A stretch of DNA of 64,000 bases from an uncultured Alphaproteobacteria bacterium (GCA_902524655.1 CABZEG010000003.1:1-64000), one strand, 5' to 3'; positions 1 through 64,000 are shown, counted from the first letter of the stretch. The notes: generated from the sequence alone by a model not told the origin. Made by a program: numbers and translations.

Positions 1-873
1 TTTGAAAACCTTAGGGAATCTATTGAAAAATTGGCGTTAAACGATTCCTCATTCACCTTTGAGATCGAAACTTCATTAGCACTAGGGTTTGGTTTTCGAT
101 GTGGTTTTCTCGGATTGCTACACCTCGAGGTAATAAGAGACCGAATAGAGCGTGAGTTTAATATTGATTTAATCACTACTGCCCCAAGCGTCGTTTACAG
201 TGTTGAGACTACTGACAATCAATTACTCAATATTCACAATCCCGCAGACCTTCCAGATGCCTCCAAAATCACATGTATAAAGGAGCCCCGGATTAAGGCA
301 ACAATTTTAGTTCCAGATGAATATCTGGGAGATGTACTGAAACTTTGTCAGGAAAGACGAGGCATCCAGAAAGACTTAACCTATGTTGGTAGTCGTGCCA
401 TGACTGTATATGACTTACCTCTTAATGAAGTAGTTTTTGATTTTTATGACAAACTAAAGTCGGTAACAAAAGGATATGCAAGCTTTGACTACCAAATTGA
501 GGGCTATCAAGAGGATAATTTAGTGAAGATGCAAATTCTTGTTAATGACGAACCCGTTGATGCTCTTTCAATGATGGTGCATAGATCCAAGGCAGAGAGT
601 CGTGGACGTAGTTTGTGTGAGAAGCTTAAGGGGCTAATTCCACAACACTTATTCAAGGTCCCTATCCAAGCGGCCATCGGAGGCAGAGTAATAGCGCGAG
701 AAACAATATCCGCTCTCAGAAAGGATGTTACTGCTAAATGTTATGGAGGTGATATTACGAGAAAAAGAAAGCTTCTTGAGAAACAAAAGGCTGGTAAAAA
801 GAAAATGCGTCAATTTGGACGGGTGGAAATCCCCCAACAGGCTTTCATAGATGCGCTAAAAATGTCCGATTGA
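1..873 (+). CDS. lepA: Elongation factor 4 (LepA), C-terminal part, truncated by window edge
   Basis: This is the C-terminal 290 residues of LepA, a ribosome-associated translational GTPase thought to act on stalled or mistranslocated ribosomes. The frame is open from base 1, so the ORF-track start at base 31 is an artefact of the window edge. The GTPase domain lies outside the window. Visible parts are the domain with [14 protein letters not shown], the EF-G-V-like region, and the LepA-specific C-terminal domain with the near-invariant [19 protein letters not shown] and [12 protein letters not shown]. The latter domain separates LepA from EF-G and TypA. It ends convergent with, and only 5 bp from, the next gene. 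Confidence 0.97.
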
Positions 874-878
874 CCTTA

Positions 879-1268
879 TCACGCAGGATGAGGGTGAATG
901 TGATAGGTTTTCTTCTTACACAAGTATATGTTACCAACATATCCTGTCGTAGTGTTATTTTCAAACCACTCAACCAAAGAAACAGAGTTACCGCCCATAA
1001 TTAAAGCCCTATTTTTTAGTTCCATCATAACACTGCGATAGTCTTGAGTTTGTCCAAAACTGAGTTTCATGACTTTAGTGCATAAGCTGTTCATCCTCAG
1101 ATTTAAATCTGGATGAACAGACACGTGACCTACTCCTTGTGCAGGTATCGCCCCTTGGGATGCCTTCCCTGAAGCACTATTTCCTTTGGCATTGGTTACA
1201 TTGGACAACTGAGGATTATAGGCACACCCCAAAATGAATAAAAAGACAAAAACTACAGCTATTCTCAT
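879..1268 (-). CDS. Small outer-membrane-type lipoprotein, DUF4156-like
   Basis: A 129-residue protein. It starts with a short hydrophobic signal and a lipobox ending LGC (Cys15), so it is probably lipidated and exported. The mature part has a low-complexity Ser/Gly/Ala linker and then a compact domain with ALIMGGNSVSLVEW, which resembles the GANA/GANSI-type motif of DUF4156/YjeI-like lipoproteins. Three further cysteines and a His-rich end (HIHPHP) are present. No function can be assigned. It stands alone on the minus strand, convergent with lepA. The lipoprotein call is strong; the family call is tentative. Confidence 0.6.
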   Translation of the reverse strand: MRIAVVFVFLFILGCAYNPQLSNVTNAKGNSASGKASQGAIPAQGVGHVSVHPDLNLRMNSLCTKVMKLSFGQTQDYRSVMMELKNRALIMGGNSVSLVEWFENNTTTGYVGNIYLCKKKTYHIHPHPA

Positions 1269-1323
1269 AATAATTTCTCCTTGGAAATTTTAATAACGAC
1301 AAACAGAAAAATTTTTTAATAAT

Positions 1324-1896
1324 TTATTTAAAGAAATAGATCTCAGATATATCAATGTTTGCTTCATGGTCACGACCATATGCGACTATTCCTATGCTTT
1401 TAATAGATGAGCTTTTTATCTTTTTTCTAAGAAAGCTACTTGAAGGTTGAAATTCCTTAAGATTTAATTTAATGACTTTCCAGTTTTTTGAAGTCTTAAA
1501 AGATGCATTGTAAAATTGCCATGGTAGTAATGTTGAGGTTGTTCTGATAAATACGTAATATACCTCACCATTTCCTCTAACCTTAAGCGAAATGCCCTTG
1601 ATATCATTATCAAGATATTTAGTTAAACTATGTCTAATTTGTATAAATCCGCCGTTATTAGCTGTTGAAACTCTCCCTTCAAGCCGTACAAAATTATCTA
1701 AACCGCTTTTTCCAAAAAATGCCTTTCCACTTGATACACCACCCATTACACCATCAGTAAAAAATGACCAATTCCTACTTTTATTGGGATCAAAGGTCTC
1801 GAATGGTTTTTCTGACGCCATACCTAAATTTACCTCAAACGTAGCCATAATCAAAAATTTGCATGCTAATAGAAGATATCTATTCCTTCGTGACAT
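1324..1896 (-). CDS. CIA30-family protein (NADH dehydrogenase intermediate-associated 30 fold)
   Basis: A 190-residue protein. The hallmark is NWSFFTDGVMGGVSSG, matching the W-x-x-x-x-DGVMGGxS signature of the CIA30 family, a galactose-binding-like beta-sandwich first described in complex I assembly. Bacterial members are mostly uncharacterised. Residues 1-27 (basic, then YLLLACKFLIMATF) could be a signal peptide or anchor, so a periplasmic location is possible. The start overlaps the end of the upstream YtoQ gene by 17 bp, which suggests the pair is co-transcribed. Its biochemical role in this organism is unknown. Confidence 0.72.
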   Translation of the reverse strand: MSRRNRYLLLACKFLIMATFEVNLGMASEKPFETFDPNKSRNWSFFTDGVMGGVSSGKAFFGKSGLDNFVRLEGRVSTANNGGFIQIRHSLTKYLDNDIKGISLKVRGNGEVYYVFIRTTSTLLPWQFYNASFKTSKNWKVIKLNLKEFQPSSSFLRKKIKSSSIKSIGIVAYGRDHEANIDISEIYFFK

Positions 1897-2323
1897 ATTT
1901 CAATACTTCTATTAACTGTTGGTTGTTTTGAACCACGGCCAATGCTGCCGCATCTATCTCCTTAAGTGCATGTTGATGATCATCATCATGCATAATGATT
2001 AGTGATTTTCCTTTTGCAGCAGAATATCCTGCGTCGAAAGCTGCATTCCACTGTTTATACTTTTCTCCAAATTTTACTACTATAAGATCCGCACTTTCAA
2101 TATTTCTTCTTATTCTTATAGAGTTAATTTTCGCACCTTTATGGTCATGCCAGAACTTTTTATCCTCACTTCCTAGTATATCAGCTCCAGTGTTATCAGA
2201 GAGATCATGATTAGTCTCAGGTGCCAAAAACTCTACCTTAAGGTTAGCTTCATTTGCTGCTAATCTTAGCTCATCTCTCCAATTTGTATGAATTTCTCCT
2301 GATAAATAAATTCTCCAGCTCAT
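1880..2323 (-). CDS. ytoQ: YtoQ family protein
   Basis: The N-terminus MSWRIYLSGEIHTNWRDEL and the body with DLIVVKFGEKYKQWNAAFDAGYSAA match the YtoQ family, whose fold resembles nucleoside 2-deoxyribosyltransferases. Function is not established. The ORF track starts at a TTG at 2350. I prefer the ATG at 2323 because GGGAAG precedes it at good spacing and the family begins at MSWRIYL-like sequence, giving 147 residues. It is the first gene of a two-gene minus-strand unit with the CIA30-like gene and is divergent from the aldo/keto reductase. Confidence 0.8.
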   Translation of the reverse strand: MSWRIYLSGEIHTNWRDELRLAANEANLKVEFLAPETNHDLSDNTGADILGSEDKKFWHDHKGAKINSIRIRRNIESADLIVVKFGEKYKQWNAAFDAGYSAAKGKSLIIMHDDDHQHALKEIDAAALAVVQNNQQLIEVLKYVTKE

Positions 2324-2413
2324 AAATCTTCCCAAAAAATTTGTTGTCAAACATTACATCTCTGATTAATAAACACTTACAAAAATGTTAATAATTCGTG
2401 TGAGGAAAACATA

Positions 2414-3424
2414 ATGGAAAAAAGAAATCTTGGCAATACAGGAACAAAGGTTGGTGCACTTGGTATAGGTGCGATGTCCTTTTCTGACTTTTATGGTCCC
2501 ACAAATACACAAGAAAGCCACGCAATTTTAAAAATGGCTCTAGATAACGGAATAGATCACATTGACACTGCAAAAGTTTATGGAATGGGCCTATCTGAGG
2601 AGAGAATAGGCCAGTTTTTAAATACCTTGAACCCAAAAGATAGGCAATTTTTCAAAATAGCTACAAAGGGTGGTATAGACAGGAAAAATTTTGATGATAA
2701 AGGCACCGTGGTTTTTGATAATTCAAAAGAATTTTTAACTGAAGAATTACATAATTCGCTTAGACGACTTGGGGTCGATTGCGTTGAACTTTATTATGTC
2801 CATCGAAGAGAAGCAGATAGACCAATTGAAGAAGTAACAGAAACTTTAGTTGAGTTTATAAAAGATGGAAAAATCAAGCAATTTGGTTTTTCAGAAATTG
2901 CTCCAACTTCATTGGAAAAAGCGGCATCAATTCATCCCGTCGGTGCTGTACAGTCGGAATATTCTTTAAGCACACGATATCCAGAACTAGGTCTCGTACA
3001 AAGAACAAAAAGTCTAGGTACATCGCTCGTGGCATTTAGCCCCATCGGAAGAAGCCTCTTAACAGATAAGCCACATAATTCGGAAACGGTTGAAAAAATG
3101 GAGTTTCTTAAAGCAAATCCTCGGTTTATGGAGCCAAATCTTTCTAGTAATATACAAGCCACTCAAAAGTTTCGTGAATATGCTGCGGATCTTGGGTGTA
3201 AAGCTTCAGGTCTTGCGATTGCTTGGCTTCTAAAGGTGGATGCACATGTTCTCCCTATACCTGGAACGAGGTCAGTAACTCATCTAAAAGAAATGATAGA
3301 TGGTTGTGAGCTGGATCTTACAGACAGTAATATGAGAGATATTGAAAATATATTACCTGTCGGATGGGCACATGGAGATCGTTACTCAACTGGCCAGTGG
3401 TTTGGACCCGAAAAATACTGTTAG
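2414..3424 (+). CDS. Aldo/keto reductase
   Basis: A 336-residue (beta/alpha)8 NAD(P)H-dependent oxidoreductase. The catalytic tetrad can be read: Asp51 and Tyr56 in HIDTAKVYG, Lys85 in IATKGG and His130 in YYVHRREAD. The C-terminal region LPIPGTRSVTHLKEM is the usual phosphate-binding segment for the cofactor. The length and the DTAKVYG and PIPGT motifs place it near the AKR13 and general stress aldo/keto reductases. The substrate cannot be predicted. AGGAAAAC upstream of the ATG serves as ribosome-binding site. It overlaps the convergent MFS gene by 4 bp. Confidence 0.93.
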   Translation: MEKRNLGNTGTKVGALGIGAMSFSDFYGPTNTQESHAILKMALDNGIDHIDTAKVYGMGLSEERIGQFLNTLNPKDRQFFKIATKGGIDRKNFDDKGTVVFDNSKEFLTEELHNSLRRLGVDCVELYYVHRREADRPIEEVTETLVEFIKDGKIKQFGFSEIAPTSLEKAASIHPVGAVQSEYSLSTRYPELGLVQRTKSLGTSLVAFSPIGRSLLTDKPHNSETVEKMEFLKANPRFMEPNLSSNIQATQKFREYAADLGCKASGLAIAWLLKVDAHVLPIPGTRSVTHLKEMIDGCELDLTDSNMRDIENILPVGWAHGDRYSTGQWFGPEKYC

Positions 3425-4647
3425 GCTGTCTTTCTTATAACCGTCTTGGCTGTCCCAAAAAATAGTAGCGAACTCACTATAAGAATATTTACTAAGTTCC
3501 ACATTATCCCATTTAGAATAGCAAGCTGATAAGAGTTAGTCGCATCAAAAATCACTCCAGAAATCCAGCCTCCAAAAGCCATGCCGATGACTGTTGCCAT
3601 TATAACGATCCCTACACGTGCTCCTGCCTCTTGCGGTGGCATGTATTCCCTTACAATAATTGCATAACTTGGAACTATACCACCTTGGGATAAACCAAAT
3701 ATCAAGCTCACTATATAAAGAGAACTCATCTCAGTTGTGGGGTAGTATAAAACTAATCCAATACATTGAAGTGATGAGCCTAATAGTAAAGTTTTTACGC
3801 CCCCAATAAAATCAACCAAAATACCTGATATTAGTCTTGATATTACACCCCCCAACAGCATTAAAGATAACATTTCCGCTCCAACTTGTGAGCCATAACC
3901 AAGGTCGACACACATTGTAACCAAGTGAATTTGTGGCATTGACATAGCGACACAACAGCAAATCCCGCCGATGCTAAGAATTATTTGAAGCGTCAAAGGT
4001 TTAAAACGGGAAGAAGTTGACATTGCACTCGCTAGTTTTTCTTGCTCGTCACTAAATTTTTTATCCAAACGTCTACGTAGAAAAAATGATGCGGGTAAAA
4101 TTATTATTATGCATGATAAGGCAAGTAAGAAATAAGATATTCTCCACCCATAATCACTTATTAAACCTCCAAGCAAAATAGGAAAAATAGCACCAGAAAT
4201 ATAGTTTCCACTTGCAGTAATTGCCACAGCGATACCGCGATACTTTTTAAACCAAAGAGAGATATCTGCTAATAAAGGGCCAAAACTTACCGCTGTTCCT
4301 ATACCTATAAAAAGATGAAAAAATGCTAACAAAAGGAATGAACCAAAAATTGATGCACAAAGATAACCAAATGCATTTAATAGTGACGCCAAAATTATTG
4401 CTTTTGTTATGCCGAATCGATCTACGATCCGACCTAGAAATACATTTCCTAATGCAAAGCCAAGCATAGTTAATGTGTAGGGAATAGATAACGCCGACCT
4501 CGTTACCTGAAATTCCTCTCCAAGATTCGGCATAATAACCACGATGCCCCACATTCCGGCATTTCCGACTATAGCGATAAACAGAGTTATGGTTAGGCGC
4601 GTTAATGAATAAAAACTATCTGGATAATAAGGTGCTGTTGCTTTCAA
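3421..4647 (-). CDS. MFS transporter, monocarboxylate/OxlT-like
   Basis: A 408-residue integral membrane protein with about 12 hydrophobic segments and the MFS loop 2-3 motif GRIVDRFG, with a partial copy GILVDFIGG in the second half. The N-terminal NAGMWGIVVIMPNL and overall spacing resemble the monocarboxylate/oxalate-formate antiporter branch. The substrate is unknown. The start is a TTG preceded by AGGAAG; no in-frame ATG lies upstream of the first membrane segment. It is divergent from the DMT transporter, with about 140 bp between them that may hold both promoters. Confidence 0.85.
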   Translation of the reverse strand: MKATAPYYPDSFYSLTRLTITLFIAIVGNAGMWGIVVIMPNLGEEFQVTRSALSIPYTLTMLGFALGNVFLGRIVDRFGITKAIILASLLNAFGYLCASIFGSFLLLAFFHLFIGIGTAVSFGPLLADISLWFKKYRGIAVAITASGNYISGAIFPILLGGLISDYGWRISYFLLALSCIIIILPASFFLRRRLDKKFSDEQEKLASAMSTSSRFKPLTLQIILSIGGICCCVAMSMPQIHLVTMCVDLGYGSQVGAEMLSLMLLGGVISRLISGILVDFIGGVKTLLLGSSLQCIGLVLYYPTTEMSSLYIVSLIFGLSQGGIVPSYAIIVREYMPPQEAGARVGIVIMATVIGMAFGGWISGVIFDATNSYQLAILNGIMWNLVNILIVSSLLFFGTAKTVIRKTA

Positions 4648-4786
4648 AATGCTTCCTGTATATTAGTACAAAAACGGTGTTAAACAAATATCCTGCAGTA
4701 ACACAAAACAATACATATTTTGTTATAGGTAATGTGTCAAAACTTTTATATAGTAGCCGGATGGTAGTTGGTTTTAGTTTAGTACA

Positions 4787-5689
4787 TTGAAAATTGAGTC
4801 ACGAAATCTTGATACCTTTGGCATCGCTGGCCTTTGTTTTTTCTCTTTAATTTCTGGGTATAATCAAGTTGTAATGAAAGTTGTTAATGATGGATTACAG
4901 CCTGTTTTTTGTGCTGGTTTAAGATCTTTATTTGCAGCTTTTCTTATATTGCTTTGGCTGTTTTTAACGAATAAAAGAATTAAAGTAGAGAAAAGCTTAC
5001 TACCAGCTATCCTATTCTACGGTGTGATTTTTGGGGCTGAATTTATGTTCCTCTATATTGCTCTGGATCTGACATCTGTTATTAGAGTAACGATCATGTT
5101 CTATACAATGCCTATTTGGCTTGCGTTGATGAACCATTTTTTACTTGAAAATGATAAGTTATCCATGGGCAAAACAATTGGGCTCTTTGCGGCCATTATC
5201 GGGTTAATTATTTCAGTAAGCTCTTCAACAGCATCGGGTGGATTGAGAGCTTCTATTATTGGCGATCTGTGCGCGCTATTGGGTTCGATTGGCTGGGCCT
5301 ACTTTGCGTTTTATTCAAAAAATTCTAGGGTTAGTGCAGAGTCACCTGATACTCTTATGTTTTATGCTTTCCTTGTATCTGCCCCAATGCTGATTATTCT
5401 TTCTATGTTCTATGGAGACTTTGTGAGAGATCTTACCCTGTTGCATTATGCCGGTTTCTCATTCCAAGTCTTATTTGCCTCGATAGGTTTTATATTCTGG
5501 GTCTGGCTTTTCAAGCGCTATTCTGCAACTACCGTAGCAAGCTTTTCTTTTCTAACCCCAATTATGGGTATCTTTTTTGGTTGGTTACTTTTATCGGAAC
5601 AACTATCAAGCGCGTTATTTGCAGCAGGCCTTCTGGTGATAGGCGGTATTTATCTAGTTACACGGGCCGAGACAAAGTTAACCGGATAA
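4787..5689 (+). CDS. EamA/DMT family transporter
   Basis: A 300-residue inner-membrane protein with about ten hydrophobic helices in two EamA repeats. The first contains RSLFAAFLILLWLF and the second GIFFGWLLLSEQLSSALFAAG, the usual end of drug/metabolite superfamily exporters. Members export amino acids, metabolites or drugs; the substrate is not predictable. The frame is closed by a TAG at 4775, so the start must be TTG at 4787. No strong Shine-Dalgarno is seen. It converges on the crotonase gene with a 4-bp gap. Confidence 0.85.
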   Translation: MKIESRNLDTFGIAGLCFFSLISGYNQVVMKVVNDGLQPVFCAGLRSLFAAFLILLWLFLTNKRIKVEKSLLPAILFYGVIFGAEFMFLYIALDLTSVIRVTIMFYTMPIWLALMNHFLLENDKLSMGKTIGLFAAIIGLIISVSSSTASGGLRASIIGDLCALLGSIGWAYFAFYSKNSRVSAESPDTLMFYAFLVSAPMLIILSMFYGDFVRDLTLLHYAGFSFQVLFASIGFIFWVWLFKRYSATTVASFSFLTPIMGIFFGWLLLSEQLSSALFAAGLLVIGGIYLVTRAETKLTG

Positions 5690-5693
5690 CAAG

Positions 5694-6485
5694 CTAACTA
5701 CCTGTAAACCTGGGCCTTTCCTTATTAAGAAACGAATTCAGTCCATGGGGACCGTCATGAGTGTCCATTGTGCCAACGATATGTCGAGTCTCGTTGTCAA
5801 GTTGCGACTCTATCGGAGATGAGAACGATGATAAAAGCATTTTCTTCACTCCTCCGTAGGCCTTGGTCGGTCCGGATGCAAGTTGAATTGCTAACTCGTT
5901 CGCCTTTTTGGCTAAGTTATCGTGAGCCACTACATTTGTTACAAAGCCCCATTGCTTGGCTTCGTCTGCAGACAACATTCTATTAGTTAGAAAAAGCTCT
6001 TTGGCTCTTAGTAATCCAATATGTTTAGCCAAAAAATACGTTGATGATCCATCAGGAGTTAACCCTGAAGCGGTATACGCTGAGACGAATTTTGCTTTAT
6101 CCGATGCCAAGATGTAGTCTCCTGAGAGAGCGAGAGAAAAGCCCCCGCCTGCAGCAGTTCCATTAATAGCCATAATAACCGGTGCATCCATATATTGAAA
6201 ACGTATAATTGCATTATGAAGATCGGAAGCCACTCGACTAAGATGTTCGTCCTGTCTTCCTCCTGGAGGATTATCAAATTCCTTTAGGTCGCCCCCAGCG
6301 TTGAACATTTTACCATTTGCTGTAATAATCAGAGCACCCAAGTTTTTGTCTCTCGAGCACAAAACTGATATCTCAAATAATTCCTTAGCCATTTGCGCGT
6401 TCAATGCGTTCGCTTCATCAGGCCTATTCATCGTAAGTATTCCGACTCTATCTTTAATCTCAAAAGTAATTGTCTCAAATTGCAT
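5694..6485 (-). CDS. Enoyl-CoA hydratase/isomerase family protein, PaaG-like
   Basis: A 263-residue crotonase-superfamily protein from the ATG at 6485. That start is chosen over 6530 because TTAGAGGGGGCAATA precedes it. The oxyanion-hole segments are MFNAGGDLKEF (residues 60-70) and NGTAAGGGFSLALSGD. The two glutamates of classical enoyl-CoA hydratase are absent. Instead Asp145 lies in GLTPDGSSTYFL, the position used by PaaG-type ring-opening and double-bond isomerases. I therefore expect isomerase-like rather than hydratase activity on an acyl-CoA. It is divergent from the SnoaL/CitE-like operon. Confidence 0.87.
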   Translation of the reverse strand: MQFETITFEIKDRVGILTMNRPDEANALNAQMAKELFEISVLCSRDKNLGALIITANGKMFNAGGDLKEFDNPPGGRQDEHLSRVASDLHNAIIRFQYMDAPVIMAINGTAAGGGFSLALSGDYILASDKAKFVSAYTASGLTPDGSSTYFLAKHIGLLRAKELFLTNRMLSADEAKQWGFVTNVVAHDNLAKKANELAIQLASGPTKAYGGVKKMLLSSFSSPIESQLDNETRHIVGTMDTHDGPHGLNSFLNKERPRFTGS

Positions 6486-6602
6486 TATTGCCCCCTCTAA
6501 ATAATTCAAAATTAGAACTTTAGTAATCATACAACATAAATATAATTTTTCCCTATAAGTATTTGACTTCCCTTGTTAAGATTTGTTGTGGAGGACTAAA
6601 CT

Positions 6603-7082
6603 TTGGAATTTAGTGAAATTGTAAAAACTTTTACAACTGCGGTTGAAAATAACGATGGAGAAAAACTAGCCTCTTTGTTTACCGTTGATGGAATCTATGA
6701 CGATTATATTTATGGTGAATTTAAGGGAAGAAGAAATATTGCAACGATGCTTCCAACCCATTTTCACAGAGATGCTAAAAATTTTTCCTGGGAAATGTAC
6801 GACCTTATTAACAATGATAGAAAAGGGTACGCTAGATATCGTTTCTCTTTTACCTCGACACTGACCGGTTCTGAAAATCTAAAAGTAGCTGTACCCGGCA
6901 TGGCTTATTTCCAATTTGATGGTAATCTAATTGAATATTATGGGGAGGTAGTAAATGGTGGAATACCCATGGCTCAATTAAATCTCCCAGCAGGAAAGAT
7001 CAAACGCGTCTTCGAAAAATGGTCTGATAGAGCCCTAGTCTCAGATTCAGAACTAAAGAAGCTATATACCAAAGGAGAATAA
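6603..7082 (+). CDS. SnoaL/NTF2-like protein
   Basis: A 159-residue protein with the cone-shaped alpha+beta barrel pattern of SnoaL/NTF2-like enzymes: an N-terminal helix (FTTAVENNDGEKLASLF), VDGIYDDYIYGEFKGR, and later strands ending AYFQFDGNLIEYYGEVVNGG. Members include isomerases, dehydratases and small-molecule binders; no specific reaction can be named. The start is TTG at 6603, supported by GGAGGAC a few bases upstream. It is the first gene of a seven-gene unit, with only 2 bp before the next gene, and lies opposite the crotonase gene. Confidence 0.7.
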   Translation: MEFSEIVKTFTTAVENNDGEKLASLFTVDGIYDDYIYGEFKGRRNIATMLPTHFHRDAKNFSWEMYDLINNDRKGYARYRFSFTSTLTGSENLKVAVPGMAYFQFDGNLIEYYGEVVNGGIPMAQLNLPAGKIKRVFEKWSDRALVSDSELKKLYTKGE

Positions 7083-7084
7083 TT

Positions 7085-7948
7085 TTGACTATTAGAGCGA
7101 GACGAAGTTTTATTTTTACGCCTGGATTAAAACCTGAAATGTTTCCAAAAGCTCTGAAATGCGGTGTTGATATGGTTTGTGTAGAATTAGAGGATGGTAT
7201 CGCACCTCATGACAAATCCGAGGCTAGGACGCGTGCCTTAAATATTTTTAAGGATGATAAGGGATTTAAAAACGTTGAGCGTATTCTTAGAATTAATAGT
7301 ATTCGCACACAATTTGGTTTGAAGGACTTACAGGCTGTTTTGAAAAGCGAAAGCCCGCCTCCAGCTTTAATGCTCCCCAAAGTGATGGATGCTGAAGAAA
7401 TTATCATAGTGGACGATCTATTATCAGAAGCAAATAAAGACTGTGACCTTCATCCTATTATAGAGACAAATAAAGGTTTAGAAAATGTCTTCAAAATTGC
7501 AGCCGCAAGTAAAAGAATAAAAACTTTATTTTTTGGACTTATTGATATGGCAGCAGAGCTTCGATGCAAATTAACGTGGGAAGATTTATTGTATGCACGT
7601 TCAAGAGTAGTACATGCTGCCGCAAAAGAAGGTCTTGACGCGATAGACGGACCTTATCTAGATCTCAGCGATAATGAGGGCCTTAAACGCTACTGTGAAC
7701 AGGCACGCAACCTGGGCTTCACAGGGAAAGGCTCAATTAACCCAAAACAGGTTCCAATAATAAATAAAATATTTTCTCCTAATGATCAAGAAGTAAAAAA
7801 AGCAGAGCGTATACTAAGTATTTTTGAAGAAGCAAATACAGGTCTTGTAATGGTCGATGGAAAGTTAATCGAAAAACCTGTACTGAGACAAATGCAAAGA
7901 ACAGTTGAGATTTCAAATAAATTAAAATCCCCCCAATCTAATGGATAG
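7085..7948 (+). CDS. HpcH/HpaI aldolase, CitE-like CoA-ester lyase
   Basis: A 287-residue TIM-barrel lyase of the CitE/malyl-CoA lyase type. Diagnostic segments are RSFIFTPGLKPEMFPKAL (CoA-binding N-terminus), VCVELEDGIAPHDKSEAR (metal and base region), MLPKVMDAEEI, PIIETNKGLENV and the C-terminal GSINPKQVPIIN. Such enzymes cleave or condense malyl-, citramalyl- or related acyl-CoA thioesters using Mg2+. No citrate lyase alpha or gamma subunits are nearby, so it is a stand-alone CoA-ester lyase rather than part of citrate lyase. The start is TTG with AAAGGAG upstream. Its end overlaps the next gene by 8 bp. Confidence 0.88.
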   Translation: MTIRARRSFIFTPGLKPEMFPKALKCGVDMVCVELEDGIAPHDKSEARTRALNIFKDDKGFKNVERILRINSIRTQFGLKDLQAVLKSESPPPALMLPKVMDAEEIIIVDDLLSEANKDCDLHPIIETNKGLENVFKIAAASKRIKTLFFGLIDMAAELRCKLTWEDLLYARSRVVHAAAKEGLDAIDGPYLDLSDNEGLKRYCEQARNLGFTGKGSINPKQVPIINKIFSPNDQEVKKAERILSIFEEANTGLVMVDGKLIEKPVLRQMQRTVEISNKLKSPQSNG

Positions 7949-9089
7949 CTTTGAGAAAGAGATCAACTCAACGTTTCGGAAGTTGAATATACCTTTTGTT
8001 GACTATGGCATAACAAGTAGTGATTCTATTTCTCTTGAACGTATTTTCAGGAATCCCGAGTTTCCAAATTTATCTCAAAATAGAAACTCAATATTTCGCA
8101 TGGCATCAATGACTAAGCCTCTAACTGCCTATATTACATTGGCTCTACTTGATGATTATAGAATTGACCTTCACGAAAGCGTTGGCACTTATCTTCCTGA
8201 AATCAATAATTTAAGAATTGCCTATAAAGGGGGAGATACAATTAAGTATAAAAAAAATAATGTGCCTATTTCTTTCCATCACCTATTAAGCTGTACCTCG
8301 GGAAATGCATATGAACATCACGATCCAATCATTTCAGAGTTATTGTTGAAAAAGGAAATTGCTCCCATGAAAATAGGTGACGATGCTTTTCTAAAAGCAC
8401 CGTTAGTATTTACACCTGGTAGCCGATGGAGTTATGGCATCTCCTATGGCTGGCTTGGTAAAGCGATAGAAGCCATAAGTGGACTTAGCTTGGATGAAAA
8501 TCTCAAAAAGTATCTATGTAATCCTCTTGGCTTAAATCAGACTTCTTTTGATCCAGAGCAGTCCAATGAAGAAATCCTGGCTCCAGTATATTTTAGGGAG
8601 TCGAAGGGTTCTTATTTAGACATTACACCAAAGATCACTTTGGGCTTTAACCCATTTCACTATGGTGGTGGTGGAATTACATCTACCTTAAGTGACTATT
8701 TAAAGATCCTTCAGTTTTTTTTGAAAGATATGAAGTCTAATGGAAAAGATTCCGTTGTTTCATCTATGTTAAGCAATCAAATAGGCAGTTTAACGATTTT
8801 ACCTCTAAAAAGTTTCAATAAAAGCTTAGCGCTAGATTATGAAATTTATCCAAATATCGAAAAGTGCTGGGGCTATGGTCTTATTATAAACAAGGAACCA
8901 ATACCGAAAAAACGCAAAGCGGGAAGTGGAAGCTGGGCCGGTGTGTTGAATACATATTTTTGGTTGGATCCTACAAACGATTTGGCCGGTGTCTTTTTGG
9001 CACAGATCTTACCCTGCTACTGTCCCAATCTTCTTAACGCGTTCGAGACGTTCGAAGAACTTGCTTATGAGCGTTTAATAAGGAACTAG
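7941..9089 (+). CDS. Beta-lactamase-fold serine hydrolase (class C-like)
   Basis: A 382-residue serine hydrolase of the beta-lactamase/transpeptidase-like superfamily. The nucleophile motif S-x-x-K is read as Ser56-Met-Thr-Lys59 (RMASMTKPL). A Tyr-containing second motif follows in WSYGISYGWLG, and a Gly-rich KAGSGSWAG near the C-terminus sits where the third motif is expected. There is no clear signal peptide, so a cytoplasmic esterase-like role is more likely than antibiotic resistance. It overlaps the CitE-like gene and is followed after 4 bp by the YdcF gene. Confidence 0.85.
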   Translation: MDSFEKEINSTFRKLNIPFVDYGITSSDSISLERIFRNPEFPNLSQNRNSIFRMASMTKPLTAYITLALLDDYRIDLHESVGTYLPEINNLRIAYKGGDTIKYKKNNVPISFHHLLSCTSGNAYEHHDPIISELLLKKEIAPMKIGDDAFLKAPLVFTPGSRWSYGISYGWLGKAIEAISGLSLDENLKKYLCNPLGLNQTSFDPEQSNEEILAPVYFRESKGSYLDITPKITLGFNPFHYGGGGITSTLSDYLKILQFFLKDMKSNGKDSVVSSMLSNQIGSLTILPLKSFNKSLALDYEIYPNIEKCWGYGLIINKEPIPKKRKAGSGSWAGVLNTYFWLDPTNDLAGVFLAQILPCYCPNLLNAFETFEELAYERLIRN

Positions 9090-9093
9090 TTGC

Positions 9094-9867
9094 TTGTTTT
9101 TTATTCTCTCGAAAATATTCAATTTTTTTTTAGACCCTTTCAATCTTTTAATAATTTCCTTTTTTCTTTTTTTACTTATCATCGCTAGAGCAAAAAAAAA
9201 TAAGCTTAGAGGCACCTATTGGTTTGTGCTTTTTTGGAGCCTTCTTCTATATAAACCGATACCAGAATTTCTTGTGAAAAATCTTGAAGATAAATTTTCG
9301 TATAGAGAAGAAACCTTTCTTGAGTTAGAAGGCATAATTGTACTCGGAGGTAGCACGGGCTCCGGAAAAATCGCTAAAGAACGGAACGACATTTCTCTAG
9401 GGCCAGGCGCGGAAAGAGTTTTTAAGGGTTTACAATTTCTACAGCAGCAACCTCAAGGTACTGTTATTTTTACTGGCTTTTCCGGAAATCTTTTCCATGA
9501 AGTGCTATCAGAGGCAGAGATAATAGAAAAGCTAATCAAGGCGCTAAAAGTAGATTCCAAAAAAATACTCTTTGAGAGACGCTCTCGAAATACGTTCGAA
9601 AATGCCTTTTACACAGGAGAGATTATTGATAACCTCAAAATAAAAAAGTGGGGGATTGTGACCTCAGCCAACCATATGAAGAGGGCTATCGCCTCTTTTG
9701 AAAAACAGCACCCCGAAACAGTCTTCGAAGCGATACCAGTTGATTTTCAAACGGCAAACTCGATATACTGGAGTCCAAGAAATATGCAAGGTAGTATTAA
9801 TCTTTGGCGTATCTATATACATGAAAGTGTAGGATACTGGATGTATAAGTTGACAAGGAAACTTTAA
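9094..9867 (+). CDS. YdcF/ElyC/SanA family membrane protein (DUF218)
   Basis: A 257-residue protein with one or two N-terminal membrane helices, then a soluble DUF218 domain. The motifs GIIVLGG, VIFTGFSGN, FERRSRNTFENAFYTGEI and WGIVTSANHMKRA follow the usual order of the YdcF-like family, some members of which affect envelope or peptidoglycan precursor metabolism. The start is TTG. The stop codon shares one base with the start of the BLUF gene (TAATG), indicating translational coupling. Confidence 0.85.
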   Translation: MFFILSKIFNFFLDPFNLLIISFFLFLLIIARAKKNKLRGTYWFVLFWSLLLYKPIPEFLVKNLEDKFSYREETFLELEGIIVLGGSTGSGKIAKERNDISLGPGAERVFKGLQFLQQQPQGTVIFTGFSGNLFHEVLSEAEIIEKLIKALKVDSKKILFERRSRNTFENAFYTGEIIDNLKIKKWGIVTSANHMKRAIASFEKQHPETVFEAIPVDFQTANSIYWSPRNMQGSINLWRIYIHESVGYWMYKLTRKL

Positions 9868-10277
9868 TGAAATTGATGCAACTGGTTTATTGTTCCCAAC
9901 CGTTTGGATATAGCTTGGAAATTCTGTCAGCAATATTAATTGCTTCTAGAGCAAACAACAGGAAACACGACATCACTGGCGCTTTAATCTGTCGTTCGGA
10001 TATTTTTCTGCAGCTTCTTGAAGGACCTGAACAACAGGTAAAAAATACCTATGAGGCGATACAGAAGGATGACCGCCACATAAATGTCTATCACCTCTTC
10101 GATCAGTTTTGTGAAAAGCGTTTATTTCCTGCATGGGCTATGAAAGACGACCCGGTTAAAACGTGGATGTGGAGCCGGGAGGAGGTTTCAAGCGGAATTG
10201 TTAAAAGCTTGTCTAAAGCTGAGGTAGAAGAAGTTTTCGTTAAACTTTCCAGAGAAGCGAAAATTTTTAACTTTTAG
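9867..10277 (+). CDS. BLUF-domain blue-light photoreceptor
   Basis: A 136-residue protein that is essentially one BLUF domain with a short C-terminal helical cap. The flavin hydrogen-bonding residues are at canonical positions: Tyr8 (QLVYCS), Asn31 (SRANNRKHDITG) and Gln49 (FLQLLEG). DDRHINVYHLF and RLFPAWAM are further family signatures. BLUF domains bind FAD and signal blue light by a hydrogen-bond rearrangement. With no fused EAL or cyclase domain, output must go through a partner protein. It is embedded in a tight operon, coupled to YdcF upstream and 3 bp from a small membrane protein downstream. Confidence 0.95.
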   Translation: MKLMQLVYCSQPFGYSLEILSAILIASRANNRKHDITGALICRSDIFLQLLEGPEQQVKNTYEAIQKDDRHINVYHLFDQFCEKRLFPAWAMKDDPVKTWMWSREEVSSGIVKSLSKAEVEEVFVKLSREAKIFNF

Positions 10278-10280
10278 ACA

Positions 10281-10547
10281 ATGTCTAAGTATATGAGTTA
10301 CTTAAAGTATTTTATTACTTCTACCTGTTTTGTTCTGAGTTGTATTTTTTTGTTAATATTTTTACTTGAATTCTATGACCTAATAAATAGATGCTATAGT
10401 ATCAATCGCTTTTCGGTTTCTGTTTTAAACTGTATACAAGTGTTTTATTATGAAATACTTAAAACTAGCTTTTTCGTAGTGGTATTGTTACTTCTGGCTA
10501 TTTTGACAATGCAAAAACTTACAGTTCCTTTCAAATCGGGTGATTGA
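10281..10547 (+). CDS. Small hypothetical membrane protein
   Basis: An 88-residue protein of unrecognised family. Two hydrophobic segments are visible, FITSTCFVLSCIFLLIFLLEF and TSFFVVVLLLLAILTM, suggesting a two-helix inner-membrane protein with a short Cys-containing connecting loop. It lies 3 bp after the BLUF gene, and its TGA overlaps the ATG of the AEC transporter gene by one base. That context suggests it is translated as part of the operon and might link BLUF to the membrane or to the transporter. This last point is inference only. Confidence 0.6.
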   Translation: MSKYMSYLKYFITSTCFVLSCIFLLIFLLEFYDLINRCYSINRFSVSVLNCIQVFYYEILKTSFFVVVLLLLAILTMQKLTVPFKSGD

Positions 10548-11473
10548 TGACTGATGTCTTAAATTTAACTATTCCAATGTTTTCTTTAATTGGTATCGGC
10601 TACCTATTGAAAAAAATTCAGTTTATGTCGGAACTGGATGGTACTGTTTTATCAAAGTTTGCTTTTTATATTTTGCTACCCCCACTTATGTTCACAAGTA
10701 TCCTTTCGGGCGATGCCAGTAAAAGCTTAAACTTAAATTTCATTCTTAGTTACGAGATTATAACAATATCGATCTTTGGTCTCACCTATCTTATTGGACT
10801 TTTTATAAAACTCAAGACCATGGAGAAAGCGATCTTCGGCTTAAATGCCGCCTACCCAAATTATGGTTATATAGGTGTCCCCTTATGCATTTTAGCGTTC
10901 GGCACAGAGGCTGCTATACCTTTAGCGTTGATCCTACTAGCTGATACTTTTATTTTGTTGAGCACTCTTATATTTTATAAATTAACAGAGAATAGAAAAA
11001 CCAGCCTGAAAGAGTTGGGAAAAGAAGTAATTGAGCGCTTCGTTTACAACCCACTTATGATGTCTGTTATTGCAGCCTTTATATTTTCAACTGCAGACAT
11101 AAAAATAATAACAGCTATTGACAGAACACTTTCGATTGTCGCCGCATCGGCCACTGCCGTCGCTTTAATTGCGCTTGGCGTCTCACTAAATGTAGGGTCA
11201 GTTAAAAATCAAAAGAGTGTTTTGTTCATTATAACATTAATAAAACTCGTAGTACATCCGATATTAATATTTACCATTTTCCAATTTCAAAGTGGTATTG
11301 ATCCTATGTGGGTTAAAACAGCAATTGTTTGTGCCAGCTTACCGGTTGCCGCTAATGTTTTCGTTTTAGCAAATTATTACAAAACATTTTCTAATGAAAG
11401 TGCTGCTGCTATAACTATAACAACAATAGTTTCAAGCATAACAGTCACAGTTACGTTATTGTTGACCTTGTAA
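10547..11473 (+). CDS. AEC family transporter (auxin efflux carrier-like)
   Basis: A 308-residue membrane protein with about ten helices. The N-terminus DVLNLTIPMFSLIGIGYLLKK, the NYGYIGVPL half-helix region and a C-terminal repeat ending LPVAANVFVLANYY are typical of the AEC family, which exports or imports dicarboxylates, malonate or related anions in bacteria. I chose ATG at 10547 over the TTG at 10544. It is the last gene of the operon that begins with the SnoaL-like gene. A dicarboxylate-type substrate would suit the CitE-like lyase, but this is not shown. Confidence 0.88.
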   Translation: MTDVLNLTIPMFSLIGIGYLLKKIQFMSELDGTVLSKFAFYILLPPLMFTSILSGDASKSLNLNFILSYEIITISIFGLTYLIGLFIKLKTMEKAIFGLNAAYPNYGYIGVPLCILAFGTEAAIPLALILLADTFILLSTLIFYKLTENRKTSLKELGKEVIERFVYNPLMMSVIAAFIFSTADIKIITAIDRTLSIVAASATAVALIALGVSLNVGSVKNQKSVLFIITLIKLVVHPILIFTIFQFQSGIDPMWVKTAIVCASLPVAANVFVLANYYKTFSNESAAAITITTIVSSITVTVTLLLTL

Positions 11474-11485
11474 TTCTTTTTTACG

Positions 11486-13318
11486 TTATTGAGTAAGTTC
11501 TTCCAATTCAAGCCAACGCTCTTCGTACTCTTCCAATTGCTCTTTCGCTAGTTTGAGTTCCTTGGTCATTTCGAGAAAGCCGTCGGGATCGCTTTTATAA
11601 AAATCTCCATTGGATAACTTTTCTGTGAGTGTATTAATCTCGGCTTCCTTATCTTCAATTTTCTTAGGAAGATTTTTCAATTCATATTCAAGCTTGTAGG
11701 TTAATTTCTTGGTTTCAGAATAATATTTTTTCGTTTCTACTTCTTTTACCTGCTTGATATTTTCCTTCTTCTTATCATTTTTTTTTGACGGGGACCTCTT
11801 TTGATTGAGATAATCAGAATACCCTCCGATACACTCTTCAATTTTTCCATCTCCCTCAAACGCCAATACTTTAGTTACCGTCTGATCTAAAAAGTCGCGG
11901 TCATGTGAAACCAATAATAATGTACCCTCATAATTGATAAGAATCTCTTCAAGCATATCCAGAGTTTCCATATCGAGATCATTTGTGGGTTCGTCAAGAA
12001 TAAGACACGTTTTTGGATCTGCTAAAATCTTTGCAAGTTTTAAACGATTTTTTTGACCACCCGACAGTGTCCCCACTTTATCCAGCACGACGCTTGGATC
12101 AAACATAAAGTCTTTCAAATAACCATAGATATGGCGTGTCTTGCCACGAACATCAATAAAATCGCCTCCATTGGGCGCCATTACATCTTTTAATCGATCG
12201 TTTGATCTCAAATCACTTCTATTTTGATCAAAGTATGAAAACTCGATTGTTTTTTGGACTTTCACGCTTCCACGATCGGCTTCTAATTCCTTAAGAATAA
12301 GTTTTAAAAAGGTTGATTTCCCTGATCCATTTTTACCAATGATCCCAATACGATCCCCTCTCTTAATACGAATATTAAAACCATTGAGGATATTAATTGT
12401 TTCATCATCATTCTGAAATGATTTATGAACATTATAAAATTCACAAATGACTTTCGTATGATTATCGAGATCTTTAATGGGCTCATAACTGATTTTTTTG
12501 GTAGCACGACGATATGCCGACTCATCGGCCTTTAACTTATCTCTCATTTCACGTACCTGACTGAGGCGTCGCACATTTCTTTTTACACGTGCCTTTACAC
12601 CGCGGGATGCCCACTCCACTTCTTGAGCTACGATTTGTTTTCTTTTTTGAAGTTCGCGCTCCTCTTGCTCTAAGAGCATTGTTGACCATTCATTAAAAAA
12701 CTTAAACCCTTTGGGGCTGACTTTGAGTTTTCCTCTATCCAACCAAAATACCTTATTCGTTATATTTTCTAAAAAGCGTTTATCGTGGGAAATGCAGAGT
12801 ATTGCTCCCTGATAATTGTTCAGATAACCCTCTAGCCAACTAATTGCTTCGAGGTCTAAATGGTTCGTTGGTTCATCAAGCAAAAGAATATCGGGCTCTT
12901 CAACAAAGGCTTTTGCCAAGCCTGCTCTTCGGAGCTGCCCTCCCGATAGCATTGTCATCGGTTTTTTTACATCTAATTCGAGTGCTTCGGCTGCAATATC
13001 CACTTTATATTGATAGAGCTCACGGTCTACTCCTTTGATGTTATTAAATATAAAATCGAATACCGTTTCTGTTTCATCTGGTTGAAAGTCTTGGACCAAA
13101 TATCCTATTGTTGTTCCAGGATTTTCCCAGCGATCCCCTTCATCCAGTGACTTAACACCTGTTATAATGTTCATAATTGTTGATTTACCCGCACCATTTT
13201 TTCCAACGAGAGCAATGCGGCTACCCTGATGTATATTCAACGTAAGATCTTCAAATACAGGTATCTCTTTATATCGAACGAGCGCATCTTTTACAGAAAA
13301 TATAAGTTGTGAAGACAT
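11486..13318 (-). CDS. uup: ABC-F family ATPase Uup
   Basis: A 610-residue soluble tandem ABC ATPase without membrane segments. Walker A motifs are GKNGAGKST and GKNGSGKST, signatures LSGGQLRRAG and LSGGQKNRLK, and Walker B motifs DILLLDEPTNHLD and CLILDEPTNDLD. A charged C-terminal coiled coil (about residues 530-605) marks the Uup branch, which binds DNA branch structures and acts on ribosomes as an ABC-F translation factor. It is convergent with the AEC gene and lies just downstream of tRNA-Arg. Confidence 0.93.
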   Translation of the reverse strand: MSSQLIFSVKDALVRYKEIPVFEDLTLNIHQGSRIALVGKNGAGKSTIMNIITGVKSLDEGDRWENPGTTIGYLVQDFQPDETETVFDFIFNNIKGVDRELYQYKVDIAAEALELDVKKPMTMLSGGQLRRAGLAKAFVEEPDILLLDEPTNHLDLEAISWLEGYLNNYQGAILCISHDKRFLENITNKVFWLDRGKLKVSPKGFKFFNEWSTMLLEQEERELQKRKQIVAQEVEWASRGVKARVKRNVRRLSQVREMRDKLKADESAYRRATKKISYEPIKDLDNHTKVICEFYNVHKSFQNDDETINILNGFNIRIKRGDRIGIIGKNGSGKSTFLKLILKELEADRGSVKVQKTIEFSYFDQNRSDLRSNDRLKDVMAPNGGDFIDVRGKTRHIYGYLKDFMFDPSVVLDKVGTLSGGQKNRLKLAKILADPKTCLILDEPTNDLDMETLDMLEEILINYEGTLLLVSHDRDFLDQTVTKVLAFEGDGKIEECIGGYSDYLNQKRSPSKKNDKKKENIKQVKEVETKKYYSETKKLTYKLEYELKNLPKKIEDKEAEINTLTEKLSNGDFYKSDPDGFLEMTKELKLAKEQLEEYEERWLELEELTQ

Positions 13319-13347
13319 TAATTTATTTAAAATAAATAGTGTTTTTG

Positions 13348-13424
13348 TGGCGCACCGGGGAGGATTCGAACCCCCGACCCCCTGATTCGTAGTCAGGTAC
13401 TCTATCCAGCTGAGCTACCGGTGC
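13348..13424 (-). tRNA. tRNA-Arg (ACG)
   Basis: A full cloverleaf of 77 nt on the minus strand. The acceptor is GCACCGG/CCGGTGC, the D arm contains AGCTGGATA, the anticodon stem is CCTGA/TCAGG with loop CTACGAA giving anticodon ACG (read as ICG), and the T loop is TTCGAAT. Discriminator G and an encoded 3' CCA are present. It lies between rpmH (divergent) and uup. Confidence 0.97.
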
Positions 13425-13510
13425 ATTTATTGCAAATTTAATGAGGAGTTACCGAATTGTAAATAAAATTTCTCCTTATTATTAATGGTTCAATTATTAT
13501 AAATAGCTAA

Positions 13511-13536
13511 TTGACAATAAAGCTCGTTTCTATTAA
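13511..13536 (+). promoter_or_regulatory. Possible promoter for the rpmH operon
   Basis: A perfect -35 hexamer TTGACA starts at 13511. The best -10-like sequences (TATTAA at 13531, TAAGCA at 13534) are weak and the spacing is 14-17 bp. The position, about 30-50 bp upstream of rpmH, fits. This is tentative. Confidence 0.35.
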
Positions 13537-13563
13537 GCAATAAGGCTTGAAGGGAATTGAGTA

Positions 13564-13698
13564 ATGAAAAGAACATATCAACCCAGTAATCGAGTTAGAA
13601 AGCGTCGCCACGGCTTTCGTCTGCGTTCAGCTACAAGTGCTGGCAGAAAGATACTTAACCGACGACGCGCACGCGGTAGAAAGACGTTATCCGCATAA
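13564..13698 (+). CDS. rpmH: 50S ribosomal protein L34
   Basis: A 44-residue highly basic protein, too short for the ORF track. It starts [18 protein letters not shown] and ends with the [12 protein letters not shown] tail, matching L34 along its whole length. L34 is a small 23S rRNA-binding protein of the large subunit. AAGGGAATTGAGTA precedes the ATG. It leads the conserved rpmH-rnpA-yidD-yidC order and is 35 bp from rnpA. Confidence 0.98.
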
Positions 13699-13733
13699 TA
13701 TTCTAGTAGTCTTGACGACTGCAGGGAGTACTT

Positions 13734-14096
13734 ATGGATATCCAGACAATCAAAAAGCGCCGGGACTTTCTTAAAGGTAATAATTCTCCTTATGCTGCTA
13801 TGCCATCCGTGGTCGTTCAAAGCTACATGCGAACTGATGAAGTAGTGCAGACAGATGAAACCGTAATGATGGGAATTACATGTTCGAAAAAAGTCGGGAA
13901 TGCTGTCAAACGGAACAGAGCAAAACGGCGATTAAGAGAGGCAGGAAAGATTGTACTTAAGGAAATCGGTATAAAAAAAACAAACTATATTTTCATTGCT
14001 CGAAAGGATACAACTATCAAAGTAAAATTTACCGATCTTTGTAGTGATATAGAATCCGGAATAAAGAGGATATACGGCCAGGAGAAAAGTAAATAG
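13734..14096 (+). CDS. rnpA: Ribonuclease P protein component
   Basis: A 120-residue basic protein. The RNR box is visible as GNAVKRNRAKRRLREA, preceded by the conserved GITCSKKVGNA strand. RnpA binds the RNase P RNA and helps it recognise the 5' leader of precursor tRNAs. AGGGAGTACTT precedes the ATG. Its stop abuts the yidD start with no gap. A run of eight A residues occurs inside the gene without breaking the frame. Confidence 0.96.
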   Translation: MDIQTIKKRRDFLKGNNSPYAAMPSVVVQSYMRTDEVVQTDETVMMGITCSKKVGNAVKRNRAKRRLREAGKIVLKEIGIKKTNYIFIARKDTTIKVKFTDLCSDIESGIKRIYGQEKSK

Positions 14097-14342
14097 ATGC
14101 TTATAAAAATTATTTCCTTTCCTATTCACATATATCGTCTTTTCATTAGCCCGTTAACTGGAAAGAATTGTCGCTTTGAGCCAACATGCTCTGAATACGC
14201 CTTAGCCGCCTTAAAAACCCATGGGGTTTTTTATGGATCCTTTCTGTCTATAAAGCGCATACTAAAATGTCATCCGTTTAGCCGATACTCTGGTTATGAT
14301 CCTTTACCGAACAAAAAAAAATCAAAAGACATTACTCGATAA
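14097..14342 (+). CDS. yidD: Membrane protein insertion efficiency factor YidD
   Basis: An 81-residue small protein of the YidD (DUF37) family. Diagnostic sequences are [20 protein letters not shown] and [16 protein letters not shown]. The family assists YidC/Sec-dependent membrane protein insertion at the inner face of the membrane. The ATG directly follows the rnpA stop codon. An A9 tract encodes the KKK near its C-terminus and is in frame. It sits between rnpA and yidC, as is usual. Confidence 0.95.
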
Positions 14343-14408
14343 ATCGATTGAATTAAGTCATTAGTAACCATATATTAGTCGCAGAATATTTAAGAGAAGG
14401 CAGAGCAG

Positions 14409-16208
14409 ATGGATGATCAGAATAAGAACCTTTTATTGGCAACGTCCCTAAGTTTTTTAGTACTGCTTGGTTGGATGCTCATGTTTCCACCAGAGCCAAT
14501 AGAAGAAGTGAATCCTGAACAAACAACAGAACAAGTTACACAAGAAGATAACCAAGGGGGTATTGGTCTCAGCACTCCAGTACAAGTTGATACTAACCAA
14601 AGGAAGCAAAAACAAGATACATCTGCAGACGCACCGCGAGTATCAATAGAAACATCACGACTATCGGGTTCTTTATCTCTACGAGGTGGTAAAATAGATA
14701 GCCTTAAACTACTAGATTATTTTGAGACACAGGAACAGAACTCAAAGAATATTGAGCTTTTTCAGTATGAAAATGAAAACTATTATGCTGTTTATGGATG
14801 GTCATCGCGAGACAGAGAAAATGTTCCAACTCCTAATACAATCTGGACCCTTGCAAAAGGTAAAACGCTCACACCCAATACACCTGTAACGCTACAATGG
14901 GTGAGCCCGAAGGGGGTCATATTTGAAAGGGAAATCTCCATCGATGAAGATTTTCTTTTCACTATAAAGCAGCGTGTGTTTAATCAATCAAATGCGACCA
15001 TTGATTTGGCAGCTTACGGAATATTAGCCCGCCATAGCGCCCCCGAAACTATTGGCTTTTATATTCTTCATGAAGGGATAGTAGGGTATAATGATGGCGA
15101 ACTGGTTGAGTTGTCGTATGACGATATAACAGATCAAAAGTATGACGATAGAGAACGAGCTAATCTTGAAATCTACGAGATTACAGAAAATGGCTGGATT
15201 GGTTTTACCGATAAATATTGGATGTCAACACTCGTTGGCGAACCCAAAAGTAAATTTAAAATGGCTAGTAAATACAATGAAGCAAATGATATTTACCAAG
15301 CCGATATTCGTCATCCTCTGCAGAGCATTGGGTCTGGACAATCTACGGAAGTAAAAACATATCTATTTGCGGGTGCTAAAGAGGTGAATACGATAAAAAC
15401 GTACCAGAAAGAGGCCGATTTTGCTGACTTTATCGACACCGTTGACTGGGGATGGTTTTTCTTTCTAACTAAACCAATTTTTTCCTTACTTGATTATTGC
15501 AATAAGCTTGTAGGGAATATGGGCTGGGCGATCATTCTTCTTACGCTAGTTGTAAAGACCGTATTACTTCCACTTGCTTATAAATCTTATGTTTCAATGT
15601 CGAAGTTAAAGCAACTACAGCCAGAGATGGAAAAGATAAAGAAAAGAGCTGCTGATGACCGAATGAAGTTGCAACAGGAAATGATGGCTTTATACAAGAA
15701 GGAAAAGGTCAATCCTGCTGCCGGCTGCTTGCCAATACTTCTGCAAATTCCGATATTCTTTTCTTTATACAAAGTGCTTTTTGTAACTATTGAGGTAAGG
15801 CATGCTCCGTTCATAGGATGGATCACAGACCTGTCAGCTCCCGATCCTAGCTCTATATTAAACTTATTCGGCCTATTACCATTCTCGCCTCCTGGTCCGG
15901 AAAGCTTTCTTGTTATTTTTTCTATTGGGGTCTACCCGATCCTTATGGGTATAACAATGTGGTTGCAACAGAAGCTTAATCCAGCGCCAACCGATAAAAC
16001 ACAGCAAATGATTTTTGCATGGATGCCTTGGATGTTCATGTTCCTTCTTGGGCAGTTCTCTAGTGGCCTAGTAATTTATTGGGTAGCAAATAATATCATC
16101 ACGTTTGCACAACAGTATTTTATTATGGCATCACAAGGTGTAAAACCAGATATTTTTGGAAATATTCTGAGCTCCTTTAAAAAGGAAGGGGCCTCCAAAG
16201 AAAACTAA
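14409..16208 (+). CDS. yidC: Membrane protein insertase YidC
   Basis: A 599-residue YidC with the Gram-negative layout: an N-terminal helix (LLLATSLSFLVLLGWMLMF), a long periplasmic beta-rich domain (about residues 80-330), then the insertase core with five helices. Core landmarks are GWAIILLTLVVKTVLLPL, the cytoplasmic helical hairpin LKQLQPEMEKIKKR, VNPAAGCLPILLQIPIFFSLY and a final segment with WVANNIITFAQQY. It inserts inner-membrane proteins alone or with SecYEG. GAGAAGGCAGAGCAG precedes the ATG. Confidence 0.97.
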   Translation: MDDQNKNLLLATSLSFLVLLGWMLMFPPEPIEEVNPEQTTEQVTQEDNQGGIGLSTPVQVDTNQRKQKQDTSADAPRVSIETSRLSGSLSLRGGKIDSLKLLDYFETQEQNSKNIELFQYENENYYAVYGWSSRDRENVPTPNTIWTLAKGKTLTPNTPVTLQWVSPKGVIFEREISIDEDFLFTIKQRVFNQSNATIDLAAYGILARHSAPETIGFYILHEGIVGYNDGELVELSYDDITDQKYDDRERANLEIYEITENGWIGFTDKYWMSTLVGEPKSKFKMASKYNEANDIYQADIRHPLQSIGSGQSTEVKTYLFAGAKEVNTIKTYQKEADFADFIDTVDWGWFFFLTKPIFSLLDYCNKLVGNMGWAIILLTLVVKTVLLPLAYKSYVSMSKLKQLQPEMEKIKKRAADDRMKLQQEMMALYKKEKVNPAAGCLPILLQIPIFFSLYKVLFVTIEVRHAPFIGWITDLSAPDPSSILNLFGLLPFSPPGPESFLVIFSIGVYPILMGITMWLQQKLNPAPTDKTQQMIFAWMPWMFMFLLGQFSSGLVIYWVANNIITFAQQYFIMASQGVKPDIFGNILSSFKKEGASKEN

Positions 16209-16222
16209 TAAAGGAGCAATAG

Positions 16223-16840
16223 ATTACAAAATCACCTTTATTAAATGAAGTCTCTTTTTTAAAAGGAGTGGCTCGGATTGATGGTTTGCCTCCTGATAGA
16301 GAAGCAGAAGTATGCTTCATTGGCCGCTCTAACGTGGGGAAATCCTCACTCATTAATGCACTATTTGAAAGAAGAAACCTGGCAAGGACTTCCAAGACAC
16401 CAGGTCGAACTCAAGAGTTAAATTTTTTCTCATTAGGTGAAAGTTGCTATATCGTTGACCTCCCAGGCTACGGTTACGCAAAAGCGTCAAAAGATAAAAG
16501 ATCAGATTGGCAGACTCTTATAAAGTCATATATCGCGGAAAGACGTTCACTAAAGAGGGTATTTACTCTTGTCGATGCAAGGCATGGGTTAAAAGATAAT
16601 GATAGAGAATTTTTCTCTTTTTTGGATACCTATGCCGTGAGTTATCAAATAATACTTACCAAAATAGATAAAGTTAAAAAAACTGATATGCCAAAACTGC
16701 TTGAAGAAATAAATTATAAAATAAAAGAACACCCTGCCTGCAACACGGAATTTTTTCTTACATCAGCAATCGAAAAAAGCGGTATCGGTGAAATTAGAGA
16801 CGTAATGTTCTCAATTTTAGGTTTAAATCAAAATAATTGA
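16223..16840 (+). CDS. engB: Ribosome biogenesis GTPase EngB (YsxC/YihA), probable ATT start
   Basis: A TRAFAC GTPase needed for large-subunit assembly. G1 is GRSNVGKSS, G3 DLPGYG, G4 LTKIDK and G5 is near LTSAIEKSG. The ORF-track start is GTG at 16268, which leaves no spacing after AAAAGGA and cuts the family's N-terminal extension. The frame is open back to a TAG at 16220. An ATT at 16223 sits six bases after AAGGAG, giving I/M-TKSPLLNEVSFLKGVARIDGLP, a natural N-terminus and 205 residues. I prefer this rare start, but GTG 16268 remains possible. It lies between yidC and argB. Confidence 0.9.
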   Translation: MTKSPLLNEVSFLKGVARIDGLPPDREAEVCFIGRSNVGKSSLINALFERRNLARTSKTPGRTQELNFFSLGESCYIVDLPGYGYAKASKDKRSDWQTLIKSYIAERRSLKRVFTLVDARHGLKDNDREFFSFLDTYAVSYQIILTKIDKVKKTDMPKLLEEINYKIKEHPACNTEFFLTSAIEKSGIGEIRDVMFSILGLNQNN

Positions 16841-16873
16841 CAAATCAGCATTATAATTGCATTAGGTTTTGCT

Positions 16874-17740
16874 ATGAACGGTAAAATAAAAAATAATTTT
16901 AAACAAACAGCAGCCACGCTGGCTGAAGCGCTACCATACATCCAGAGATATGAGGGCTCGACAATAGTTATTAAGCTTGGTGGTCATGCTATGACAAGTA
17001 AACCCTCAATGGAAAATTTTGCGCGCGATATTGTTTTAATAAAGCAATGTGGCGTCAACCCAGTGATAGTGCATGGCGGTGGACCTATGATTAATAAGGT
17101 ATTATCTGATTTAAAAATTGAAAGTGAATTTACTGAGGGAAAAAGGATAACAGATGGCAAAACTATGGAAGTCGTTGAAATGGTGCTCTCTGGGAATGTT
17201 AACAAATCTATAGTTAATGCAATAAATAGCCAAGGTGGGAAAGGTGTTGGACTATCCGGAAAAGATGCTAATATGATAGAATGTGAGCAAGACAATCCCA
17301 AACTTGGATTTGTTGGGAAGATAAAAAAAGTTGACACTGATATAGTCCAGAATTTTATAAAGAGTGACTTTATCCCCGTTATTGCCCCCATCGGTTTTGG
17401 AATAAAGGGCGAGACTTTTAATATTAATGGTGATACAGCAGCGGGTGCTATAGCCTCAAGTCTCTTCGCTGATCGTCTCTTACTGCTAACGGATGTGGTC
17501 GGTGTGAAAAATAGCGACGATCAGTTAATTAATCAATTGACTATAGAAGAAGCAAGAAACTTAATAGGTTCAGGAATTATTAACTCGGGAATGATCCCCA
17601 AGGTAAATACATCAATAAAAGCTATTGAAAAGGGTGTCAGGGCATCGGTTATAATTGATGGAAGAGTTGATCATGCCTGCCTTCTCGAGCTCTTTACTAG
17701 CCACGGTGTAGGCACTCTGTTTAAAAAAACTTTTGATTAG
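16874..17740 (+). CDS. argB: Acetylglutamate kinase
   Basis: A 288-residue amino-acid kinase catalysing ATP-dependent phosphorylation of N-acetyl-L-glutamate, the second step of arginine synthesis. Motifs are VIKLGGHAM, PVIVHGGGPMI, INGDTAAGAIASSL and a C-terminal HGVGTLFKK. The length is standard. Other arginine genes (argF, argD) lie about 41 kb away on the other strand. It is followed after 9 bp by the ferredoxin-like gene, with which it probably shares a transcript. Confidence 0.97.
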   Translation: MNGKIKNNFKQTAATLAEALPYIQRYEGSTIVIKLGGHAMTSKPSMENFARDIVLIKQCGVNPVIVHGGGPMINKVLSDLKIESEFTEGKRITDGKTMEVVEMVLSGNVNKSIVNAINSQGGKGVGLSGKDANMIECEQDNPKLGFVGKIKKVDTDIVQNFIKSDFIPVIAPIGFGIKGETFNINGDTAAGAIASSLFADRLLLLTDVVGVKNSDDQLINQLTIEEARNLIGSGIINSGMIPKVNTSIKAIEKGVRASVIIDGRVDHACLLELFTSHGVGTLFKKTFD

Positions 17741-17749
17741 TCTTTAGGA

Positions 17750-18398
17750 ATGTCAGATACCCTGCGAACAATTCAAAAAATGCTGAATAAAAAAAGCCTT
17801 GATATCGTAGGCTCTTTCAATCCAGATAGGTCTGATAATGTTTGCTCTAAAATAAAAACCATTTTGCTATTAGGGCCGAAAGAACCCTTTTTTTGGGACG
17901 TATTTAAAAAAAGTTGCGAATACAGGGATGATGTAGAAAACCCACTTGATAGATGGTCAAAAAAAAACCATAAAAGAAATTGCAATAAAATTGAATGCGA
18001 GATCATTTTTTCCTTTTGAGGCACCCTTTCAGCCGTTTATTGATTGGGCTAAAAAGTGTTCAACAATAGGATCATCTCCTGTTCGCCTTCTAGTACATAA
18101 AGAGAAAGGCCTATTTATTTCTTTTCGAGGTGCCCGCGGTATAAATGAATATATTGAATCACCAAATAACTCGAAAGATATCTATACCCCCTGTGAGAAA
18201 CCATGTCTCACTGCTTGTCCAGTAAGTGCGCTTAACCAAGACGGCTATGATGTGATTCGATGTAAGGAACATTTGAACACAGCTAGTGTTCAAGAATGTA
18301 TAGACGGCTGCCTTGTCAGAAGATCCTGTTCCTCTGGTCAGAATTTAAGACTTAAGGAACAATCAAATTTTCATATGAATGCTTTTCTGAGCCATTAG
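17750..18398 (+). CDS. Ferredoxin-like Fe-S protein, frameshifted in an A9 tract
   Basis: Two overlapping frames form one protein. Frame one (17750-) gives the N-terminus with ILLLGPKEPFFWDVF and NPLDRWSKK. Frame two (from about 17958) continues TIKEIAIKLNARSFFPFEAPFQ to the end. The switch is at an A9 run (17959-17967); eight A residues would give one 215-residue reading frame. The C-terminal half has clustered cysteines, CEKPCLTACPVSAL and CIDGCLVRRSC, as in alphaproteobacterial ferredoxin-like proteins of unknown role. Whether the gene is broken, rescued by slippage or mis-sequenced cannot be told here. It converges on aapP. Confidence 0.8.
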
Positions 18399-18399
18399 G

Positions 18400-19164
18400 T
18401 TAATGACCTAATATCTGACTCAAAAACAGCTTTGTTCTATCGGACTTTGGGTTTTTGAAAAACTCTTCCGGCTCGTTTTGTTCAACAATCTGACCATCGT
18501 CCATGAATATAACTCTATCAGCAACCTGTCTGGCAAAGCCCATCTCATGTGTAACACAAATCATGGTCATACCCTCTTCAGCTAGCTGAATCATAGTATC
18601 CAGCACCTCTTTAATCATTTCGGGATCCAATGCGGAAGTCACTTCATCAAATAACATTATTCTTGGTTTCATGCATAGAGATCTTGCAATTGCTACTCTT
18701 TGTTGTTGTCCACCAGAAAGTTGACCTGGGTATTTATGAGCCTGTTCAGGGATTTTCACTTTTTCAAGCATTTCCATTGCGATCTCTGTAGCTTCTTTTT
18801 CCGGAGTTTCTCGTACCCACATCGGCGCTAGAGTACAATTTTCTAAAGTTGTAAGATGAGGGAATAAGTTAAAGTGCTGAAAGACCATACCAACTTCAGA
18901 TCTAATCTTATCAATATTCTTTAGGTCAGTGGTTAGCTCTGTACCGTCAACAATTATGCTTCCCTTTTGATGCTCTTCAAGTCTATTAATGCATCTTATC
19001 AATGTTGATTTACCAGATCCAGATGGACCGCAGACAACAATTCTCTCACCTCTTCTCACTTCCAGATTAATATCCCTAAGTACGTGGAAGTTACCAAACC
19101 ACTTGTTCATATCAGATATGTGGATAGCTACTTCATCTGTTATGTTTATCTTAGTTTTTTCCAT
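18400..19164 (-). CDS. aapP: General L-amino acid ABC transporter, ATP-binding protein
   Basis: A 254-residue ABC ATPase of the polar amino acid uptake type. It has Walker [10 protein letters not shown], signature [15 protein letters not shown], Walker [15 protein letters not shown] and the switch histidine in [15 protein letters not shown]-like [17 protein letters not shown] is typical of GlnQ/AapP. It energises uptake through AapQ and AapM at the inner membrane. It is the last gene of aapJQMP, convergent with the ferredoxin-like gene, with a 32-bp gap after aapM. Confidence 0.95.
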
Positions 19165-19196
19165 ATCAATCTTACTCCTATCCTAAATAGATATTT

Positions 19197-20477
19197 CTAT
19201 TTATCTGTTTTTAATTTTCTTTCTAAATATTGTGAGTACTGGGACATACCCCAACAAAAAATAAAAAACATCAATCCAATAGCAACGTAGAGTTCCCAAT
19301 AAATACCATTCCACTTTTGATCCGCTCTTATTGTCGACGCAAGCCCTACCGGATCTCTTAGGCTTATTATAGATACAAGCGTTGTATCTTTAAACAAGCC
19401 AATAAAGGTGTTCACAATACCTGGAATAGATATTTTTAGTGCCTGTGGCATAATTATAAGTCGTTGTGATTGCCAATATGTGAGCCCTAAAGACGCTGAC
19501 GCTTCATGCTGACCTAATGGCAATCCCGCGAGCCCGCCTCGAATTACCTCCGCCATATACGCTGCGGAAAACAGTGTAACCATAATTACTACTCTCAACA
19601 CAATATCAAAGTTGGTTCCTGGGGGTAAAAAGTAGTTTAATAGAACGGACGCAACAAATAGCAATGTTATTAGCGGTACGCCTCTTATAAACTCAATGAA
19701 CCCTACGCATATCATTTTTATTACTGGTAAATTAGATTGTCTGCCCAATGCCAATAAAATCCCAATGGGAAAAGACGCGACAATTCCTGTAACTCCTACG
19801 ATCAGAGACAAAGTAAATCCACCCATCTTTAAAGACTCAACGAAAGGAAGATTAATAGGCAAAATAGCGTTAAGAAGACCTACCAACCAATTGGAGATAA
19901 AGAGAAAAAATACAGCAGTAAATAAGAAGGCAAGGATAGCTGCTATCATATAGTTTTTTAGATACCGTCTTATCAAAGTCAGAAAAAAAAGCACTCCTAA
20001 AGTTAACCCAATATATACTATACTAATTGACCAAACCGATCCCCCCCACAGCAGCCAAACAGCTAATCCGGGGTAAATTATTGAGAACCAAAAAAAACGA
20101 AAAAACTTTGGAAATAATATGGGAACGATGGCAAGTAATAAAAAGATAAAAGTTAATGTAGGCCTCCAATACTCCTCAGCTGGATAAAGTCCAAAAAGCA
20201 ATTGCTTCCATCTAGCTGCAAGTACTGAAAAGCACGCTACATCAGGGTCTAGGTCTAGACATTCTCTTAGCGATTTAGTATTCCAGTGTCCTCCATAAGC
20301 CCAAGGTATAAAATCCCATAACATGATAACTATAAAGTATACGGACAACACTGTGAGTATCGAGTTAAGCCATGATGAAAATAAATTTTGCCTTAGCCAT
20401 CCAATAAGCCCAACCTCTGTAATTGGGGGCGGTGATGGTGGTATTTCTTTTTTTCTTACAAAAGCTATCTTGGTCAT
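19197..20477 (-). CDS. aapM: General L-amino acid ABC transporter permease AapM
   Basis: A 426-residue His/Glu/Gln/Arg-type permease. The N-terminal extension with several extra helices before the conserved core is typical of AapM/BztC. The core carries the EAA loop EASASLGLTYWQSQRLIIMPQALK and ends with NTFIGLFKDTTLVSIISL. It forms the membrane channel with AapQ. Its ATG overlaps the aapQ stop by one base (TAATG), so the two are probably translationally coupled. Confidence 0.94.
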   Translation of the reverse strand: MTKIAFVRKKEIPPSPPPITEVGLIGWLRQNLFSSWLNSILTVLSVYFIVIMLWDFIPWAYGGHWNTKSLRECLDLDPDVACFSVLAARWKQLLFGLYPAEEYWRPTLTFIFLLLAIVPILFPKFFRFFWFSIIYPGLAVWLLWGGSVWSISIVYIGLTLGVLFFLTLIRRYLKNYMIAAILAFLFTAVFFLFISNWLVGLLNAILPINLPFVESLKMGGFTLSLIVGVTGIVASFPIGILLALGRQSNLPVIKMICVGFIEFIRGVPLITLLFVASVLLNYFLPPGTNFDIVLRVVIMVTLFSAAYMAEVIRGGLAGLPLGQHEASASLGLTYWQSQRLIIMPQALKISIPGIVNTFIGLFKDTTLVSIISLRDPVGLASTIRADQKWNGIYWELYVAIGLMFFIFCWGMSQYSQYLERKLKTDK

Positions 20478-21694
20478 TATCGCACCACTATTTGAAAAGA
20501 CCGGTTAAAGTAATTTATAAACGACGAGATCAACAATGATACTGCAAGGTAAAAACCCATTAGCAAAAGCATCGACTCCAGCTCCCTTCCAGTCTGATTA
20601 AGAGTAATTCCTCCTAGGGTTCCTCTTACATCCATATATCCTACGGCGATAGCGAGAGATGAATTTTTAGTTAAATTTAAATAGTTTGAGATAAGAGGAG
20701 GTACAATAATCCTCAAAGCCTGTGGGAGAATAATAAGGCTCATTATTTTGTTAGGTCTCAAACCTAGTGATGCTGCCGCCTCAGATTGGCCTTTGGACAC
20801 TGCCATGATGCCTGCTCTTACTATCTCGGCAATAAAGGCAGAAGTATAGAAGGCCAATGCTAAGGTCAATGCAAGAAATGAGTTTCTAAGGTGTATTCCG
20901 TCTTTAAAATTAAATCCTTTGAGATAAGGATACTCGAGTGAAACTGGCTGGCCCATTGCAAAAAAAAGTATTAACGTTGGAAAAATAATTGCTGCTACAC
21001 TAATCCAAAATGTAGGTAAGCTTTTACCTGTATCTTTTTTCTGTTTATTTGCGAATCGAATGAAGTAGATAACGGCAACTATTGAAAGACCAAAGCACAG
21101 TAGTAGCCAATAGGCTCCTTCAGCCAAAACTGGTGCTGGAAAATATGTTCCTCGATTTGTTATCGCTACACTCTCAAAAAATAACATCGTTGCTTCAGGT
21201 TCAGCGCCTTTGAAAGCCCTTGGTGCAGGGGTAAATTCGGTTAGTAAGGCAAAAACCATCACAATCCAAAGCAGTACTGGGACATTTCTGAAACCTTCTA
21301 TATAGGCAGACATAAGCTTTGCCACAATCCAATTTTTTGAGAGGCGTAGAATACCGACAAAAAGCCCGAGAAATGTTGCTATTATGCACCCTACAAATGC
21401 AACCAGTAGGGTATTAAGAATGCCAACTAAAGCTGCCATTCCATGTGTACTATCGCTAGTGTAAGGTATTAGTCGCTGGTTAATGTCGTATCCGGCTCTT
21501 AGCCATAGAAAATTAAAGCTCACATCTTTATCAAGCAAGGCTAAGTTTTTGATAGTATTATCTACTAGCCAGAAAAATGCAGCCATAAATATTATAAACG
21601 TTATTACTTGTAGTGACATACCTCTGTAACGTGTGTCACTTAGTAACATACTAAACTTAAAGCTTTCTGATGGTGGAAGAGTTGGTGAGCTCAT
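20477..21694 (-). CDS. aapQ: General L-amino acid ABC transporter permease AapQ
   Basis: A 405-residue permease with the AapQ/BztB layout: an N-terminal helix, FVGIL, a long periplasmic insertion (about residues 140-260) and a C-terminal core with the EAA loop EAAASLGLRPNKIMSLIILP and NYLNLTKNSSLAIAVGYMD. It pairs with AapM. The gap to aapJ is 157 bp and contains a strong hairpin, consistent with lower expression of the membrane subunits than of the binding protein. Confidence 0.94.
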   Translation of the reverse strand: MSSPTLPPSESFKFSMLLSDTRYRGMSLQVITFIIFMAAFFWLVDNTIKNLALLDKDVSFNFLWLRAGYDINQRLIPYTSDSTHGMAALVGILNTLLVAFVGCIIATFLGLFVGILRLSKNWIVAKLMSAYIEGFRNVPVLLWIVMVFALLTEFTPAPRAFKGAEPEATMLFFESVAITNRGTYFPAPVLAEGAYWLLLCFGLSIVAVIYFIRFANKQKKDTGKSLPTFWISVAAIIFPTLILFFAMGQPVSLEYPYLKGFNFKDGIHLRNSFLALTLALAFYTSAFIAEIVRAGIMAVSKGQSEAAASLGLRPNKIMSLIILPQALRIIVPPLISNYLNLTKNSSLAIAVGYMDVRGTLGGITLNQTGRELESMLLLMGFYLAVSLLISSFINYFNRSFQIVVR

Positions 21695-21809
21695 ATTAGT
21701 TCCATAATTTACATCTGAGTATAGTTAAAAAATCTTATCTACAGAGGTAATATAAATTATTAAAAACTGCAACAAATGGGTTTTGTAAGTTTCACTTATA
21801 TTGTAAACG

Positions 21810-21836
21810 AAAAGGGGCGTTCAAGACGCCCCTTTT
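21810..21836 (-). terminator. Intercistronic hairpin between aapJ and aapQ
   Basis: A perfect 11-bp inverted repeat, AAAAGGGGCGT with loop TCAAG and ACGCCCCTTTT, lies 15 bp after the aapJ stop. On the minus strand the stem ends in TTTT, so it could act as a partial terminator or an mRNA stabiliser behind the binding-protein gene. Such elements are common in binding-protein operons. Confidence 0.8.
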
Positions 21837-21851
21837 AAGTAGGTTTTCAAA

Positions 21852-22865
21852 TCATCTAAATGGAGGTGAATAGAGTATACCACCTTTAGTCCAAGATGCA
21901 TTTACACCTCTTTCGATGTTAATACCGCTTGTCGCACCTAGATTGTTTTCAAAGATTTCACCATAGTTTCCACCAGCTTTGATCGCATTGTACATAGCGT
22001 TCTTAGGAAGTCCTACCATAGCTAGGATATCGTCATCTCCAGTTCCAAGAAGTCTGTGGATCTCAGCATCTTTTGTGTCTTTCCAACTATCGATATTTGC
22101 CTTTGTTATACCTTTTTCTTCAGCAATAACCAGGGCGTTGAGCACCCAACGTCCAATATCTGCCCAATTATCGTCACCATGTCTCACGAGAGGTCCAAGT
22201 GGTTCTTTTGAAATTATTTCAGGCAGAACGAGGTGATCATCAGGATTTTCAAGATTTACTCTGGTTCCATGCAAAGCAGACGCATCAGTTGTGTATGTGT
22301 CACACGCTCCGGCAAGATACTGCTGTTGGGACTCAGCGTTATCAGCTGTTGGCACGGGCTCATAGCTCATTCCGTTTTCCTTGAAGTAATCCGCTAGGTT
22401 AAGTTCTGTTGTTGTTCCAACTTGGATACATACGGTCGCACCGTCTAATTCTGTTGTAGACTTAACACCCAATTCCTTCTTTACCATGAAGCCTTGACCA
22501 TCATAATAGTTTACACCTAAAAACGTCTGCTTCAGGTCGGTATCCCTGCTATATGTCCAGGTTGTGTTTCTAGCAAGAATGTCAACTTCTCCCGCTGCCA
22601 ATGCTGTAAATCGTACTGCTGATGTTAGACCAACAAATTTTACAGCCATTGGGTCGCCAAATATAGCAGCTGCTAACGCTCTACAGTAGTCGACGTCAAA
22701 CCCTACATCCTTACCGCTGTCATCGACAGTAGCAAAACCAGGTGCACCCGTGGACACACCACATAGTAAATTTCCGCGTGCTTTCACATCATCTAATGTT
22801 CCGGCAAAAGTACCTCCAGCAGCCAAAGCCAATGCTGTGAGCACTCCAAAAAATAGTTTCTTCAT
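21852..22865 (-). CDS. aapJ: General L-amino acid ABC transporter substrate-binding protein
   Basis: A 337-residue periplasmic binding protein. The true start is the ATG at 22865: AAGGAAAAAAT precedes it and it opens a clean signal peptide MKKLFFGVLTALALAAGG. The ORF-track start at 22937 would add a leader without sense. The mature part starts near TLDDVKARGNLLCGVSTG and has family-3 solute-binding features (GFDVDYCRALAAA, TTWTYSRD, NYYDGQGFMVKK, VCIQVGTTTE). AapJ/BztA binds a broad range of L-amino acids. It is the first gene of the aap operon. Confidence 0.96.
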   Translation of the reverse strand: MKKLFFGVLTALALAAGGTFAGTLDDVKARGNLLCGVSTGAPGFATVDDSGKDVGFDVDYCRALAAAIFGDPMAVKFVGLTSAVRFTALAAGEVDILARNTTWTYSRDTDLKQTFLGVNYYDGQGFMVKKELGVKSTTELDGATVCIQVGTTTELNLADYFKENGMSYEPVPTADNAESQQQYLAGACDTYTTDASALHGTRVNLENPDDHLVLPEIISKEPLGPLVRHGDDNWADIGRWVLNALVIAEEKGITKANIDSWKDTKDAEIHRLLGTGDDDILAMVGLPKNAMYNAIKAGGNYGEIFENNLGATSGINIERGVNASWTKGGILYSPPFR

Positions 22866-22892
22866 ATTTTTTCCTTCTTTAACCTTAATTTT

Positions 22893-22958
22893 AAGTTTCG
22901 AAACTTCTGTGTGTACATAAAACTTACCGATACACACTTAAAGATGGTAAGTTTAAAC
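22893..22958 (-). promoter_or_regulatory. Operator-like palindromes upstream of aapJ
   Basis: Three symmetric elements share the half-site AAACTT/AAGTTT. They are a perfect 14-bp palindrome AAGTTTCGAAACTT (22893-22906), a 9-bp inverted repeat AAACTTACC-N17-GGTAAGTTT (22920-22954), and GTTTAAAC overlapping the distal arm (22951-22958). They lie 28-93 bp upstream of the aapJ ATG. They could be a regulator's binding sites or an RNA leader with alternative hairpins. Confidence 0.55.
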
Positions 22959-22978
22959 ATTCTCAAATATTTTTCCAC

Positions 22979-23007
22979 TTTTAATTACTTATATAAAAAA
23001 AAGTCAA
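22979..23007 (-). promoter_or_regulatory. Weak candidate aapJ promoter
   Basis: On the minus strand, TTGACT (23002-23007) is followed after 17 bp by TTAAAA (22979-22984). The -35 is good and the -10 is poor. It would place transcription upstream of the operator-like palindromes. The surrounding 240 bp between aapJ and the ATP12 gene otherwise hold only AT-rich sequence. Confidence 0.3.
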
Positions 23008-23105
23008 AAAAATCAGTTAATTAAAAGGAATTTTATATCTTTTTTTTAAAGTATTTTAATTTGATCCCGATTCTTCAATGAATAATGATTCTCCAAGTCT
23101 TCAAA

Positions 23106-23807
23106 CTAAATCTTTTGAAGTATTCTTACCAAATATTTGAAATGATCAAAATCTACTTTTTTTTTCCACATTTCTTCTTCAACTTCTCCCCAGACTTCGA
23201 TTCTAAAGTTATCTTCAACATTGGCAACTTCCCATGCGAGATCCGGACTTACCACATTTTTATAAATTGCTATGCATGTAAAAAGAGATCCTAAACTTTT
23301 AGTCAGCTCATGTATTGCAGTTAAGTGAAAATTATCAAACTCTTTTAGGTATTTTTTAATTATATCAGCGTTTATCGGCGGTTGTTCAATAAAAAGGAGT
23401 CCTGTTCCTATATTCAATTTAATTGAAAGAAATTTTTCCACCCAGTCAATCAAGGGGCCATAGAGCTTTTCCTGCTTTAAATGTAGTTTTATAGGTTCAC
23501 TTGCTATATAACAAATCGGATCACAGTTTCCGTAGTCCACGAGACGATTAAGGACAAATTCTCTCTGTTGTTCTGTAGTGTCAGTTGCTGAAAAACAAAA
23601 TTTTGTAAAGAAGCTATTTTTAATAGTACTAATTTTTCCGTCTTTACTCCACTCTCTTACAATCTCATCAGCTAATTGCTCAGGCAGCTTTATATCATTT
23701 CCTTGATCAGACTTGAGACGGACTTCATCTAAATAAATCAGAAATAAATCGTTATTCTGCTTCTCTTTTCTGACATTTTTCCAGTATCTTTCTCTATCAA
23801 TAATCAT
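23106..23807 (-). CDS. ATP12-family F1F0-ATPase assembly chaperone
   Basis: A 233-residue protein matching the ATP12 family, found in mitochondria and alphaproteobacteria, where it helps F1 alpha-subunit assembly. Landmarks are RYWKNV, LPEQLADEIVREW, NRLVDYGNCDPICYIA, GPLIDWVEKFL and the C-terminal AWEVANVEDNFRIEVWGE, close to the family's DE-x-w-Q-x-E-x-WG signature. It follows rluC after a 30-bp gap, a pairing common in alphaproteobacteria. The HAD-type phosphatase gene often found between them is absent here. Confidence 0.87.
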   Translation of the reverse strand: MIIDRERYWKNVRKEKQNNDLFLIYLDEVRLKSDQGNDIKLPEQLADEIVREWSKDGKISTIKNSFFTKFCFSATDTTEQQREFVLNRLVDYGNCDPICYIASEPIKLHLKQEKLYGPLIDWVEKFLSIKLNIGTGLLFIEQPPINADIIKKYLKEFDNFHLTAIHELTKSLGSLFTCIAIYKNVVSPDLAWEVANVEDNFRIEVWGEVEEEMWKKKVDFDHFKYLVRILQKI

Positions 23808-23837
23808 AAGAATTGATCTTATATCCTTAAATTTATA

Positions 23838-24821
23838 TCAAACTTCCCAACCAAAATGTTTCCAAAGATTAAACATATGCTTAGGTACCTTTGCTTCAAT
23901 ATTTATTCTCTTTTTTTGTATTGGATGAATAAAAGTTAGGCTTCTTGCATGTAAAAATAGTTTTTGTGCTTCAAGGGGAAAGTCTTTAAAATTCTGATCT
24001 TCGTTTATCATATATTTTCTATCTCCAATTATTGGGGTTCCTAACTCTGCGCATTGAATTCTCAACTGATGCGTACGGCCAGTTGACGGTTTCAATTCCA
24101 CCCACGAGTACTGTGAACCCATTTTTTCTATTACTTTATAGTAGGTCAGCGCCCTTTTTTTATTTTCATCGTATGATGAAATTTTTTTTCGTCCAATGAA
24201 CTTATTTTTTATATTTGGCTTCCAAATATCTGCCCTGCCAATATAGGTTTCAAGTTTACCTTCATCTTTTTTAGGAACCCCTTTAACAAGTGCCCAGTAT
24301 ACTTTCTCAACGATTTTCTTCTTGAAAAGAATAGAAAACGCATTTGCTGTCTTAACGTCCCTAGCCAGTAGTAAAACGCCAGAGGTATCCTTATCCAGCC
24401 TATGTATCAATCGAGGAGCGTTATTTGCACCAAATTGAAGGGTAGATTTGTAAGCATCTATGTGCCGAACACCCTGACCACTTCCCCCTTGTGATGCTAT
24501 TCCCTCTGGTTTATTAAGAGCGATAAGATATTTATCTTTGAAAATTATTGAGTCCCGAAGTAATTTAGCCAACTCGGGGTCTATTTTTTGCTCAATTTCA
24601 TTACCGGAAATACCATTGGAAAGACTGGGTATACTAATTACATCGCCTATTACTAGCTTATGAGATGATTGTGTCTTCAGCCCATTAATTCTTATTAATC
24701 CTTTTCTACACAGAGTATTTACAGTATTGAAGTTTAGTCGCTTATTGTTTCTGATTATCCATGTACTGAGCCTACAATCGACATCATTTATCCCGACGAT
24801 TATATCTTGGCTGTTAGCCAT
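23838..24821 (-). CDS. rluC: RluA-family 23S rRNA pseudouridine synthase
   Basis: A 327-residue protein with an N-terminal S4 RNA-binding domain (about residues 15-75, LCRKGLIRINGLKTQSSHKL) and the pseudouridine synthase core. The catalytic Asp lies in RLIHRLDKDTSGVLLLARD, and KPSTGRTHQLRIQC is the second core motif. By similarity it modifies 23S rRNA at RluC-type positions, though RluD cannot be excluded. I start at ATG 24821 rather than the preceding TTG. It is 14 bp downstream of rplQ with no terminator in between, so it may be read from the ribosomal operon. Confidence 0.88.
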   Translation of the reverse strand: MANSQDIIVGINDVDCRLSTWIIRNNKRLNFNTVNTLCRKGLIRINGLKTQSSHKLVIGDVISIPSLSNGISGNEIEQKIDPELAKLLRDSIIFKDKYLIALNKPEGIASQGGSGQGVRHIDAYKSTLQFGANNAPRLIHRLDKDTSGVLLLARDVKTANAFSILFKKKIVEKVYWALVKGVPKKDEGKLETYIGRADIWKPNIKNKFIGRKKISSYDENKKRALTYYKVIEKMGSQYSWVELKPSTGRTHQLRIQCAELGTPIIGDRKYMINEDQNFKDFPLEAQKLFLHARSLTFIHPIQKKRINIEAKVPKHMFNLWKHFGWEV

Positions 24822-24835
24822 CAATAGTTGAAGAA

Positions 24836-25270
24836 TTACTCGGTATTACCAGCAGCTTCAGCAGCATCCTGCTCCTCTAGCCGTTTTCGGTCACTAGCTC
24901 CCTTAGAAGTCTCATCTCTATCAACGAGTTCAATGATTGCCATATCAGCCATATCGCCATATCTTTGCCCGGCTTTTAGAACTCTGACACAGCCACCATT
25001 TCTGTCCTTGTAACGTGATGCTAGAATATCAAACAATTTTCTCACTGCAGCTTGCTGTTTAATCCTAGATATTAAAATCCTTCTAGAATGCAGACTGTTC
25101 TTCTTCGCAATAGTTATTAACTTTTCTACTATGGGCTTAAGTTCTTTTGCTTTGGGAAGAGTAGTTTTAATTTGCTCATGCTCAATTAAACTACATGCCA
25201 TATTAGCAAACATAGCTTTTCTATGTTCATGGGTTCTGTTTAACTTTCTGTAACCATGCGAATGTCTCAT
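24836..25270 (-). CDS. rplQ: 50S ribosomal protein L17
   Basis: A 144-residue L17. The N-terminus [20 protein letters not shown] and the stretch [20 protein letters not shown] are diagnostic. The C-terminus has the acidic, Ala/Glu-rich extension usual in alphaproteobacteria ([14 protein letters not shown]). L17 lies near the peptide exit tunnel. It follows rpoA after 22 bp and is the last ribosomal gene of the alpha cluster. Confidence 0.97.
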
Positions 25271-25292
25271 AGTATATCTCTCATATGATTAT

Positions 25293-26309
25293 TTAATATT
25301 GGTCTTCATGTTTTTTGGCTAACTCCTCTATGTTCTCAGGTGGCCACTCGGTAACATCCATACCTAGATGTAGTCCCATTGAAGTAAGAACCTCCTTTAT
25401 TTCATTGAGAGACTTCCGGCCAAAGTTAGGCGTTCTTAACATCTCTGATTCTGTCTTTAATATCAAATCGCCAATGTAAACAATGTTATCATTCTTAAGG
25501 CAATTTGCGGATCGCACTGATAGCTCAAGCTCTTCTACCTTTTTCAAAAGCAGTGGATTAAAAGCCAATTCATCTTCTTCATTCGCAATTTCTTCAGCCT
25601 CTGGCTCGTCAAAATTTACAAACACTGTTAGCTGATCTTGTAATATTCTAGCGGCATAAGCTATAGCATCTTCTGGACTTACAGATCCATCAGTTTCAAT
25701 AGATAGAGAAAGCTTGTCATAGTCCAAGACCTGCCCTTCACGAGTCGAATCTACTTTGTAAGACACTTTTTTCACAGGTGAGAACATAGCGTCAACTGAT
25801 ATCAAGCCTATAGCTACATCTTCATCTCTGTGTTTATCTCCAGGCACATAACCTTTACCAGTATCAACCGTCAGTTCCATATCTAGTGACCCACCCTCAT
25901 CCAACTGACATATCATAGCATCCTTGTTAAGAATACTTATACCGTTTGTCTCTAGAATGTCTCCTGCAGTTACTGCTTTAGGCCCTTGCTCTTTTAAGCT
26001 TAATCTTTTAGGTCCTTCAACTTCCATACCTACTGCTACGGCCTTGAGATTTAAAACTATGTCTGTAACATCCTCCCGTACGCCCGGTATGGAAGAAAAT
26101 TCATGTAAAACGCTATTTATTTTTACCGACGTTATGGACGCTCCTTGAAGAGATGAGAGAAGGGTTCTTCTAAGTGCATTCCCTAAGGTAAGCCCAAAAC
26201 CTCTTTCAAGCGGTTCAACAACTATAGTCGCCGCGTTTGGATTTCGTTCATCATTAACAAAGTTTAAACCAGATGGTTTTATAAGTTCATGCCAATTTTT
26301 GTGGATCAT
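25293..26309 (-). CDS. rpoA: RNA polymerase alpha subunit
   Basis: A 338-residue alpha subunit. The N-terminal assembly domain has [26 protein letters not shown], and the C-terminal domain (about residues 255-325) has the helix-hairpin-helix [11 protein letters not shown] and [17 protein letters not shown], used for UP-element and activator contacts. The dimer nucleates RNA polymerase assembly. The position between rpsK and rplQ is the classical alpha-operon location. A GGAGGA ribosome-binding site precedes the ATG. Confidence 0.98.
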
Positions 26310-26386
26310 CTAGTCCTCCATTCTTACTTAACTTGATCCTTAATAGCTAAGCGTTCCCGAGGTTAAAATATATTTACGATATGTCT

Positions 26387-26764
26387 TTAGACACGTCGCC
26401 TTTTTGGTGGTCTACATCCATTATGTGCAATTGGCGTAACATCTCTTATAGAAGTCACGCTCATACCAATAGCAGATAATGCTCTTAGCGCTGACTCTCT
26501 ACCAGAGCCTGGGCCTTGAACATGCACATCTAAAGACCTCATACCATGTTCCTGTGCCTTTTTTCCGGCGTCCTCTGCTGCAAGTTGAGCAGCATAAGGG
26601 GTTGCCTTCCGTGAGCCTTTAAATCCCATCGTTCCACTTGAAGACCACGCAATTGCGTTGCCTTGAACATCAGAAATCAGGACTTTAGTATTGTTGAAGC
26701 TTGAATTTATATGAGCAATTCCTGTTGAAATATTTTTCTTTTCTTTCTTTTTTTTCTTAACCAT
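26387..26764 (-). CDS. rpsK: 30S ribosomal protein S11
   Basis: A 125-residue S11 of the platform of the small subunit. Visible signatures are [32 protein letters not shown] and the C-terminal [16 protein letters not shown], which ends as usual. The N-terminal lysine run ([10 protein letters not shown]) is encoded by an A/G-rich stretch that is not long enough to form a problematic homopolymer. It follows rpsM after 12 bp. Confidence 0.98.
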
Positions 26765-26776
26765 ATGATTTTCCGT

Positions 26777-27145
26777 CTATTTTTTCTTACCCGCTATAGC
26801 TTTTGCTGGTCCTTTTCTAGTTCTTGCATTAGTGTGTGTTCTCTGACCTCTTACGGGAAGTCCCCTCCTGTGCCTTAAACCCCTATAACACCCAAGATCC
26901 ATTAACCTTTTTATATTTATTGTTCTTTCCCTTCTCAAATCGCCCTCTACCATCACACTGCCATCAATATGCTGCCTTATAGAGGCCACATCCTGCTCAG
27001 ACAGTTGGTTTACTCTAGTTGCTACATCTACTCCCGCAGCAGCGCATATGTTCTTAGAAGTAGCTTTTCCTATACCGTGAATATAAGTTAGAGCAATCAA
27101 AACCCTTTTATTTGTTGGTAAATTTATCCCGGCTATTCTAGCCAC
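26777..27145 (-). CDS. rpsM: 30S ribosomal protein S13
   Basis: A 122-residue S13 of the subunit head, contacting L5 and the P-site tRNA. The family begins (M)ARIAGINLP, which fits a GTG start at 27145 preceded by TGGAGAGTAGC. The ORF-track start at 27157, also GTG, would add four residues and overlap the ribosome-binding site. Other landmarks are [38 protein letters not shown] and a basic tail [16 protein letters not shown]. It is 139 bp downstream of adk. Confidence 0.97.
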
Positions 27146-27284
27146 GCTACTCTCCACTAAAATTTTTGTTACAACGAATTAATCTAGCATGTCTTTTATA
27201 GCGCCTAAATTTCTAAGGTCAATAGATCAATAAAATATTTCTCTCATTTTTCTCCACTGTGCTCAAACCGATCTCTTTTTACAG

Positions 27285-27860
27285 CTATGCGCCAATGTTG
27301 TTTACCTGTATTTCAATATCATTACTTACTTTTTCTATACTTCTCATTCCATCAATTTCTACGAGCTTTTTCTTTTTTAGATAGTAGGGTTTAATCATTT
27401 CAGTACTCTGATGATAAACATGGAGTCTATTTTTCAGTACTTCTTCATTATCATCACTCCGAGCATTTTTGCTCTCTCTGACTCTATTTTGAATTCTGCT
27501 TATCAATAGCTGATCCTCTACTACTATTTCAATTACTAGATCTAAGCTCAAGTTGAGCTGTAATAGCATCTCATCTAGTGCTTCAGCCTGCTCCAAATTG
27601 CGTGGAAATCCATCGAATATAAACCCCTTATAATCACTGTTTTCTAACTTGTCTCTGATCATCGATAGTATTATCTCGTCTGGAACTAATTCGCCTCTGT
27701 CCATAATAGACTTGGCTTTTCTACCTAGTTCACTTTCATTAGCTATCGAATCCCTGAGCATATCTCCGGTCGATATTTGCTTTAACCTGTACCTTTCGAC
27801 AAGCCTTTGAGCTTGTGTTCCTTTACCAGCTCCTGGAGGTCCAAATAATATTATAATCAT
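27285..27860 (-). CDS. adk: Adenylate kinase (short-lid form)
   Basis: A 191-residue enzyme that interconverts 2 ADP and ATP + AMP. The P-loop is GPPGAGKGTQAQ, the AMP site is STGDMLRDSI, and GFPRNLEQAEAL is the DGFPR-type motif. At the lid the sequence runs RVRESKNARSDDNEEVLKNRL, lacking the about 27-residue insertion and any zinc ligands; this short form is common in alphaproteobacteria. Its start overlaps the secY stop by 4 bp, indicating translational coupling. Confidence 0.97.
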   Translation of the reverse strand: MIIILFGPPGAGKGTQAQRLVERYRLKQISTGDMLRDSIANESELGRKAKSIMDRGELVPDEIILSMIRDKLENSDYKGFIFDGFPRNLEQAEALDEMLLQLNLSLDLVIEIVVEDQLLISRIQNRVRESKNARSDDNEEVLKNRLHVYHQSTEMIKPYYLKKKKLVEIDGMRSIEKVSNDIEIQVNNIGA

Positions 27861-29209
27861 CTTCTAAACCTACTTTGCCTCTTATTTTTTCTACCTAGGC
27901 GCGACTTCTCAATTAAACCTTCGTATTGATACGCCAGAAGATGGGACTGCAACTGCGCAACGGTATCCAAGGTCACAGACACAACAATTAATACAGATGT
28001 TCCGCCAAAATAAAACGGTACATTCATTTGAGCTCTCAGAAACTCAGGTAACAAACAAACTGCCGCTAAATATAATGACCCAACAACTAATATTCTAATC
28101 ACTACATACTCAAGATATTCAGCTGTCTTTGGTCCAGGTCTTATTCCCGGGACAAATCCTCCCTGCTTTTTAATATTTTCTGCTACATCTTCTGGTTTAA
28201 AAGATACATTAAGAGTGTAAAAGTAAGCAAAGAATATAATCATGCCTCCGAAAAACAAATAGTAAAGGAGCTGCCCAGGACCTAAATATGCAGCTATAAA
28301 CCCAACAATACCAGAGCTATCACTGGGTGAAAAAGCGGTCAACGTTGTAGGTAACAAAAGCAACGATGATGCAAATATTGCTGGAATAACACCAGATGGG
28401 TTTACTTTTACGGGAAGATTTGAGTTTTCGCCTTCAAATATTTTCATTCCAACTTGTCTTCTAGGGTACTGCAGGGGTACTTTCCGCAAAGCCCTCTCAA
28501 CAAAAACAACAAATGCTATCACTACAATCACTACAACTATAAGAAAGATAATGGTAAACGCACTTAGAGCGCCTGACCTGCCAGAAGCAAAAAACTGACC
28601 TAACGCGCTAGGCAGCTCAGCTATTATACCCACATATATTATAAGTGAAATGCCGTTTCCTATACCTCTCTGGGTTATTTGCTCACCTAGCCACATCAAA
28701 AGCATAGTGCCTCCTACAAGCGTCACAACGCATGACACACGAAAAAAAAGCCCGGGCTCTGAAGCAAGGCCCTGAGCCTCAATACCGGCGGCTATGCCCC
28801 ATGATTGAAAGAATGCCAAGATAACTGTACCATATCTCGTGTACTGATTTATTTTCTGCCTACCCTGCTCACCTTCCTTTTTCAGTTGTTCAAGGTATGG
28901 GACCATGGAGGTTAATAATTGCATTATAATGGATGAAGTTATGTATGGCATTATTCCGAGTGCAAATACAGCCATCCTTCCCACTGCTCCACCGGTAAAC
29001 ATATTTAGCATCCCACCTATGCCCTGAGCATTTTGTTCAAAAAAGGCTTTTAGCTGTTCAGCATCAACTCCCGGCACGGGCACATAGGTTCCTGCTCTAT
29101 AAATTATGAGTAGTAATAGTGCATAAAGTATCTTGCTCTGAAGGTCCTTTGCTTTTCCTAGCGAGCTCCAGCTCAAATTAGCTGCCATCTGTTCTGCTGC
29201 AGATACCAT
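27857..29209 (-). CDS. secY: Preprotein translocase subunit SecY
   Basis: A 450-residue membrane protein with ten hydrophobic segments forming the protein-conducting channel. Family landmarks are the cytoplasmic N-terminus before ILYALLLLIIYRAGTYVPVPG, FALGIMPYITSSIIMQLL (plug/TM2 region), QRGIGNGISLIIYVGI and GFVPGIRPGPKTAEYL. It works with SecE (encoded at 54.5 kb) and SecA. It lies between rplO and adk as is usual in the spc cluster. Confidence 0.98.
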   Translation of the reverse strand: MVSAAEQMAANLSWSSLGKAKDLQSKILYALLLLIIYRAGTYVPVPGVDAEQLKAFFEQNAQGIGGMLNMFTGGAVGRMAVFALGIMPYITSSIIMQLLTSMVPYLEQLKKEGEQGRQKINQYTRYGTVILAFFQSWGIAAGIEAQGLASEPGLFFRVSCVVTLVGGTMLLMWLGEQITQRGIGNGISLIIYVGIIAELPSALGQFFASGRSGALSAFTIIFLIVVVIVVIAFVVFVERALRKVPLQYPRRQVGMKIFEGENSNLPVKVNPSGVIPAIFASSLLLLPTTLTAFSPSDSSGIVGFIAAYLGPGQLLYYLFFGGMIIFFAYFYTLNVSFKPEDVAENIKKQGGFVPGIRPGPKTAEYLEYVVIRILVVGSLYLAAVCLLPEFLRAQMNVPFYFGGTSVLIVVSVTLDTVAQLQSHLLAYQYEGLIEKSRLGRKNKRQSRFRR

Positions 29210-29224
29210 CGAAATATATTCCTT

Positions 29225-29689
29225 TTATGTAGAAAGCAGCTTGAGCTCTCCACCCATTTTTTCAACCGCTTGTATTGCGTTTTCAGAGGCGCTAGTTACT
29301 TCGATTTTTACCTTTGATGCAAAGGCTCCCTTAGCCAATAGCTTTATTGAAACTGCGTTCTTATTAATCAGGCCAGCACTACGAAGTACTTCTATATCAA
29401 TCCGATCATTTTCAACGATTCTTTTCTCATCAATGAGCTTTTGTATTGACCCTAGGTTAACTTGATCAAATAATTTCCTAGAGTGCCTTGAATTAAATCC
29501 TCGTTTAGGTAACCTTTGGTAGATGGGCATTTGCCCGCCTTCAAAAGCCTTTATAGCGACCCCTGACCTTGACTTCTGCCCCTTTATTCCTCTGCCAGCA
29601 GTCTTACCTTTACCAGAACCTGGACCTCTTCCAACTCTTACTCTTTTTTTTACTGCTCCAGGATTATCTGAAATTTCATTTAAACGCAT
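29225..29689 (-). CDS. rplO: 50S ribosomal protein L15
   Basis: A 154-residue L15. The Gly/Arg-rich N-terminus KKRVRVGRGPGSGKGKTAGRG and GFEGGQMP-like AFEGGQMPIYQRLPKRGF are diagnostic for L15, which threads into the 23S rRNA core. The C-terminal globular half ends KIEVTSASENAIQAVEKMGG. It is 17 bp downstream of rpmD and 15 bp upstream of secY. Confidence 0.97.
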   Translation of the reverse strand: MRLNEISDNPGAVKKRVRVGRGPGSGKGKTAGRGIKGQKSRSGVAIKAFEGGQMPIYQRLPKRGFNSRHSRKLFDQVNLGSIQKLIDEKRIVENDRIDIEVLRSAGLINKNAVSIKLLAKGAFASKVKIEVTSASENAIQAVEKMGGELKLLST

Positions 29690-29706
29690 TGTCTTACACT
29701 TCCTTT

Positions 29707-29886
29707 TTAATCTATGATTTTAACCAAATGTGCTACTTTAGACAGCATGCCCCTTACAGAAGGCGTATCTTCGATTTCTCTTACAGAGTTTGTTTTTCTA
29801 AGACCTAATCCTTTAACGATCCTAGTTTGATTTTCTGGCTGACGTATTATCGAGCCCGTTTTTTTAATTTTTATTTTCTTATTCAT
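29707..29886 (-). CDS. rpmD: 50S ribosomal protein L30
   Basis: A 59-residue protein, missed by the ORF track. Translation gives MNKKIKIKKTGSIIRQPENQ, then TRIVKGLGLRKTNSVREI and TPSVRGMLSKVAHLVKI, matching L30 throughout (R-P-x-x-Q, GLGL and V-x-HLV). L30 binds 5S/23S rRNA elements of the large subunit. It lies between rpsE and rplO, its standard place, with a 10-bp gap after rpsE. Confidence 0.96.
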   Translation of the reverse strand: MNKKIKIKKTGSIIRQPENQTRIVKGLGLRKTNSVREIEDTPSVRGMLSKVAHLVKIID

Positions 29887-29896
29887 GACTTTCCAG

Positions 29897-30412
29897 TTAT
29901 TTAAGAGTTATCTCAGAAACTTTTTTACCTCGCCGTTGTGCAACCATCCTTGGACTCCACTCTTTGCTTAAGCCACTGATAGTCGCTCTAATCATGTTGT
30001 AAGGGTTTTGCGAACCTAATGACTTAGCTACCACGTCTTGTATTCCAAGCATCTCGAATACAGCTCTCATTGGGCCACCGGCTATTATCCCCGTTCCAGC
30101 CTTCGCACTTCTCATTATTACTCTTCCGGCACCATGTCTACCATCAATATCATGATGCAGAGTTCTGCCTTCTCTAAGAGGCACTTTTACTGTCTTTCGT
30201 TTTGCTTGCTCTGTAGCTTTACGGATCGCTTCAGGAACTTCCTTTGCTTTTCCTTTGCCATACCCTACTCTACCTTTTTGGTCACCTACCACAACTAAAG
30301 CGGCAAAGCCGAACCTTTTCCCACCCTTAACCGTCTTTGAAACTCGGTTGATAGCTACAAGACGGTCTGTAAAGTCTAAATCATCTCTATCTAATTTTTT
30401 CTTATCGTCCAA
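29897..30412 (-). CDS. rpsE: 30S ribosomal protein S5
   Basis: A 171-residue S5, which takes part in decoding accuracy and mRNA unwinding. Landmarks are [47 protein letters not shown] and [22 protein letters not shown]. The only possible start that keeps the family N-terminus is TTG at 30412, with AAAGGA eight bases upstream, notable for a highly expressed gene. It follows rplR by 12 bp. Confidence 0.97.
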
Positions 30413-30424
30413 AGTTCTAATCCT

Positions 30425-30784
30425 TTATAGTTTTAATCCATTTTCCCTTGCAGCATCCGCTAGCGCCTTTACTTTTCCATGGTATAACAAGCCGCCTCTA
30501 TCAAACACTACCTCTTTTATCCCCTTTTTAAGGGCCCTTAAGGCTATTTCTTTTCCCAATTTTGTGGCAACTTCAATGTTATTTTTTCCAACTACTCCAA
30601 GGCCTTTTTCAAGGGAAGAAACAGAAGCCAATGTTTTTCCGATAGTATCATCTATTAATTGTGCATACATGTTCTTAGAAGATCTATGAATCGATAACCT
30701 ACATTTTCCAAAGCTTGTTTTTTTAAGCTTATTTCTAACTCTGAGCGCTCGTTTCTTAAACAATTTTATTTTAAGTGTTGTCAT
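30425..30784 (-). CDS. rplR: 50S ribosomal protein L18
   Basis: A 119-residue 5S rRNA-binding protein. Landmarks are [30 protein letters not shown] (strand pair with R-x-S-x-K-x-x-Y/I), [11 protein letters not shown]-like [17 protein letters not shown] and [24 protein letters not shown], the classical L18 ending. L18 joins 5S rRNA to the central protuberance with L5 and L25. It is 8 bp after rplF. Confidence 0.97.
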
Positions 30785-30792
30785 TATAGTTC

Positions 30793-31326
30793 CTATTTTT
30801 TCTTTCCCTCTTTGGCGAAAATATATTCTCCTTTATACCTAATTCCTTTACCCTTATATGGCTCAGGAGCCCTCCAAGCACGTATTTTTGCAGCCACTTC
30901 TCCTACTACTTGTTGATCGATCCCTTCCACCTTTATTTCAGTCGCCTTTGCACATGTTATTTTAACGTCATCAGGAATATCGAAATCAACATCGTGTGAA
31001 TAACCTAGAGATAATTTAAGTACTTTACCCTGAACTGCGGCCCTGTAACCTACCCCATTAATTTCAAGCTCCTTATAAAACCCTGTGTTAACACCTTGTA
31101 CAATATTTGCAATTTGTGACCGAGACATACCCCAAAGCTGTCTTGTCTTCTTCTCTAAATCTTTTGGAGTAACTGTAATGCTTTTGTCAACAATATCGAC
31201 CTTAAGCTTTTCAGAAAAATCGAAACTTCTTGAACCAAGAGCTCCTTTTACTTCAATCGTTCTTTCCTTCAGAGTTGCTTCAACTCCACTTGGAATTTCA
31301 ATGGGCTTTTTTCCTATCCTTGACAT
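30793..31326 (-). CDS. rplF: 50S ribosomal protein L6
   Basis: A 177-residue two-domain L6 near the sarcin-ricin loop and factor-binding site. The start [15 protein letters not shown] and the C-terminal [24 protein letters not shown] are diagnostic; [19 protein letters not shown] marks the second domain. It starts 9 bp after the rpsH stop within the spc cluster. Confidence 0.98.
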
Positions 31327-31335
31327 GACTTATCC

Positions 31336-31734
31336 TTAAAAAACAGTACATAAAACTTCGCCACCCACCCTCGATTGACGAGCTCTCGCATCTGACATTA
31401 TACCTTTAGAGGTAGAAACTATTGCTACGCCCAAACCTTGTCTGACTTTTGGAAGATTTTCCACTCCCAGGTATACTCTACGACCCGGGGTGGATACACG
31501 CTTAAGTTCTTTTATTACCGGCTCCCCATCAAAATATTTTAAGGCTACTTTTAATAAATCTGTTCCCGAAGAACTTTTTTCAATCTCATAGCTCTTAATG
31601 TAGCCCTCACTTTTTAATACATCCAAAACCCAGGCTCGTAGCTTTGAACTTGGTGTAAGCACAAAATGTTTTTTTCTCATTTGTGCATTTCTTATTCTTG
31701 TTAACATATCACCTAATGGATCGGTCATTGTCAT
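31336..31734 (-). CDS. rpsH: 30S ribosomal protein S8
   Basis: A 132-residue 16S central-domain binder. Signatures are [35 protein letters not shown] and the C-terminal [19 protein letters not shown] with [10 protein letters not shown]. In enterobacteria S8 represses the spc operon; no such site could be established here. Met1 and Met3 are both possible starts. It is 12 bp after rpsN. Confidence 0.97.
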
Positions 31735-31746
31735 TTTGAATTCTCC

Positions 31747-32052
31747 TTACCAGCTGGACTTTATCATACCAGGGATTTCACCTGCTGATGCTAACTCTCG
31801 CAAAGCGATTCTCGACATCTTTAGCTTCCGATAATAGCCCTTTGGTCTGCCTGTGACGCCACATCGGTTATGCAATCTCGTGGGACTTGAATTCCTTGGC
31901 AGTTTGGCAAGTGCTAATCTAGCTTTAAATCGTTCGTCATTGCTTAAAGACGAGTCTTTTGATATTTTCTTGAGCTCCTCTCGCTTTTTCATAAATTTTT
32001 GAACCAACTTCTCACGTTTAATCTGTCTATTTACCATAGAAACTTTTGCCAT
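31747..32052 (-). CDS. rpsN: 30S ribosomal protein S14, zinc-independent form
   Basis: A 101-residue S14. The length and the single cysteine in [17 protein letters not shown], in place of the paired C-x-x-C zinc ligands, mark the longer zinc-free form. Other landmarks are [14 protein letters not shown] and [23 protein letters not shown] at the C-terminus. S14 is a head protein close to the A/P sites. It follows rplE by 12 bp. Confidence 0.97.
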
Positions 32053-32064
32053 AACTATTTTATC

Positions 32065-32616
32065 CTAATCTCTAAAAGGGAAATTAAATAAACCAAGCAA
32101 AAACTTGGCTTCATCATTTGATCTTGCTGACGTGCACACCACCACATCGAGCCCCCAAATCTCGTCAACTTTATCAAAATCTATTTCTGGAAACACGATG
32201 TGCTCTCTTATACCAAGCGCATAATTTCCTCGACCATCGAAACTTTTTGGGGACAGTCCTCTAAAGTCTCTAATTCTCGGCATAGCTACGTTAATCAAAC
32301 GATCAACAAATTCATACATTCTTGATCTTCTCAGAGTGACCTTTGCTCCTAGCTGCATACCTTCTCTAACTTTGAAACCGGCAATCGATTTTTTTGCTTT
32401 GGTGAATACAGGCAACTGACCCGCAATCAGCATCAAATCATTGTGTGCCGATTTTACTTTTTTGGTGTCTGCAACCGCTTCTCCTATTCCCATGTTTAAA
32501 ACTACTTTTTCAAGCTTTGGAATCATCATGTCATTTTTATATTTAAATTGCTCTTTTAAGCTAAGTCTAAATTTTTGATTATATAGATTTTCCAATCGAG
32601 GCTTATAATTATCCAT
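32065..32616 (-). CDS. rplE: 50S ribosomal protein L5
   Basis: A 183-residue 5S rRNA-binding protein that contacts P-site tRNA and S13. Landmarks are [63 protein letters not shown] and [19 protein letters not shown]. Its start overlaps the rplX stop by 8 bp, pointing to translational coupling of L24 and L5. Confidence 0.98.
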
Positions 32617-32923
32617 CTATGACCTCCCCAGACCTTTTTGCTACCCTAACCTTCTTTCCGTCTTTGATTATAAATCCAACTCTCGTTGCCACATCATTTT
32701 TTGGGTCTAGCAGCGCCACATTTGACATATGTACCGGAGCATTCTTTGGCACTCTTCCACCTGCACTATCTTTGGTTTGCTTTTTGTGTGTTATAACGGA
32801 GTTTACTCCTTCAACGATAACCTTGTCTAATCTGGTTATAACTTCGGTTACTTGACCTCGCTTACCCTTATCTTTTCCAGCCAGAACTATAACTGTATCA
32901 CCTTTCTTAATTCTTGCAGCCAT
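32609..32923 (-). CDS. rplX: 50S ribosomal protein L24
   Basis: A 104-residue assembly-initiator protein. The KOW motif is [20 protein letters not shown], followed by [15 protein letters not shown] and [19 protein letters not shown], the standard L24 sequence. It binds the 5' domain of 23S rRNA. Its ATG shares one base with the rplN stop (TAATG), and its 3' end overlaps rplE by 8 bp. Confidence 0.97.
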
Positions 32924-33291
32924 TATAATACCTCCGGAGCTAACGATACTATTTTCATAAACTTCTTTAATCTAAGCTCTCTGACAACTGGTCCAAATAT
33001 CCTCGTTCCTATCGGCTCACCTGAATTACTAAGCAATACAGCTGCATTGCTATCAAATTTAATTGAACTACCATCTTGTCTGTGAATTTGCTTTGATGTT
33101 CTCACAATTACAGCTCTTCTAACTTCACCTTTCTTCACTTTGCCTCTAGGTATAGCTTCTTTTATAGTCACCACTATTACATCACCTACCGAAGCGTACT
33201 TTCTTTTAGCTCCGCCCAATACTTTAATGCACTGGACTCTCTTAGCACCGGAGTTATCTGCAACGTCAAGGTTGCTTTGCATTTGTATCAT
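32923..33291 (-). CDS. rplN: 50S ribosomal protein L14
   Basis: A 122-residue L14. [20 protein letters not shown], the conserved [21 protein letters not shown] and the C-terminal [24 protein letters not shown] are the family signatures. It sits at the intersubunit bridge and is the docking site of the silencing factor RsfS. It is 59 bp downstream of rpsQ, the largest gap in the first half of the spc cluster. Confidence 0.98.
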
Positions 33292-33350
33292 TTTTTTCTC
33301 CCGACCTGTAGGTTTTCCTTACCTTGGTTTCGTTAAATAATTATAATTTT

Positions 33351-33578
33351 TTACTCAATAACTTCCCATCGTTTTGTCTTAGAAATGGGTAAAGTCTCTC
33401 TTATTTTAACTCTATCTCCTGACTTGTACGCTTTGTTGTCACCATGAGCTCTGTATTTTTTTGATCGTCTAATGGTTTTTTTAAGAACTGGGTGTTTAAA
33501 CCTTCTTTCAACGGAAACCGTCAATGTATCTTGGTTCAATGTGCTCACTACTGTTCCTTGCAATATTCTCTTTGGCAT
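33351..33578 (-). CDS. rpsQ: 30S ribosomal protein S17
   Basis: A 75-residue OB-fold protein binding the 5' domain of 16S r[24 protein letters not shown] begins the family pattern, followed by [18 protein letters not shown] and the C-terminal [17 protein letters not shown]. It follows rpmC by 12 bp at the end of the S10-type cluster. Confidence 0.97.
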
Positions 33579-33590
33579 ACAAATCTCCGA

Positions 33591-33785
33591 TTAAACTTTA
33601 TCATCTTTAGAATTGATCACTGTTAAAACCCTAGCTATTGATCGCCTAACGAATCTAACTCTAGCTGTGTTTTCAAGCTGTCCACCTGCTTTTTGGAACC
33701 GAAGATTAAACGATTCCTTTTTTAGATTCTCAAGCTCACCCTTAAGCTCTTCTTTGCTTTTATCTCTTATTTCTTTAATCTTCAT
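33591..33785 (-). CDS. rpmC: 50S ribosomal protein L29
   Basis: A 64-residue helical protein at the exit tunnel. I start at the ATG at 33785 ([18 protein letters not shown]), the family N-terminus; the ORF-track start at 33833 runs into rplP. The signature [33 protein letters not shown] is present in segments. It lies between rplP and rpsQ. Confidence 0.96.
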
Positions 33786-33810
33786 GTTCTTTTCAACACC
33801 TCTTAAAAAT

Positions 33811-34224
33811 CTACCAGTCCTGCCTACTAACAAAGCGACACTTTACGGGAAGCTTCATGGCGGCCAATCTCAGACCTTCTTTCGCTATAAATTCAGAAAC
33901 CCCATCAACCTCAAACATAATTCTACCAGGTTTAACTTTTGCCACCCAGCGATCAACGGAACCTTTCCCTTTACCCATCCTGACCTCAATGGGCTTTGCT
34001 GTCACAGGTACGTCAGGAAAAATTCTTATCCACACCCTTCCCTGCCTTTTCATATGCCTCGTTAGGGCCCTCCGAGCAGCCTCTATTTGCCTTGCCGTTA
34101 CTCGTTCTGGTTCAGTTGCCTTTAATCCATAATTACCAAAATTAATAGTGTAGCCACCTTTCGCTAATCCATGTATCCGGCCCTTATGCTGTTTCCGAAA
34201 CTTAGTTTTTTTTGGTTGCAACAT
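33811..34224 (-). CDS. rplP: 50S ribosomal protein L16
   Basis: A 137-residue L16, which positions A-site tRNA. Signatures are [61 protein letters not shown] and [12 protein letters not shown]. The rpsC stop lies 2 bp upstream of its ATG. Standard length. Confidence 0.98.
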
Positions 34225-34226
34225 TT

Positions 34227-34952
34227 TTAGTTTACTCTTTCCTGAGGCATATTCACATTTTTTTGATTTCTAGATTGGCTATCTTTTAATTCACTTAACC
34301 TTCTATCTCTTGCTGATGGATCATGCTCCATTATGTCACCTTTAAATATCCACACTTTTACGCCTATTATACCGTACGCAGTGCTACTCTCAGCCACACA
34401 ATAATCTATATCCGCTCGAAGTGTGTGTCGTGGCACTCTACCTTCAGAATACCATTCAGTTCTTGCAATCTCCGCTCCACCCAAGCGGCCTGAAATATCT
34501 ACTCTTATGCCTAATGCACCCATACGCATTGCGTTTTGCACCGCTCTCTTCATAGCTCTACGGAAAGATACTCTTCTTTCTAGCTGTTGAGCAATACTTT
34601 CTGCTACTAGCGCCGCGTCAGTTTCTGGTTTCCTTACCTCTAATACATTTAACAGTAATTCGCTACTTGTGAGCTTCGCAAGAGCATTTCTCAAAGTTTC
34701 AATATCTGAACCTTTCTTCCCTATTATTACGCCCGGTCTCGCTGCATGTATGGTAACCCTACACTTTTTGTGTGGCCTCTCAATAACAACCCGACTTATA
34801 CCTGCCTGAACACAATTAGCCTTAACATAGTTACGAATTTTCAAGTCTTGGTGTAAGAGTTCGCCGAACTCACGTCTACCGGCAAACCAAACGCTTTCCC
34901 ACGTTCTATTAACCTGTAGTCTTAATCCAATAGGATTTATTTTTTGTCCCAT
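34227..34952 (-). CDS. rpsC: 30S ribosomal protein S3
   Basis: A 241-residue S3 with a KH domain ([18 protein letters not shown], the GxxG-type loop being GKKG) and the C-terminal domain [23 protein letters not shown]. It forms part of the mRNA entry channel. The last about 25 residues are a divergent polar tail rich in Asn/Gln/Ser. It follows rplV by 4 bp. Confidence 0.98.
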
Positions 34953-34956
34953 AGGC

Positions 34957-35337
34957 TTATTCCTCTTCTCTATTCTCTCTAACTACAATTGTGATTTGGC
35001 TAAAAGGCTTTAATATTCTTCCATATCGCCCCCTCGCACGTGGACGACCTCTTTTAAGCACCATGTTCTTTCCTACATAAGCACTTTGGACAACGAGTTC
35101 GTCTACATCAAGACCATGATTATTTTCGGCATTTGCAATGGCGCTTTGCAAGCAGCTGGATACATCTTTTGCCACCCGCTTCTTTGAAAACCTGAGATCA
35201 GACAATGCTTTAGCGACAGGCTTATTTCTAATCATCTGAGCAACCAAGTTGAGCTTCTGTGGGCTTGTCTTGATCATTCTGAGCTTTGCCATAGCTTCGT
35301 TATCCGCAACTCTCCGACCATTTTTTTCTTTAGACAT
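34957..35337 (-). CDS. rplV: 50S ribosomal protein L22
   Basis: A 126-residue L22 whose beta-hairpin lines the exit tunnel. I start at ATG 35337 ([19 protein letters not shown]), preceded by AGAGGAAATGAACTA. The ORF-track start at 35421 lies inside rpsS. Signatures are [37 protein letters not shown] and the hairpin [17 protein letters not shown]. No erythromycin-type deletion is evident in the hairpin. Confidence 0.97.
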
Positions 35338-35341
35338 TAGT

Positions 35342-35620
35342 TCATTTCCTCTTAGCTTTTTTATCGGCTGCATGACCGTAGTAAGTTCGAGTTGGGCTAT
35401 ATTCTCCGAGTTTTTGCCCAATCATTTCCTCCGAAACCATGACTGGAATATGTTTACGTCCGTTATAAACACCAAACGTTAATCCAACGAATTGTGGCAA
35501 AATCGTTGATCTACGAGACCATGTCTTTATTATTTCTTTAGTTCCTTTTTCCCTAACAAGCTCAGCTTTCTTGAGAAGATGGGAGTCGACAAACGGTCCT
35601 TTCCATGCAGATCTAGCCAT
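35342..35620 (-). CDS. rpsS: 30S ribosomal protein S19
   Basis: A 92-residue head protein contacting S13. [44 protein letters not shown] and the C-terminal [23 protein letters not shown] match S19 along its full length. It is separated by a single base from the rplB stop codon and lies 4 bp before the rplV start. Confidence 0.98.
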
Positions 35621-35621
35621 A

Positions 35622-36464
35622 TTATCTTCTTCCTTTCTTCTTTAAGTGTCTTGAACGAATTATATATTTGTCAGAATCTTTATTTGACCGAGTTTTAGCA
35701 CCCTTTGTAGGCTTTCCCCAAGGTGTAACAGGATGTCTACCACCAGATGTTCTGCCTTCCCCTCCGCCATGAGGATGATCTATTGGATTCATTACAACAC
35801 CTCGAACAGTTGGTCTTCTTCCCAAATATCTTGATCTTCCAGCTTTTCCTAAGTTTTGATTAGAATTATCAGGATTAGAAACAGCTCCAACTGTAGCCAT
35901 ACACTCTTGCCTTACAACTCTTACTTCTCCTGATGACAATCGTAATTGAGCGTATCCACCGTCTCTCCCGATAAACTGCGCGTATGTCCCGGCAGATCTC
36001 GCAAGTTGTCCGCCTTTACCTTGTTTAAATTCTATGTTGTGAACTATCGTACCTACTGGCATGCTTGAAAATGGCATCGCATTGCCTGGTTTAACATCAG
36101 CCTTTTCTGCCGATATTACAACATCGCCTGCTTTGAGCCTCTGAGGTGCCAAAATATAAGCTTTTTGTTTATCCTCATAAACAATTAGGGCAATAAAAGC
36201 GGATCTGTTTGGATCATACTCGATCCTCTCAACCTTAGCGCTGATGTCAATTTTCGAGCGCTTAAAGTCTATTTTTCTGTAGAGTCTTTTTGCACCTCCT
36301 CCTTGATGTCTAACAGTGATTCTACCTAGATTGTTCCGTCCACCCCTTTTAGTTAAACCTTTAGTTAAAGTCTTCTCTGGTTTCCCTTTCCACAAAGCCG
36401 ACTTATCAACTAGCACAAGACCTCTTTGCCCTGGTGATGTTGGTTTATAGTTCTTTAGTGCCAT
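35622..36464 (-). CDS. rplB: 50S ribosomal protein L2
   Basis: A 280-residue L2 close to the peptidyl transferase centre. Landmarks are [44 protein letters not shown] and the C-terminal [34 protein letters not shown], read in parts. The functionally important His of HPHGGGEG is kept. Standard length. It follows rplW by 21 bp. Confidence 0.98.
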
Positions 36465-36485
36465 TCTTCTTACCTCAACATCTAC

Positions 36486-36773
36486 TTACAAACCAGAGGT
36501 AACATCTATGGTGTTACCTTCTTCTAACATGACGTAAGCTCTTTTAATATCTCTCTGCTTTCCTAATCTTCCACGAAAACGTTTCCTCTTACCCTTCGAT
36601 ATACTAGTGTTCACCGCTCTGACTTTTACTTTAAAAAGTTCCTCGATAGCCTGTTTGATTTCCGCTTTATTAGATTTCATAGCAACTTCAAACACTACCC
36701 CACCAACTTCGGATGCGAGAGTTGCCTTTTCAGTTATTATGGGACGGCGAATTACATCATAATTGCTCTTCAT
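36486..36773 (-). CDS. rplW: 50S ribosomal protein L23
   Basis: A 95-residue exit-tunnel protein that docks trigger factor and [48 protein letters not shown] and [16 protein letters not shown] are the family features. The trigger-factor contact Glu in the VxVxT-to-loop region is not resolved by eye. Its ATG overlaps the rplD stop by 4 bp. Confidence 0.97.
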
Positions 36774-37393
36774 TTAAGTTTTTCCTCTAATTGCTTAAGC
36801 GCTGCAGAAGTTATCATCAATAAATCTCTCTTCAAGATATCGTAAACATTGATTCCATTTACACTCAAAACATCTCTGTTGGGAAGTCGTCTAAGAAAAG
36901 TTGATAAACCTTTAGCGTTTTCCTGATCATCGATAATTAAGAGACTATTCCAGCCATACTTATCTAAGATTTTGACTACGTCCCGTGTTTTTTCAAAATT
37001 CGATTTTAGTTCTTCAACAAATACTATCTTTCCGTTTGAAATCTTACTTGATAGAGCATGCTTCAATCCTAACTTTCTAAACTTTTTATTGAGATCATGG
37101 CTATGACTTCGGGGTTTTGGACCTTTATACACTCCGCCTTTTCTGAAAATTGGTGCATTCCTATCTCCGTGCCTCGCCCCACCAGTGCCTTTTTGCCGAT
37201 AAATCTTTGATTTAGAATAATTTCCCTCAGACCTTGTTTTCACCGAATGGCTCCCCTGTTGTCTTCGAGCTAACTGCCACCTCACTACCCTGTTAAGGAT
37301 ATCTTTTCTTGGCTCTAAAGAGAAAATTCCGTCTGACAAAGTGAAAGACTTTGACTTTCCAGTACTGATATTTAGCAGCTCAGCCTTCATCAT
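36770..37393 (-). CDS. rplD: 50S ribosomal protein L4
   Basis: A 207-residue L4. The ATG pair at 37393/37390 opens (M)[13 protein letters not shown]; the ORF-track start at 37456 lies inside rplC. Features are [43 protein letters not shown] and [15 protein letters not shown], read in parts. The extended loop lines the exit tunnel. The start overlaps the rplC 3' end by 14 bp, with AAGG inside rplC as ribosome-binding site. Confidence 0.96.
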
Positions 37394-38156
37394 CTTTAAC
37401 CTTATTCTCTGCAGGTTTTTTGTCCGCCGAAGGTTCCGCATCAACTTCTTTATCAACCTCTACTTTATCAGTCACTATCGCTGTAGCTTGTAAAGCTGCG
37501 GGCAAAGGTGCATCATCGTTTATAGGTTTTTTTACCGCGTCGGATATGGTTACCCACCCACCCTTAGCACCTGGAACAGCCCCTCTAACTAGTATTATCC
37601 CAGCTTCTTCGTCAGTGCTTACTACTTCTAAATTTTGAGTTGTAACCTTCCTCGCACCCATGTGTCCCGCCATTTTCTTTCCCTTAAACACTCTTCCTGG
37701 ATCTTGACACTGACCTGTGGAACCATGAGACCTATGAGAAATTGAAACGCCATGACTTGCCCGTAAACCTCCAAAATTATGTCTTTTCATCGCCCCTGCA
37801 AAACCTTTACCAATTGACATACCAGATATATCAACAAATTGACCTTGCACATAATGATTGGCAGTAATCTGAGAGCCTACCTCTATAAGGTTTTCACTTG
37901 TTACTCTAAACTCTTTTAGCACCCTTTTTACCTCAATTTTTGAACCTGCAAAGTAACTTCTCATCGGTTTACTTACATTCTTTGCTTTTGCCAGTCCGGC
38001 TCCCAGCTGAACAGCTGTGTACCCGTCCTTCTCCATAGTACGTCTAGCTACCACCTTGAGATCATCCAACATAAGTACTGTCACAGGTACCTGCCTCCCA
38101 TCCTCATTGAACACCCGAGACATTCCTATTTTCTTTGCAATAACGCCCGTTCGCAT
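37380..38156 (-). CDS. rplC: 50S ribosomal protein L3 with charged C-terminal extension
   Basis: A 258-residue L3. [66 protein letters not shown] and [16 protein letters not shown] are diagnostic; the Gln in TGQCQDPG is the usual PrmB methylation site region. The last about 45 residues form a Lys/Glu/Asp-rich tail absent from the 209-residue E. coli protein but of a kind seen in alphaproteobacteria. The tail's coding sequence contains the rplD start. Confidence 0.97.
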
Positions 38157-38179
38157 ACGTTTTTTGCTCCTTCTTTACT

Positions 38180-38488
38180 TCAAAGTTTAATTTCTACGTC
38201 TACCCCCGCTGCCAAGTCAAGCTTCATAAGAGCATCAACGGTTTGCGGAGTAGGGTCTACAATATCTAAAAGTCTTTTGTGGGTTCGCATCTCAAACTGT
38301 TCCCTGCTTTTTTTGTCTATATGTGGACTTCTAAGGACTGTATACTTTTCAATTTTATTAGGTAAAGGTATAGGACCACGCACTTGGGCACCAGTACGCT
38401 TTGCGGTTGATACAATCTCTTGCGTGCTCGTGTCCAGCACCCTGTAGTCGAACGCTTTTAACCTTATCCGTATACTTTGGTTTTGCAT
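38180..38488 (-). CDS. rpsJ: 30S ribosomal protein S10
   Basis: A 102-residue S10, also the NusE antitermination partner of NusB and Nus[63 protein letters not shown] and [19 protein letters not shown] are conserved throughout. It opens the S10 cluster, 13 bp after tuf, so no separate S10-operon promoter fits in the gap. Confidence 0.98.
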
Positions 38489-38501
38489 CTAGATTTTCTC
38501 T

Positions 38502-39677
38502 CTATTTAATAATTTTGGAAACAACACCCGCACCAACTGTTCTACCACCTTCTCTAATGGCGAATCTTAGCTTTTCTTCCATGGCTATCGGAGCTATCAA
38601 CTCAACCTCAAACTTTAGATTATCTCCTGGCATAACCATCTCAGTACCGGTGGGAAGCTGCACAGTTCCAGTGACGTCTGTTGTGCGGAAATAAAATTGT
38701 GGCCTGTAATTCCCAAAAAAAGGTGTATGCCTACCTCCTTCATCTTTTGTAAGTATATAGGCCTCCGCTTCAAATTTAGTATGAGGGGTAACTGATCCTG
38801 GTTTAACAAGACATTGCCCACGTTCAACACCGTCGCGCTCAGTACCTCTAAGCAAAGCACCGATGTTATCGCCGGCTTCTCCCCTATCGAGTAGCTTTCT
38901 GAACATCTCTACTCCAGTGCAAACAGTCTTCGTCGTATCTCTGATACCGACTATCTCTATTTCATCACCGTTATTGATTACACCACGTTCTACGCGCCCC
39001 GTTACAACGGTACCTCTACCAGAAATTGAAAATACATCTTCGATAGGCATAAGAAATGGCTGATCAATAGGCCTATCAGGTGTAGGTATAGAGTCATCAA
39101 CCGCTTTCATTAGCTCAGCAATTTTCTTAGCCCCAATTTCTTCATCTCTGTCTTCCAAAGCGGCTAACGCTGAACCAGAAATGATAGGGATATCATCACC
39201 GGGGAATTCATAAGATGACAGAAGTTCTCTTACTTCCATTTCAACTAGTTCTAACAATTCAGGATCATCGACCTGATCGACCTTATTCAAAAAAACCACA
39301 AGAGCTGGAACACCAACTTGCCTTGCTAATAGAATGTGCTCTCTTGTTTGAGGCATTGGCCCATCCGCTGCGTTCACAACCAGAATTGCTCCATCCATTT
39401 GAGCTGCACCCGTAATCATGTTTTTTACATAGTCAGCGTGGCCAGGACAATCTACGTGAGCATAATGCCTCGCATCCGTTTCGTATTCAACATGAGCGGT
39501 TGAAATCGTTATTCCTCTCGCCTTTTCTTCAGGTGCATTATCTATTTGATCATATGCTTTAAAGTCACCGAACTGCTTAGTTATGGCAGCTGTAAGTGTG
39601 GTTTTTCCATGATCGACGTGACCTATAGTCCCAACATTGACATGGGGTTTGTTCCGTTCGAATTTTTCTTTTGCCAT
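38502..39677 (-). CDS. tuf: Elongation factor Tu
   Basis: A 391-residue EF-Tu delivering aminoacyl-tRNA to the ribosome. G1 is [11 protein letters not shown]2 [15 protein letters not shown]3 [12 protein letters not shown] and G4 VVFLNKVD; domains 2 and 3 follow ([33 protein letters not shown]). It lies 36 bp after fusA in the str cluster. Only this copy is within the window. Confidence 0.99.
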
Positions 39678-39713
39678 TTTTTTCTCCTCTTCTATAAAAA
39701 TCCCTTGTTAGCT

Positions 39714-41831
39714 TTAAGCAAATTTGGCTTGAATCTCGTCTGATATATTTGATGGCACGGCCTCATATTTCTCGAAAAGCATAGTAAACTGAGCCCTACC
39801 TGATGACATAGATCTAAGATTGTTTATGTAACCAAACATATTTGCTAGTGGTACAAGTGCATTAACTACAATAGCATTTCCCCTCGTTTCTTGCCCGGTA
39901 ACCATTCCACGTCGAGATGTTAAATCACCAATAATATTACCGGTATATTCATCAGGAGTTACCACCTCAACCTTCATTATTGGTTCAAGAAGTTTAGCTC
40001 CCGCCTTTTTCAGCCCGTCTCTCATAGCTGCCCGCGAAGCAATCTCGAAAGCTAACACGCTTGAGTCAACGTCATGTTGAGCGCCGTCAATTAGTGCAAC
40101 CTTAAAGTCGATTACAGGGAAGCCAGCTAATGGGCCGCTATCCATTACAGATTGTATCCCCTTTTCAACTCCGGGTATGTACTCTTTGGGTACAGACCCT
40201 CCAACGATTTTACTCTCAAAAGAATAGCCTTCTCCAGGACCAGTTGGTGTAATAATTAACTTTACTCTTGCAAATTGACCAGCTCCCCCCGATTGCTTTT
40301 TGTGAGTGTAGTCAATCTCAGCTTCATTACTCACCGTCTCCCTGTAAGCAACCTGTGGCGCACCAATGTTTGCCTCTACCTTGAACTCTCTCTTAAGCCT
40401 ATCAACCAATATATCAAGGTGAAGTTCACCCATTCCTTTCATTATCGTCTGCCCGGACTCCAAATCTGTTTCAACCCTAAAAGATGGATCCTCCGCCGCT
40501 AATCTTTGCAGTCCAGCGGACATTTTTTCTTGATCGTTTTTGGTCTTTGGTTCTACTGCAATCTCAATTACAGGATCAGGAAATGTCATGGTTTCTAGAA
40601 CAACGGGTTTCATAGCGTCGCAAATAGTGTCACCAGTTGTTGTGTCTTTCAAACCTGCTAATGCAATTATGTCGCCAGCATAAGCTTCATCAATTTCTTC
40701 TCTATTGTTAGAATGCATCATCATCATCCGTCCGACACGCTCCTTCTTACCTTTCGTAGAGTTTAAAAAGCTATCACCTTTCTTTATAACCCCTGAATAT
40801 ATGCGCGTGAAAGTCAACGATCCGACAAATGGGTCGTTCATAATCTTAAAAGCGAGTCCTGAAAATGGTTGGCTGTCATCTGCTGATCTCTCTATGTTTC
40901 TTACTTCACTTTCGTCGCCAGGCGTAAATCCCATATATGCTGGAACATCTAGCGGCCCTGGCAAAAAGTCGATAACAGCATTTAGCAGAGGCTGTACTCC
41001 CTTGTTTTTAAACGCTGACCCACACAGAACAGGCACAAAAGCCATACTAAGAGTACCCTTTCGTAACAGATGTCGCAATGTTGTTTCATCCGGCTCTTCT
41101 CCTTCAAGATACTTTTCCATTGCTACGTCATCCATCTCAACCGCTATTTCAACCATCTCTCCTCTGTACTTTTCAGCCAATGCAAGCATGTCCGACCTTA
41201 TATCTTGACATGTCCAACTTGCTCCGAGGTCTTCACCATCCCAAGTCCATTCCTTCATAGTGATTAGATCAATTATTCCCTCAAGACTAGTTTCAGAACC
41301 GATTGGCAGTTGAATTGGGCATGGAATTGCTCCAGTTCGTTCTTTTATCATGTTTACACAATTAAAATAATCTGCTCCTATCTTATCCATTTTATTAACA
41401 AAAACGATCCTGGGAACTTTATACCGGTCAGCTTGCCTCCATACAGTCTCAGTTTGAGGCTCCACACCAGCATTGGCATCTAACACACAAACTGCTCCAT
41501 CAAGAACGGCCAGCGACCTTTCTACTTCAATTGTGAAATCAACATGTCCTGGAGTATCAATAATGTTGAAACGGTGTTTTGGAGACAAAGCATTCTGCCC
41601 ATCTTCGGTTCTCTCCCAAAAAGTTGTTGTTGCTGCCGAGGTAATGGTTATTCCTCTTTCTTGTTCCTGCTCCATCCAATCCATAGTTGCAGCTCCATCA
41701 TGAACCTCACCAATTTTATGGGACTTTCCTGTGTAATAAAGTATTCTCTCAGTGCATGTGGTTTTTCCCGCGTCGATGTGAGCCATGATGCCAAAGTTTC
41801 TATAAAGATTTAAAGTGTATTCTCTCGCCAT
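39714..41831 (-). CDS. fusA: Elongation factor G
   Basis: A 705-residue translocation GTPase. G1 [10 protein letters not shown]2 [16 protein letters not shown]3 [16 protein letters not shown] and G4 VFVNKMD are visible, followed by domains II-V, with [41 protein letters not shown] (read in parts) near the end. It follows rpsG by 16 bp. Confidence 0.99.
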
Positions 41832-41847
41832 AGTTTTTTCTTTTCCG

Positions 41848-42327
<480 letters not shown>

Positions 42328-42331
42328 TCAC

Positions 42332-42703
42332 TTATTTTGGTTTCTTTGCGCCATACTTGGATCGGCGCTGTTTTCTATCTTTAACTCCCTGAGTGTCCAA
42401 CACCCCTCGGAGTACATGATAGCGAACTCCCGGTAAATCTTTTACTCTACCACCCCTAATTAACACAACAGAGTGCTCTTGCAGATTATGTGCTTCTCCT
42501 GGGATGTAAGAGATAACTTCGTAACCATTTGTTAATCTTACCTTTGCAACTTTTCGCATCGCGGAGTTTGGTTTTTTTGGGGTTGTTGTATAAACTCTGG
42601 TGCATACGCCTCTTTTCTGTGGACAAGCCTGGAGATGCATTGACTTTTGCCGATAAGTTCTCGGTTTCCTAGGTTTTCTTATTAGCTGTTGTATCGTTGG
42701 CAT
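42332..42703 (-). CDS. rpsL: 30S ribosomal protein S12
   Basis: A 123-residue decoding-centre protein. [13 protein letters not shown] starts it; [19 protein letters not shown] and [17 protein letters not shown] contain the lysines whose substitution gives streptomycin resistance. Both are unaltered, so the gene looks wild type. It is the first gene after a 218-bp gap behind rpoC, with a good promoter in that gap. Confidence 0.98.
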
Positions 42704-42762
42704 TTTCGCCCTTAACCTTCCTTCAAATAGATCAACAAAGACCCTCTTCTAACGCTGCAGAG

Positions 42763-42782
42763 GACTACTTATAAAGGTAGTC
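42763..42782 (-). promoter_or_regulatory. Leader hairpin before rpsL
   Basis: GACTAC, an 8-base loop and GTAGTC form a 6-bp stem about 60 bp upstream of the rpsL ATG, between the candidate promoter and the gene. No U-run follows on the minus strand, so it is not an ordinary terminator. A role in leader control is possible. Confidence 0.3.
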
Positions 42783-42833
42783 TTGCCTTTTAAATTTTTG
42801 AATATTTCATTACAGATTCAACGAATTTGCGCG

Positions 42834-42862
42834 AATTTATAAACTTAATTCAATACTGTCAA
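42834..42862 (-). promoter_or_regulatory. Candidate sigma70-type promoter for the rpsL (str) cluster
   Basis: On the minus strand, TTGACA (42857-42862) is followed after exactly 17 bp by TAAATT (42834-42839). It lies about 130 bp upstream of the rpsL ATG, in the gap after rpoC, the natural place for a str-operon promoter. Confidence 0.6.
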
Positions 42863-42921
42863 CACCAAATGCAATTAAACTTGCATTGTGTGACTTTTAT
42901 ACCTTCATATTTAAGTTTTTT

Positions 42922-47116
<4,195 letters not shown>

Positions 47117-47149
47117 CTATAAATGTTAAAGGTTGCATATGCAAAGCAA

Positions 47150-50100
47150 CTAATTAATTTCATCGTCTAAGAGTTCTATATTAAGACCCAAAGAACGAAT
47201 TTCTTTCACTAGCACGTTAAAAGATTCAGGAATACCCGCTTCAAAATTATCCTCTCCCTTTACAATACTTTCATAGACCTTTGTTCTGCCAGCGACATCA
47301 TCTGACTTGACTGTCAGCATCTCTTGAAGAGAGTATGCTGCACCATAAGCTTCTAAGGCCCATACTTCCATTTCGCCAAACCGTTGACCTCCAAATTGTG
47401 CCTTACCTCCTAAAGGTTGTTGGGTAACTAAGCTGTAAGGCCCAGTAGATCTTGCATGTATTTTCTCATCGACCAAGTGGTGTAACTTTAAAATATATTT
47501 TACTCCAACTGTAACTGGTCTAGCAAACTGTTCTCCTGTCCTTCCATCAAAAAGAACTGACTGAGCACTCTCGTCTAAACCAGCCCTTCTAAGAGCCTCA
47601 GTTACGTCGCTCTCTTTTGCTCCATCGAAGACTGGTGTTGCGATGGGAACTCCGGAACTAACGTTGCTTGCAACAGATAGCAAATCGTCTTTTGACAAAC
47701 CCTTGATCTGTTTATTAAAGACATCATCGCCGTATGCATTTGACAATGCGTCCTCCAAAACTTTTTCATTATTGCTTTTTTTAAACTCAGAAATAGCATT
47801 ATTTATTGATTCTCCTAGTGATTTTGCGGCCCATCCCATATGAGTTTCAAGGATTTGACCAACATTCATTCTACTTGGCACTCCGAGTGGATTCAAAACT
47901 AGATCTACCGTTGTACCATCTTCCAAAAAGGGCATATCCTCTTCGGGCACAACTTTAGAGATCACGCCCTTATTACCGTGCCGTCCAGCCATTTTGTCTC
48001 CAGGTTGAAGTTTTCGTTTAACGGCTATGAAAACCTTAACCATTTTCATGACGCCTGGAGGCAAATCATCTCCTCTTCGGACCTTCTCGACCTTGTCTTG
48101 ATATGAATCAATTGCAATTTGTTTTTGTTTCTCAAATTGCTCTTGCAAAGCTTCCATTTTTTTTGCGTCAACCTCTGCCTCTAAAGAAAATTTCCACCAA
48201 AGTCCTTTAGACACGCTGTCCAGCATATCTTGAGTTATTTTTGAGCCTTTCACGGAACCTTTAGGCCCGTCATTGATTTTCTTGCCAATTAATAGATCTT
48301 TTAATCTTGAGTATATATTTCTCTCTAGTATCTCTATTCCATCATCTCTGTCTCTACTTAGCCGCTCTATCTCATGTCTTTCATTCTGCAACGCGCGCTC
48401 ATCTTTTTCTATTCCGTGGCGATTGAAAACTCTGACCTCTACCACCGTTCCATGGTCACCTGGACCCATCCTGAGAGAAGTATCTCTAACATCTGAAGCT
48501 TTCTCACCAAATATAGCTCTCAGGAGTTTTTCCTCAGGTGTCATTGGACTTTCTCCCTTTGGAGTGATTTTGCCAACAAGAATATCACCCGGACCAACCT
48601 CAGCACCAATGTAAACAATTCCAGCCTCATCCAAATTTCTCAAAGATTCTTCACCTACATTAGGGATATCTCTCGTAATCTCTTCTGGGCCTAACTTAGT
48701 ATCTCTAGCAGCAAGCTCAAACTCTTCAATGTGTACCGAAGTGAAAACGTCATCTTTCACAAGTCTTTCTGAGATTAAAATGGAGTCTTCATAATTATAG
48801 CCATTCCATGGCATAAACGCTACCAGTACATTCTTTCCCAAAGCCAATTCACCCATATCGGTCGAGGGACCATCTGCTATAACCTCACCTTTAATCACTT
48901 GATCACCTTTTTTCACTAAAGGCCGTTGATTGATACAAGTATTTTGATTAGATCTCTGAAACTTTCTCAGCCTGTATATATCAACCCCATGATCTCCAAG
49001 CTCAACATCATCAGTTACCCTTACTACAATTCTCATAGCGTCGACTTGGTCAATTACTCCTGAGCGTCTGGCAACAATAGCTGCACCAGAGTCTTTTGCG
49101 ACAACTGACTCCATCCCAGTTCCAACAAACGGTGCCTCAGCAGTTAACAAGGGTACAGCCTGCCTTTGCATGTTTGATCCCATCAATGCTCTATTTGCAT
49201 CATCATTTTCTAAAAAAGGTATCAATGAGGCTGCTACGGATACCAGCTGCTTGGGAGATACATCGATATAGTCAACCGATTGAGAAGGATATAACATATA
49301 GTCGCCAAATCTTCGGGTTGAAACTAATTCATTCTCAAACGCATCATCTTTGTTGAGCTTTGCGTTGGCTTGAGCAATCGTGTACTTCATTTCTTCTGTT
49401 GCTGACATATATACTACATCGTCCGTAACTTTTCCGCCGTCAACACGTCTGTACGGTGTTTCAATAAAGCCATATTTATTCACCTTTGCAAAAGAAGCTA
49501 AAGAATTGATAAGGCCTATGTTTGGACCTTCTGGAGTTTCTATGGGACACACCCTTCCGTAATGTGTCGGATGAACATCCCTTACCTCAAATCCAGCCCT
49601 ATCCCGAGTTAACCCTCCGGGACCGAGCGCTGATAGGCGCCTCTTGTGGGTAACCTCAGATAGTGGATTGGTTTGATCCATAAATTGCGATAACTGACTT
49701 GACCCAAAAAATTCTTTTACAGCCGCGGCTGCCGGTTTAGCGTTTATCAGATCTTGAGGCATAACAGTATCTATCTCCACAGAAGACATTCGTTCTCTAA
49801 TGGCTCTTTCCATTCTTAACAAGCCAACTCTGTACTGATTCTCCATCAACTCTCCAACAGATCTTACTCTTCTGTTTCCTAAATGATCTATGTCATCGAT
49901 TTCGCCCTTGCCATCCTTTAATTCAACCAAAGCTCTAATTACGGCAACAATGTCTTCCTTCCTGAGAGTTCGCATAGTATCTGGGGCGTCGAGATCAAGA
50001 CGCATGTTTAATTTAACTCTGCCCACAGCTGATAAGTCATATCGCTCGGCATCAAAGAAAAGGGAGTCAAATAAATCCGCCGCAGCGTCAACTGTTGGTG

Positions 50101-51286
50101 GCTCTCCAGGTCTCATTACCTTATATATATCTTCTAGAGCCATCTCGCGACTAAAGTTTTTGTCAGAAACCATTGTGTTTCTAAGGTATGGGCCAACATT
50201 TACATGATCGATATCCAACGTCGATATCTCAGTAACCCCGTTATCGAAAAGCGTTTTCAAATTTCCACCAGTTATCGATCCACTTTCTTGATCAAAATCA
50301 CACGTGATCTCTTCACCGGCTTCCATCCATATTTCACCGGTTTCTTCATTTATTATATCACATGAAGAATATCGACCAATAATGGAGTCAAAGGGTACTA
50401 AAATCTCTTTGACCGACTTTGCTTCTTCAATCTCTTTAACAAATCTGGGAGTAATTTTTTTACCTGCCTCTGCGATCACTTCACCAGTGTCAGCATCGAC
50501 CAAATCAAATTGGGGTTTGACCCCCCTAAATCGTGAGGGGTAAAAAGGGGTCGACCACTTGTTGCTATCATTCAATTTGAACTTGACTTCCTGGTAATAT
50601 GTTGCGCAGATCTCTTCTTGATTCAAACCGAGTGCGAAAAGGAGCGTTGACACAGGTATTTTTCTTCTTCGATCTATCCTTACAAATACTAAGTCTTTAG
50701 CATCAAATTCAAAATCAAGCCAAGAGCCTCGATAAGGAATAATGCGACTAGTAAAGAGTATCTTACCAGAAGAATGTGTCTTACCCTTATCGTTGTCAAA
50801 AAATACTCCAGGAGATCTGTGCATCTGTGAGACAACTACTCTTTCTGTGCCATTGACAAGGAATGTTCCGTTAGGTGTCATTAGAGGTATATCGCCCATG
50901 TACACATCCTGCTCTTTGATACCCTTAACAGACTTTGCCTGGCTCTCTTCATCAATTTCAAAAACTATCAGACGCAACTTAACTTTCAAGGGTGCTCCAA
51001 AAGTTAGATCTCTTTGATGGCACTCCTCTAAATCGTACTTAGGCTTCTCCAATTTATAAGAGACAAATTCTAATATAGCGGTCTCATTAAAGTCGGTAAT
51101 TGGAAAAATTGACTCAAATGCTCCCCTTATACCTTCTCCTTTTGAAGGCTCTTGACCTTCACCAGAATTTAAAAATAAATCATATGATGACTTTTGGACC
51201 TCGATTAGGTTAGGCATTTGCGCAACCTCCCTAATCTTACCAAAGTATTTTCTTATCCGATTTTTTGTAAAAACATCCTTAGACAT
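47150..51286 (-). CDS. rpoB: RNA polymerase beta subunit
   Basis: A 1378-residue intact beta subunit. The rifampicin pocket [29 protein letters not shown], read in parts, carries the sensitive-type Asp, His and Ser. Further landmarks are [54 protein letters not shown] and the C-terminal [20 protein letters not shown]. It lies 153 bp after rplL and 42 bp before rpoC. Unlike rpoC, it shows no frame break. Confidence 0.99.
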
Positions 51287-51439
51287 GGGAACCTCTGATA
51301 CTTGTTTCTCTGATTTGAACGGGAAACCAAACCAATAAAATTCAAAAGCTCTTCCAATTCATGTGCTCTCCCAAAGCACTCCCGAAAAGAGATTAAGTGT
51401 TTGTAGTAAGTTATTGAAGTCAGCATTTAATGAATTAAC

Positions 51440-51829
51440 TTAAGTCAATTCTACTTCAGCGCCAGCCTCTTCGAGTTTTTTCTTAATTTCTTCAGCCTCA
51501 TCCTTTGCCACTCCCTCTTTTACCGGTTTTCCGCCAGCTTCAACTAAGTCTTTGGCTTCCTTCAACCCTAATCCGGTTATGGTTCTTACCTCTTTAATAA
51601 CGTTTATCTTTTTATCGCCAGCAGCCTTTAGAATGACGTTAAATTCACTTTTTTCATCCCCTCCAGGGGCTCCATCATCACCGCCTCCAGCAGCAGCCCC
51701 TGCTACCATTACCGCACCACCAGCCGCGGGCTCAATCCCATACTCCTCTTTAAGTATATTTTTTAACTCCACTGCATCAACAAGAGACAACTTGGATATA
51801 TCTTCTGCGAGTTTTTTTAAATCAGCCAT
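51440..51829 (-). CDS. rplL: 50S ribosomal protein L7/L12
   Basis: A 129-residue stalk protein. The N-terminal dimerisation domain ([26 protein letters not shown]) and an Ala/Gly hinge ([15 protein letters not shown], longer in Gly than usual) come first. The C-terminal factor-binding domain has [20 protein letters not shown] and [20 protein letters not shown]. It recruits translation factors. It follows rplJ by 47 bp. Confidence 0.98.
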
Positions 51830-51876
51830 TATTTTTCACCTATGTATGTGTATTAAGTTAAAGGGAATTTTGATAT

Positions 51877-52383
51877 TCAGTCTCCCCCGATATTTTCTAA
51901 AACGCCTGCAATCGCTGAAGCCGGACCAGTTAAGTTTGCCACCAAACCACCTCCTGGAGCAATCAGTAGACTGCTAATACTGGATAACACCTCTTCTCTT
52001 GAGGGAAGCTTGGAAACCTCTGTTACACCATTGAAGTCCAATACCTTGTCCCTCATAGCTCCCCCAACAATCTTGAGATTTTCGTTAGTTTTTGCAAATT
52101 CAACAGATATTTTAGCGGCCGTTACCGGATCTTCTGAATACATGAGTACTATTTGATCTACAAGTAAATGTTTCATACCCTCGGGAGGGGAGTTTTCTAT
52201 TGCTATGCGTGCCAGCCTATTTTTCGCCACACGTACATTCGCACTACCTTCTCGCATCCTGTTTCTTAGATCTGACATTTCAGCAACGGTAATACCCGCA
52301 TACTTAGCAGCCACTATAATACCAGAATGCTCGAAAACATCCTTCAACTCGCTCACTACCTGTTCTTTCCTAGCTCTATCCAA
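51877..52383 (-). CDS. rplJ: 50S ribosomal protein L10
   Basis: A 168-residue stalk-base protein. The N-terminus MDRARKEQVVSELKDVFEHSG fits the family; its codon is TTG at 52383, with GGAG nine bases upstream, and no in-frame ATG gives a better start. AKYAGITVAEMSDLRNRMRE and VAKNRLARIAIE are conserved; the C-terminal helix holds L12 dimers. It is preceded by a 239-bp gap with a nested RNA structure likely to be its autoregulatory leader. Confidence 0.96.
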   Translation of the reverse strand: MDRARKEQVVSELKDVFEHSGIIVAAKYAGITVAEMSDLRNRMREGSANVRVAKNRLARIAIENSPPEGMKHLLVDQIVLMYSEDPVTAAKISVEFAKTNENLKIVGGAMRDKVLDFNGVTEVSKLPSREEVLSSISSLLIAPGGGLVANLTGPASAIAGVLENIGGD

Positions 52384-52459
52384 CTATCTCTACTCCAACG
52401 TTTGTGCCCCTTGCAAATCTTCCACGCCAGAGGCTAAAAAAGGATTACTCCTTTACAAA

Positions 52460-52513
52460 ACAGGTAGGTGAGCTTAGCTATAATATTTATAGCTTCAAAT
52501 CTTTTCTACCTGT
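52460..52513 (-). promoter_or_regulatory. Putative L10 leader RNA structure upstream of rplJ
   Basis: In the rplA-rplJ gap a nested structure can be drawn. The outer 8-bp stem is ACAGGTAG/CTACCTGT (52460-52467 with 52506-52513). Inside it is an 8-bp hairpin AGCTATAA-TAT-TTATAGCT (52476-52494), separated by internal loops of 8 and 11 nt. L10-L12 autoregulation through a leader here is established in bacteria; this instance is inferred from position and pairing. Confidence 0.55.
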
Positions 52514-52561
52514 CTCAGGCAGGATTTACACTCAAAGAAACCCACCATCTTCGACTTAGAA

Positions 52562-52580
52562 TTAGCCTCATAGAGGCTAA
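52562..52580 (-). promoter_or_regulatory. Hairpin after rplA
   Basis: A perfect 8-bp stem, TTAGCCTC and GAGGCTAA around a 3-nt loop, lies about 42 bp after the rplA stop on the minus strand. It has no following U-run. It may be an RNA processing or stability element separating rplKA from rplJL. Confidence 0.45.
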
Positions 52581-52622
52581 AAATCATCATAAAACGCAAC
52601 GTTTAATAACGATCGCGTTCTT

Positions 52623-53318
52623 TCAGTTAGTAAACTGGCCACTGTCTAACGTAACACTAGGACCCATAGTTGAACTTACGGAGATCCTTTTCAAGTACGA
52701 ACCTTTAGCTCCAGCCGGTTTTGCCTTGTTAACTGATTCGATAAATGCTGTAATATTTTCCGAAATTTTTTGTTTGTCAAATGATACTTTACCTAAACCA
52801 GCTTGAACGACCCCAGACTTTTCCACTTTAAATTGCACCTCTCCGGATTTAGCCAATTTTACAGCGTTTTCAACGTCTGTAGTAACAGTACCTACTTTAG
52901 GGTTTGGCATCAAATTTCTTGGACCAAGTAATTTGCCTAACCTTCCAACAATCACCATCATATCAGGCGTTGCAATACACCTATCAAAATCAATAGAGCC
53001 ACCTTGAATAGTTTCCATCAAATCCTCTGCACCGACTATGTCAGCTCCAGCTTTCTTGGCTTCCTCCGCTTTTTCACCCCTAGCAAACACAGCAACCCTT
53101 ACATCTTTCCCATTACCGTGAGGAAGCGCACATACTCCCCTGACCATCTGATCAGCATGTTTTGGGTCTACTCCAAGATTAATGGCAATGTCTACTGTTT
53201 CATCAAACTTCGCTGACGCATTGTTTTTTACTAGATCTACAGCTTCATTAAGGCTGAGTTCATGTTTATCCTCGAACGCCTTCTTGGCACTCAAAAATTT
53301 CTTTCCCACTTTTGCCAT
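52623..53318 (-). CDS. rplA: 50S ribosomal protein L1
   Basis: A 231-residue L1-stalk protein that moves deacylated tRNA out of the E site. Features are [65 protein letters not shown] and the C-terminal [13 protein letters not shown], read in parts. It often represses its own operon by binding its mRNA. It lies 18 bp after rplK. Confidence 0.98.
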
Positions 53319-53336
53319 ATGTTTATATCCCCTATT

Positions 53337-53765
53337 TTAATCCTTAACTTCAATACCCATAGACCTAGCTGAACCAAGTATAATTTGCATTGCGCCATCA
53401 ATATCATTTGCGTTCAGGTCTTTCATTTTGGATTCAGCTATCTCTCTAATTTGTTGAGATGTAACAGTACCAGCAGTTGCCTTTCCAGCGGTTGGAGAAC
53501 CCCCTTTTAATCCAGACGCTTTTTTCAGAAAAAATGAGGCCGGTGGAGTTTTTATATCCATAGAAAAGGACTTATCAACATAGTAAGTAATTACTGTCGG
53601 GCACGGGGCTCCAGGTTCCATCTCCTGCGTGTTAGCGTTAAAAGCTTTACAAAACTCCATAATATTGAGGCCTCTTTGCCCAAGCGCAGGGCCAACGGGT
53701 GGTGAGGGATTGGCCTTCCCTGCTGGAATCTGTAATTTCAAGTATCCTTCTATTTTTTTTGCCAT
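53337..53765 (-). CDS. rplK: 50S ribosomal protein L11
   Basis: A 142-residue GTPase-centre protein. [38 protein letters not shown] and [18 protein letters not shown] are characteristic of the N- and C-terminal domains, read in parts. It interacts with RelA and with translation factors. It follows nusG by 29 bp. Confidence 0.98.
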
Positions 53766-53794
53766 ATCCTATCTTCCTTTGCACAAATTTTATA

Positions 53795-54328
53795 TCAACT
53801 TTGCTTTTGAACTTGAGTAAATTCCAACTCTACAGGAGTCGCTCTTCCAAATATTGATACTGTCAATTTTAGCCTTGAGTTTACATCGTCTACTTCTTCT
53901 ACAGTTCCAGCAAAACCCTCAAAAGGGCCATCAGTCACATTTACCTTTTCACCTACTTCAAATGCTATCAGTGATCTTGGAGTATCTCCACCTTCTTCAA
54001 CTTGATTAATTATTCTGGCAACTTCTGCATCTGGTAAAGGAGTGGGCTTGCCGTGTGCTCCCAAAAAACCAGAAACACGGTTTATTCCCTTAATAGCGTG
54101 ATAAACTTCTTCACTCATGTCCATCTTAACAAGAACGTATCCGGGCATGAACCTTCTTTCTCTCTGAACTTTCTTACCCCTACGTATTTCCAATACCTCT
54201 TCAGTTGGCACCAACACTTCAGCTACTTCACTCTCTAAGTTCTTATGCGCAACCATTTCTTTTATATTCTCGGCTACCTTTTTCTCGAAATTAGAAAAAA
54301 CGCTAACCGAGTACCATCTCATTGTCAT
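53795..54328 (-). CDS. nusG: Transcription termination/antitermination factor NusG
   Basis: A 177-residue protein with the NGN domain (RWYSVSVFSNFEKKVAENIKE, RERRFMPGYVLVKMDM) and a C-terminal KOW domain (FEVGEKVNVTDGPFEGFAGTVEEV). It binds RNA polymerase at the clamp helices and links to S10 or Rho. The start is Met1 at 54328 or Met3 at 54322; neither has a strong Shine-Dalgarno. It follows secE by about 100 bp. Confidence 0.97.
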   Translation of the reverse strand: MTMRWYSVSVFSNFEKKVAENIKEMVAHKNLESEVAEVLVPTEEVLEIRRGKKVQRERRFMPGYVLVKMDMSEEVYHAIKGINRVSGFLGAHGKPTPLPDAEVARIINQVEEGGDTPRSLIAFEVGEKVNVTDGPFEGFAGTVEEVDDVNSRLKLTVSIFGRATPVELEFTQVQKQS

Positions 54329-54432
54329 TAGGATTTACTCTCTTGTCTTTTTGCAAACCTTTAATGAAAAAAATCGACTAGGTCAACTATTTCAAACTCA
54401 TCCAGGTTTATAATTCTATCAAATTACATTTT

Positions 54433-54624
54433 TTATGAACCCAGACTCAAGATAACTCTGAGTACAAACGATATTATCGAGTCTGTAATAAAAAAAAAGG
54501 TTGCCAAAATCGCTACCATTATAAAAACCATAGCCGTAGTGGTTATTGTTTCTCTACGGGTTGGCCAAACAATTTTTGAAGCCTCTTGACGACTTTGTTG
54601 AATAAATTTAAATATGTTTGCCAC
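54433..54624 (-). CDS. secE: Preprotein translocase subunit SecE
   Basis: A 63-residue single-span SecE. The ORF track starts far upstream and translates through tRNA-Trp. The real start is GTG at 54624, giving (M)ANIFKFIQQSRQEASKIVWPTRRE, the amphipathic helix with the conserved KIVWPTR, then one membrane helix (TTAMVFIMVAILATFFFITD). It clamps SecY. It lies between tRNA-Trp and nusG, the usual order. Confidence 0.95.
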   Translation of the reverse strand: MANIFKFIQQSRQEASKIVWPTRRETITTTAMVFIMVAILATFFFITDSIISFVLRVILSLGS

Positions 54625-54709
54625 AATCACTATCTTTCTTATTTCGTTGTGTATAGATGGTAGAAAAAAAAAATTCAAGTAACATTTCCCCCGCCAGTAA
54701 AAATAAGTT

Positions 54710-54785
54710 TGGCAGGGGTTGAGGGACTCGAACCCACGACCCTCGGTTTTGGAGACCGATGCTCTACCAACTGAGCTAAACCCCT
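54710..54785 (-). tRNA. tRNA-Trp (CCA)
   Basis: A 76-nt cloverleaf on the minus strand. The acceptor is AGGGGTT/AACCCCT, the D arm contains AGTTGGTA, the anticodon stem is TCGGT/ACCGA with loop CTCCAAA giving anticodon CCA, and the T loop is TTCGAGT. The discriminator is G and a 3' CCA is encoded. The T stem GTGGG/CCCTC has one T-T mismatch. It is the first gene of the secE-nusG-rpl block. Confidence 0.97.
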
Positions 54786-54942
54786 GCAAATATTTAATAA
54801 CCATTAACTAAAAAAAATCTAATAATCAAGATGCAAGTATTCTATGATAAATCCTTATCAATTAACAATTTCAAAGATTTTTTTTGGACTTTTAAATTTT
54901 TGTGCTTTAGAAAAAAATTACATCAAGAATAGAACTGTTATC

Positions 54943-56676
54943 ATGAAAAGAATTCTCATAACATCTGCACTTCCCTACATAAATGGAATAAAACATTTGG
55001 GAAATTTGGTCGGTAGCCAACTTCCTGCTGACGTCTATGCAAGATTCATGAGAGCAAAGGGTCACGAAGTTGCTTTTATTTGCGCAACCGATGAGCACGG
55101 AACTCCTGCCGAACTAGCAGCTATTGATAATAATACTTCAACAGAAGAGTACTGTGAAAAAATGTGGCAAGTTCAAAAGGATCTGTCTGAGAAATTTTTT
55201 CTTTCTTTCGATTTCTTTGGACGATCTTCCTCACCTAGCAACCACGAACTTACTAAGCAGTTTGCATTACAATTGAATAAAAATGGCCTTTTAAAAAGGG
55301 TAGAGGAAAAACAATTATTCTCTAAAGAGGATAACAGATTTCTCCCAGATAGATATGTTATAGGTACATGTCCCGAATGCTCATATGAAAGAGCTCGAGG
55401 AGATCAATGCGAAAACTGTACCAGACAATTAGAGGCTAGCGAACTTATCAACCCGAGGTCTGTTTTGTCTGGTTCAAAGAACTTAGAATTAATAAAGACC
55501 GACCATCTTTACTTAATGCAGAGTAAACTTAAGGACAAACTTTTGGCATGGATTGAATCAAAAAACAACTGGCCAATTATAACCACATCTATAGCAAAGA
55601 AGTGGCTACTGGATGGAGAGGGCTTACAAGATCGAAGCATAACTAGAGATCTAAAATGGGGAATAGCCGTTGAAAAGGATGGAAGACCTTGGGAAGGAAT
55701 GGAAAACAAAGTATTCTATGTTTGGTTTGATGCTCCAATTGCATATATTGCATCGACTTTAGACTGGGCAACCAGTAAAAAACAACACCCAGAGTACTGG
55801 AAGACTTGGTGGTTAGATGATCATGGGGCTAAAGATGTTCATTATGTTCAATTTATGGCAAAAGATAATATTCCCTTTCATACTCTTTCTTTCCCAGCAA
55901 CACTCTTGGGTGCAAAACAATCTTGGAAATTAGTTGACTACATTAAAGGTTTTAATTGGTTAACCTATGAAGGAGGAAAATTTTCTACTAGTCAAAAAAG
56001 AGGTGTGTTTATGAATCAAGCAATAGACTTATTTCCCTCAGATTATTGGAGGTGGTGGTTACTTTCAAACGCGCCGGAGAATGCCGACTCTGATTTTACC
56101 TGGACAAGCTTTCAGTCTTGTATAAATAAAGACTTAGCAGATGTTTTGGGAAACTTTGTAAGTCGTCTGGCAAAGTTCGCAGCATCGAAATTTGGGGAAG
56201 CAATACCTAAAGGCTCGAAATATACCAATGAAGAATTTGAAGCGATATCAGAAATAGAGAAAATCTTTAAAGACTATAATGATGCAATGACCAAAATAGA
56301 AATCAGAAAAGCTACTTCGCATCTTAGAAAGATTTGGTCAAAAGGCAACGAGTACCTTCAACGCTCTCAGCCGTGGATGAAAATAAAAACAAATGAGGCA
56401 GAGGCAGCAAAAATAGTGAGATTTGGCTTCAACCTAATGCTTTTTTATAGTGAGATATCAGAACCCTTCATTCCCGAAACTTGTTTGAAAATAAAAAGTT
56501 GTGTCGGCAAATCGAAAGATAGCGTTGAGTGGTCTTTTTTCAAAGATGACTTCGAAACAATTTTTGAAAGGGTTAAATTCGGTGCGAAATTTAAGCCTTT
56601 ACAAAATTTGTTTAAAAAAATAGATAATAAAGAAGCTTTGGATCTTGAGAAAAGATTTGCTGGGACTGATGATTAA
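54943..56676 (+). CDS. metG: Methionyl-tRNA synthetase
   Basis: A 577-residue class I synthetase. I start at ATG 54943 (MKRILITSALPYINGIKHLG); the ORF-track start at 54844 precedes the catalytic domain by an unrelated leader. The HIGH-type motif is HLGN, the KMSKS-type motif is KFSTSQKR, and a four-cysteine zinc knuckle is CPECSYERARGDQCENC. There is no C-terminal EMAP/tRNA-binding domain, so it should act without that appendix. It is divergent from tRNA-Trp and convergent with the DUF2177 gene. Confidence 0.96.
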   Translation: MKRILITSALPYINGIKHLGNLVGSQLPADVYARFMRAKGHEVAFICATDEHGTPAELAAIDNNTSTEEYCEKMWQVQKDLSEKFFLSFDFFGRSSSPSNHELTKQFALQLNKNGLLKRVEEKQLFSKEDNRFLPDRYVIGTCPECSYERARGDQCENCTRQLEASELINPRSVLSGSKNLELIKTDHLYLMQSKLKDKLLAWIESKNNWPIITTSIAKKWLLDGEGLQDRSITRDLKWGIAVEKDGRPWEGMENKVFYVWFDAPIAYIASTLDWATSKKQHPEYWKTWWLDDHGAKDVHYVQFMAKDNIPFHTLSFPATLLGAKQSWKLVDYIKGFNWLTYEGGKFSTSQKRGVFMNQAIDLFPSDYWRWWLLSNAPENADSDFTWTSFQSCINKDLADVLGNFVSRLAKFAASKFGEAIPKGSKYTNEEFEAISEIEKIFKDYNDAMTKIEIRKATSHLRKIWSKGNEYLQRSQPWMKIKTNEAEAAKIVRFGFNLMLFYSEISEPFIPETCLKIKSCVGKSKDSVEWSFFKDDFETIFERVKFGAKFKPLQNLFKKIDNKEALDLEKRFAGTDD

Positions 56677-56680
56677 AAGC

Positions 56681-57100
56681 CTAGCTTTGATAGAAGAAGC
56701 GCAAAAAAATTGAATATCCACAAAATGATACCATAGCTCCCAACAGTGATCCCCAGGAAATATCTAAAAGAGTTATTGTTAATGGGTACCCCTTGAAAAA
56801 GATGTAGTTGGTAAGTCCGTAGGTTCCATAAGCTAGAAAACCCAAGAATCCTCCTGACAGAGTTGCTGTAAGAACGGAGTTTGAAGCAATACCACTTCGT
56901 ACCCCAAACCAATAGAGCCCTAAAACGTAAAATACAAAAAAGATCGATCCATAAGTTAATAGGAACCCTGTACCAACTGATTCTCTCAAAAGGTGCCCCA
57001 AATTTGCGGTAAAGTAGGGTTGCATGAACATTGTTATCCAAATGAAATCTACTATCACATAGATAGTTAGCATAGAAAGATAGACAGCGAAAAATTCCAT
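56681..57100 (-). CDS. DUF2177 family membrane protein
   Basis: A 139-residue membrane protein with about four helices. The sequence GGFLGFLAYGTYGLTNYIFFKGYPL, read in parts, and the following TLLDISWGSLLG are the core of DUF2177 (A-x-x-x-G-x-x-x-Y-x-TYDLTN, then D-x-x-WG). Function is unknown. It stands alone, convergent with metG and divergent from tRNA-Leu. A second ORF in another frame of the same strand (56673-57041) is a shadow. Confidence 0.82.
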   Translation of the reverse strand: MEFFAVYLSMLTIYVIVDFIWITMFMQPYFTANLGHLLRESVGTGFLLTYGSIFFVFYVLGLYWFGVRSGIASNSVLTATLSGGFLGFLAYGTYGLTNYIFFKGYPLTITLLDISWGSLLGAMVSFCGYSIFLRFFYQS

Positions 57101-57229
57101 TTTAGACTCCTTGGTATTCTTGTCGATGTCCGAGATTTAGTTCATCTTATGATAAAAGCAACAACCAATTTAAACCTCTTGACGCCAAAACATATATAAT
57201 ACTAAGGTATGCATTGTAGAAGTTACTGA

Positions 57230-57316
57230 GCCCGCTTGGTGGAATTGGTAGACACAAGGGACTTAAAATCCCTCGACTTAACAGTCGTGCCGGTTCAAGT
57301 CCGGCAGCGGGCACCA
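57230..57316 (+). tRNA. tRNA-Leu (TAA)
   Basis: An 87-nt class II tRNA. The acceptor is GCCCGCT/AGCGGGC, the D arm contains GGTGGAATTGGTAGACA, the anticodon stem is AGGGA/TCCCT with loop CTTAAAA giving anticodon TAA, a long variable arm CGACTTAACAGTCG follows, and the T loop is TTCAAGT. Discriminator A and an encoded CCA are present. Confidence 0.97.
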
Positions 57317-57409
57317 TCGTTTTAGGTTTTACTCACATTAGTTTGCACAGTTTTTGCATATGAGCATAATCTGTATTAAAATGAGGAAGTTCAGCTAGGC
57401 TAAGAAAAT

Positions 57410-57844
57410 ATGGAAAACAATATTATCAAAGACCGTATACAGGATGTTAGAGAGCGTTTTCTATCAGGTAATCAAATTGAAGAAATAAGGCAGAATGTTA
57501 CTTCCCTAGTTAACGAGCGATTAGACGAGTTTCAAAACTCACAGAACAGTGCATTTAGAGAGCTTGAAGGTGCTATCGATAAACTTGAAAATCACCAGAG
57601 AGAAATGATTGCTTACTTTAACAAGCAATTGTTAATACTTGAAGAAGAACAGAAAGCGTCCAACAGTGAGGTTTTAAAGTTAGCTTCAATGCAAAACCGA
57701 AATTTGTCTAAATCTCATAGAAATAAAGATAGCATTGAGCTAAGTAATATTCCCTCAAATTTAAGACAGTTATTTGATAAAAAAATTTTAGTTTGTCTTG
57801 CTGCTGTTTCACTTTTGGGAATATTGATTTTAAATTTTTTCTAA
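57410..57844 (+). CDS. Hypothetical coiled-coil, tail-anchored protein
   Basis: A 144-residue protein of no family I recognise. Residues 1-90 are rich in Glu, Gln, Asn and Lys with heptad-like spacing (ENNIIKDRIQDVRERFL; FRELEGAIDKLENHQREM; LLILEEEQKASNSEVLKLA), suggesting a coiled coil. It ends with one hydrophobic segment, LVCLAAVSLLGILILNFF, at the very C-terminus, so it is probably a tail-anchored inner-membrane protein with a cytoplasmic coiled coil. It lies 93 bp after tRNA-Leu and ends 4 bp from argF on the other strand. Confidence 0.65.
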   Translation: MENNIIKDRIQDVRERFLSGNQIEEIRQNVTSLVNERLDEFQNSQNSAFRELEGAIDKLENHQREMIAYFNKQLLILEEEQKASNSEVLKLASMQNRNLSKSHRNKDSIELSNIPSNLRQLFDKKILVCLAAVSLLGILILNFF

Positions 57845-57848
57845 AATT

Positions 57849-58784
57849 TCATAGCAAGCCCAAACACCACCTAAGGATAGATTTTTGTACATGCATTCGA
57901 TTTTCTGCCTCTTGTAAAGCAACACATCTCTCGTCTCCGAAAATATCCTGAGCCACCTCTTGACCTCTATCTGCTGGGAGACAATGCATAAACAAGACTT
58001 CCGATTTAGAAAAACTTAAAAGTTTTTTTGTCACCCTATAGTTTGCCAAATTATTTAGATCCGATTTTGGAAGTTGGTTATCATGCATAGAAACCCACTT
58101 ATCTGTGACAACAAGGTCTGCATCTTCAACAGCAACAATTGGATTTGGTTCAATAGTGAAAATATTGGGGTAATGGTTTTGTATATACTCTAACATTTTT
58201 TCGCTGGGTTGAAACTTTGTTGGTCCTGAGAAAACAATATTAAACTTTAGCGCAACCGCTGCATGCAAAAAGCTTTGAAGAACATTATTTGCAACCCCTA
58301 ACCAAACAACTTTTTTCCCAGTAATATCACCTCTAATTTCTTGAAATGTAAATATGTCCGCTAAGACTTGGCAAGGATGAGATTCATTAGTCAAGCCATT
58401 AATTATTGGAATTTTTGAAGTACGAGCAAATTCATATAATTTTTCTTCTTCGTATAATCTAAGAACCAAAATATCCAAAAATATAGAGAACATAGAACTG
58501 GTATCTTGAAGCGTTTCTCCCTGACCCAAATGAATTTCATCTTTGCGAATATTCGAAATCGTGCCGCCAAGTTTCAATACAGCAACCTCAAAAGATAGAC
58601 GCGTTCTTGTAGACGGTTTTTCAAATAGCAATCCGGTAATCGTATTATCAAGACAATTACTGTAGTTCTCGTTCAGAACTGCGTCTCCGTGTGCTGCCTT
58701 TTTTATTTTACCTGCATCATCAAGTATTGCTTTCAGGTTTTTTGGATCAATTTCATTTAGGTTCAAAAAATGGTTCACCATCAT
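57849..58784 (-). CDS. argF: Ornithine carbamoyltransferase
   Basis: A 311-residue enzyme making citrulline from ornithine and carbamoyl phosphate. The carbamoyl-phosphate loop is KPSTRTRLSFE, with HPCQVLAD and the ornithine-site MHCLPADRGQEV. Its ATG shares one base with the argD stop (TAATG), so argD and argF are translationally coupled, making the argD frameshift potentially polar. ATG 58781 is an equally good start. Confidence 0.96.
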   Translation of the reverse strand: MMVNHFLNLNEIDPKNLKAILDDAGKIKKAAHGDAVLNENYSNCLDNTITGLLFEKPSTRTRLSFEVAVLKLGGTISNIRKDEIHLGQGETLQDTSSMFSIFLDILVLRLYEEEKLYEFARTSKIPIINGLTNESHPCQVLADIFTFQEIRGDITGKKVVWLGVANNVLQSFLHAAVALKFNIVFSGPTKFQPSEKMLEYIQNHYPNIFTIEPNPIVAVEDADLVVTDKWVSMHDNQLPKSDLNNLANYRVTKKLLSFSKSEVLFMHCLPADRGQEVAQDIFGDERCVALQEAENRMHVQKSILRWCLGLL

Positions 58785-59978
58785 TATCTCATTTTTAATA
58801 AAGCTTGTTTTAATCTATCAAAACCTTCTTCTATTTCTTTGTAGCTGATAGTTAAAGGAGGTAATATTCGTAAAGTATTAGATGCTCCTGGAACTAATAG
58901 TAGCTTTTCCTTTCTACACATATCGATAATTTCAACATTTTTACTAACGCATTTTAGTCCCAACATCAGACCTCTACCCCTCACCTCTAATATTTGTTCA
59001 GGGAAAAGGTCTATTAAGCTAGATAATTTTTCTTTAAAGAAGTCACCCTTTTTGCGAATTGAAGATAAAAACTTTGGTTTCATAATGTGTTTAGTTGTCT
59101 CCAACGCTACGGCACAACCTAAAGGATTACCACCATAAGTTGAACCATGTGTTCCTGGCACCATACAATCAGCAACTAATTTTGTTGCCAGACAGGCTCC
59201 AATAGGGAATCCATTTCCAAGGCCTTTTGCCAGAGCTACAATATCTGGAGACACCTCACAATATTCGTGGGCTAAAAAATGACCCGATCTACCGATACCA
59301 GATTGAACCTCATCAAAAATAAGCAGTAAGTTATATTTTTTACACAGGTTCTTAAGTCCTTTCAGAAAAGCACATGGAAGAGTTATTATTCCCCCTTCTC
59401 CTAGGATGGGCTCAACGAGAATTGCACATGTTTTTTTTGATATTTTTTTTTCAACGCTATCAATGGAGAATCTTTTGACGAGGTCAAAACCAGGTAAACT
59501 TGGGCCAAACCCTTCTAGTAACTTTCTACTACCAGCAGCTGAAATTGTACCCATGGTCCTACCATGAAAAGATCCTTCAAAGGAGATGATCCTATTTCTA
59601 TTTAATTGGCCCTTAGAGAAATAAAACTTTCTAGCAATTTTAATAGCACATTCGACACTCTCAGCTCCAGAGTTTGTGAAAAAAACTTTTTTCTGCAAAA
59701 GTGTTCCTAGTAAGCGATTTTGCAAGCTTCTCTTGTTTTGGCACTGTATATAAATTTGAAGTGTGCCAGAGTTTTGATCCCTGATCAGCGAGCACTTTTA
59801 CTAATTTAGGGTGGCTGTGACCCAAAGAGTTTACTGCAATTCCAGACGCTAAATCTAAGAACCTTCTACCTTTTTTATCAAATAGCCAAACACCTTCACC
59901 TTTTACAAATGCCAATTTGGATCTGCTGTAGGTACTCATCAATGAGGTGTGAGTAGTTAAATTTGAATTTTTGGTCAT
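58784..59978 (-). CDS. argD: Acetylornithine aminotransferase, frameshifted in a homopolymer
   Basis: Two overlapping frames make one PLP enzyme of arginine synthesis. The first (59978-) gives FLDLASGIAVNSLGHSHPKL and LARNTFAEK-like SLTRNTFAEK, then reads out of frame. The second resumes VFFTNSGAESVECAIKIARK, with the PLP-site DEVQSGIGRSG, the lysine in ALAKGLGNGFPIGA and HGSTYGGNPLGCAVAL. The break is in adjacent A6 and T7 runs (plus 59679-59692); removing one base from either gives 397 residues, the normal size. It is followed by argF. Confidence 0.92.
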
Positions 59979-60013
59979 AATTCTCGCTTCCTAATTTTTA
60001 TATCCAACTAACC

Positions 60014-60811
60014 TCATTCCTTCAAAAAATATCCAAAAGAAAACCACTTCCAGACAGTTATAAATAAAATAATGTTCACAGAAACAATACCAAGAGATCC
60101 TAAAAGAATATTTGATTCAGCATATCCAAGTGCGCCAAACCGTATGCCATCCATTAGCCAAAAGACAGGATTGAAAAAAGAGATTGCATCAAATGGCTCA
60201 GGTAGCTTACTCACAGAATAAAAGGTTCCTGAAAGAAACGATAAAGGGGCAATTACAAAATTATTTACGGCACTCATTTGGTCAAATTTTTTGCAAAATA
60301 TCCCCACCAATACACCCATAAGTGAAAATGTTACACTACCCATGATTACATAAAAATATAAGACAGGTAAACTAACTGGAAATAATTTTAAAAAAGGGAA
60401 TATTACAATTAAAACGCCTGTTGCAACAAACAAGCCTCTAAGGACCCCACCCACCATAAATCCTAATGACAGCTCTAACGAAGATAGTGAGGGCATTAAA
60501 GTATCAACAATGTTACCGTTGACTTTAGAGACTAGTATCGATGTAGAAGTATTGGCAAAAGAATTCTGAATTGTTACCATCATAAGAATACCAGGAGCAA
60601 TAAACAAACTGTAATCGCTACTGGATTGTGAAGCAGCATCTCTTTCGGAGAAAACAAATGAAAAAACCGCTATAAAAAGAGCGCTGGTTACGATAGGAGC
60701 TAAAAGTGTTTGGGTCCATATAGAAGTAAAACGCCTTTGCTCTCTCAGGATCAGTGTAAACAAGCCCAAAAAATTTGAAAATCGTTCAATATTTTCTGAT
60801 TTCTGTCTCAT
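60014..60811 (-). CDS. ABC-2 type transporter permease
   Basis: A 265-residue membrane protein with about six helices of the ABC-2 permease type (YadH/NodJ-like). The N-terminus FTLILREQRRFTSIWTQTLLAPIV and the core PLSFLSGTFYSVSKLPEPFDAISFFNPVFWLMDGIR, read in parts, are typical. Such permeases export polysaccharides, lipids or drugs with a separate ATPase. No ATPase gene lies next to it, so its partner must be elsewhere. It is divergent from gcrA. Confidence 0.86.
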   Translation of the reverse strand: MRQKSENIERFSNFLGLFTLILREQRRFTSIWTQTLLAPIVTSALFIAVFSFVFSERDAASQSSSDYSLFIAPGILMMVTIQNSFANTSTSILVSKVNGNIVDTLMPSLSSLELSLGFMVGGVLRGLFVATGVLIVIFPFLKLFPVSLPVLYFYVIMGSVTFSLMGVLVGIFCKKFDQMSAVNNFVIAPLSFLSGTFYSVSKLPEPFDAISFFNPVFWLMDGIRFGALGYAESNILLGSLGIVSVNIILFITVWKWFSFGYFLKE

Positions 60812-60903
60812 AATTAATTTCTAACTAATCCTTTATTTATTAAGAAAACCATTGTATACGTTCTTTTTATCAATTTTTACAACAATAATTTTTGGAGCTT
60901 AAT

Positions 60904-61500
60904 ATGGCCTGGAGTGATGAACGTGTAGCTATATTAAAAAAAATGTGGCTTGATGGAAATAGTGCAAGTGAAATAGCTAAGGAACTAGGCGAAATAACGA
61001 GAAACGCGGTAATAGGCAAAGTACACAGGTTAGGTTTGTCTAATAGAGAAAGCAACGTTTCGAAAAGCGGCTCTGGTACAACTAAAGCTGTCAAAAGCCT
61101 AAAAAGAGGTCGCCCACCAAAAGTAATTAAGGAAGCTAAAAAGAGAGGAAGGCCACAAAAGCTTAAGGAACCTAGTGAGTTTACAGAGACAAAAGATGAC
61201 AAAAACAAATCTCTTAATCCGTTAGCTGCTTCACAGGGATCTAACGAGAAAAAGATTGAGGTCGTTTCAGATTTAAGCGAAGAAACGCTAAAAAATCTTT
61301 TAAAGGTGGAAATGAAATCAAAAAAAATATCTCTAATGGAATTGACTGAAAGAACATGTAAATGGCCAATAGGAGACCCCGCAACGGACACTTTTTGGTT
61401 TTGTGGGCATGAGTCTGAGCCAGGAAAACCATATTGCAAAACACATATATCTATCGCTTTTCAGCCTATCACTCAACGGAGAAGTAGAAAAGAGAGTTAG
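60904..61500 (+). CDS. gcrA: Cell cycle regulator GcrA with AT-hook-like linker
   Basis: A 198-residue GcrA, an alphaproteobacterial transcription factor that binds sigma70-RNA polymerase and CcrM-methylated GANTC promoters. The N-terminal helix-turn-helix is WSDERVAILKKMWLDGNSAS and AVIGKVHRLGLS; the C-terminal domain has CKWPIGDP and FWFCGHESEPGKPYCKTH. I start at ATG 60904, after GGAGCTTAAT. The linker carries two AT-hook-like cores, KRGRPPK (67-73) and KRGRPQK (80-86), instead of the Pro/Ala-rich linker of the Caulobacter protein. Confidence 0.95.
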   Translation: MAWSDERVAILKKMWLDGNSASEIAKELGEITRNAVIGKVHRLGLSNRESNVSKSGSGTTKAVKSLKRGRPPKVIKEAKKRGRPQKLKEPSEFTETKDDKNKSLNPLAASQGSNEKKIEVVSDLSEETLKNLLKVEMKSKKISLMELTERTCKWPIGDPATDTFWFCGHESEPGKPYCKTHISIAFQPITQRRSRKES

Positions 61501-61555
61501 TAGCTGGAACTATGACGTTTAAATCGTAAAAAAAATTAATTAGTAAGATTTATAA

Positions 61556-61975
61556 ATGATCAAATATACCCTTATCTGTAACAATGGCCACCAGTTTGAT
61601 AGTTGGTTTTCAGATTCTGGTTCATTTGAAAAACTAAAAAAAAATGGACACCTTGAGTGCACAATATGCTTTTCAAAAAATGTTGAGAAGTCATTAATGG
61701 CACCAAGAGTAACTTCAGGTAGTGATAAAAAGAAAAAGTCATTCATCTCAGCACAAAGCGCTGTTGAGAAGGAAATAAAAGCCCTTAAAGATAAAATATT
61801 AAAAACTGCAACAGATGTGGGAGAAAATTTTTCTGCTGAAGCAAGGGCAATGCATTATGGAGAAAAAAAAGAAAAACCAATTATTGGAAAGACCACTGTA
61901 AGCGAAGCCAAAGATCTTGCAGAAGAAGGTATACAGTTCCTTCCGTTGCCATGGAGCGATGATAAAACAAACTAA
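61556..61975 (+). CDS. DUF1178 family protein
   Basis: A 139-residue protein. MIKYTLICNNGHQFDSWFSDSG and LECTICFSKNVEKSLMAPRV form the DUF1178 zinc-ribbon-like N-terminus with Cys8, His12 and the C-x-x-C pair. The C-terminal half has EARAMHYGEKKEKPIIG and FLPLPW, also family features. Function is unknown; it is widespread in alphaproteobacteria and related groups. An A9 tract within the gene stays in frame. It ends 8 bp before lysC. Confidence 0.9.
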   Translation: MIKYTLICNNGHQFDSWFSDSGSFEKLKKNGHLECTICFSKNVEKSLMAPRVTSGSDKKKKSFISAQSAVEKEIKALKDKILKTATDVGENFSAEARAMHYGEKKEKPIIGKTTVSEAKDLAEEGIQFLPLPWSDDKTN

Positions 61976-61983
61976 AGAATGCA

Positions 61984-63213
61984 ATGAAAATCTTAACTAT
62001 GAAATTTGGTGGAACTTCTGTAGCGGATATAGATAGAATAAAGGCTGTAAGGGATTTGATTTCCGGTGAAGTAAACAACGGTTGGACTGTAGTTGCTGTG
62101 GTTTCAGCAATGTCAAAAGAAACTAACAAACTGATTGATTTGGCAAAACAAGTTGGAGTTGAAAGCTTAGTTGATCCTGAATATGACGCTTTAATATCTA
62201 CTGGTGAAGATGTATCTTCTTCATTGTTAGCTATTGCTTTAAACAGTCACGGTGTTTCTGCTAGAAGCTGGCGAGGGTGGCAACTTCCAGTGAGGACAGA
62301 TAGCTTCTATTCAAATGCAAAAATTGAGGAAATCGAAACGAAACAACTCGAAAGTAGCTTTAAAGACGGGACTAAAGTTGCTGTTGTTTCTGGTTTCCAA
62401 GGGATAGATAAATCTGGAAGAGTAACGACGCTAGGGCGCGGGGGCTCTGATACTTCAGCTGTGGCAATTGCTGCTGCGATAGGAGCTAAAAGATGCGATA
62501 TATACACAGACGTTTCGGGCATTTACACTACTGATCCAAGAATTAAAATAAATGCCTCAAAACTCAAAAGGATTTCATTCGAAGAAATGCTCGAAATGGC
62601 TTCACTTGGAGCGAATGTACTTCAGACCCGTGCAGTGGAACTTGCAATGCGCCATAAAGTACCTATAACTGTGTTAAACAGTTTTTCAAAAGAGGAAGGA
62701 ACACTTGTTTGCGATGAAGAGGAAATTATGGAGAAAAATATTGTATCTGGAATAGCTTTCCAAAAAAACGAATCCCAAATAACTCTTACTAACATAGAAG
62801 ATAAGCCCGGGGTGGCGGCCAAGATCTTTGGTCCTTTGGCAAGCTCTGGAGTGAATATCGATATGATAGTTCAAAGTAATACTGAAACTGGCTTAACAAA
62901 TATCACTTTCTCTTGTCCTGCAGACGATTTACAAATGGCAAAAAAAGCTATATCGAAAGCGAAAGAGAATAGCTTAATCTCTTTTGAACGCCTTATTGAA
63001 AATAAGAATTTAGCGAAAGTATCTATTGTTGGTATAGGTATGAAAACACACGCAGGTGTTGCCCAAAAAATGTTTGAAACGCTATCAGATGAAAACATAA
63101 ATATAAACGTCATATCGACTTCAGAAATAAAGCTTTCTGTTTTAATAGAAAGGAAGTATTTGGAGCTTGCTGTCAGAAGCCTTCATGACGCCTTTGGTTT
63201 GCAAAATCTCTAA
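61984..63213 (+). CDS. lysC: Aspartate kinase
   Basis: A 409-residue enzyme phosphorylating aspartate, the first step toward lysine, threonine and methionine. The kinase domain has MKFGGTSVADIDRIKAV, STGEDVSSSLLAIAL and TLGRGGSDTSAVAIAAA. Two C-terminal ACT domains (EDKPGVAAKIFGPLASSGVNIDMIVQ and VGIGMKTHAGVAQKMFETL) imply allosteric end-product control. It lies 8 bp after the DUF1178 gene, which is probably co-transcribed with it. Confidence 0.97.
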   Translation: MKILTMKFGGTSVADIDRIKAVRDLISGEVNNGWTVVAVVSAMSKETNKLIDLAKQVGVESLVDPEYDALISTGEDVSSSLLAIALNSHGVSARSWRGWQLPVRTDSFYSNAKIEEIETKQLESSFKDGTKVAVVSGFQGIDKSGRVTTLGRGGSDTSAVAIAAAIGAKRCDIYTDVSGIYTTDPRIKINASKLKRISFEEMLEMASLGANVLQTRAVELAMRHKVPITVLNSFSKEEGTLVCDEEEIMEKNIVSGIAFQKNESQITLTNIEDKPGVAAKIFGPLASSGVNIDMIVQSNTETGLTNITFSCPADDLQMAKKAISKAKENSLISFERLIENKNLAKVSIVGIGMKTHAGVAQKMFETLSDENININVISTSEIKLSVLIERKYLELAVRSLHDAFGLQNL

Positions 63214-63218
63214 TTACA

Positions 63219-63743
63219 CTAAAAATCCAAGCTGGCTTCAATCAAACTACCAACTGCTTTATTAAGAAATTTATTGTTAATATCTAGGCCCAAAAGTCTC
63301 TTATTATCGAGCCCATCACCGATGGAAACATCACGGGTTGGATTTTTACTGAAGCCAAATTTTGAATAATATTCTTCATCACCAACTAAGACAATCCAAT
63401 TCCATTTGTCGGCTTTCGCTTGCTCTATACCCTTTAAAACTAATTTCTCACCTAAACCTTCACTTTGGTAAATTGGGTGAACAGCGAGGGGGCCCAAAAG
63501 AAGGCCTCTACTACTATGCCTATCTATTTTTATTTTCCAAAATCTTACAGAGCCAACTACATTATTTGACTTGTCCTTTATAACATAGGAAAGTTTCTTT
63601 ACTTTGTTATCTGGGCCCCTCAACTGATATGAACTAAGAAGTTTTCTTCGAGGCGTGAATACTAGATCCAATAACCGTTCGACTTGTAGATGATCATTTT
63701 CGGTTTCTAGTAATAATCTAAGATTATTATGAAGGCTTTTCAT
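63219..63743 (-). CDS. GNAT family N-acetyltransferase
   Basis: A 174-residue acetyl-CoA-dependent acetyltransferase of the YhbS-like (COG3153) type. The acetyl-CoA site is read in LLLGPLAVHPIYQSEGLGEKLV, where the usual Q/R-x-x-G-x-G/A loop is QSEGLG. WIVLVGDEEYYSKFGF is the second family hallmark. The substrate is unknown; members act on small molecules or tRNA/protein amines. It converges on lysC with a 5-bp gap. Confidence 0.88.
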   Translation of the reverse strand: MKSLHNNLRLLLETENDHLQVERLLDLVFTPRRKLLSSYQLRGPDNKVKKLSYVIKDKSNNVVGSVRFWKIKIDRHSSRGLLLGPLAVHPIYQSEGLGEKLVLKGIEQAKADKWNWIVLVGDEEYYSKFGFSKNPTRDVSIGDGLDNKRLLGLDINNKFLNKAVGSLIEASLDF

Positions 63744-63754
63744 TAGTCTTAATT

Positions 63755-64000
63755 TTATATATTTTGAGTATCTTGCCTTAGAATTACTCCAGGATTTAGA
63801 ATGGCGGATGGATCAATAGCTTTCTTTATCTGACACATTACATTGAATTTTCCTGGGTCACAATATTGCTTTAAATCTTTAACTTTTAATCGACCAACTC
63901 CATGCTCTGCACTAAATGATCCTCCTAATTTTTTACAATTACTATTTACAATTTTTGTTAATTTAGATTTTATTTTGATATAGCTGGAGTTGCTTTCATT
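63755..64000 (-). CDS. FAD-linked oxidase (glycolate/D-lactate dehydrogenase type), C-terminus, truncated by window edge
   Basis: Reading the minus strand from the window edge gives 81 residues and a stop at 63755. The motif GGSFSAEHGVGRLKVKDLKQ and the end MCQIKKAIDPSAILNPGVIL are the C-terminal signature of the FAD-binding oxidase/transferase type 4 family (GlcD, D-lactate and D-2-hydroxyglutarate dehydrogenases). The start and FAD-binding domain lie outside the window, so the substrate cannot be named. Confidence 0.85.
   Translation of the reverse strand, partial: NESNSSYIKIKSKLTKIVNSNCKKLGGSFSAEHGVGRLKVKDLKQYCDPGKFNVMCQIKKAIDPSAILNPGVILRQDTQNI

Follow-up and report, generated by a model that had tools for sequence, protein, structure and literature searches.

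A putative blue-light receptor of the BLUF family encoded in a genus-specific operon with a CoA-ester lyase and an AEC-family carrier in marine Rhodobacteraceae

In an uncultivated marine lineage of Rhodobacteraceae known from single-cell genomes, the gene for a short BLUF protein lies within a run of seven co-directional open reading frames, and its linkage to genes of carbon metabolism and transport is real and selected within the genus. The run occupies positions 6603-11473 of the window, as we call the whole stretch of 64,000 nt that was analysed, which belongs to a genome of 1.77 Mb in 72 contigs that is 71% complete (G000); the genus was sampled by 22 genomes. We assign a probability of roughly 0.45 to the reading that the seven genes constitute one co-transcribed, translationally coupled operon in which the BLUF protein is a working receptor that acts on the products or the expression of its own operon. 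A short BLUF gene within an operon is of a kind already known, and the case described here is a genus-specific example.

As listed in Table 1, the seven genes belong to different families. Their junctions, when recomputed, were 2, -8, 4, -1, 3 and -1 bp, and the gene set, the families and the six gaps given in the first-pass annotation were all correct on re-examination. The last of these junctions follows from placing the start of the carrier gene at the ATG at 10547, in a TGATG overlap, which is better than the TTG at 10544. Within the window, 21 of the 56 codirectional neighbour pairs (38%) lie within 10 bp of each other. However, the seven genes are the sole tight run (<=10 bp) of more than three genes, all others stopping at three, and for this reason the packing goes beyond what would be expected by chance. 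Since the tight co-directional spacing is also conserved in relatives, co-transcription as a single operon is well supported at the sequence level, and the original proposal of one operon stands. The divergently oriented enoyl-CoA hydratase/isomerase (ECH) gene, whose true start is likely near 6497, adjoins the operon throughout the genus; the two are separated by 105-110 bp in 12 genomes, the window included, with a divergent region of about 105 bp common to both. The seven genes of the operon encode neither a transcription factor nor any other protein known to partner with BLUF.

Table 1. Features of the BLUF operon and its upstream flank in the window.
Feature	Position	Strand	Support
Enoyl-CoA hydratase/isomerase, divergent	5694..6530	-	Pfam ECH_1 3.7e-50
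Divergent intergenic region, presumed operon promoter	6498..6602		aligned across 12 genomes, well conserved
SnoaL-like protein, 159 aa, TTG start	6603..7082	+	Pfam SnoaL_2 3.1e-9
CitE/RipC-like HpcH/HpaI CoA-ester lyase, 287 aa	7085..7948	+	Pfam HpcH_HpaI 9e-35
Serine hydrolase, beta-lactamase/esterase fold, 382 aa, SMTK motif	7941..9089	+	Pfam Beta-lactamase 6.7e-34
YdcF/ElyC-like DUF218 protein, 257 aa	9094..9867	+	Pfam DUF218 1e-24
Short BLUF blue-light receptor (predicted), PixD-like, 136 aa	9867..10277	+	Pfam BLUF 4.6e-27
88-aa membrane protein	10281..10547	+	no Pfam match
AEC-family carrier, 308 aa	10547..11473	+	Pfam Mem_trans 5.8e-26

The operon BLUF gene was found in 13 other genomes of the genus, and in all of them the genes that the contig covers follow the same order. 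All seven genes are intact in nine of them, three are cut by contig ends, and in one (G014) all that is left of YdcF is a remnant, consisting of short fragments between an intact serine hydrolase gene and the BLUF gene (L044, 9112-9457). The BLUF, membrane protein and AEC genes of that genome are intact although YdcF has decayed; the remnant could also be explained as an artefact of single-cell assembly. The YdcF-BLUF junction is -1 bp in every genome of the genus with an intact YdcF, that between BLUF and the 88-aa protein is 3 bp across the genus and 9 bp in G021, and that between the 88-aa protein and AEC is -1 bp except in G014 (8 bp) and G021 (17 bp). G021 is the most divergent member, its operon BLUF being 65% and its 88-aa protein about 29-38% identical, and still the order is kept. 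Purifying selection acts on each of the seven, with median pairwise dN/dS values (G021 left out) from 0.05 to 0.22: 0.08 for SnoaL, 0.05 for CitE, 0.16 for the serine hydrolase, 0.18 for YdcF, 0.06 for BLUF, 0.22 for the 88-aa protein and 0.08 for AEC. BLUF is thus among the most constrained genes of the operon, and the tight spacing persists despite the different rates at which the genes diverge. Decoupling of BLUF from the cluster inside the genus was considered and rejected: when the genomes without a BLUF hit were checked via AEC, CitE and ABCF, none was found to contain the cluster minus BLUF, the apparent absences being unassembled or at contig ends, as in G001 and G005, where the contig breaks off inside the locus or next to it and which therefore count as missing data rather than as counterexamples. 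Synteny within the genus is not specific evidence of function, because gene order is preserved equally well in the flanks (MFS, EamA, ECH, ABCF and rnpA). In G015, the ABCF gene beside the operon (L039, 8887-10715) is split into two matches that overlap and contain stop codons, which probably reflects a frameshift or an assembly error.

The BLUF protein matches the Pfam family with 94 bits and has a complete domain with the flavin-site residues that short receptors of the PixD/BlsA type need. Residues Y8, N31, Q49, W90 and M92 are invariant across 44 relatives (alignment A2). There is no fused effector domain, and the core is followed by helices at 104-108, 111-114 and 117-130. The best Foldseek matches to its AlphaFold model (pLDDT 84.5) were PixD, light-regulated cyclases, AppA and BlsA, with a TM-score of up to 0.80 (TePixD). 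The intact photochemical residues suggest a response to light, and the protein is most likely a working receptor of the PixD/BlsA type, in line with the initial reading of a BLUF light sensor. It resembles PixD (Slr1694 / Tll0078) in being a lone BLUF domain with short C-terminal helices and the same photochemical residues, but it is only about 27% identical, and its DPxxxWxW tail is typical of the alphaproteobacterial subfamily to which it belongs. Just past the core, this tail, in the form DP(V/A)xxWxW, is conserved in 44 BLUF proteins (D95, P96, W100 and W102 in window numbering).

The 88-aa ORF has no match in Pfam or NCBIfam. It is present in all operons of the genus whose contig covers the position, including that of the divergent G021 (82 aa), and this conservation, together with its dN/dS, marks it as a real gene, in agreement with the membrane protein of 88 residues claimed earlier. 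Its model is a hairpin of two long helices (2-42 and 48-81), which at a pLDDT of 74 and a pTM of 0.46 is informative for topology only. The lyase, described at first sight as CitE-like, was confirmed as a RipC/CitE-family CoA-ester lyase by Pfam (PF03328, the HpcH/HpaI family) and by its best solved relative, 3qll (3.9e-51). RipC/Ccl is the citramalyl-CoA lyase of itaconate degradation, in which RipA is the CoA-transferase and RipB the MaoC-type hydratase. The window lyase is likewise an HpcH/HpaI lyase and has RipC_Ccl (NF038242) as its best NCBIfam equivalog; however, its 260 bits are under the cut-off of 375 for that equivalog, and the operon encodes neither the RipA CoA-transferase nor the RipB hydratase. 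The serine hydrolase is nearest to the methyl acetate hydrolase AcmB (NF052559), with 208 bits under a cut-off of 550. In the carrier, Mem_trans (PF03547) extends over residues 8-303 with 91 bits and so covers the full length, and the nearest AECs outside the genus are 42-44% identical.

According to the reading that we favour, blue light would rearrange the flavin-Tyr-Gln network and change the binding of BLUF to its partner. The receptor would be synthesised in constant proportion to the membrane protein and the carrier encoded directly downstream, and would most likely act on the products or the expression of its own operon, with the result that the transport of a small organic acid into or out of the cell would be tuned together with its processing by the CoA-ester lyase and the serine hydrolase. 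The BlsA system described below is a precedent for this reading too. Action on the own operon is favoured because of this fixed-ratio synthesis with the neighbours, at junctions of -1, 3 and -1 bp. The target of BLUF and the substrate are conjecture, and the link between light and metabolism is no more than a fair hypothesis, to which the loci outside the genus add nothing.

A quite plausible alternative is that BLUF is a passenger of the operon, co-transcribed with it but having its partner in trans, for example a transcription regulator whose gene lies outside the operon. There is precedent for this in Acinetobacter, where BlsA regulates in response to light through Fur as well as through AcoN. 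Under blue light, the short BLUF protein BlsA binds the repressor AcoN and thereby switches acetoin catabolism (PMC6595428). The window BLUF is also short and could gate carbon catabolism in a similar way via a protein partner, but in contrast to the BlsA systems it is embedded in a metabolic and transport operon that contains no AcoN- or Fur-like regulator. The DPxxxWxW tail is shared by BLUFs of about 50% identity in unrelated neighbourhoods, as expected for a common partner that is not encoded nearby; that it is kept while the neighbours change suggests a shared partner or a dimer interface, and it counts toward a target in trans. Moreover, the genus has further BLUF genes in other contexts, one of which, 49% identical (G009, G021), adjoins an aldolase gene outside the operon. 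On the other side, the spacing from BLUF through the membrane protein gene to AEC is near-constant over the whole genus, and because it is fixed in this way we place action on the own operon slightly ahead of a trans-acting target.

Gene-order conservation, which the first-pass annotation had proposed as a check, was found across the genomes of the genus, but the set breaks up outside it. When 84,980 species genomes were scanned with a BLUF alignment, 80 loci were retained, and a quick tree places these BLUFs in one well-supported short-BLUF subfamily (SH-aLRT 98). The CitE, serine hydrolase, YdcF and 88-aa genes were absent by tblastn from all 67 BLUF loci that are not part of the operon (L096-L162). 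The BLUFs of about 50% identity occur in Rhodobacteraceae, Hyphomicrobium, Methylobacterium, Caulobacteraceae and Roseomonas, in neighbourhoods that vary by lineage: L161 and others have a 2OG-oxygenase set, L131 and L139 have an aldolase set, and there are further types. That annotation had also named BLUF genes in unrelated contexts of close relatives as evidence against its reading; this is what the 67 loci outside the operon present, and so does the 49% identical BLUF of G009 and G021, whereas the orthologues inside the genus do not. Relatives of the lyase (57-67% identity; 16 loci from 348 genomes of the family) had no BLUF, AEC or SnoaL neighbour by tblastn, and the three nearest AECs are either on their own or next to an SDR-like gene. 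Given the unrelated neighbourhoods in which the outside relatives of BLUF, CitE and AEC lie, the operon was most likely assembled from parts in the ancestor of the genus. That the packing merely reflects a compact genome, with nothing but a promoter in common, would agree with the many close codirectional pairs in the window, with the equally conserved flanks and with a set nowhere found together outside the genus, but is unlikely in view of a tight run without equal in the window and a spacing kept despite unequal gene divergence.

Two side observations concern these outside loci. In one group, a BLUF gene of the same subfamily is flanked by a RACo-type corrinoid activator gene on one side and by a TRAP transporter set on the other (L096-L099, near 8001; L319, 7926-8327), which is a second case of BLUF in a metabolic operon. 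Close CitE-like relatives in other Rhodobacteraceae (L213-L228) adjoin genes for a GcvT-like aminomethyltransferase or a methanethiol-oxidase-like protein. The context of the lyase relatives, which by sequence reading includes GcvT-like, molybdopterin-oxidoreductase-like or methanethiol-oxidase-like genes, was tried as a clue to the substrate and set aside; it is a hint that the subfamily may function in C1 or methylated-sulfur metabolism.

About 150 further BLUF loci were examined for a nearby AEC gene, and five had one within 4.5 kb (L106, L110, L112, L118 and L267). The first four represent one lineage (MED-G08), and in L267 the AEC gene is on the opposite strand, which leaves in effect two independent cases. 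With a few AEC genes per genome, the rough expectation is about 1% per locus, or once or twice in about 150; a general association of BLUF with AEC in the family was therefore rejected as near chance. In L106 and L118, the genes for BLUF, a SnoaL-like protein, a 124-aa membrane protein and AEC follow each other in this order on one strand, while the membrane protein is missing from L110 and L112, two of the four members. As MED-G08 is the only other lineage found with BLUF and AEC on the same strand, this loss bears on the suggestion in the first-pass annotation that the 88-aa protein may be a go-between for BLUF and the carrier. By the same rough estimate, a same-strand, near-adjacent arrangement of this kind is expected roughly 0.1 times, which is suggestive only, and post hoc. 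The MED-G08 cluster is like the window operon in BLUF subfamily, strand and kinds of neighbour, but its spacing is looser. Common ancestry of both clusters was rejected because their AECs belong to separate clades and no homology was detectable between their SnoaL or between their membrane proteins, which indicates that the pairing is convergent or due to chance. A literature search for BLUF with auxin efflux carriers returned nothing relevant, only an unrelated plant review.

It is unlikely that at least two lineages of marine Rhodobacteraceae have independently put an AEC carrier under a short BLUF via a small membrane protein, as a recurrent transport module in which blue light, with no transcription factor involved, would directly open, close or assemble a carrier of organic acids. 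Bacteria of the sunlit ocean commonly have short BLUF receptors and, to our knowledge, the downstream partner is known for few of these receptors; here, the predicted translational coupling of BLUF to no more than two membrane proteins as candidate partners makes the search narrower. If light does directly set the activity of the carrier, this would add a new output to those of BLUF proteins, and if it does not, the seven genes would be an ordinary lineage-specific operon.

A search for rhodopsins gave no match in the genus, but none in any control genome either. The window genome encodes a second, distant BLUF protein of 144 aa (C9:50721; L052, 8713-9147), whose gene is preceded, 208 bp upstream, by one for a class III cyclase-TPR protein. 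The idea that this locus encodes a split BLUF-cyclase pair was rejected, as thiolase-like and dehydratase-like genes on the opposite strand intervene in L053 and the spacing is similar in most others, the gap between the second BLUF gene and the cyclase-TPR gene being about 1.8 kb in most members of the genus.
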